Origin: Planctomycetaceae bacterium
GTDB lineage: Bacteria; Planctomycetota; Planctomycetia; Pirellulales; Pirellulaceae
Assembly: GCA_007127095.1 (NCBI GenBank)
Contig: SKZY01000217.1
Coordinates: forward strand, 1-32,854
Length of the DNA: 32,854 nt
Direction of reading: 5' to 3'
The position numbers were made by a program, and so were the translations under genes. Below are positions 1-32,854 of this stretch, piece by piece. Below the pieces are notes generated by a model that made no database searches, had not been told where the DNA came from, and saw only the letters and a list, made by a program, of their open reading frames with translations. How positions within the stretch are numbered: position 1 is the stretch's first letter; each line of letters begins with the position of its first letter.

Positions 1-2742
1 GGTCGGTGACGACGCTCCAGTCGGAGTCGCTGGCGGCGTGCTACCGAACTCGGGGTGGCCCGAGAGGAATGTCAACCCGAGCCAGCGGGCGATGTAATCG
101 ACGACGCTCTTGGCGATCCGGATCTCTTTATTAGTCGTATGCCCCATCGGTTCGAACCGGGTATGGCTGAACTTATTGACCAACACTTCCAACGGCACGC
201 CGTACTGCAGGGCGATCGACAACGACGTCCCGAAGCTGTCCATGATCCCGCCGATCGTCGAACCTTCTTTCGCCATCGTGATGAAGATTTCACCGGGCCG
301 GCCGTCGGGGTAGAGTCCCACGCAAAGGTAGCCTTCGTGGCCGGCAATGCTGAACTTATGGGTCAGGCTCTGGCGGGTATCCTCGAGCCGTTCACGCCGC
401 GGTTTGTAGACGATCTTTTCCACCGTTTTGACCGTGGTCGCCCCGCCCTTGGCCGAATCGTCCTTTTTGGTATTCAGCGGCTGCGACTGCTTCGATCCGT
501 CGCGATAGATCGCGATCGCCTTGAGCCCGAGTTCCCAGCCCCAGAAATAGGCGTCGGAGATATCTTTGGCCGTCACCTCGCTCGGCATGTTGACGGTTTT
601 GCTGATCGCGCCGGAGAGGAACGGTTGGGCCGCGGCCATCATCGTCACGTGGGCTTGCCAAGCGATGCTCCGCACGCCGTTGGCCGGCTTGAACGCACAA
701 TCGAAAACGGGCAGGTGTTCATCGGCCAGAGCCGGGGCGCCTTCGATCGTATCGTTCTCGTCAATGAACTTGATAATCGCTTCGATCTGCGGTTCGGAGT
801 AGCCGAGTTTTCGCAGCCCCGCGGCGACGGTGTTATTGACGATCTTCAGCATCCCGCCACCGGCGAGTTGCTTGTACTTGACCAAGGCGATGTCGGGCTC
901 GATCCCGGTCGTGTCGCAATCCATCATGAAACTGATCGTGCCGGTCGGCGCCAGCACGGTCGCTTGGGCGTTGCGGAACCCGTGCTTGGCACCGATTTCG
1001 AGCACACCATCCCACAGGTCGCGGGCGGCGCGTTTGAGTTCCGCCGGGCCGCCATCGTGGATTTCGTCGACCGCCTGACGGTGCATCCGCATCACATCGA
1101 GCATCGCCGTCTCGTTCTCGGCGTAGCCGTCGAAAGGCCCGACGACCGCCGCCATTTCGGCGCTGGCGTGGTTCGCCGCCCCGTGCATCAGCGCGGTGAT
1201 CGAGCCGCAGACGCCGCGAGCCCCATCGCTGTCGTAGGGCAGTCCCGACGACATGATGACGCTGCCGAGGTTGCTGTAGCCGAGTCCCAATGGACGGAAA
1301 CGGTGGCTGTTCTCGGCGATCTTGTCGGTCGGGTAACTGGCGTGGTCGACCAAGATTTCCTGGGCGATCAGGAAAATCCGACAGGCCGCCTGGTATCTGC
1401 GGTGGTCGAAGGTTCCGTCGCCACGCACGAACTTCATCAGGTTGATCGACGCCAGGTTGCAAGCCGTGTCGTCCAAGAACATGTACTCGCTGCACGGATT
1501 GCTGGCGTTGATCCGGCCGCTGTTGGGACAGGTGTGCCACTTGTTGATCGTGGTGTCGTACTGCACGCCGGGGTCGCCGCAGTGCCAAGCACACTCCGCC
1601 ATCCGGCCGAGCAGTTCCCGAGAATCGTATTCCGGCGCCGCCCCCGATACCTTGTCGGTCACCCAGCGGGTCTGCCACCGCTTGCCGTCGCGGACCGCTT
1701 CCATAAACGCGTCGGTCAACCGGACCGACAGGTTGGCGTTCTGGAAACAGACGCTCGAATAGGCTTCGCCGTTGAAGTTCGATTCGTAGCCTTCGCGGAT
1801 CAAGGCGTGGGCTTTCTTTTCCTCGCTCCACTTGCACTCGATGAACTCAAGAATGTCGGGGTGCCATACCTTCAACGATTGCATCTTCGCCGCCCGCCGC
1901 GTCTTGCCACCACTCTTGATGACGCCGGCGATCGAGTCATAGACCTTCATGAACGACAGCGGACCGCTCGGCGTGCCGCCACCGGAAAGTTTTTCTCGCT
2001 GACTGCGGATCGTCGACAAGTCGGTACCGGTTCCGCTGCCAAACTTGAACAGCATCGCCTCCGAGCAAGCCAGCCGCATGATGTCTTCCATGTTGTCGCC
2101 GACCTGCTGAATAAAACAGGCCGAGCCCTGGGGATATTCATAGGGGTTCTCGGGCTGAGAAACCGCCTCGATCTCCGGGTCCCAACGCCAATTGCACTTG
2201 GCTCCCACTACCCCGTACTGATGGTAGAGCCCGACGTTGAACCAGACCGGACTGTTGAAAGCCCCGTGCTGGTGCAAGCACAACCAGGTCAAGTCGCGGT
2301 AAAACCGGTCGCCGTCCTCGGGGGTATCGAAATAGCCGTCCTCCAAACCCCAGTCGGAAATCGTGCGGGTGACGCGGTGAATCAACTGGCGGACGCTCCG
2401 CTCCCGCTCATCGGGATTCCGTGGGTCGCCATAAAAGTATTTGCTGACCACGACGTTGGCAGCCAACTGGGTCCAAGTGGCCGGCACCTCACAATCGGTC
2501 TGCTCGAACAACACCTTCCCCGACTCGTCCTTGATCGCGGCGCTGCGAAGCTCCCACTGCGTGGTCTCGAACGGGCTCTCGCCGTTGTCGGGACAGAACG
2601 TGGCGTCGATCCGTAAACCGGATCGGCCCTGTCGTTGCGAATCGTCAAATCGCTCACGGGCGTACTCCACCCCGTGCGATTGCAGACAACGGTTCGGACT
2701 GGTTACCGGGACGACGCGCGATGGGGTTTCAGCAATAGCCAT
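1..2742 (-). CDS. nrdJ: Adenosylcobalamin-dependent (class II) ribonucleotide reductase, partial
   Basis: This reads as 914 codons from ATG at 2742 and continues past the left edge. The enzyme reduces ribonucleotides to deoxyribonucleotides using adenosylcobalamin to make the active-site thiyl radical. The radical motif NPCSE gives Cys417. Cys428 (in TACNLASIN) and Cys209 (in SACFIQQ) fit the reducing pair, and the 11-residue spacing 417-428 is the same as in the Thermotoga enzyme (322-333). A C-terminal TSCPD domain begins near residue 795 (GYLCVGLYPDG), typical of the long NrdJ_Z form. The start is supported by AAGGAG at 2755-2760, 12 bases before the ATG. No other reductase subunit gene is nearby. 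A 260-base leader separates it from a promoter with NrdR-like boxes. The opposite strand is stop-free over most of this length, but the protein match is only on this strand. Confidence 0.96.
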   Translation of the reverse strand, partial: MAIAETPSRVVPVTSPNRCLQSHGVEYARERFDDSQRQGRSGLRIDATFCPDNGESPFETTQWELRSAAIKDESGKVLFEQTDCEVPATWTQLAANVVVSKYFYGDPRNPDERERSVRQLIHRVTRTISDWGLEDGYFDTPEDGDRFYRDLTWLCLHQHGAFNSPVWFNVGLYHQYGVVGAKCNWRWDPEIEAVSQPENPYEYPQGSACFIQQVGDNMEDIMRLACSEAMLFKFGSGTGTDLSTIRSQREKLSGGGTPSGPLSFMKVYDSIAGVIKSGGKTRRAAKMQSLKVWHPDILEFIECKWSEEKKAHALIREGYESNFNGEAYSSVCFQNANLSVRLTDAFMEAVRDGKRWQTRWVTDKVSGAAPEYDSRELLGRMAECAWHCGDPGVQYDTTINKWHTCPNSGRINASNPCSEYMFLDDTACNLASINLMKFVRGDGTFDHRRYQAACRIFLIAQEILVDHASYPTDKIAENSHRFRPLGLGYSNLGSVIMSSGLPYDSDGARGVCGSITALMHGAANHASAEMAAVVGPFDGYAENETAMLDVMRMHRQAVDEIHDGGPAELKRAARDLWDGVLEIGAKHGFRNAQATVLAPTGTISFMMDCDTTGIEPDIALVKYKQLAGGGMLKIVNNTVAAGLRKLGYSEPQIEAIIKFIDENDTIEGAPALADEHLPVFDCAFKPANGVRSIAWQAHVTMMAAAQPFLSGAISKTVNMPSEVTAKDISDAYFWGWELGLKAIAIYRDGSKQSQPLNTKKDDSAKGGATTVKTVEKIVYKPRRERLEDTRQSLTHKFSIAGHEGYLCVGLYPDGRPGEIFITMAKEGSTIGGIMDSFGTSLSIALQYGVPLEVLVNKFSHTRFEPMGHTTNKEIRIAKSVVDYIARWLGLTFLSGHPEFGSTPPATPTGASSPT

Positions 2743-2956
2743 GATAGCAAAAGACTCCTTGAGTTTTTCATCCTTGCATCCCCCCTCCGCTGGCAGAGCG
2801 GCCGACGATCCGCGTTCCGTGCGGGCGCAGGGTGAGATGGACAGAACAAGAGCGAGAACAACGATTGATCCGAACGCCGGCGGTCGAGGCTGAGGATCGA
2901 GTTAGCTAGCACTTTCCTCCGTCAGAGACAAAGCAAAGCCGAAAAAGCGACCTTCC

Positions 2957-3003
2957 TCACTATATCTAGTTAACGCGGTGCGATCCACAACTAGATATGG
3001 CGT
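2957..3003 (-). promoter_or_regulatory. Tandem NrdR-box-like operators upstream of nrdJ
   Basis: Two 16-bp sites lie at 2957-2972 (core CTATATCTAG) and 2988-3003 (core CTAGATATGG). By eye they match the known NrdR consensus (acaCWATATATWGtgt) at about 12 and 11 of 16 positions. Their centres are 31 bp apart, three helical turns, as in known NrdR operator pairs. They lie just downstream of the predicted -10 element, a position suited to repression of nrdJ. NrdR is an ATP/dATP-sensing repressor of ribonucleotide reductase genes; its gene is not in this window. Confidence 0.72.
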
Positions 3004-3009
3004 GAGGCG

Positions 3010-3037
3010 AGTTTATCGGATGCTAGCAGGCTGTCAA
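3010..3037 (-). promoter_or_regulatory. Predicted sigma-70-type promoter of nrdJ
   Basis: On the minus strand, a perfect TTGACA (3032-3037) is followed after 16 bp by TAAACT (3010-3015, 4 of 6 matches to TATAAT). Transcription would start near 3003, inside the upstream NrdR-like box. The implied leader is about 260 bases. I looked in it for a cobalamin riboswitch and saw no B12 box. Confidence 0.55.
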
Positions 3038-3256
3038 CAGAAACCTAAAAAACGTTGCAAGTCGAAAGCCGAGCATGGGTTGCGCATTCGCCGCGGGAGC
3101 TACCACGGCGCGAATCCCCCGTTTGGCCTTACATAACCCTTTGGCCGGATTCGACTTGGGGATTCGAAGCGGAAAATGGCCGAGGCCGGCGCGGCAGCCG
3201 CGTCGCGACAAGAAGTCGAAAAAAGATGTCGCAGCCCGCTGCGATTCGTCGGTTGG

Positions 3257-4513
3257 CTAGAGTTGGCCCTGCTGAGCCAAGTCGAGAATCTGGGCGATGT
3301 GGAGCACTCGGGTCGATTCGCCCAGCCGTTTCAGGTGCTGCTCGATTTGGACCTGACAGCCGATGTTGCCCAGCGCGACGATGTCACAGCCCGATTCGAC
3401 CACCGATCTCGCCTTCCGCTGCCCAAGTTGGCCAGCGATCTCGGGCTGGTCGATGTTGTAAGTGCCCGCCGAACCGCAGCAGAGCTCGGAGTCGGTCAAG
3501 CCGACCAGCGTCGCTCCCGCGATGCGGCCGAGCAGATTCCGTGGCGGCGTGCGGACTTTCTGGGCGTGTGCCAAGTGGCAGGCGTCGTGGTAGGCGATCC
3601 GGACCGGCGATCGGGCTTGTAACGGTTCGATCCCGAGCGAATCGAGGAAGACGCTGAAATCGACGACCCGCCGAGAAAACTGATCGGCCTGGGCCACCTG
3701 GGTGTCGCCAGCCAGCATCAGCGGGTACTCATGCATCCCGCTGCCACAGCCCGCTGCCGTGGTGATGATCGCGTCGACGCCGGCGAACGCGTCGATGTTT
3801 TTACGGGCCAACCCGATCGCCCGGTCGGCACTGCCGATGTGCCAGTGCAACGACCCGCAACAGACCTGGTCGGTCGGTACCCGAACGGCCACGCCACAGC
3901 GGTTGAGCACCCGGATCGCGGCGGCGGTGATCTCGGGGTTGAGTACTTGGGCGGCGCAGCCGATGTGCAGCATCACGATCGCCCGCTGCGGCCCGATCGC
4001 TGGCGAAAACTCAGGCGGCCGCTGCGGTTCCGGCAGCGAATCGGGGACCAGGTCAACCAGCGGCTTCAGTCCCGCCGGGGCGAGCGCCGCCAATCGACCG
4101 GACAGCCGAGCGAGCCGCATCGCGAGAGCGAACCGCCGCGGATAAGGAACCGTCATCGAAGCGATCCAGCGCCGTAATTTCGCAAAAAATCCTCGCGCCG
4201 TAGCGACCTGGTGGTCAGCCCGATAGGCGCTCAACAGGTCGCCGTAGCCGACCCCCGAAGGGCAGCTCGACTGGCAGGCGACGCAGCCGAGGCAACGGTC
4301 GATGTGTGGGGCGGCGTCGGCGGGCTGGAGATTCCCTTCCAGCACTTCCTTCATCAAAAAGATCCGTCCCCGCGGCGAGTCGGCTTCGTCGCCGAGCACC
4401 TCATAGGTCGGGCAGGTCGGGAGGCAAAATCCACAGTGCACGCAACTGGTGACGGCCTGGGACATCGCTTCGCCACGGGGACCGAGCTTGTCGACGGGGA
4501 TGCGGTGCAACAT
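3257..4513 (-). CDS. glcF: Glycolate oxidase iron-sulfur subunit GlcF
   Basis: A 418-residue protein, close to the usual GlcF length of about 407. It passes electrons from the flavin subunits of glycolate oxidase to the respiratory chain. The N-terminus carries two 4Fe-4S motifs: Cys24/27/30/34 (CVHCGFCLPTCP) and Cys74/77/80/84 (CLGCVACQSSCP). Two CCG domains follow, visible as CCGSLHWHIG and CCGSAGTY. I chose ATG 4513, giving MLHRIPVDKL. The longer open frame to 4627 would run 68 bases into glcE, and its extra residues look like shadow sequence. No good Shine-Dalgarno precedes 4513, so the start is moderately certain. The gene lies 46 bases downstream of glcE, probably in one transcript. A lactate-utilisation-type Fe-S protein is a less likely alternative because of the adjacent GlcE. 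Confidence 0.9.
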   Translation of the reverse strand: MLHRIPVDKLGPRGEAMSQAVTSCVHCGFCLPTCPTYEVLGDEADSPRGRIFLMKEVLEGNLQPADAAPHIDRCLGCVACQSSCPSGVGYGDLLSAYRADHQVATARGFFAKLRRWIASMTVPYPRRFALAMRLARLSGRLAALAPAGLKPLVDLVPDSLPEPQRPPEFSPAIGPQRAIVMLHIGCAAQVLNPEITAAAIRVLNRCGVAVRVPTDQVCCGSLHWHIGSADRAIGLARKNIDAFAGVDAIITTAAGCGSGMHEYPLMLAGDTQVAQADQFSRRVVDFSVFLDSLGIEPLQARSPVRIAYHDACHLAHAQKVRTPPRNLLGRIAGATLVGLTDSELCCGSAGTYNIDQPEIAGQLGQRKARSVVESGCDIVALGNIGCQVQIEQHLKRLGESTRVLHIAQILDLAQQGQL

Positions 4514-4559
4514 CGGAAAACCGGGGCGTCCATGAAAAAATCGGAAGGAGCGGCGAGCG

Positions 4560-5678
4560 TTACGCGAAGCCGACGAACTTGCCCGCGGGATCGAGCGCTC
4601 GCTTGATCCGCCGGATGATCGCGGCATTTCCGCGAGTTCCCAACCGGTAGCGGGCCGTTTGCCCGGTCAATACCGAACCGCCGAGCCGGTGATGGCGCAG
4701 CAAGTCGTCGAGCTGTTCGAGCGGGCGTGAAGCGGGCCAGCGAAGCCAGGCGAGGTTTCCCGCAGCGCTGTAACGCCGCGGCACCAACGAGGCGGCCAAA
4801 TCGTGTTCCAAAGCGGCTAGCTGTCGTGGGCCGAGTGCGACCCGGACCCAGTATTCATCGGGCCCCGCCCAGGTTCCCGACTGCAGCGAGCCCCAGGCGG
4901 CGGCCGCATCCGAACACGACTCGACCACGGCGGCGGGTTGATGTTGCTCGACGATCGTCGCCACCCGGCGGCTGAGCGTCTCCACAGCTTCGACGTTGCC
5001 GCTGAGCCGAATCAGCAATTCCCGCTCGGGTATCAGGTCGACCGCCGTAAGCTCGATCGGCGACCGCGCCAGGATCGACTGCAATTCGGCCGCCGCGGCG
5101 AAATCGGCCGTCTTGATACTCAAGGTCGCTTCGCTCGCCGGCCGCGGAAAGACCTTCAGTGTGACCTCCACGATCGCCCCCAAATAGCCGCAACTGCCGA
5201 CCATCAATTTGGGAATATCGTATCCGGCGGCATTTTTCACCACCCGGCCGCCAGCGGTGACGACTTGACCAAGACCATCGACGAAGCGGATTCCCATCAC
5301 GAAGTCGCGGATGCCGCCGTAACGCAGGCGGCCGGGACCGCTCAGCCCAGCCGCTAGCGTCCCGCCGATCGTCGCCCCAGCGGCGACCAACGGAGGGTCG
5401 AACGGAAAGTATTGACCGTGACGTTCCAGTGTTTCGTGCAATTCCGATATGCGGGTCCCCGCCAGCGCCGTCAACAAAAACTCCGACGGTTGATGGTCGA
5501 CCACTCCTGACAAGTGTGTCATTTCACAGCGAACCGCGTCGCAACGCGATGCCGCCAGCGCCGATTTGGTCGCGGCGCCGACGACCTGCAACCGGGGACA
5601 ATCACGGACCGCCTCGACGACGTCGGAAACCGTCGCCGGGTGAAGTATTTCGGGCGATCGATCCGACGCCGCGGTCAC
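4560..5678 (-). CDS. glcE: Glycolate oxidase FAD-binding subunit GlcE
   Basis: A 372-residue FAD-binding PCMH-type protein. The flavin-binding region lies around residues 90-185, with GATIGGTLAAGLSGPGRLRYG and then VKNAAGYDIPKLMVGSCG, both typical of GlcE. In known glycolate oxidases GlcE works with GlcD (the larger flavoprotein) and GlcF to oxidise glycolate to glyoxylate. No glcD is in this window. The start is GTG at 5678, overlapping the stop of the preceding small gene as GTGA, which suggests translational coupling. glcF follows after 46 bases. Confidence 0.9.
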   Translation of the reverse strand: MTAASDRSPEILHPATVSDVVEAVRDCPRLQVVGAATKSALAASRCDAVRCEMTHLSGVVDHQPSEFLLTALAGTRISELHETLERHGQYFPFDPPLVAAGATIGGTLAAGLSGPGRLRYGGIRDFVMGIRFVDGLGQVVTAGGRVVKNAAGYDIPKLMVGSCGYLGAIVEVTLKVFPRPASEATLSIKTADFAAAAELQSILARSPIELTAVDLIPERELLIRLSGNVEAVETLSRRVATIVEQHQPAAVVESCSDAAAAWGSLQSGTWAGPDEYWVRVALGPRQLAALEHDLAASLVPRRYSAAGNLAWLRWPASRPLEQLDDLLRHHRLGGSVLTGQTARYRLGTRGNAAIIRRIKRALDPAGKFVGFA

Positions 5679-5872
5679 AGCGGAGACCGGTGAAAATGAA
5701 CGTGCTTCCAGCGTCCCTCGATCCGCTGCCAGACCCGCGTCTCTTCGCTCGCCGAGGTGACGAACTCGCCCAGCGGATCGACTGACTGCACCAAGCGGAC
5801 GATCGCTGCCAGCAACCGCTCAGTCGCCTCCAGGATTTCGGCGGCGACATTCGATACTTCGGTGGCAGCCAT
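5675..5872 (-). CDS. 65-residue remnant of a CaMKII-association / NTF2-like domain
   Basis: The small protein starts at ATG 5872 and overlaps glcE by 4 bases. Its first part (EILEATERLLAAI) resembles the first helix of the CaMKII-association/DUF4440 fold. Its last part (SEETRVWQRIEGRWKHVHFH) closely resembles the last strands of that domain. Normal domains are about 120-130 residues; here roughly 60-80 middle residues are missing and the two ends are joined in frame. It may be an internally deleted gene kept for coupling to glcE, or a dying gene. A full NTF2-like pocket cannot form. The similarity is recalled from family knowledge, not searched. Confidence 0.6.
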   Translation of the reverse strand: MAATEVSNVAAEILEATERLLAAIVRLVQSVDPLGEFVTSASEETRVWQRIEGRWKHVHFHRSPL

Positions 5873-6132
5873 AGGTTAACGTCGGGGTTGCGGGACTACT
5901 GATCCAAACGCGTTGGACATTCGGTTTTATCGCTTCATCGGTGACTCCACAATGCCGCGGTTGATCTCGACAACCGGACGCGACAATCGGTTAGAATCAA
6001 ATGGTTTTCGAACAGTGCCTGGTTTTTCGACCGAGCCTTTTTCGGCGTGATCGAGCAACTCGATTTGTGAAAGGTGACCCGATACCGGACGGGCATGCAG
6101 CGACCACACATCGACCTTGGCGGAGGGACGCG

Positions 6133-8709
6133 ATGATGAACCGTCAAAGATACTCAATCGGCGCCGCGCTGTGGTTGGTCGCTACGGCCATCCCGGCGGC
6201 CCCGCAACTCGCCGCTGCGGAAAAAGAAGCAGAGCGGGGCGAGCCGGGTGCGATCGCTTTTTTCGAATCGCGGATCCGTCCGGTGTTGGTCGACCGGTGC
6301 TACGAGTGCCATTCGGCCCAGTCCGGGGTCGCCGAGGGAGGGTTGCGGCTCGATTCTCGCGATGCGATTCGCGGCGGTGGCGAAGCGTTTGGCCCGGCGG
6401 TCGTTCCCGGTGACGTCGCCAACAGCTCTTTAATGACGGCGATCGGTCAGTCCGACGACCTGCGAATGCCACCCAAAGGCCCCCGCTTGTCGGCTGAAGT
6501 GGTCGCCCATTTCAAGCGTTGGATCGAACTCGGGGCGGCCGACCCACGGTCTGAATCACCCGCGATTCCGGGTCCTGACGAGATCGCCGCGACCGCCGCT
6601 GAACATTGGGCCTATCGTCCGCCGGAGTTGGTGTCAGCGGAGTCGATCAAGTCGTGGGAGCCGGATGACCCGCCGCCGGGTTTTCACTGGCCCCTCGGCG
6701 AGATCGACCGGTTCATCGAAGCCGCACTGAAGAGCCAACAGCTTGAACCGGCACCCGAAGCCGCCCCGTCGACGCTGCTCCGCCGGTTGTATTTCGACCT
6801 GATCGGATTGCCGCCGCGACCGGTCGACCAACAGCGGTTCGCCGATCAGATCGAGACCTCGGGGTTCGAAGTCGCCTGGCAAGCTGAAATCGATCAACTG
6901 TTGACAATGCCCCAATTCGGCGAGCGGTGGGGGCGCCATTGGCTTGACGTCGCTCGTTTTGGGGAATCGAGCGGTAAGGAATCGAACGTCTCCTTCCCCT
7001 ACGCTTGGCGATATCGCGATTACGTTATCGACGCCTTCAACGACGATCTGCCCTATGACCGGTTTTTGACCGAACAGATCGCCGGTGACCTGCTGCCGGC
7101 GGCTGCCCCCCAGGAACGGGCTCGGCTGTTGATCGCGACCGGTTTCTTGGCGCTAGGGACGAAAAATCTCGACGAGGCGAACGGCTGGCAATTCCTGGCC
7201 GACCTGATCGATGAACAAATCGATACCGTCACTCAGGCCGTGACCGCCAGTTCGGTCGCCTGCGCCCGCTGTCATGACCACAAGTTCGATCCGTTTTCGA
7301 TGGCGGACTACTACGCGTTGGCGGGGATATTTGCCAGCACGGAGACTTTCTTCGGCACCTCCGTCTCGCCATCCAACCGAATCGGTGGAAAGCCACTGCC
7401 GCTGCCGCCGGACGCTGGCGAACCGATTTTTCATGCTTCGATCCCGTCGCAACGAGTGGTCGAACTGCAGGAAGAACTCGAGTCGCTGCAACGGCGGCAG
7501 CAGGAAGGGAGAGCGGCTGTGCGACGAGCGGTCGCCGCCGGCGAAGATCCCAGCGGCCTGTTCACACTGTCCGAGGCGATCGGCATTTTTTGGAAAACCG
7601 GGTCGATCACAGGTCAACTCGCTAAGGTCGACGATTCCGGTGCGGCGCTGCCATTGGCGATGGGTGTGCTCGAACGCGATCAGGTAATCGACGCGCCGCT
7701 ACTGAAACGGGGCGATATCGGCAGCCCGGGCGACCCGGTGCCGCGAGGCTTCCCCGCAGCGCTCTCAGCGGGACCAGAGATCACGATCCCGGCCGACCAG
7801 AGCGGCCGGTTGGAACTCGCCCAGTGGCTGACTCGGCCGCAGCATCCGCTGACCGGACGGGTGTGGGTCAATCGGGTCTGGCAACACCTGTTTGGCGCCG
7901 GCTTGGTCGCCACCCCGGATAACTTCGGGACGACCGGCGAGCGGCCGAGCCATCCCCGACTGCTCGATCAGTTGGCGGTCCGCTTCGTCGCCGACGGCTG
8001 GTCGACCAAGCGACTGATCCGTGCCTTGGTCAGCTCGCGAACCTATCGGCAATCGTCGCGGTTCGATCGTCAAGCCTTTTTGCAGGACCCCGACAATCGG
8101 CTGCTATGGCGGGCCACGAAACGCCGACTCGACGCCGAAGCGATCCGTGATGCCATGCTGCGGGTCTCTGGCGAACTCGATTTCGACCCTCCCCCAGCGT
8201 CGCTGGTCGGTCGAGTGATCGGCGACCGCCCGATCTCACTGATCGGACTCGACCGGCGGTTGCCAGCCGATCTCGACGGTGCCACGCATCGGTCGGTCTA
8301 CCTGCCGATCATCCGCGACCGGTTGCCCGATGTCCTCGATCTGTTCGACTTCGCCGAACCGAGCCTCGTCACGGGACGACGCGAAACGACGAATGTCCCG
8401 TTCCAAGCCCTGTACCTGATGAACAGCCCGTTCGTACAAGACCGCGCCGCGGCGTTTGCCAAGCGACTGCTCGAATCGTCCGCCGACGATCAACAGCGAA
8501 TCCGCGACGGCTACCGACGCTGCTTCAACCGCGAACCCGATGCTCATGAACTCCAACGGTCGCTCGATTTCATCCGCGGCGACGCAGCGGAATCCGCGAC
8601 GACGACGGCAGCCGCGGACGACGATCCCAACGGCAACACCGAAGTCGACCGCTGGACCCGCTTCGCCCAGGCGCTGCTGTTGACCGCCGAGTTCCGAAAT
8701 CTGGACTGA
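6133..8709 (+). CDS. PSD1 planctomycete cytochrome c / DUF1549-DUF1553 protein
   Basis: An 858-residue exported protein. I chose ATG 6133 because GGAGG sits at 6122-6126 and a signal peptide starts directly there (hydrophobic residues about 9-29, ending QLAAAE); the open frame itself extends back to 6001. The N-terminal cytochrome-like domain has CYECH (residues 56-60), a haem c motif. A DUF1549 domain follows, with a second motif CARCH at residues 377-381, and then DUF1553 to the C-terminus. Planctomycetes carry many such proteins, usually paired with a DUF1501 protein as here. The biochemical role is unsettled; polymer degradation or an extracytoplasmic redox function has been suggested. 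The next gene begins 67 bases downstream, so the two are probably co-transcribed. Confidence 0.93.
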   Translation: MMNRQRYSIGAALWLVATAIPAAPQLAAAEKEAERGEPGAIAFFESRIRPVLVDRCYECHSAQSGVAEGGLRLDSRDAIRGGGEAFGPAVVPGDVANSSLMTAIGQSDDLRMPPKGPRLSAEVVAHFKRWIELGAADPRSESPAIPGPDEIAATAAEHWAYRPPELVSAESIKSWEPDDPPPGFHWPLGEIDRFIEAALKSQQLEPAPEAAPSTLLRRLYFDLIGLPPRPVDQQRFADQIETSGFEVAWQAEIDQLLTMPQFGERWGRHWLDVARFGESSGKESNVSFPYAWRYRDYVIDAFNDDLPYDRFLTEQIAGDLLPAAAPQERARLLIATGFLALGTKNLDEANGWQFLADLIDEQIDTVTQAVTASSVACARCHDHKFDPFSMADYYALAGIFASTETFFGTSVSPSNRIGGKPLPLPPDAGEPIFHASIPSQRVVELQEELESLQRRQQEGRAAVRRAVAAGEDPSGLFTLSEAIGIFWKTGSITGQLAKVDDSGAALPLAMGVLERDQVIDAPLLKRGDIGSPGDPVPRGFPAALSAGPEITIPADQSGRLELAQWLTRPQHPLTGRVWVNRVWQHLFGAGLVATPDNFGTTGERPSHPRLLDQLAVRFVADGWSTKRLIRALVSSRTYRQSSRFDRQAFLQDPDNRLLWRATKRRLDAEAIRDAMLRVSGELDFDPPPASLVGRVIGDRPISLIGLDRRLPADLDGATHRSVYLPIIRDRLPDVLDLFDFAEPSLVTGRRETTNVPFQALYLMNSPFVQDRAAAFAKRLLESSADDQQRIRDGYRRCFNREPDAHELQRSLDFIRGDAAESATTTAAADDDPNGNTEVDRWTRFAQALLLTAEFRNLD

Positions 8710-8776
8710 GCTGACTCGTTACCACTGAAATCAGTTCCCTGAACCGCAACCGTACCTGAACCCCCGACGGCACCCG

Positions 8777-10249
8777 ATGTTTCCATTCCACTCCCCTACT
8801 TGGAACCCACCCGCGGGGCACGCCCGATCGGCTTCACGCCGCGACGTCCTGCGATCGTTGGCGTCGGGCTTCGGGTACCTCGCCTTCACCAGCCTGGCCC
8901 AACAAGCCCGGCCCCATCGAGCTCGGGGCGCCGCCGGTTCCGATTCCGCACTCGCCGCCCGAGCGTCGCATTTTCCTGCTCGGGCCAAGCGGGTGATCTT
9001 CCTCTGCATGAACGGCGGGCCGTCGCATCTCGACCTGTTCGACCCCAAACCGGCGTTGGCTGCTGCCGGCGACGCCGCGACCAGTGTCTCACCCGGCGGG
9101 GCCAAGCTGCTCGCATCCCCGTTTCGATTCGCGCGGCACGGTGAATCGGGGCAATGGATCTCCGAACTGTTCCCGGAACTCGCTAAACATGTCGACGACC
9201 TCTGTTTCGTTCGCAGCATGCAAACCGACCTGCCGAATCACTCGCAGGCTTTCCTGCAAATGCACACCGGTAGCTTTCAGTTCGTACGCCCCTCAGTCGG
9301 CGCATGGACGCTCTACGGATTGGGAACCGAAAATGCGAACCTGCCTGGCTTCATCACGCTCAACCCGCCGGCCGATAATGGTGGCGCCAAGAACTACGGC
9401 AGCGCCTTTCTGCCGGCGATCTACCAAGGGGCCAAAATCGGGTCGAACCAAATCCCCGGATTTTATGCCGCGCTGCTGGGCGTCAACTCCGAGCCGGGCC
9501 CGCCGCTGAAGAACATTGACACCCGACGATTGTCGGTCCACGATCAGCGTGAGCAACTCGATCTGATCCGTGACCTGAATGCTCACAAACTCGCTCAAGA
9601 CGACTATCACCCTGAGATCGAGGGAGCGATCGAGTCGTTCGAGTTGGCCTTCCGGATGCAAGCCGAAATCCCCGAGTTGCTCGACCTGGCCTCCGAGCCG
9701 CAGACGATGCTCGACAGCTACGGCATCGGCGCGGACCAGCCGACCGACGGCTTCGGCAGGCAATGCTTGCTGGCTCGAAAACTCGCCGAGGCCGGTGTGC
9801 GTTTCATCGAAATCACCGCCCCGGTCGGATGGGATCACCACTTTCTGCTCCGGGACGAATTACCCAAAAGCTGTGCCGCCACCGACCGGCCGATCGCAGC
9901 GCTGCTCGACGACCTGAAACGTCGCGGAATGCTCGAAGATACGCTCGTGATCTGGGCCGGAGAGTTCGGCCGCACACCGTTCGCGCAAAGCGGCACCGGG
10001 CGAGACCACAACCACCTCGGCTATACGATCTGGATGGCCGGGGGCGGCGTCAAAGGCGGCTTCGGCTACGGCGAGACCGATGAAATCGGCCACCAAGCAG
10101 TGACCGATCCGGTTTCGCTCCACGACTGGCACGCCACGCTGCTGCACCTGCTCGGCTTGGACCATCGCCGCTTGGTATTCAATCACGCCGGTCGTGATTT
10201 CCGACTGACCGACGTCTATGGCGATGTTGTCCATGAACTGATCGCATGA
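8777..10249 (+). CDS. DUF1501 exported protein
   Basis: A 490-residue protein of the DUF1501 family, related to the alkaline phosphatase/sulfatase superfamily and common in planctomycetes next to PSD1 genes. The N-terminus has SRRDVLRSLASGFG, a twin-arginine-like signal. Family-typical segments are FLCMNGGPSHLDLFDPKPAL near residue 75, VWAGEFGRTPF and the C-terminal GRDHNHLGYT. It lies 67 bases after the PSD1 gene on the same strand. It faces the convergent CarH-like gene across only 49 bases, with no obvious terminator between them. Confidence 0.92.
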   Translation: MFPFHSPTWNPPAGHARSASRRDVLRSLASGFGYLAFTSLAQQARPHRARGAAGSDSALAARASHFPARAKRVIFLCMNGGPSHLDLFDPKPALAAAGDAATSVSPGGAKLLASPFRFARHGESGQWISELFPELAKHVDDLCFVRSMQTDLPNHSQAFLQMHTGSFQFVRPSVGAWTLYGLGTENANLPGFITLNPPADNGGAKNYGSAFLPAIYQGAKIGSNQIPGFYAALLGVNSEPGPPLKNIDTRRLSVHDQREQLDLIRDLNAHKLAQDDYHPEIEGAIESFELAFRMQAEIPELLDLASEPQTMLDSYGIGADQPTDGFGRQCLLARKLAEAGVRFIEITAPVGWDHHFLLRDELPKSCAATDRPIAALLDDLKRRGMLEDTLVIWAGEFGRTPFAQSGTGRDHNHLGYTIWMAGGGVKGGFGYGETDEIGHQAVTDPVSLHDWHATLLHLLGLDHRRLVFNHAGRDFRLTDVYGDVVHELIA

Positions 10250-10298
10250 CGACGATCGGCTCAGGACGGCGGTCACAGTCGTGTATGGATCGAATCGA

Positions 10299-11213
10299 TC
10301 AGGGTCGCGAGTTGGTCGGTGCCGCGAGCAACGACTTTCCCAACGCGATCAATTGACGCAGGCTGTCACAGTGCGCCGTGTACCGCAAACGTGGCCGCAG
10401 CGAATCGTTCGCCGCCCGCCCACCAATCAACAAAGTCGTCGCGGGGGGAAGTTGGTCGGCCAAGCCGTTGAACGCTTCGACAAAACGTTCTTCATCGGCC
10501 AGATACGAGAGACTGACCCAGATCAACCGCGGTTGATACTCGTCCGTCGCCTTGCGAAAGTCGCGCATCGGCAGGTCGTTGCCGAGCGAGTGGGCTCGCC
10601 AACCACACTCCAATAGCGCCAGTTCGACCAGTGCGGTCGGGAGTTGATAAGTATCGCCTTCGGGCGCCCCACCGATCGCGACCGGAGACGCCTCCGAGAG
10701 CGGCAGTTGACGTTTCAATCCGGCGATCAGGTGGCTCGCGATCCCGCACGCTCGACGTTCCTGATAGACCTCGAGGTCACCACTTTCCCACAAACTGCCG
10801 AGGCAGTGCATCGATGGCGTGATCAGCAAGTCGGCGGCAGTCGAAGGCGATAACCCTCGATCGATCGCCGAGTTCAGCAGTTGACGACATCGCACTTCGT
10901 TCCCGCTGGCGAGCGAATCTTGAAACTCGTTGCAGAGATCCTCCAGCGAACCGACCGCTGACGATTCCTCGGCAATCGCTGCCCCGCCACCGTCGCTGGA
11001 CCCGCCGAAGTCACCCCCAGCAGCACTCAGCCGCGGAAAGCCTGAGGTCGTCTTCAGCCGTTCGAGTAACTGCTCGAGCGATCCCTCGCTGACCCGCCGA
11101 TGACCACCAGCGGTCCGGACCACCGGAACAGCGCCTTGGTCGAGCCACCGCTTCACAGACGATTCGCTGACGCCCAATCGCGCCGCGACTTGTTTCGGTG
11201 AATAGTGCGTCAA
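10299..11213 (-). CDS. CarH/LitR-like MerR-family regulator with B12-binding fold
   Basis: A 304-residue regulator. An N-terminal MerR/BldC-type helix-turn-helix (YSPKQVAARLGVSESSVKRW, then RTAGGHRR) is followed by a linker, a helical bundle and a Rossmann-like B12-binding fold. This is the CarH/LitR architecture (Thermus CarH is 285 residues). The helical bundle keeps W142 and E152 of the W-x9-EH motif, but the His is Arg153. The axial-ligand motif DxHxxG reads DTYQLP, with Tyr189 where the cobalt-binding His should be. Cobalamin binding in the classical way is therefore doubtful. I chose TTG 11213 because AGAGGG lies nine bases upstream and the HTH begins there; the open frame to 11402 adds non-domain sequence and would cross the operator region. 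It is divergent from the sigma factor gene, with four repeated sites between them. Confidence 0.88.
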   Translation of the reverse strand: MTHYSPKQVAARLGVSESSVKRWLDQGAVPVVRTAGGHRRVSEGSLEQLLERLKTTSGFPRLSAAGGDFGGSSDGGGAAIAEESSAVGSLEDLCNEFQDSLASGNEVRCRQLLNSAIDRGLSPSTAADLLITPSMHCLGSLWESGDLEVYQERRACGIASHLIAGLKRQLPLSEASPVAIGGAPEGDTYQLPTALVELALLECGWRAHSLGNDLPMRDFRKATDEYQPRLIWVSLSYLADEERFVEAFNGLADQLPPATTLLIGGRAANDSLRPRLRYTAHCDSLRQLIALGKSLLAAPTNSRP

Positions 11214-11228
11214 GGAATACGGCCCTCT

Positions 11229-11246
11229 CGGTGAACGTTTTGAACG
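11229..11246 (+). promoter_or_regulatory. Operator-like site A
   Basis: CGGTGAACGTTTTGAACG, starting 16 bases upstream of the predicted TTG start of the CarH-like gene. It is one of four related sites in this intergenic region; it shares 14 of 16 positions with site C (opposite orientation) and 14 of 17 with site D. Its position suits autoregulation of the regulator gene. Confidence 0.6.
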
Positions 11247-11358
11247 AATATTACTAGGACTGTAGCCGATTTCTCGCGATCGACCACCGCTTATATCACA
11301 AAAAACAGGCGAATTGTCGGCGATTTGGTGGCAGGCGGCGCGATTCTCGACAATCGAC

Positions 11359-11375
11359 CAAAAAACGTTCGCGGT
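11359..11375 (-). promoter_or_regulatory. Operator-like site B
   Basis: On the minus strand it reads CCGCGAACGTTTTTTGG, sharing the GAACGTTTT core with sites A and C. It lies just upstream of the -35 element of the predicted sigma-factor promoter. Confidence 0.5.
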
Positions 11376-11378
11376 CCC

Positions 11379-11394
11379 TTGAAAACGTTCACGG
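11379..11394 (-). promoter_or_regulatory. Operator-like site C
   Basis: On the minus strand it reads CCGTGAACGTTTTCAA. It covers the -35 hexamer and part of the spacer of the sigma-factor promoter, so a bound protein should block or remodel that promoter. It matches site A at 14 of 16 positions in inverted orientation. Confidence 0.6.
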
Positions 11395-11407
11395 TGTCCC
11401 ATATAAC
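11379..11407 (+). promoter_or_regulatory. Predicted promoter of the sigma-factor gene
   Basis: TTGAAA (11379-11384), a 17-bp spacer and TATAAC (11402-11407) match the housekeeping promoter consensus at 5 of 6 positions in each hexamer. Operator-like site C overlaps the -35, B flanks it upstream and D lies after the start point. Confidence 0.65.
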
Positions 11408-11414
11408 AGATCGA

Positions 11415-11431
11415 GTTGACCGTTTTGAATG
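11415..11431 (+). promoter_or_regulatory. Operator-like site D
   Basis: GTTGACCGTTTTGAATG, matching site A at 14 of 17 positions in the same orientation. It lies just downstream of the expected transcription start of the sigma-factor gene (about 11414). Confidence 0.5.
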
Positions 11432-11490
11432 TTTTCGATGGCCGGCGTGGTCACGGTCGTCTCAGTCTTTTACACGTGGGAGTCCCCGAG

Positions 11491-12594
11491 ATGTCAGTTC
11501 AGACAATGGTCGGATCGATCGATGAGGTCAACACCGCTGGCGGCTCCCCGAAAACGTCGATTCGCGATCGGGCAGTCGGAACGAATCAATCGCGCTCCCG
11601 TCGGTTGCCCGCCTGGTTGAAGTCCGAAGAACTGGCGGCTGCGACCCTCGAGTGGCAGCGGAACAAGACCGATTTTGCAGCCCTCGATCGGGTCGCTTTG
11701 AAGCGACGGGTCGGCGCCGCGATCAAGACCGAAATCGGCCTGATCTCCAATCCAGAATTCGAAAACGCCTCCATCGGTGAGCAGATTTTTGCTTCCTCGC
11801 TGGGGCTGGCCGCGGCGAGCAGCGAGGTCGGGATCTCGACGATCAAGAGAGCCGGAGTCGACTTGCCGGTCCACCTCGGCCGGCTGTGCGAGGCCAAATT
11901 GCTGACGCCCGAGCAGGAGTCGCTGCTGTTTCAACGGATGAACTTTCTGAAATCCCAAGCTTTGAAGGTCCGGGCGCAACTCTCTTCGGATCGTCCTTCT
12001 CGGCGATCACTCGAACTGCTCGAGCGTCTGCTCTCGCTGGCCGATTGGCACCGAGACCGGATCGTCGAGGCGAATATGCGACTGGTGTTCTCGATCGTCA
12101 AAAAGTTTGTCAACGCCACGAATCAATTCGACGATCTGCTCAGCGACGGGATCGTGGCGTTGATGCGAGCGGTTGAAAAGTTCGATTACGGCCGCGGTTT
12201 CCGTTTCAGTACCTACGCGACGCAGGTCGTTCGACGGAACGCCTATCGCGAGGTGGTTCAAAACCAACAGGATCGGGCCAAGGTCGTTTCGGGGGTCGAA
12301 GATTTGGGTTTGGACGTTAGCGATGAGGTCCGCGAGTCGGCGATCAGTGAAAAGCGATGGCACGAATTGCGAGCCAGGCTGAGCGTGATGCTGGGCGACC
12401 TCGACCGACGAGAAAAGTTCATCATCCGGGCTCGCTTTTCGCTCGGATCGCACCGCCGGGTTCACACCCTGCAAGCACTCGCCGATCGGCTCGGTGTCTC
12501 CAAGGAGCGGGTCCGGCAACTGGAACGTCGGGCGATGGAAAAACTCCGGGCGATGGCTGGAGAAGTTTCGCTCGCTGAGCTCGGATGCGAGTGA
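11491..12594 (+). CDS. Sigma-70-family RNA polymerase sigma factor
   Basis: A 367-residue sigma factor. Region 1.2-like sequence (DLPVHLGRLCEAKLLTPEQE) lies around residue 125. Region 2 runs over about 190-255, with NMRLVFSIVKKF, DLLSDGIVALMRAVEKFDY and GFRFSTYATQVVRRNAYR. Region 4 runs over about 295-355 and ends in the helix-turn-helix LQALADRLGVSKERVRQLE. Region 3 is short. It is longer than ECF factors and resembles group 2/3 sigma-70 proteins. I chose ATG 11491 (GGGAG lies eight bases before it) over 11416, which would place the start inside site D. It is divergent from the CarH-like regulator and shares an operator array with it, so that regulator probably controls it. This parallels the litR-litS pair of Streptomyces, although LitS is an ECF factor. 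Confidence 0.92.
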   Translation: MSVQTMVGSIDEVNTAGGSPKTSIRDRAVGTNQSRSRRLPAWLKSEELAAATLEWQRNKTDFAALDRVALKRRVGAAIKTEIGLISNPEFENASIGEQIFASSLGLAAASSEVGISTIKRAGVDLPVHLGRLCEAKLLTPEQESLLFQRMNFLKSQALKVRAQLSSDRPSRRSLELLERLLSLADWHRDRIVEANMRLVFSIVKKFVNATNQFDDLLSDGIVALMRAVEKFDYGRGFRFSTYATQVVRRNAYREVVQNQQDRAKVVSGVEDLGLDVSDEVRESAISEKRWHELRARLSVMLGDLDRREKFIIRARFSLGSHRRVHTLQALADRLGVSKERVRQLERRAMEKLRAMAGEVSLAELGCE

Positions 12595-12636
12595 TTTCGG
12601 TTACGATCGAGTCTGGTTGGAACGGTTTTAACCTGC

Positions 12637-12650
12637 GGCTCGATCGAGCC
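12637..12650. repeat. 14-bp perfect palindrome
   Basis: GGCTCGATCGAGCC lies between the sigma factor gene and the SRPBCC-epimerase gene. No T-run follows directly, so it is not a convincing terminator; it could be a protein-binding site. Confidence 0.35.
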
Positions 12651-12702
12651 CGGTCGATGTCTCTTTTCGCGGTCGGTCGCCGCTTTCGGAAACGGTGAGC
12701 GG

Positions 12703-14202
12703 ATGCCTGACAAGAACCAACGTTCGCAGCGCTTCGAAGCGACCTCTCGCGTCGCGGTATCTCAAGACCGCTTGTTCGCTTATCACGCCGCACCGGGGGC
12801 GTTGTCGCGGCTGATTCCGCCTTGGGACAATGTGGTGGTGGAGTCGAGCGACGGATCGCTCGAGCCCGGCTCGCGAGTCGTTTTGAAAATGAAGGTGGGA
12901 CCGGTTCCGCTCCGTTGGGTCGCCGTTCACGGCGATTTCGATCCGCCCGATTCGTTCGTCGACGTCCAGCAGAGTGGGCCATTCGCGTACTGGCACCATC
13001 GTCATCTCTTTTCTACGGTCGCTGCGGATCCGGTCGATTTCGGTTCGCAGACGCGACCACCAGAGCGTTCGCTGCTGACCGATCAGATCGATTACCGGTT
13101 GCCACTCGGTTGGGCCGGCAAAGCGGTGATGGGGGCGAGTGTCAGACGACAATTGGAGACCATGTTCGCCTATCGCCATCGCGTCACTCGGGAAGACCTG
13201 GAAATGTTTGACAAATACGCGTTGCCGCCGAGTTCGGTCGCTGTTTCCGGAGCGACGGGACTGGTCGGTACGGAACTCTGTAGTCTGCTCGGTTTGGCCG
13301 GTCATCGGGTGACCCGTTTGGTGCGAAAGATCGACCAAGCGACCGACCCGGGCACCGACGAGATCAGCGGCCAAGCGGCCTGCGAGCGTCGGGTCGCCGT
13401 CTGGCATGACGAAGCGGAGGCACGGCGTCTGGAAGCGACCGACGCGGTCATCCATTTGGCTGGCAAGTCGATCGCGGACCAGCGTTGGTCGGAATCGGTG
13501 AAGCGATCGATTCGTGAGAGTCGTGTCATCCCGACCCGCCAACTCTGCGAGTCATTGGCCCGACTCGAACGTCCGCCAGCGACCTTGATCTGTGCCTCGG
13601 CGACCGGAATTTATGGTGATCGCGGCGATCAATGGGTCGACGAAACGTCGGAACTCGGCAGCGACTTTTTGGCTGGCGTCGGCCGTGACTGGGAGGCCGC
13701 CTGTCAGCCCGCTGTCGAGGCCGGTATCCGTGTGGTGCATGTGCGGTTCGGAATCGTGCTCTCGCCGCGAGGCGGCGCGTTGGCGAAACTGTTGACGCCA
13801 ACCAAGTTGGGGCTCGGAGGCCGTTTGGGCAGCGGAAAACAGTGGTGGAGCTGGGTCGGTATCGATGACGTCGTCGGCGCGATCTATCACGCGTTGGCCG
13901 TCCCGGAGGTTCGAGGCCCGGTCAACGTCGTGGCCCCCAACCCCGTCACAAACGCCGAGTTCACCGGTTTGGTCGGATCGGTGCTGCGGCGTCCCACGTT
14001 GTTGCCGGCCCCGGCATTCGCGCTGCGGGTCGCATTGGGCGAAATGGCCGATGCACTGCTGTTGTCGAGCACACGAGTTCGACCGCGTCGTCTGCAAGAG
14101 ACCGGCTATGAGTTTCGCCAACCCGACCTGAGAGGCTGCTTGGAGCAACTGCTCGGTCGCGATCAGTCGGGCGGCAAATCGGCGAACGGATCGACGACCT
14201 GA
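12703..14202 (+). CDS. SRPBCC domain fused to TIGR01777-family NAD-dependent epimerase
   Basis: A 499-residue fusion. Residues about 10-165 form an SRPBCC/START-like ligand-binding domain (polyketide cyclase type), ending ETMFAYRHRVTREDL. From about residue 178 an extended SDR/epimerase domain starts with the nucleotide-binding motif VSGATGLVGTELC and continues through ASATGIYGDRG and the DUF1731 C-terminus (VRPRRLQETGYEF). The substrate is unknown. TIGR01777 and SRPBCC proteins occur in light-response and CarH/LitR gene clusters of several bacteria, which fits the neighbours here. It starts at ATG 12703, 108 bases after the sigma factor gene on the same strand. A weak relative of the operator motif is present upstream near 12617-12633. 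Confidence 0.9.
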   Translation: MPDKNQRSQRFEATSRVAVSQDRLFAYHAAPGALSRLIPPWDNVVVESSDGSLEPGSRVVLKMKVGPVPLRWVAVHGDFDPPDSFVDVQQSGPFAYWHHRHLFSTVAADPVDFGSQTRPPERSLLTDQIDYRLPLGWAGKAVMGASVRRQLETMFAYRHRVTREDLEMFDKYALPPSSVAVSGATGLVGTELCSLLGLAGHRVTRLVRKIDQATDPGTDEISGQAACERRVAVWHDEAEARRLEATDAVIHLAGKSIADQRWSESVKRSIRESRVIPTRQLCESLARLERPPATLICASATGIYGDRGDQWVDETSELGSDFLAGVGRDWEAACQPAVEAGIRVVHVRFGIVLSPRGGALAKLLTPTKLGLGGRLGSGKQWWSWVGIDDVVGAIYHALAVPEVRGPVNVVAPNPVTNAEFTGLVGSVLRRPTLLPAPAFALRVALGEMADALLLSSTRVRPRRLQETGYEFRQPDLRGCLEQLLGRDQSGGKSANGSTT

Positions 14203-14255
14203 ATCGTCGCGGAACTGCCCCCCGCCGGGATGGCCTAGCATCTCTCTTAGGGTAG

Positions 14256-14290
14256 CCGATTGCACCCGTTCGAGCGGCTCGTGTAATCGG
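14256..14290 (+). repeat. Stem-loop after the SRPBCC-epimerase gene
   Basis: CCGATTGCAC (14256-14265) pairs with GTGTAATCGG (14281-14290) with one mismatch, around a 15-base loop that has its own CCG/CGG pairing. There is no T-run. It may mark the 3' end of the transcript or be part of a control region before the HU gene. Confidence 0.35.
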
Positions 14291-14342
14291 TCCCGATCGT
14301 CCCGATTGGCGAAAAAAGGCAATATTTTCCGGGCTTGACGGG

Positions 14343-14370
14343 TTGCACGGCGTCATCAAACAGCTTTAAT
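14343..14370 (+). promoter_or_regulatory. Possible promoter of the HU-like gene
   Basis: TTGCAC (14343-14348) and TTTAAT (14365-14370; 5 of 6 matches) are separated by 16 bp. The -35 match is poor. The implied leader is about 85 bases. Confidence 0.3.
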
Positions 14371-14459
14371 CATGGGCCGTAGGCGGCGACACGCGGTGTG
14401 GCCATGTTGAACCCCTCCAGCCGCCTTCTCTGACAACCGCACTTATGAAAGGTATGTAG

Positions 14460-14777
14460 ATGGCAAAGGTTGCCCCCAAGGCTTTGACGAAGACCCAGAT
14501 CATCGCCAACATCTCTGAAACCACCGAACTGACCAAGAAAGACGTCGCGGCGGTCTTCGATAGTCTGTTTGCCGAAATTCAGGGACAACTCGCGAAGGGC
14601 GGTTCGGGTCAGTTCACGATCCCGGGTCTCTGCAAGATCTCGGTCAAGGACGTGCCGGCCAAGCCGAAGCGAAAGGGACGCAACCCGGCTGACGGTACGG
14701 AAATCTGGTTGGCGCCCAAGCCGGCCAGCAAGAAGTTGTCGATTCGCCCGCTTAAGGCGCTCAAGGACATCGTCTGA
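14460..14777 (+). CDS. HU/IHF-family DNA-binding protein
   Basis: A 105-residue nucleoid protein, slightly longer than the usual 90 because of an N-terminal extension rich in Lys/Ala (MAKVAPKALTKTQ). The HU helices are seen in TKTQIIANISETTELTKKDV. The arm region has the conserved GRNP (GRNPADGTEIWLAPK), and the C-terminus is basic. It should bind and bend DNA as a dimer. GAAAGG lies about eight bases before the ATG. It is monocistronic and ends in a strong terminator at 14841-14880. Confidence 0.93.
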   Translation: MAKVAPKALTKTQIIANISETTELTKKDVAAVFDSLFAEIQGQLAKGGSGQFTIPGLCKISVKDVPAKPKRKGRNPADGTEIWLAPKPASKKLSIRPLKALKDIV

Positions 14778-14840
14778 TCGGCCGACCGATGAACGGTTTC
14801 GGCCGAGCCTTGTCATTAGCCAAGCTGCGGTAGAAAAGCG

Positions 14841-14880
14841 AAAACCGCGGTGCCGAATCGATCGGCGCCGCGGTTTTTTT
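14841..14880 (+). terminator. Strong intrinsic terminator after the HU-like gene
   Basis: AAAACCGCGG at 14841-14850 begins a stem of about 16 bp (one G-T pair) with loop ATCGA, closing with CCGCGGTTTT and a run of seven T. The A-run on the 5' side gives it some capacity to stop the convergent hsp20 transcript too. Confidence 0.9.
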
Positions 14881-14944
14881 CTCGGCCGGTTTTTTCTGCA
14901 CCGGTCTTTCGATCAGGGGGATCTTGCGATCAGCGGAGATGCGG

Positions 14945-15436
14945 CTATTCGCCTGAGCTCGCCTCGGCCCCGGCTGCCGCTTCGCTGGCCGACCGGATCT
15001 CGATCCGACGAGCCGTCGGGGCCTGCACCTTCGGCAGCTTGACGCTCAACACGCCATCGCCGTAATCCGCACTGATCTGATCTCGATCGACATCTTGTGG
15101 CAAACGCACCACCCGGCGGAAATCGCCACTCAGCCGTTCGACACGGTGATAACGATCCCCCTCGGTCTCGGTGAAGGTTTTCTTCGACCCGTGGATCACC
15201 AAGTAATCGCCGTCGAGTTCGAGGTTGACCTCGGTCGACTTGACACCCGGTAGGTCGAGCGACAGATCGTATCGCTGCTGCGACTCGCGGATATCCATAC
15301 GCGGTGCGAACCCTGAAGCACCCGAATTCCGATCGGAAACGGCACCGAACAGGGAGTCGACAACGGTGTTCATGTCGTTCGCCCAATCGCCGAAGGAGCG
15401 AACCAGTTTGGCCTCGGGCAACATCGTCATTTTCAT
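14945..15436 (-). CDS. Hsp20 / alpha-crystallin small heat-shock protein
   Basis: A 163-residue small heat-shock protein that holds unfolding proteins in soluble form. The alpha-crystallin domain spans about residues 45-140, from PRMDIRESQQRYDLSLDLPG to DGVLSVKLPK, with the conserved LPxxV and GVL elements. I chose ATG 15436 because GGAGG (15445-15449) lies eight bases upstream; the open frame to 15457 would overlap that site. The upstream region holds an 11-bp-arm palindrome and a sigma-54-type promoter. It is convergent with the HU-like gene. Confidence 0.93.
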   Translation of the reverse strand: MKMTMLPEAKLVRSFGDWANDMNTVVDSLFGAVSDRNSGASGFAPRMDIRESQQRYDLSLDLPGVKSTEVNLELDGDYLVIHGSKKTFTETEGDRYHRVERLSGDFRRVVRLPQDVDRDQISADYGDGVLSVKLPKVQAPTARRIEIRSASEAAAGAEASSGE

Positions 15437-15477
15437 GGCTAAACCCTCCAGAAACAAACCAAAATCACCACTTGGCC

Positions 15478-15500
15478 GCGGCTGTCACCGTGACAGCCGC
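15478..15500. repeat. Perfect 11-bp inverted repeat in the hsp20 leader
   Basis: GCGGCTGTCAC and GTGACAGCCGC flank a single C. It lies 42-64 bases before the hsp20 start and within the predicted transcript. It does not cover the ribosome-binding site. It may be a repressor operator or a stable 5' RNA hairpin. It is not CIRCE, which has TTAGCACTC arms. Confidence 0.75.
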
Positions 15501-15523
15501 GATCCGAATCGACTTTCAGTGGT

Positions 15524-15540
15524 TGCAAAGTTTGTGCCAA
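15524..15540 (-). promoter_or_regulatory. Sigma-54-type promoter of hsp20
   Basis: On the minus strand it reads TTGGCACAAACTTTGCA. It has the -24 GG and -12 GC separated by exactly 10 bases, and matches the consensus YTGGCACGrNNNTTGCW with one substitution (G to A). Transcription would start near 15513, giving a leader of about 78 bases. An imperfect palindrome around 15551-15572 could bind an activator, though it is closer than usual. Confidence 0.65.
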
Positions 15541-15589
15541 TTTTTCCTCTGTCGCTGCGGCCGAAGTGGCAGGAAAAACCGACTATTTT

Positions 15590-15618
15590 TTGAATCCGCC
15601 GCAACTGGTAGCTACACT
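15590..15618 (+). promoter_or_regulatory. Predicted promoter of the GGM-repeat protein gene
   Basis: TTGAAT (15590-15595), a 17-bp spacer and TACACT (15613-15618) form a sigma-70-like promoter. It points away from hsp20 and implies a leader of about 98 bases. Confidence 0.5.
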
Positions 15619-15722
15619 TACAGAGTTGAGGCTTGTCATTCGCCAAAACGGTCGCCCGCGGCCGCCATTTTCTAACCAGTCGAACTGTTTCCTTGTCGTA
15701 CGCTTGCCGGAGTTCATGGACC

Positions 15723-16610
15723 ATGAATAAGACCCTGATCGCGATCACCTTTACCGCCGGCTGGCTCGCCTTCGCTGCGTTGTCCGGCAACGTGGTGGCA
15801 GCTGAAGTCGCTGATGAGTCGCAGGTTCTGGCTTGGTTCGATGCTGAAAAAGATGGGAAGATCGAAGTCAAGTTCGTCCCCAAGGACGCGACTCAGGCAA
15901 ACGTCTTGGTCCGAAATCTCACCGACGCTCCGCTGACCCTGAAATTACCCGAAGTGTTCGCCGCCGTCCCGGTTCAAGCCCAAGGAATGATGGGTGGAAT
16001 GGGCGGCATGGGTGGCATGGGCGGCGGCATGATGGGCGGCATGGGTGGCATGGGCGGCATGGGCGGCGGCATGATGGGTGGCATGGGCGGGATGGGCGGC
16101 GGCATGCAAGGCATGGGCGGCGGCATGGGCGGCATGATGGGTGGCATGGGCGGTATGGGCGGCGGCATGATGGGTGGCGGTATGGGCGGCGGCATGATGG
16201 GTGGCGGCATGATGCGAGTGCCCGGCGAACGGCAAATGAAGCTGAAGGTCACCACGGTTTGCCTCGAACATGGCAAGCGAGACCCGAATCCGCGAGTTCC
16301 CTACAAGATGATCCCTGCTGAGCAGTTCATTCATGACCCGCAGGTCAAAGAGGTTTGCCGCCTGCTGGGCTACAACCAGATGTCGCAAAACATCGCGCAG
16401 GCCGCTGCCTGGCACCTGGCTGATGGACTCGCCTGGGATTTTCTGGCCCGTAAGAAGAAGAGCGAAGACCCCTTTACCAAACAGGTCGAGATGTGGTTCC
16501 ACCCGCTGGAATTGCACCAAGCGTCGCTGGTCGTCGCCTCGACCGCGCCCCTGGCCGATCAGGCAGACGACGCGTCGCGTTACGACGATCGCACTTACAG
16601 CAACGATTGA
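15723..16610 (+). CDS. Secreted Gly-Met-rich repeat protein, function unknown
   Basis: A 295-residue protein with a clear signal peptide (MNKTLIAITFTAGWLAFAAL, cleavage near VVAAE). The mature N-terminal part is a small beta-like domain (residues about 26-82). Then come about 77 residues, near 88-164, made almost entirely of GGM/GGMM repeats with a single Gln. The C-terminal domain has a TTVCLEHGKRDPNPRVPYKM segment that I associate with planctomycete secreted proteins of unknown function. Met-rich segments can bind copper or silver, but these lack the usual MxxM spacing in a helix, so that is only a guess. I chose ATG 15723 for the signal peptide. The 3' end overlaps the convergent next gene by 16 bases. 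Confidence 0.82.
   Translation: MNKTLIAITFTAGWLAFAALSGNVVAAEVADESQVLAWFDAEKDGKIEVKFVPKDATQANVLVRNLTDAPLTLKLPEVFAAVPVQAQGMMGGMGGMGGMGGGMMGGMGGMGGMGGGMMGGMGGMGGGMQGMGGGMGGMMGGMGGMGGGMMGGGMGGGMMGGGMMRVPGERQMKLKVTTVCLEHGKRDPNPRVPYKMIPAEQFIHDPQVKEVCRLLGYNQMSQNIAQAAAWHLADGLAWDFLARKKKSEDPFTKQVEMWFHPLELHQASLVVASTAPLADQADDASRYDDRTYSND
15986..16215 (+). repeat. GGM-coding tandem low-complexity repeat
   Basis: About 230 bases of near-repeats of GGCATGGGCGGC type, in frame inside the secreted protein gene. Such tracts are prone to length change by slippage. The opposite-strand open frames over it are shadows. Confidence 0.85.
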
Positions 16611-17764
16611 TCGGCGTGGCGGGGCGGCGATCGCAACATCAACGCCCAAATCGCCGCTGACAACAGGCACTCGACGACGAGTTGAATCAACCTCGCTAAG
16701 ACCGCTGCTAGCAAGGCCGTGCTCGGTCCCATCATCGGGGCGAGTAGGGTAGCCAGCACCATCTCTCGGACCCCGGCACCACCGGGGAGCAGCGAGACAA
16801 AGCCGGCCACAAAGGCCAGCGTCACTGCCGCGGAGCAGATCAGGGTTAACGAGACCACTGACTGATCCGCCGCCAATGGCATCAGGGCCAACACCACAGC
16901 GGTCATCGAGAGGCCGGTGAAGATCCATGAAACGGTACACCAGAACCACGACGCGACCAGGTCATCGGTAGTCCAGTCGAGTCGGATCGGCTGCATCAGC
17001 CCGGCGAGCCGCCTTCGTTCTCGCTTGGGCGTCCCCTCTGCCGCAGTCGCCTCTGCCGGTGACTCTGCCAGTGCCTCTGCCGGTAACGGGCGTTCGGTCG
17101 TGATCGCTCGCTCGGTACGTCGGGCTCGCAGTCGGGGTGCCAATGCGAACCTCAGCACCGGCGGCAGCGTGCCGACGACCGCCCCGATCGCCATCACGCC
17201 ACTGGTCCACTTCATCCATGCCGGGGTTTCCAAAACCGCCACCAAGATCGATGCATAAACGGCACCGACAGCGATCAGGTTGAGCGTTTCGATGATCACA
17301 GCGACCGCCGACAATTTGATCGAAATTTTGGTCCGGTCGCGGTTGAGGATCGATGCCCGCAACACGATCACCATCGCCTTTCCCGGGACATACTTTCCCA
17401 GATGTCCGACCAGTTGCGCCGCCATCACCAGCGGTAGCTTCACCGGTTGCTGCAACGCCGCCAAGGCCCGCCGAAGAACCATCCCCGAGGGGATCAAGGA
17501 GGCGGTGTAGGCCAATCCGGAGAGGCCCAACCAGCCCCAACGGACGTCGTCAAGCGTGATCCGATTGGCCTTCGACTGCGCCGTCAAAGCCGCGATCGAT
17601 TCCCGCGCCGCCAAGGCGACGGCGGAGATTACCAAGATCGTCAACATCCATTTGGCGACCCGCACAGCGGTCGGCAGCCACCAAGCGGTAACGGTCGCGG
17701 CCACGGTTTCGGTCTCGGCCGCGGTTTCGAGCTGGGGCGATGAACCGTCAACGGCTTTTGTCAT
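16595..17764 (-). CDS. Flippase-like integral membrane protein (LPG synthase TM region, UPF0104)
   Basis: A 389-residue multi-spanning inner-membrane protein. It resembles the membrane part of lysylphosphatidylglycerol synthase (PF03706), with the family-typical segments QLVGHLGKYVPGK and FVSLLPGGAGVREMVL. About eight hydrophobic segments are visible, starting near residue 38. A hydrophilic loop rich in Ala/Glu (residues about 220-255, with AEALAESPAEATAAEG) interrupts the middle. There is no aminoacyltransferase domain, so it is a stand-alone flippase-like member of unknown substrate. It starts at ATG 17764 and is divergent from the AI-2E family gene, 67 bases away. Confidence 0.87.
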   Translation of the reverse strand: MTKAVDGSSPQLETAAETETVAATVTAWWLPTAVRVAKWMLTILVISAVALAARESIAALTAQSKANRITLDDVRWGWLGLSGLAYTASLIPSGMVLRRALAALQQPVKLPLVMAAQLVGHLGKYVPGKAMVIVLRASILNRDRTKISIKLSAVAVIIETLNLIAVGAVYASILVAVLETPAWMKWTSGVMAIGAVVGTLPPVLRFALAPRLRARRTERAITTERPLPAEALAESPAEATAAEGTPKRERRRLAGLMQPIRLDWTTDDLVASWFWCTVSWIFTGLSMTAVVLALMPLAADQSVVSLTLICSAAVTLAFVAGFVSLLPGGAGVREMVLATLLAPMMGPSTALLAAVLARLIQLVVECLLSAAIWALMLRSPPRHADQSLL

Positions 17765-17831
17765 ACACTAGCGACCAGGACAAAGGGCGGGGGATGAAGG
17801 ATCGAGCGATACCAGCTAAGCGAGCGGGACG

Positions 17832-19655
17832 TTGGCCAAAAAAGCGAAACCGAATCGAGTCACCGAGCAACGCCCGAGAGACAACACTCCGAGCGGACCT
17901 CCGCGCGAAACACCGAGCGAAACTCCGGGTGACCAAGAGCCCGCATTGGGCGACGATCGACTGGTCGATCTCGGCGATCTGCCGCTGGCAAGGGCCATCT
18001 CCGTCGGCGTGTTGGTCTTGGCCATTGTGGTCATCGGCGCGCTGTTCTTTCGGGTTATGGCCAATTTCTTCGTGCCGCTGTTCCTCGCGGCGCTGTTGGT
18101 CGTGATCTTTCGGCCGTTGTTTCAAAAGATCAGCGGGAAGGTCAATGGCCGGCCCCATATCGCCTCCATCTTAACGACGATCTGTATCCTGCTGTTGGTT
18201 TTGCTGCCGTCGGGCATGGTCGCCTTCGTCGCAGCCGCCCAAGGAGCCGATTTTTTTCGCCGGATGAACACCGGCGGCTTCTATCAATCGCTCGACCGAA
18301 TCCGCTCACAACTCGGGCTCGACCTGCCCAAAGCCGAACAATTCCGGCAACTCGACCAGGAAATCGAGGCGCTCGCCGATCCCGGGTCGCTCGAATCGGT
18401 CCAGGCACGGTTACAAGCCGCCGAAGATTTGGTGATCTACCTGACCGAAATCCTCGGGAAACCCGACGATCTCGACCGTGTCGGATCAGGCTCCGATTCA
18501 GCGAGCGAGGAAGCTTCCGACACCGAATCCGTCGATCCCGATGGCTCGTTGCTGGCCTCTGACGAAGCCCTTCAAGACGTCGATAGCGACGAGGATCTCG
18601 ATAGCGACGAGGGTCTCGATTTCGAGGGTGATGCGGCCGATCCCGACACGACCGCTGGGGGTGGTCGCCGCATCAAGCGTTCCGCGGCCGAGGAATTGTT
18701 GTTGGACCTGCAGCGGTTGCGGCGAAAGGCCGAAGCGATGGCGGCAGCCGATTCGACCGACGATTCGATCGAGCGTCAGGGAACGCGTGAACAGTATCAG
18801 CAAGAGTACTGGGAATTGCGAGCGTCGCAGCGGACTTGGATGCAGTCGCTGATCGGCGATTCGATCGGCGCTCAACTGCGAATGCTGGCCAACCCGAGTG
18901 ATTCCGAGATGCGTTCGGTGATCGCCGGTGCTCAGGAATACCTTCAACCGCGAGTTCTGCCGCTCACCCAAATCGCTGGCAGGTTCTTGTTTCAGTTCGT
19001 AATCGACTTCGGAATTCTGATCATCGCGGTCTATTTCTTTTTTGCCGATGGCTCCGGAATGATCCGCACGCTGATGCGGTTGAGTCCTTTGGACGACGCT
19101 TACGAGGAGCGATTGTTGTTGCAATTCGACCAAACCAGTCGCGCGGTTGTACTCGCCACGGTACTCAGCGCGCTGGCTCAGGGTGCCCTGTCGACCGTCG
19201 GCTACTGGTTCTTCGGGCTGCCGTCGCTGGTGTTGCTCTTTTTGGCCACCACGTTCATGTCGTTCATCCCGTTTCTCGGCCCGGCCACGATTTGGGTCCC
19301 GGCCGCGATCTACCTCGGTGTTTTCGAGGGGAATTGGGGAGCTTCGATCGGCTTGACCATCTATGGGCTGACCATCGTTTCAGCGGTCGATAACGTCGTT
19401 CGGATGTTCGTCTTGCAAGGCAATTCCCAGCTTCACCCCTTGCTCGCCCTGTTGAGTGTGCTCGGTGGGCTTCAGGTCTTCGGCCCGATCGGAATTTTGG
19501 TCGGACCGATGGTGGTGGTCTTCCTGCAAACGCTGTTGGAAATACTCAACCACGAAATGTGGGGGAAGGAGTCGACCGAGCAAAAGCCGCGGGCCGGGGA
19601 AAAGTCGCCGAACGGGGAAAAACCGCCGGCCGGGGCGACGGCGCCGTCGGGATGA
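17832..19655 (+). CDS. AI-2E transporter family (PerM-like) permease with acidic insert
   Basis: A 607-residue membrane protein of the AI-2E/PerM family (PF01594), most members of which are about 350 residues. Membrane segments occur at about 55-100 and 120-140, and then from about 375 to 570, with the family-like FGLPSLVLLFLATTFMSFIP and GPIGILVGPMVVVF. The extra length is a large soluble insert (about 145-370) that contains a strongly acidic stretch at 230-270 with repeated DSDE and probable coiled-coil parts. A Pro/Lys-rich tail follows. The family is named for autoinducer-2 export, but many members are Na+/H+ antiporters or unknown. The start is TTG 17832; an in-frame TAA at 17817 rules out a longer form. 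Confidence 0.87.
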   Translation: MAKKAKPNRVTEQRPRDNTPSGPPRETPSETPGDQEPALGDDRLVDLGDLPLARAISVGVLVLAIVVIGALFFRVMANFFVPLFLAALLVVIFRPLFQKISGKVNGRPHIASILTTICILLLVLLPSGMVAFVAAAQGADFFRRMNTGGFYQSLDRIRSQLGLDLPKAEQFRQLDQEIEALADPGSLESVQARLQAAEDLVIYLTEILGKPDDLDRVGSGSDSASEEASDTESVDPDGSLLASDEALQDVDSDEDLDSDEGLDFEGDAADPDTTAGGGRRIKRSAAEELLLDLQRLRRKAEAMAAADSTDDSIERQGTREQYQQEYWELRASQRTWMQSLIGDSIGAQLRMLANPSDSEMRSVIAGAQEYLQPRVLPLTQIAGRFLFQFVIDFGILIIAVYFFFADGSGMIRTLMRLSPLDDAYEERLLLQFDQTSRAVVLATVLSALAQGALSTVGYWFFGLPSLVLLFLATTFMSFIPFLGPATIWVPAAIYLGVFEGNWGASIGLTIYGLTIVSAVDNVVRMFVLQGNSQLHPLLALLSVLGGLQVFGPIGILVGPMVVVFLQTLLEILNHEMWGKESTEQKPRAGEKSPNGEKPPAGATAPSG

Positions 19656-19713
19656 CTCGTGCCCACTGCCCAAACGGCGTCATTTCGGTCATTCTAAGCG
19701 GTCGAATCCGAGC

Positions 19714-19728
19714 ACCGTGCCGCACGGT
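19714..19728. repeat. 15-bp palindrome upstream of def
   Basis: ACCGTGC and GCACGGT flank a single C, about 27 bases before the def start. It could be an operator or a short hairpin; no T-run follows. Confidence 0.35.
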
Positions 19729-19754
19729 TGATCCCCTCATTTGCCACGTTTGTC

Positions 19755-20339
19755 ATGTCGCTGAGCATCGTACATTACCCCCATCCGACGTTGCGACACC
19801 GCAGCAAAACGATCCGCCGTGTCGACCAAGCGTTGAAAGATATGATCGCCGAAATGTTTGAGCTGATGTATGCTCACAACGGTGTCGGTTTGGCCGCCAA
19901 TCAGGTCGACCTGCCGTTGCGGGTGTTCGTCGCCAACCCGGCTGGGAAACGGGGCGAGGGCGAAGAATTGGTCTGCCTCAACCCCGAACTGAACCTGCCC
20001 AAAGGGAACGACACCGACCGTGAAGGCTGTCTCAGCCTGCCGGGACTGCACGGTGATGTCAAACGCCCCGAACGGGTTCGGCTGAGCGCCTATGACCTGC
20101 TCGGCAACCCGATCGAGCGAAGGCTCGATGGATTCCTGGCCCGGATCGTCCAACACGAGATCGACCATCTCGACGGCCTGTTCTTCTTTGACCGGATGAG
20201 CGATGAGGACCGAGAAGAATTGACGTTGGGGCTGCATGAATTGGAGTCCGAGTACCGCAGTCGTCAGGCCGGTGGCACGGTCGCAGCCGACGACGAGATC
20301 CGACGCCGCATCGCCGATTGGGAAGCCCGCTACGCATGA
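19755..20339 (+). CDS. def: Peptide deformylase
   Basis: A 194-residue metalloenzyme that removes the formyl group from nascent proteins. All three motifs are intact: GVGLAANQ (residues 43-50), EGCLSLPG (90-97) and HEIDH (134-138). The metal ligands are therefore Cys92, His134 and His138, with Glu135 as catalyst. I chose ATG 19755 (MSLSIVHYPHP), which matches the usual deformylase N-terminus; a TTG at 19728 is in frame. The stop overlaps the fmt start as ATGA, so the two enzymes that act on the same formyl group are coupled. Confidence 0.96.
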   Translation: MSLSIVHYPHPTLRHRSKTIRRVDQALKDMIAEMFELMYAHNGVGLAANQVDLPLRVFVANPAGKRGEGEELVCLNPELNLPKGNDTDREGCLSLPGLHGDVKRPERVRLSAYDLLGNPIERRLDGFLARIVQHEIDHLDGLFFFDRMSDEDREELTLGLHELESEYRSRQAGGTVAADDEIRRRIADWEARYA

Positions 20340-21367
20340 CCGGATCAACGCCGCGTCTGATTTTGATGGGGACCGGACCGTTTGCCGTCCCGGCGTTCGC
20401 CGCGCTGGCCGCTGCCGGATACGAGATCTTATCGGTGGTGACGCGTCCGGCCCGCCGAGTCCGTAGTCGTCAGGGGGCGCCGCCAACGCCGGTGCGTGAG
20501 TTCGCCGCCAACCATCATCTGCCGCTCTACGACCCACCCGATGTCAACGATCCCGCTGCGATCGCTCGACTCGGTGCGCTGTCGGCGGACCTGTTGGTCG
20601 TCTGTGATTTCGGCCAAATCCTCCGCCCCGAAACACTGGCAGTAGCCCGCTGGGGAGGGATCAATCTGCACGGTTCGCTGTTGCCGGCATACCGTGGCGC
20701 GGCACCGGTCCAGTGGGCGATCCTCTCCGGCGACCGGATCACCGGCGTGTCGGTGATCCACATGACACCCCGACTCGACGGCGGCCCGATTATCGGCACT
20801 GCTCAGACCGAAATCGGTGACGACGAAACGGCTGGTGAGCTCGAACAACGACTGGCGTTGCTAGGTGTCGCGCCGACACTGGCCGCCGTCGATCGATTGG
20901 CCAGTTGGGATGGGGTTGAACCGCTGGGACAGCCCCAAGACCCGGCCACGGTCAGTCGGGCACCTCGGCTGAGCAAGTCGGACGGGCGAATCGATTGGAC
21001 CCAATCAGCGACCAAGATCGCCTGCCACGTCCGTGGCATGCAGCCTTGGCCAGGTGCCTACAGCGAACTGCGTTTCGCCCCCGATAAGCCGCCTCATCGA
21101 ATCGTCGTGCGCCGCGTTCACGTGCTCGGCGCCGACCAACAGGACGCGCTGGCGGTGCCTGCCGACGTTGCCGAGTCGCCGGGTCGCCTGTTGTCCACCA
21201 CCGAGTTGGTCGTCGCGACCGGTGACGGACGATTGCAAATCGATCGACTTCAAGTCGCCGGACGCTCCGAAATGACCGGTCAGCAGTTTTTGCGGGGGCA
21301 TCGCCTCGCGATCGGTACCCGACTCGGCGACGAACCGTCTGGCGGATACGGCTCAGACTCAAGCTGA
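20336..21367 (+). CDS. fmt: Methionyl-tRNA formyltransferase
   Basis: A 343-residue enzyme that formylates initiator Met-tRNA using 10-formyl-tetrahydrofolate. The N-terminal domain has MGTGPFAVPAF and the catalytic segment NLHGSLLPAYRGAAP (Asn110, His112), followed by Asp148 in RLDGGPI. These correspond to Asn106, His108 and Asp144 in E. coli. The C-terminal OB-fold region starts near residue 215 (RLSKSDGRIDW). ATG 20336 overlaps the def stop by 4 bases, giving a def-fmt unit as in many bacteria. Confidence 0.96.
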   Translation: MTGSTPRLILMGTGPFAVPAFAALAAAGYEILSVVTRPARRVRSRQGAPPTPVREFAANHHLPLYDPPDVNDPAAIARLGALSADLLVVCDFGQILRPETLAVARWGGINLHGSLLPAYRGAAPVQWAILSGDRITGVSVIHMTPRLDGGPIIGTAQTEIGDDETAGELEQRLALLGVAPTLAAVDRLASWDGVEPLGQPQDPATVSRAPRLSKSDGRIDWTQSATKIACHVRGMQPWPGAYSELRFAPDKPPHRIVVRRVHVLGADQQDALAVPADVAESPGRLLSTTELVVATGDGRLQIDRLQVAGRSEMTGQQFLRGHRLAIGTRLGDEPSGGYGSDSS

Positions 21368-21460
21368 TCGCCCGGATGACCGATAGAATGAAAAGAAACG
21401 TTCCCGTCAAATCGCAGCGGCGGTCGACGGCAGCAATGGCCAAACCATGAGTCTTGTCGG

Positions 21461-22453
21461 ATGCTTCCATTTTGCCGTCTGTTCCTGCTGCTGATCGGCC
21501 TACTTGGCTACTCCGCGACCGGATTCGCTGCGCAAGATTGGGCGCGGCGGATGTTTCCCACGACCGACCATGATTTTCGCGTCGTCGGCCGGGGGACCAC
21601 CGCCGAGTATCACTTTGAGTTCACCAATCCCTACAAAGAAAGTGTCCGTGTCGCTTCGGTCAGGACCAGCTGCGGCTGCACCACCCCGAGTGTCACCCGA
21701 AACTTGGTGCGGAGTCGCGAGACGGCTGCGGTGGTCGCGAAGCTCAATACCGACACGCACATCGGTGATAAGTCGGCGGTGATCACCGTCGTGTTTGATG
21801 AGCCCTTTTATGCGGAAGTGCAGCTGTCCGTCCGGGGGCATATCCGTACCGATGTCACCTGCTCGCCACCCGAAGTCAATTTCGGCGAAGTGATCCCGGG
21901 AACCGACAAGCGGCAGGATGTCGTGATCACACACAGCGGCGGTACGAATTGGGAGATACTCGACGTTCGCAGTCATTGCAGCGACCTGGTCGTCGCCCTT
22001 TCACCGGCCGAACGGTCGCCAGGAATCGTGCGGTATCGCATGAGCGTCAAGACGAAGGACACGCTCGCCGCAGGGGAACTGCGTGAACGGTTGACGTTGG
22101 TAACCAACGATTCGCGGTTTCCGACGATCGACTTAGCGGTCACCGGGCGAGTCCGACCGGCGCTCGAAATCAGTCCGGCGGCGCTCAACTTCGGGACGGT
22201 CCGGATCGGTGAAACGGTCGAGAAACGCCTGGTGGTTCGGGCCGAACGGCCGTTTGCGATCGAGCGAATCGAACCGGGTGATTCACGGTACGAGGTCGAT
22301 GTTCCAGTCGGCGAGAAACAGCTCCATTTCGTCAAGGTCCGGTTCACAGCGACCGAACCGATCGGCAACCGGTCCGACGAGATTCGGATTTCGACCGATC
22401 TTGGCGGCGGCAAAGCTTCGGCCTGCCTGGCGACGGTTTCCGTTCAACCATAA
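21461..22453 (+). CDS. DUF1573 secreted protein
   Basis: A 330-residue protein. It has an N-terminal signal peptide (MLPFCRLFLLLIGLLGYSAT, cleaved near GFAAQ) and a DUF1573 domain with the typical SVRTSCGCTTP (around residues 68-78). Two further Ig-like/ASH-type repeats follow, each opening with a PxxxNFG motif (PPEVNFGEV near 143 and PAALNFGTV near 242). Planctomycetes carry many such proteins; the function is unknown, possibly cell-surface binding. It is 93 bases after fmt. The start is not fixed by a clear ribosome-binding site. Confidence 0.9.
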   Translation: MLPFCRLFLLLIGLLGYSATGFAAQDWARRMFPTTDHDFRVVGRGTTAEYHFEFTNPYKESVRVASVRTSCGCTTPSVTRNLVRSRETAAVVAKLNTDTHIGDKSAVITVVFDEPFYAEVQLSVRGHIRTDVTCSPPEVNFGEVIPGTDKRQDVVITHSGGTNWEILDVRSHCSDLVVALSPAERSPGIVRYRMSVKTKDTLAAGELRERLTLVTNDSRFPTIDLAVTGRVRPALEISPAALNFGTVRIGETVEKRLVVRAERPFAIERIEPGDSRYEVDVPVGEKQLHFVKVRFTATEPIGNRSDEIRISTDLGGGKASACLATVSVQP

Positions 22454-22564
22454 AGCGACCTCCCGATTTCGGGGTGACGCGGAAAAGGGGTGACGTAAAC
22501 TCTGCGGCCATTCTTGGCGGTATACTCAAGAGCTAGAGATCGAGCGGAAACTAAGTGTCTGGCG

Positions 22565-22620
22565 CCTTTTGTGCAAAGCCCCCCGGGGCGAGTTCCCCAG
22601 GGCGAGTTCCTCACAAAAGG
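22565..22620 (+). repeat. Long stem with tandem repeat in the leader of the oxidoreductase gene
   Basis: CCTTTTGTG (22565-22573) and CACAAAAGG (22612-22620) are a perfect inverted pair. Between them are CCCCGGGG and two direct copies of GGGCGAGTTCC (22586-22596 and 22600-22610). This is 80 bases before the oxidoreductase start, after a possible -10 TATACT at 22521-22526. It may be a structured 5' leader or an operator. Confidence 0.5.
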
Positions 22621-22700
22621 AAGCCTGACAGTTTTTTCCCGCAGATTGCAAAGCCTCTTCCATCGTCTGCCCCGTTCACCGCCGAATTCCAGGATTCATC

Positions 22701-24152
22701 ATGGCCCGTCAAAAGCTTGATCGTCGCTCCTTTCTCGCTGCCGCCGCCGGCACCACCGCGCTGAGCCTCGGGTCGTATAGCCACGCCGCTGCCAGTGAGG
22801 AGGTTCGTGTAGCGATCCTCGGGGCCGGCTGGCGCGGTGGCGAACTCGCCTCCGCCTTTTCCCGGTCGCCGGATGCCAAGTTGGTCACCGTCGCCGATCC
22901 CGATTCAGAACGGAGCGGTGAGCTAGCCGCGAAGTATAAGGCTGCGGCCGTGACCGACCTCCGCCGTGTTCTGGATGATCCGAATGTCGATGCCGTGGCA
23001 ATCACGACCCCCAACCACTGGCACTGTTTGGCAGCACTCTGGGCACTCGATGCGGGCAAGGATGTCTATGTCGAAAAACCGTTGTCGCACTCGCAGTGGG
23101 AAGGTCGCCAGGTCGTCAACGCCACCCGCCGCGGGAACCGAATCGTCCAGATCGGGACTCAGCAACGGAGCGATCCGATGCAGGCCGAAGCCAAGCGATT
23201 CCTCCATCAAGAGCGAGGGCTTGGCGAAATCCGTTTCGTCCAGGCCAACCGTTTGGGGCCACGTGCTTCGATCGGCAAACGGACGTCACCGCTGAAACCG
23301 CCGACCACGGTCGATTACGACCTCTGGTTGGGCCCCGCGGAAGACCGCCCGATCCTCCGCAACGAGTTCCACTACGATTGGCACTGGGACTTTAACACTG
23401 GTAGTGGCGAAATGGGGAATTGGGGCGTCCATATCCTCGACGATGTCCGTAACGTCGCCTACCAGGATCAAGTAACGACGCCGTCACGGATCGCCGCCGC
23501 CGGTGGGCGTGTCGGCTGGGACGATGCCGGCGAATCACCCAACGTGCACTTTGCGGTTTTCGAAACCGAACTCTTTCCGACACTGATCGCTTTGAGCAAC
23601 CTGCCGCCGGCACCCGGCAAGAAAGGTGGCTGGAAAGCTCGTAGCGGCATGCCCGTCGACGGCCCCGGCAGCGGCTATGTGATCGCCTGCGAAGGCGGCT
23701 ACTACCTCGGGCAACGCGGTCGCGGTCAAGCCGTCGACCTTCAAGGCAAGCTGATCCGAGAATTCAAAGGCGGCGATATCGTCCAATTGCACGTTCAGAA
23801 CTTCATCGATGCGGTCAAGTCACGAGACGCCAACTCGCTCAACGCCCCGGTCGACATGGGGCATGACAGCACCGGTTGGTGCAACTTGGCCAACATCGCG
23901 TTTCAGGCCGGCTCGTCGTACGATCGCCAACGATTACTCGATGCCTCCTCGCTCGCCGCCTGGCCGCTATTGGTCGCAGAGTTGGAGCGACAATTGACTC
24001 CGTTCGGTGCCGGGCCGGCCGATCTGGTCAGCAGTCCCGTGCTGACTCACGATCCGAAAAGCGAGCGGTTCGTCGGTGATCACGCTGAACAGGCAAATCG
24101 CTTCCTCCGCCGCCAGTACCGCGACAAGTACGTGGTCAGTGAAATCGGCTGA
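22701..24152 (+). CDS. Gfo/Idh/MocA-family oxidoreductase, TAT-exported
   Basis: A 483-residue putative NAD(P)-dependent sugar or inositol dehydrogenase-like protein. The N-terminus DRRSFLAAAAGTTALSLGS is a twin-arginine signal, suggesting export with bound cofactor. The Rossmann motif GAGWRGG lies at 41-47. The family catalytic EKP motif (VYVEKPLSH) lies at 125-127. The C-terminal domain includes NFIDAVKSRDANSLNAP, common in the planctomycete members. The substrate cannot be predicted. The start is ATG 22701. It stands alone between the DUF1573 gene and hemC. Confidence 0.93.
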   Translation: MARQKLDRRSFLAAAAGTTALSLGSYSHAAASEEVRVAILGAGWRGGELASAFSRSPDAKLVTVADPDSERSGELAAKYKAAAVTDLRRVLDDPNVDAVAITTPNHWHCLAALWALDAGKDVYVEKPLSHSQWEGRQVVNATRRGNRIVQIGTQQRSDPMQAEAKRFLHQERGLGEIRFVQANRLGPRASIGKRTSPLKPPTTVDYDLWLGPAEDRPILRNEFHYDWHWDFNTGSGEMGNWGVHILDDVRNVAYQDQVTTPSRIAAAGGRVGWDDAGESPNVHFAVFETELFPTLIALSNLPPAPGKKGGWKARSGMPVDGPGSGYVIACEGGYYLGQRGRGQAVDLQGKLIREFKGGDIVQLHVQNFIDAVKSRDANSLNAPVDMGHDSTGWCNLANIAFQAGSSYDRQRLLDASSLAAWPLLVAELERQLTPFGAGPADLVSSPVLTHDPKSERFVGDHAEQANRFLRRQYRDKYVVSEIG

Positions 24153-24243
24153 TTTCGGGCACCGCCGATCACCTTGGATCGCCGCCCAACTCGGGTTACG
24201 CTCTAGGCCGTTATCCCCTTGATTCGTCGATCACGGTCCACCG

Positions 24244-25161
24244 ATGCCTGAGAGTCCTCCGATCCGCTTGGCGACTCGCAAGAGTCCGCTCGCCCTCTGG
24301 CAGGCGACCTGGGTCGCCGAGCAACTCGACGCCCTGGGCTTCGCCTGCCAACTCGTGCCGCTCACCAGCGACGGCGACACCGACCTGAGACCGATCACTT
24401 CGGATAGCGGCGTCGGAATGTTCACCAAGCGAATCCAACAAGCGTTGATCGATGGCGAAGCCGATGTCGCCGTGCATAGTCTCAAGGACTTGCCCACCGT
24501 CGAAGTTCCCGACCTGCATTTGGCTGCGGTCTCCGAACGCGCCGAAGTCAATGATCGCTTGGTTTCGATAGCCGGTTGGGCGTTCGAACAATTGCCGTCC
24601 GGCGCGATCGTCGGAACGAGTAGCCGCCGACGGGCGGCGCAGTTGTTGAATCTCCGACCCGACCTAGTAATCCGGCCGATTCGGGGAAATGTCCAGACGC
24701 GGATCGACCAGGTAATGAAAGGCGATTTCCAAGCTACCGTGCTCGCCGCCGCCGGCCTTCAGCGACTGGAAATGACCGACGTTGCCGCCGCCACTCTGCC
24801 GCTCGAAACGATGCTCCCCGCCCCGGGACAAGCCGCGTTAGGGATCGAAACCCGTCGCGATAACCCCCACGCCAGTGAGGCCGTGGCTCGCTTGGATCAT
24901 GCCGATACCCGGGCCGCCGTCACCGCCGAACGGTCTTTGCTGAGGCACCTCAGCGGCGGCTGCCTCGCCCCAATCGCTGCCTTCGCGTTGGTCGCCGAAA
25001 ACACGCTGAAGCTTCGCGCACTCGTACTCTCACCCGATGGTCGCACCCGGTTAGTCGCCGAGCAAACCGGGCCACCCCAACGGGCCAAAGAAGTGGGGAT
25101 CGAAGCCGCGGAACGACTGCTCGACGACGGCGCCGAAGCGATCATCGCTGCCGCCCGCTGA
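24244..25161 (+). CDS. hemC: Porphobilinogen deaminase (hydroxymethylbilane synthase)
   Basis: A 305-residue haem-pathway enzyme that joins four porphobilinogens into hydroxymethylbilane. Key features are LATRKSPLALWQA at the N-terminus, VAVHSLKDLPT with catalytic Asp82, GTSSRRRAAQL and RGNVQTR for substrate acid groups, and SGGCLAPIA with Cys240, which carries the dipyrromethane cofactor (Cys242 in E. coli). It starts at ATG 24244, 91 bases after the oxidoreductase gene. It ends before a terminator shared with the convergent methyltransferase gene. Confidence 0.97.
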   Translation: MPESPPIRLATRKSPLALWQATWVAEQLDALGFACQLVPLTSDGDTDLRPITSDSGVGMFTKRIQQALIDGEADVAVHSLKDLPTVEVPDLHLAAVSERAEVNDRLVSIAGWAFEQLPSGAIVGTSSRRRAAQLLNLRPDLVIRPIRGNVQTRIDQVMKGDFQATVLAAAGLQRLEMTDVAAATLPLETMLPAPGQAALGIETRRDNPHASEAVARLDHADTRAAVTAERSLLRHLSGGCLAPIAAFALVAENTLKLRALVLSPDGRTRLVAEQTGPPQRAKEVGIEAAERLLDDGAEAIIAAAR

Positions 25162-25181
25162 AACCGGCTCGAGGGTCGAGT

Positions 25182-25212
25182 AAAAAGCAAGTGTTAAAAA
25201 CGCTCGCTTTTT
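25182..25212. terminator. Bidirectional intrinsic terminator between hemC and the methyltransferase gene
   Basis: AAAAAGC (25182-25188) pairs with GCTTTTT (25206-25212). Inside, AGTGTT pairs with AACGCT (one G-T) around an AAA loop, with one internal mismatch. The A- and T-runs at the two ends allow it to work on both strands. Confidence 0.85.
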
Positions 25213-25223
25213 CCCGCCTGTTG

Positions 25224-26249
25224 CTAAGCCTTGAGCGCCAAAATCACATCGAGCGGCGAGTCGGTACGACAGGCTGCAACGTTTACAAAACCGGCTTCAC
25301 TCAACAGCGATTCATACTGGGCAAGCGTCCGCTCGCGGCCCTCGGTGACGATCAACATATTGAGGTCTTGAAGCTGAGCCCACGGCGGCCCGTCCAACGA
25401 ATCATTGATGAGCTTCTCCGCGATCAGCACCCCGCCGCCGGAAGGCAAGGCGGCGAAAATCTTTCGCAGCAACAACCGAATTCGATCTTCTGACCAGTCG
25501 TGCAGAATTCGTCCCAATGAATAGAGATCGCCGGGTGGCAGGTCGTCGGTGAAGAAGTCTCCCCCAACCACCGCGACTCGCTCAGCCACTTCCGTCTGCC
25601 CGACGATTTCTCGGGCCAACGGGACGGCCACTGGCAGATCGAAGACGGTCGCCGACAAATCGCGATAACGCCGACAGGCGGCGATCGCCAAATGCCCCGT
25701 GGCGCCGCCGAGATCGACCCAGTGCCTGAAACGACTCAAGTCGAGCGCCGATACGATTTTTGGCGAAGTCAGCATCCCGAAGCCGTGCATCCCCATCAGG
25801 AATTCACGCATCGCCTCGTCGGTCTTGAAGAAACTCGAAAAAATCGGCCCATCCCAGCCATACGTTTGACGCCACCGATGGGTCCCCTCGCGGACCGCGT
25901 CTTCCAGGTTGCCCCACATCGTCCACATCACACGGTCGGAATAGTTGATGTAGCCGGTCATCCGCCGTGGTGAATCGCTGGTCAAGTACTCGGTCGCCGC
26001 CGCGGTGTTGGCGAAACGATCGCCGTCCCGGGTCAACAACTCAAGGCCGACCAGCGAATGCAACAGACGTTCCGTCGCCGCGGCGTCACAACGGAGTGAA
26101 TCGGCGATCTCAGCGGCGCTCTGCGGTCCCGCGGTCAGCCGATCGAAGACGCCCAAGGAGACGCCGGTGAACATGATCTTCGAACGCCGGAACGCCGAGA
26201 GCAACTCCAGCACGACAGTCGGGTCAGCGGGGGTAAGATCTTGCGCCAA
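25224..26249 (-). CDS. SAM-dependent O-methyltransferase (acetylserotonin/CrtF type)
   Basis: A 341-residue methyltransferase. An N-terminal winged-helix dimerisation domain (ELLSAFRRSKIMFTGVSLGVFDRL) is followed by the SAM-binding core with motif I VDLGGATGHLAIA near residue 180 and then DFFTDDLPPGDLYSLGRILHDW, a segment typical of the hydroxyneurosporene/caffeate methyltransferase group. The substrate is unknown. The chosen start is TTG 26249, with GGGAG six bases upstream; the longer frame to 26414 lies entirely inside the neighbouring membrane-protein gene. The start overlaps that gene by 26 bases, so translation is probably coupled. Confidence 0.88.
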   Translation of the reverse strand: MAQDLTPADPTVVLELLSAFRRSKIMFTGVSLGVFDRLTAGPQSAAEIADSLRCDAAATERLLHSLVGLELLTRDGDRFANTAAATEYLTSDSPRRMTGYINYSDRVMWTMWGNLEDAVREGTHRWRQTYGWDGPIFSSFFKTDEAMREFLMGMHGFGMLTSPKIVSALDLSRFRHWVDLGGATGHLAIAACRRYRDLSATVFDLPVAVPLAREIVGQTEVAERVAVVGGDFFTDDLPPGDLYSLGRILHDWSEDRIRLLLRKIFAALPSGGGVLIAEKLINDSLDGPPWAQLQDLNMLIVTEGRERTLAQYESLLSEAGFVNVAACRTDSPLDVILALKA

Positions 26250-27204
26250 CGTGGTCTCCCGAAAGTGTTTCGTAGCGGTCGACTGATGCTCTACTCGGCA
26301 GCTCATCGCCGAGGTCGAGCGTCGGGGTGCCATCAATACGGTTCGGCAGGTCACTGGGCCGCGGCGAGGCGGACGGTTCCGGCTCAGTCGGCTTCGCTGA
26401 AGCCAGTTCGCCATGCGGACTCGCTACACCGTGGGCCGAATGGACGGCCTCCTGCTCGATCTCATTGGCCGCCCCGAAACGGTCTTTCAATTTGCGATAA
26501 CGGCGTTCGAGGATCAGGATGATCGCCGCAATCACGACGAAACCGCCTAACTTAAGGTACAAATTGTCTTTGTTGACGTAATTGCCCAACAGGTCGGAAA
26601 ACAGAAACATCGCCGTGTTTCCCATCAGTGTTCCGATCACGATCCCAAAAAAAGTCGCGATCCGGCTCATCCCCAACAACCGACCGAAAATCGAACCACC
26701 GATACTGCCGGTGGCCGCTAACGGGAACCCGACGAAGGCGATTAGGCCAAAAAAGGTGGCCCGTCGCATCCAGGGTTGCGCGTCGAGGATGAAGTGGCCG
26801 TCAGTGACTAAGGCCGCGACCCGGGGGCCGACGTAAGGCAGGCGAAACAAAAATCCGATGTGAAAGGCGAGCATCAGCGCCGTCATCACATCGAGATAAC
26901 AAACTAGGGCGAGCAGATGCTCGGAGGCCAACGCTCCGTTGGTGTCTTGAAACGTACCGTTCGTCCCCGACAGGATGATAAAGCGGCCGAAAAAACAGAC
27001 CGTTACCACCGCTGAGGTCACCAACTTGGAAGTGAACTCCCAACCGGTCTGAAAAACCAGCAAGGCCAGCAGACAGGCCGTTCCGACCAGCGGCCCATAC
27101 AACGTAATCCGCCAGCAAACCGGATGAGAAGTTCGAAACTGCTCCTCGGTCGAATGCAGATCGTCCACGCGGACGGCGTCAATCGCAGACGTGATTCGAT
27201 TCAT
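26224..27204 (-). CDS. Small multidrug export-type membrane protein (PF06695-like)
   Basis: A 326-residue membrane protein. Five or six hydrophobic segments are visible: about 35-50, 60-78, 100-122, 150-165, 175-205 and 220-235. The segment FPLAATGSIGGSIFGRLLGM followed by GIVIGTLMGNTAMF is typical of the small multidrug export family (COG2426). A charged soluble tail of about 85 residues follows the last segment, which is longer than usual. The transported substrate is unknown. Its 3' end overlaps the methyltransferase start by 26 bases, making a two-gene operon. Confidence 0.8.
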   Translation of the reverse strand: MNRITSAIDAVRVDDLHSTEEQFRTSHPVCWRITLYGPLVGTACLLALLVFQTGWEFTSKLVTSAVVTVCFFGRFIILSGTNGTFQDTNGALASEHLLALVCYLDVMTALMLAFHIGFLFRLPYVGPRVAALVTDGHFILDAQPWMRRATFFGLIAFVGFPLAATGSIGGSIFGRLLGMSRIATFFGIVIGTLMGNTAMFLFSDLLGNYVNKDNLYLKLGGFVVIAAIILILERRYRKLKDRFGAANEIEQEAVHSAHGVASPHGELASAKPTEPEPSASPRPSDLPNRIDGTPTLDLGDELPSRASVDRYETLSGDHVGARSYPR

Positions 27205-27399
27205 TCAGTCGACGGCCACCTTAGGCCGGTTCCGGTCGGTAAACAGTGGCCTCCGGGGGCGTGACGCTCAATAGCCATTTCGGGTAAAACGTTCCGCCAC
27301 CGACCAAAGTACCCTATTGATACCACTAAACCGGTCGGCAATACCACTGCTGATCACCAATTCTGGCACCGAAACCAACAGCCGCCGGGCGCGGTCCGA

Positions 27400-27960
27400 T
27401 CATTTCTTCGGACGAAAGGCAACCAATCGCCCCGTAACGGTCTCCAAAGGCGGGCCGCCGATCAGATCGATGCAGTACGGCACCGCGGGAAATACCGCGT
27501 CCAAACATTCCGCGATCGCCTTCGGTTGTCCCGGCAGGTTGATGATCAAGCACTCCCCCAAAATGCCTGCGGTTTGACGCGATAAGATCGCCGTGGGAAC
27601 CTTTTCTAGCGATACTTTCCGCATCAATTCTCCGAAACCCGGCAGCAACTTGTCACAGACCGCGACGGTCGCTTCGGGGGTGACGTCACGCGGCGCCGGC
27701 CCCGTCCCGCCGGTTGTGACCACCAAACTGCAACCCGCAGCGGCCAACTCCCGCAGCGTCGCCACGATCGTTTCGACATCGTCAGCGATCACCCGTCGCT
27801 CGGGACGCCATGCCGAGGCCAACACTTCGCCCAGGTATTCGACGATCGCCGGCCCACCTCGGTCGGCGTACTCGCCTCGTGATGCCCGGTCAGACACCGT
27901 GACGATGCCGATTAAAGCGGAACGATCGGCCTGCTCAGGCAAATCGGCGGAATCCGGCAT
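27400..27960 (-). CDS. mog: MogA/MoaB-type molybdopterin adenylyltransferase
   Basis: A 186-residue molybdenum-cofactor enzyme that adenylates molybdopterin. Motifs are IGIVTVSDRASRGEYADRGG, TTGGTGPAPRDVTPEAT (nucleotide and molybdopterin site) and INLPGQPKAIAECLDAVFPA near the C-terminus, all typical of MogA. I chose ATG 27960, with AAGGTGG a suitable distance upstream; the open frame to 28095 adds unrelated residues. No other moco gene is near. A palindrome, AATCCGATCGGATT at 28017-28030, lies in its upstream region and is followed on this strand by a T-run. Confidence 0.92.
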   Translation of the reverse strand: MPDSADLPEQADRSALIGIVTVSDRASRGEYADRGGPAIVEYLGEVLASAWRPERRVIADDVETIVATLRELAAAGCSLVVTTGGTGPAPRDVTPEATVAVCDKLLPGFGELMRKVSLEKVPTAILSRQTAGILGECLIINLPGQPKAIAECLDAVFPAVPYCIDLIGGPPLETVTGRLVAFRPKK

Positions 27961-28232
27961 GATGATGTCGACCACCTTCGTGGCCGCCCTGACGATGGAA
28001 CTGAGTCGAAACGAAAAATCCGATCGGATTGTCCGACTCGACAACGCCAAAATCCAGTGGGCAAGCGGCGGTAAAGTCGCCCCCGTTTGACTCACCGGAA
28101 ACCGGATCGGTCGATTCGATGGCCCCAGGCGATACAGCCGAAACCAATCCTAGGCCGGAGCGGCGATGTCAATGGCTGGCCAGCCGCATCCGTCGCTACC
28201 TCTCATGCCCGATTTGACAAGGATCCAAGGCG

Positions 28233-29063
28233 ATGGCTCTGGGAAAGCTCTGGAACGCATTTTTCGGCAAACGCGACGAACCGACGGCAGCGTCCGAAGT
28301 CGCGACGATTCGCTCTCCGGAGTCTCAGCGGCCTGAACCCGCTGCGGCGTTGTCAGCCGGTTCCAAACAACGCCCCGGATCTCCCGCTTCAGCGCCACCG
28401 CTCTCCGCCAATGACGCCGTCGGGCATACCGCCAACCGCGCCGCTGCCGAAATGCCAACGGACCGACGGCCAGGACGCGGGCACCGTAAGTCGGTGACCA
28501 AAAAGGGCGCCAAGGCGGCCCAACCGAACGCTCTCGTCGCGGCAGATACGGTTGACCGGGTGGAACCGCGACGCCCCGAGCCGAGCTCGCGCCCCGCCAG
28601 CCCGAAACGAAACGCTTGGACCAAACTGATCGCCGGACGCACCATCGCGTCGATCCTCGACCTGAACATCGGCGATGGCAGCCGCGCCGAATCGATCCTC
28701 GAAGCGATCGTCTGTGCCTCAGCGCCAACACCCAAATACGTCGCGATCAACCGCTTCGAACTCGAGGATCAGTCGCTGTCGGTGCTGCAGTTCCACCAGC
28801 GAATCCGGCGTGCCGGTGGCCAAGCGGTTCCGATCCCCGATGACCTCAGCGACGGACTGCGGCATTTGTCACATACCCACGGCGCTGTCGACCTGATCCT
28901 GCTCGACGAATCGGTTCTCGGCGACGAAAGCCCCGAAATCCGCCGGCTGATCGATCGGGTCAGCCATCCCGCCACGCTGATCCTGCGGCAAACCACCGGG
29001 GGACGATGGGAAGCGGTCGATGCAGCCGAGTCAATCAACCGATCGTCTGCCAAGGCGGCTTGA
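28233..29063 (+). CDS. Unknown protein with degenerate methyltransferase-like C-terminus
   Basis: A 276-residue protein that I do not recognise as a named family. Residues 1-130 are low-complexity, rich in Ala, Pro, Arg and Ser, and probably disordered. Residues about 135-265 look like a Rossmann-type domain: ASILDLNIGDGSRAESIL resembles SAM-binding motif I, and VDLILLD resembles the strand after motif II. The glycine pattern is weak and no catalytic motif is visible. There is no signal peptide or membrane segment. It is alone on the plus strand, divergent from mogA. Its stop is 112 bases before arsR. Confidence 0.65.
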   Translation: MALGKLWNAFFGKRDEPTAASEVATIRSPESQRPEPAAALSAGSKQRPGSPASAPPLSANDAVGHTANRAAAEMPTDRRPGRGHRKSVTKKGAKAAQPNALVAADTVDRVEPRRPEPSSRPASPKRNAWTKLIAGRTIASILDLNIGDGSRAESILEAIVCASAPTPKYVAINRFELEDQSLSVLQFHQRIRRAGGQAVPIPDDLSDGLRHLSHTHGAVDLILLDESVLGDESPEIRRLIDRVSHPATLILRQTTGGRWEAVDAAESINRSSAKAA

Positions 29064-29086
29064 TCCGGAAACCGCCCGAATCGACC

Positions 29087-29115
29087 TTGACCATCGCCGC
29101 CAGCCGGTATATCGT
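29087..29115 (+). promoter_or_regulatory. Predicted promoter of arsR
   Basis: TTGACC (29087-29092), a 17-bp spacer and TATCGT (29110-29115). A TATATC register with a 15-bp spacer is also possible. The sequence right after it (TCATCGACGATCGACG) has partial dyad symmetry and could hold the ArsR operator. Confidence 0.45.
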
Positions 29116-29174
29116 TCATCGACGATCGACGTTGATTGCTTCGATCGGAATCGCCAACGCGCAGGCTTACCTCG

Positions 29175-29510
29175 ATGGTCAAAGTGATCGCAGAATCGCG
29201 AAAATGCTGTACCGGCGACGAGCAGATGGCGTTGCCCGACGTCGCTTGGGCTGACGACTTGGCCAAGCTCTGTTGGGCCTTGGCTCACCCGGCTCGCGTC
29301 CGGATCGTGCGATTGCTGCTCAGTCGAACGTCCTGCATGTGCGGCGAAATCGTCGAGGAAATGCCGCTGGCTCAATCGACCGTCTCTCAGCATCTCAAGA
29401 TCCTGAAAGAGACCGGCTTGGTACAGGGCGAAATCGATGGCCCGCGAGTCTGTTACTGCGTGAACCAAGTGGCGATGGAAAAACTCAAACGACTGATCGC
29501 CGATTTTTGA
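29175..29510 (+). CDS. arsR: ArsR/SmtB-family arsenic-responsive repressor
   Basis: A 111-residue winged-helix repressor. The recognition helix is in PLAQSTVSQHLKILKETGLV. Cys54 and Cys56 (SCMCGEI) lie at the start of the alpha-3 region. An N-terminal vicinal pair Cys11-Cys12 (RKCCTGDE) is present. That combination resembles the Corynebacterium glutamicum ArsR1 site (Cys15, Cys16, Cys55) more than the E. coli CxCxxC site, so As(III) could be bound between N-terminus and alpha-3. I chose ATG 29175; the frame to 29136 adds unlike sequence. arsD and arsA follow on the same strand. Confidence 0.92.
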   Translation: MVKVIAESRKCCTGDEQMALPDVAWADDLAKLCWALAHPARVRIVRLLLSRTSCMCGEIVEEMPLAQSTVSQHLKILKETGLVQGEIDGPRVCYCVNQVAMEKLKRLIADF

Positions 29511-29643
29511 CCGCATGAGCTGACCCCCGCAACTCCGCGGGCGTCCGCTCCCTTTTTTCACTCCGCTTATCGTCGTTCGCCGATAGACGTTGTGGCTGAA
29601 GTGGCTAAGAACCGATGATCCGCTAGCAACCGTTCAACCCATT

Positions 29644-29664
29644 CAATATCCCTTCTCAATATCC
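29644..29664 (+). repeat. Direct repeat CAATATCC upstream of arsD
   Basis: CAATATCC occurs at 29644-29651 and again at 29657-29664, a 13-bp period, about 45-65 bases before the arsD start. It may be a regulatory site or chance. A weak hairpin CCCGC/GCGGG followed after some bases by TTTTTT lies downstream of arsR near 29526-29556. Confidence 0.3.
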
Positions 29665-29708
29665 GCCTTCCCGCGATTCAGATCGCGGCAACCCGCAAGG
29701 AAAAAACG

Positions 29709-30080
29709 ATGAAAAACGTCCAAGTCTATGACAAGCCGATGTGCTGCTCGACCGGAATCTGTGGCCCCGATGTCGATCCCATCTTGCCCAAGTTCGCCGC
29801 CGACCTCGATTGGCTGAAAGGCCAAGGTCATCAAGTCGAACGATTCAACCTGGCCCAACAACCTCAAGCATTTATTGAGAATCGGTCCATTCATCAAGTG
29901 CTGAGCACTGAGGGAACCGATTGCCTGCCGATCATCGTCGTCGATGGACAGATCGTTAGCTGCAAAGACTATCCGTCGCGCGACATGTTGTCCGGTTGGG
30001 TCGACGGATCACCGGCACCACAAGAATTACCGGTTGCCGGCACCGGCGGCGGATGCTGTGGTTCGAGCGGTTGCTGCTAA
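29709..30080 (+). CDS. arsD: ArsD arsenic metallochaperone
   Basis: A 123-residue protein that passes As(III)/Sb(III) to the ArsA ATPase and may weakly repress the operon. The essential triad is Cys12, Cys13 and Cys18 (PMCCSTGICGP), at exactly the positions known in E. coli plasmid ArsD. A C-terminal GCCGSSGCC supplies vicinal pairs at 116-117 and 122-123, also as in the long ArsD form. AAGG lies eight bases before ATG 29709. arsA begins 267 bases downstream, an unusually long gap filled by hairpins. Confidence 0.96.
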   Translation: MKNVQVYDKPMCCSTGICGPDVDPILPKFAADLDWLKGQGHQVERFNLAQQPQAFIENRSIHQVLSTEGTDCLPIIVVDGQIVSCKDYPSRDMLSGWVDGSPAPQELPVAGTGGGCCGSSGCC

Positions 30081-30085
30081 GCACC

Positions 30086-30103
30086 CCCAAAGGGGTCTTT
30101 GGG
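30086..30103 (+). repeat. Hairpin directly after arsD
   Basis: CCCAAAG (30086-30092) and CTTTGGG (30097-30103) form a 7-bp stem with loop GGGT, six bases after the arsD stop. No T-run follows. It may protect the arsD 3' end or reduce read-through into arsA. Confidence 0.5.
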
Positions 30104-30227
30104 CACAACCTCCTCTGGGCACGATCAGATCGCTGGGGCGTTTATTCGCAAAGATTTAAGCAGGGCGCTTGGTTGTGTGATTGAGTGCGGCGAGCACCTC
30201 GGGATCGGGATAGGCTCGACGGTGATC

Positions 30228-30283
30228 ATCCCGAAGGGATACAAGCCATTAGCCGGGGGTTGGAGCGCAGCGACCACCCCCGG
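30228..30283 (+). repeat. REP-like double hairpin between arsD and arsA
   Basis: ATCCC/GGGAT (30228-30240, loop GAA) is followed by CCGGGGGT (30253-30260) pairing with ACCCCCGG (30276-30283); the second stem extends inward by GG/CC past a bulged T. From memory this resembles a repeat dispersed in Rhodopirellula genomes. A genome-wide count was not possible here. Confidence 0.55.
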
Positions 30284-30347
30284 AGGAGAATTCGATCCCA
30301 ATCGCTTGCCTCATCTTTTCACCTCACGCCACAGCCGAACCTCCATC

Positions 30348-32129
30348 ATGAACTTTTTGAAGCAGCCGACCCGCAATCTGTTTTTTACAGGCAAAGGTGG
30401 CGTCGGCAAAACGTCGGTGGCTTGTGCGACCGCAGTGCGACTCGCTGACGAGGGCAGGAAAGTCTTGCTCGTTTCCACCGATCCGGCATCGAATCTCGAC
30501 GAAGTGCTGGGCACCCCACTCGAGAATCGGCCGACGGCGATCCCGGAATTACCGACGCTGTTCGCCATGAATATCGACCCCGAAAAGTCGGCGGCCGAGT
30601 ATCGCCAGCGGATGGTCGGTCCCTATCGAGGTCTGCTGCCGGAGGCGGCGATCAAGAGCATGGAAGAGCAATTTTCTGGGTCTTGTACATTAGAAATTGC
30701 GGCTTTCGATGAGTTTTCACGGTTGCTGGGCGACCCGGCCGCGACCTCCGAATTTGAGCATGTCATCTTTGATACCGCTCCGACCGGCCACACGCTGCGG
30801 CTGCTGACCCTACCATCGGCTTGGGCCGGCTTCATGGAGCAAAACACGACGGGCACCAGTTGCCTCGGGCCGCTCGCTGGCTTGCAAGACCAACAACAGC
30901 TCTATCAAGCCACGGTGAAAGCACTTGGCGATCCGTCGGTGACGACCCTTGTCTTGGTCGCTCGGGCGGAGGCCGGCGCGCTAAGTGAGGCGAACCGAAC
31001 CAGCGGTGAACTCGCCGAACTCGGAGTGGAAAACCAACACCTCGTCGTCAACGGTCGATTTCGAGCGACGGATTCGAGCGATCCTTATGCCGCCTCGCTG
31101 CAGCAGCGAGGCGATCGAGCACTCGACGCGATGCCAGCCGGCCTCCAGCCGCTTCCGCAAACCGTGATCTCACTCAGTCCCGATCGGTTACTCGGCATCG
31201 AATCACTGCGTCGACTCGGCACCTCAGATTGGGTGGCGATCGACCTACAGCTGCCAGAATCTCCGAAACCGATCGGCGAACTGCCGTCGCTAGCGACGTT
31301 GGTCGACGAGCTGGTTGCCCCCGGTCACGGCGTCATCCTGGCGATGGGCAAAGGAGGTGTCGGGAAGACGACCATCGCGGCCTCTGTGGCGGTAGCGATC
31401 GCCGAACGGGGTTACCAGGTACACCTAACCACCACCGACCCCGCCGCGCATATCGCTGCGGCGCTGAACAACGAAGCCTTACCCAATTTGACCGTCACTC
31501 GCATCGACCCCGAGGCGGAAACAGCCAAGTACTCGGCAGAGGTCTTGGGGCGGGCCGGTTCCGATCTCGACCAGCAGGGCAAGGCGTTATTGGAAGAGGA
31601 CCTGCGATCGCCGTGTACCGAAGAGATCGCCGTGTTCCGAGCCTTCGCCGATGCGGTCGCGTCCGGCACGAATCGGTTCGTGGTACTCGATACCGCGCCC
31701 ACCGGCCACACGGTCCTGCTGCTCGATTCCGCACTCGCTTACCACCGCGAAGTGACGCGACAATCGAGCACGATGCCCGAAGCGGTCGAGAATCTGCTGC
31801 CGCGTTTACGCGATCCTGACTTCACCCGTGTGTTGATCGTGACACTTCCCGAAGCGACTCCGGTACACGAAGCAGCCGCGCTGCAGCGAGATTTGCGCCG
31901 GGCCGAGATCGAGCCGTTCGCTTGGATCATCAACCAAGTGCTTCAACCTTTGCCGCTCACCGATCCGCTGATGAAGCGACGGCAATCGAACGAACAACAG
32001 TACCTGCGAGAGGTCGCGGAAAAGCAGGCCAACCGAATGGCGATCATCCCTTGGCAGATCGATCCACCGATCGGCCTGAACGAACTGCGAAAGCTCACGC
32101 ATCACGACCTCGAACCAGCAAACCCATAA
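30348..32129 (+). CDS. arsA: ArsA arsenite-stimulated pump ATPase
   Basis: A 593-residue ATPase with two homologous halves, like plasmid ArsA (583). P-loops are GKGGVGKTSV at 15-24 and GKGGVGKTTIA in the second half near residue 336. Signal-transduction motifs DTAPTGHTLRLL (142-153) and DTAPTGHTVLLLD are both present. The As(III)-binding cysteines are conserved at Cys113, Cys172 and Cys423 (113, 172 and 422 in E. coli). It powers arsenite export through ArsB or a similar pump. I chose ATG 30348, where ArsA similarity starts; the longer frame from 30099 reads through REP-like repeats. No pump gene is present downstream in this window, and the stop codon touches a palindromic element. Confidence 0.96.
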   Translation: MNFLKQPTRNLFFTGKGGVGKTSVACATAVRLADEGRKVLLVSTDPASNLDEVLGTPLENRPTAIPELPTLFAMNIDPEKSAAEYRQRMVGPYRGLLPEAAIKSMEEQFSGSCTLEIAAFDEFSRLLGDPAATSEFEHVIFDTAPTGHTLRLLTLPSAWAGFMEQNTTGTSCLGPLAGLQDQQQLYQATVKALGDPSVTTLVLVARAEAGALSEANRTSGELAELGVENQHLVVNGRFRATDSSDPYAASLQQRGDRALDAMPAGLQPLPQTVISLSPDRLLGIESLRRLGTSDWVAIDLQLPESPKPIGELPSLATLVDELVAPGHGVILAMGKGGVGKTTIAASVAVAIAERGYQVHLTTTDPAAHIAAALNNEALPNLTVTRIDPEAETAKYSAEVLGRAGSDLDQQGKALLEEDLRSPCTEEIAVFRAFADAVASGTNRFVVLDTAPTGHTVLLLDSALAYHREVTRQSSTMPEAVENLLPRLRDPDFTRVLIVTLPEATPVHEAAALQRDLRRAEIEPFAWIINQVLQPLPLTDPLMKRRQSNEQQYLREVAEKQANRMAIIPWQIDPPIGLNELRKLTHHDLEPANP

Positions 32130-32229
32130 GCATCGTGCGGATTTTTATAGTCGCCTTTCGCTCCGCGAAAGAACGTCAGAGCGCTACTTTCGCGGAGCGA
32201 AAGGCGACACTTACTTGCCGCAAGATGCT
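32129..32229. repeat. About 100-bp nested palindromic element after arsA
   Basis: Outer ends AGCATCGTGCGG (32129-32140) and CCGCAAGATGCT (32218-32229) are inverted copies with one mismatch. Inside, two perfect 22-base arms (32150-32171 and 32187-32208) surround a 15-base spacer. It has no coding capacity. This is the structure of a REP-type or MITE-like element. Its left end overlaps the last base of the arsA stop codon. No flanking target duplication is obvious. Confidence 0.8.
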
Positions 32230-32241
32230 AAGGCGACCGAA

Positions 32242-32382
32242 ATGGCTAAATTTCAAATACTCGGTACCGGCTGCACCCAGTGTGGCTGCCTTTTGAAAAA
32301 TGCGCAAGAGGCCGTCAACGAGAGGAATAAGCACCTCCGAAGGAGAATCCCCCGACAGATAGCCGACCCCGAAGGCGATTAA
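32242..32382 (+). pseudogene. Truncated thioredoxin-like (small redox-active disulfide) gene
   Basis: ATG 32242 opens a 46-codon frame that begins MAKFQILGTGCTQCGCLLKN, closely resembling small thioredoxins of the MTH895/TM0996 type with a CxxC site (Cys11-Cys14). After about residue 28 the similarity stops and the frame ends at TAA 32380-32382; a normal member has about 75-80 residues. Such genes often sit next to a permease in ars-linked clusters. An opposite-strand open frame over the distal part (MPFGLIAFGVGYLSGDSPSE) may be the end of some other damaged gene, but I cannot identify it. Confidence 0.65.
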
Positions 32383-32409
32383 GCCGAAAGGCACGTCAGG
32401 GGGTGCTTA
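32328..32409. repeat. Inverted 11-bp repeat around the breakpoint of the thioredoxin remnant
   Basis: TAAGCACCTCC at 32328-32338 and its inverted near-copy at 32399-32409 (reverse complement TAAGCACCCCC) enclose the part where the thioredoxin-like frame stops matching. TAAGCACCCCC also occurs at the arsD stop (30078-30088). Confidence 0.45.
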
Positions 32410-32854
32410 AGTATCTCAATGGCTGTTGTTCTGCCTAACCTGACCACCCAAAAACACGCCTAAAATGCCAAATGGCTCAGATTAAACCGGATTGGATACC
32501 AATGAGGCCCTTAACCGCTGGGCTGCGACCAGCCGTTTACGCCCGGCGATTGGGAGCCCGCATACATCGAATTGCGACTCGGCGGGATCGATTGGGTTTG
32601 TGAATCGATCGCTCGTCGCCAGCACTGTTGTACCCGCGAACCCCGGGTTGCGCCCAACTCGCGGAGCTCGTTATCGCTACACCCGGGGTTGAATGAACCA
32701 CGACGATTGGCAGCGAGCCGCCTGTCTCAGCCGGGTAAAGTCGTGAACGCTTGACTGGCTCTGACTGCTCGTTCACACTGACTTTCCGGTTCGTCGGCCC
32801 GCCGTATGGAGGCATTCGTCGTCGATCACCAGCCGGAGGTGTTGCGCTCCGCCA
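32383..32854. other. Non-coding, repeat-rich right end
   Basis: I find no credible gene in these 472 bases. Open frames on both strands lie over palindromic repeat sequence and have no family resemblance. A frame opening at 32805 on the plus strand (MEAFVVDHQPEVLRSA) runs off the edge and cannot be judged. Confidence 0.5.
32639..32690. repeat. REP-like palindrome
   Basis: AACCCCGGGT (32639-32648) and ACCCGGGGTT (32681-32690) are perfect inverted copies around a 32-base loop that includes a GAGCTC palindrome. From memory, similar sequence recurs in Rhodopirellula genomes. Confidence 0.6.

Follow-up and report, generated by a model that had tools for sequence, protein, structure and literature searches.

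The window analyzed here, by which we mean the whole stretch of 32,854 nucleotides, carries a divergent gene pair flanking the intergenic region 11214-11490. The regulator gene lies on the reverse strand (10299..11213) and encodes a protein of 304 aa, whose TTG start at 11213 is a conserved position within the genus. On the forward strand, a sigma-70 factor with regions 2 and 4 and a long N-terminal part (11491..12594, 367 aa) starts with an ATG at 11491 and is followed, in the same direction, by an epimerase-like gene with SRPBCC and TIGR01777 (DUF1731) matches (12703..14202; TIGR01777, E=1.5e-91). The sigma gene is preceded by a forward-strand promoter of the housekeeping type, with TTGAAA at 11379-11384 and, after 17 bp, TATAAC at 11402-11407. 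An equivalent promoter, TTGAA(A/T)-17-TATAAC, is present in L051 and L052, and its -10 is kept in most of the genus. For the regulator gene, a weak candidate -10, TACAGT, may be placed on the reverse strand at 11259..11264, about 9-10 bp from the repeat site A described below; its columns are partly invariant in the genus alignment.

The sigma factor matches PF04542 and PF04545 in Pfam, with no region 3 match. A preliminary description of this DNA had set it apart from the ECF factors, and we agree, given that, with 367 aa and a PF04545 match, it is not a short two-domain protein with the ECF-type region 4 (PF08281); the assignment rests on the type of region 4, although a region 3 match is missing here just as in ECF factors. 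The protein was aligned with its orthologs and with another large sigma factor of the source genome, of 557 aa, for which the name RpoD was considered and rejected because it is also without region 3. The match of our sigma factor to MzaA, which is the sigma-like component of an anti-phage system, scores far under the NCBIfam cut-off and probably reflects general sigma similarity.

Four repeat sites between the regulator and sigma-factor genes

The intergenic region was previously described as holding four copies of a 14-bp motif in + - - + orientation. The four copies, A to D, and their orientation are as described, while the exact coordinates differ slightly (A at 11231 rather than 11229, D at 11416 rather than 11415). 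Moreover, although the sites are real, the natural repeat unit is not the 14-mer but a 9-bp direct repeat, TGAACG(T/A)TT, of which A and D are head-to-tail pairs and B and C single reversed units. Site A (11232..11249, forward strand) is the tandem repeat TGAACGTTT-TGAACGAAT and lies 18 bp before the start codon of the regulator gene. It contains an exact match to the 14-mer (GTGAACGTTTTGAA, 11231-11244, forward strand) and is the genome's best match to the dimer, with one mismatch; its AACGTTTTGAACG is retained in 5/5 congeners. Site D (11417..11434, forward strand), the tandem repeat TGACCGTTT-TGAATGTTT, begins 10 bp after the sigma-gene -10 and is likewise retained in 5/5 congeners. Its 14-mer (TTGACCGTTTTGAA, 11416-11429, forward strand) has two mismatches, and with two mismatches to the dimer it is among the genome's next-best matches after A.

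The two single units are more variable. Site C (11383..11391, reverse strand) is the unit TGAACGTTT, and its 14-mer at 11379-11392 on that strand has one mismatch; it overlaps the -35 of the sigma-gene promoter, which, like the promoter itself, agrees with the preliminary description. This site is retained in L051 and L052 and missing in L057 and L059. Site B (11363..11371, reverse strand), the unit CGAACGTTT, was read from the sequence: its 14-mer lies beyond a scan with three mismatches, but an exact AACGTTTT stands inside it at 11362-11369, and a comparable reversed unit is found in only some congeners. In L061 and L062, the site on the side of the sigma gene is built as an inverted pair rather than as a direct repeat, with TGAACGTTT followed at a distance of about 10 bp by AAACGTTCA.

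Within the window, the 14-mer with up to three mismatches has 7 matches, where shuffling predicts 2.65; three of the 7 fall within the 200-bp stretch of the array. AACGTTTT has 6 matches vs 0.98 expected. As this excess over chance inside the window alone is modest, a comparison across genomes was needed.

Conservation and genomic specificity of the repeat

Comparison of the orthologous intergenic regions shows that the operator array is conserved. Allowing two mismatches, the dimer is found within 600 bp upstream of 63 of the 80 orthologous regulators from named Planctomycetota, and in none of the shuffled controls (ten letter shuffles per locus). At 34 sigma-flanked loci, a set that partly overlaps with the former, it is found in 27 at the same threshold, vs 2/1040 dinucleotide-preserving shuffles. 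The spacing between units shows a sharp peak at 9 bp. Around 74 GAACGTT units, taken without selecting for pairs, a second unit lies at -9 in 22 cases and at +9 in 21, the next offset reaching only 5, and in relatives the units form head-to-tail pairs or triples, as in the GAACGTTTTGAACGTTATGAACGTTT of the L012 intergenic region.

The repeat is also far from random in its genomic distribution. The 18-bp dimer pattern (up to one mismatch) gives 72 matches in the genomes of 99 relatives and 5 with the reversed control. The regulator itself is present in 82 of 148 genomes searched, and the motif tracks the regulator, not the sigma factor: it occurs in 41/57 genomes with the regulator vs 1/42 without (p=1.6e-13, phylogeny not corrected for), in 5/12 with the regulator but without a recognisable sigma ortholog, and in 0/5 with the sigma factor but without the regulator, with score and frame length as the basis for calling the sigma factor present. 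In the source genome, each of the 15 further near-matches that were looked at falls inside an ORF, none being intergenic, and the fasciclin and photolyase-like genes carry no site; a broad regulon in this genome was accordingly rejected.

The gene order regulator-sigma-epimerase is conserved, in that many orthologous regulators face the same sigma factor, with the SRPBCC-TIGR01777 gene usually next. The gap between the sigma and epimerase genes is 0-18 bp in L057, L061, L064 and L065. A separate operator before the epimerase gene was considered, but no convincing dimer was found there and an operon is more likely. The epimerase gene, previously suggested as a target of the switch, is likely to be one through co-transcription with the sigma factor.

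Where the regulator's divergent neighbor in relatives is not a sigma factor, as it mostly is, it is a photolyase, a fasciclin gene or an operon coding for a flavoprotein, DUF1365 and CFA synthase. Dimers are likewise found before unlinked sigma genes (in L155, L157, L165, L180 and others) and before fasciclin genes, of which one is about 386 kb away from the regulator. The idea of a self-contained regulator-sigma switch holds in this species but not in its relatives, whose unlinked sigma genes and fasciclin genes carry this operator as well. No sites were found generally upstream of DUF1365 and photolyase genes in the relatives searched, and three regulators facing only a photolyase partner (L279, L282 and L288) are without a good 9-bp dimer; their site preference may have diverged. 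At L045, a fasciclin-like gene is located on the regulator's other side, besides the divergent sigma factor.

Domains of the regulator and its kinship to known systems

The regulator combines a BldC/MerR-like DNA-binding domain with a CarH-like helical-bundle/Rossmann domain, as judged from Pfam, PDB and AlphaFold. Pfam matches are HTH_17, MerR and B12-binding_2 (the helical bundle), while the NCBIfam scores for CarH and BldC are both under cut-off. The AlphaFold model (pLDDT 89.6) gives 8jbs (CtMerR) and 5c8d (CarH) as Foldseek fold matches. With a MerR-type DNA-binding domain, a helical bundle and a Rossmann B12 domain in this order, the regulator has the architecture of CarH from Thermus thermophilus and Myxococcus, which also shares a direct-repeat operator over the -35. 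The closest PDB relative is CtMerR of Chloracidobacterium thermophilum (8jbs/8jbt; 8jbs, E=5e-31). It is the best match in sequence and, for the B12-type domain, also the top match in fold, and shares with the regulator the domain order and the SESSVKRW of the DNA-binding domain.

The published light-signature elements of CarH-type photoreceptors, as given in PMC11796333, are GxxW, GxxxP, EH and GxxH. G139, W142, G211 and P215, which make up the first two, are invariant in the regulator orthologs. In contrast, EH is absent and replaced by ER in 52/52 orthologs (77/80 in the named Planctomycetota set), and the lower axial ligand of GxxH is absent as well, the motif reading GDTY (GxxY), with Tyr in 50/52 orthologs and His in none; in the named set, 75/80 have Tyr. 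For CarH and BldC, the reference rows of the alignment behind these residue columns are independently matched by PDB alignments, which give the same residues. Judged by its sequences, the family as a whole has lost two of the four elements, and AdoCbl light sensing by the regulator appears doubtful for this reason. The earlier classification as CarH/LitR-like can be kept as regards the fold, but with two conserved elements missing the regulator falls outside the published definition of a CarH/LitR photoreceptor. CtMerR itself keeps EH and GxxH and binds AdoCbl, whereas the planctomycete family has ER and GxxY.

A kinship of the sites to known operators of this group is not borne out. The CarH operator is an 11-bp repeat, nAnnTnnACAn (PMC8156234), and CarH repression needs AdoCbl, whereas the period here is 9 bp and the ligand His is missing. 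The class II LitR proteins of Pseudomonas (PplR1, PmlR2) resemble our case as CarH relatives judged unable to bind B12, with repressor sites at the -35 and past the start site and light-inducible targets that include photolyase. However, their site is TGTACA-N12-TGTACA and not a tandem TGAACG(T/A)TT, no divergent sigma factor is described for them, and they reportedly keep the 4-helix bundle only, whereas the regulator keeps both halves of the B12 domain, each modelled with high confidence. Regulator-sigma pairing is common to LitR-LitS of Streptomyces, in which a CarH-type regulator is paired with an ECF sigma factor, LitS; here, the sigma factor has a PF04545-type region 4. The system appears to work like a CarH/LitR switch, yet it falls outside CarH by the features compared.

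The 9-bp period points instead to BldC of Streptomyces, onto whose structures (6ama/6amk) the DNA-binding domain of the regulator can be aligned. The Arg-Trp of the aligned helix, a contacting pair in BldC, is conserved in the regulator family. R22, invariant among orthologs, presumably corresponds to the BldC Arg said to read C. With 304 aa and a second folded domain, the regulator is not a DNA-binding domain only, as is BldC with its 68 aa and no effector domain. BldC binds one 9-bp direct repeat per protomer, AATTXXXX(C) (PMC5859096), and the reverse-strand unit AAAACGTTC fits its W4-N4-C pattern.

Proposed switch and its alternatives

We consider it quite likely that the array is the operator of an autoregulated repressor that controls a photo-oxidative-stress sigma cascade. 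One DNA-binding domain would occupy each 9-bp unit, and, as the layout of the operator suggests, copies of the regulator would pack head to tail on the tandem units in the manner of BldC. From site A, the regulator would curb transcription of its own gene, and from B, C and D, which lie over the -35 and just past the -10, it would block RNA polymerase at the sigma-gene promoter. The distance of about 10 bp between a -10 (a weak one for the regulator gene) and the dimer downstream of it, at A as at D, together with C over the -35, predicts simple polymerase exclusion. It counts against this explanation that B and C consist of one unit each and have been kept by only some congeners, and that regulators with only a photolyase as partner have no good dimer. 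A signal would then remove the repressor and allow production of the sigma factor and of the probably co-transcribed SRPBCC-epimerase, and the sigma factor would in turn amplify the response. Judging from the gene neighbors, this signal is most likely light or photo-oxidative stress, which we propose because the partner genes overlap with the singlet-oxygen regulon of Rhodobacter sphaeroides RpoE, which includes fasciclin, CFA-type genes, photolyase and a second sigma factor (PMC7074977). RpoE, in contrast to what is proposed for the sigma factor here, is controlled via proteolysis of the anti-sigma factor ChrR and not by a DNA-binding repressor.

The fold, the retained GxxW and GxxxP, and the fact that CtMerR, the closest characterised relative, binds AdoCbl as a tetramer that disassembles in light (PMC11796333) would be compatible with a genuine CarH-type photoreceptor that depends on AdoCbl but uses a changed operator. 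The change of EH to ER and of the lower-ligand His to Tyr in nearly all orthologs makes this unlikely. It is slightly less probable still that the regulator activates the sigma promoter. Classical MerR proteins are activators, B lies upstream of the -35, and the dimer pairs of relatives, often 57-61 bp apart, could permit looping or activation, but the spacer has a normal 17 bp, C on the -35 and D just past the -10 should exclude polymerase, and the characterised CarH and class II LitR relatives are repressors (PMC8156234, PMC9758184).

Instead of the regulator, the sigma factor might read the repeats, which would then form an autoregulatory element of its promoter, or the reader might be a protein whose distribution follows that of the sigma factor. 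While dimers adjoin sigma genes, unlinked ones included, and there is an overall association between sigma factor and motif, the regulator and the motif occur together in five genomes with no recognisable sigma factor, and another five have the sigma factor only and no motif; moreover, the pairs stand downstream of a -10 in either orientation, unlike a promoter element, and we regard this explanation as very improbable. As for a chance likeness among short and AT-rich intergenic words, which the modest enrichment within the window might suggest, it is refuted by the comparative data (conservation, 9-bp periodicity, genome specificity and the confinement of the 15 other near-matches to ORFs) and has a negligible probability.

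Beyond this locus, it is conceivable, with somewhat less than an even chance, that planctomycetes at large use CarH-fold repressors without B12 ligands, which would bind head to tail on BldC-type 9-bp repeats, sense something other than AdoCbl and govern a photo-oxidative-stress regulon via a sigma factor without region 3. Such repressors would unite features so far described in different kinds of regulator, namely the CarH fold with its effector domain and the reading of 9-bp direct repeats by BldC. A further question is which signal a CarH-type domain responds to after lineage-wide loss of the cobalamin ligands; in a non-AdoCbl reading, Arg153, Tyr189 and Cys156 would be candidate sensing residues, the latter two being near-invariant. 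The preliminary description knew of no account of such a switch in planctomycetes, and in the open-access literature searched we likewise found no relevant paper on planctomycete LitR/CarH. Gene regulation in planctomycetes is little charted, and the locus offers a testable stress-response circuit with defined operator, promoter and targets.

Two further observations are worth noting. In relatives, dimers often occur in same-orientation pairs 57-64 bp apart upstream of sigma or fasciclin genes (seen at L033, L046, L155, L156, L157, L166, L174 and L180), a recurrence that hints at cooperative or looped binding. Elsewhere in the window, the ORF at 15633-16610 contains a long Met/Gly-rich repeat stretch (GGMGGMGG).
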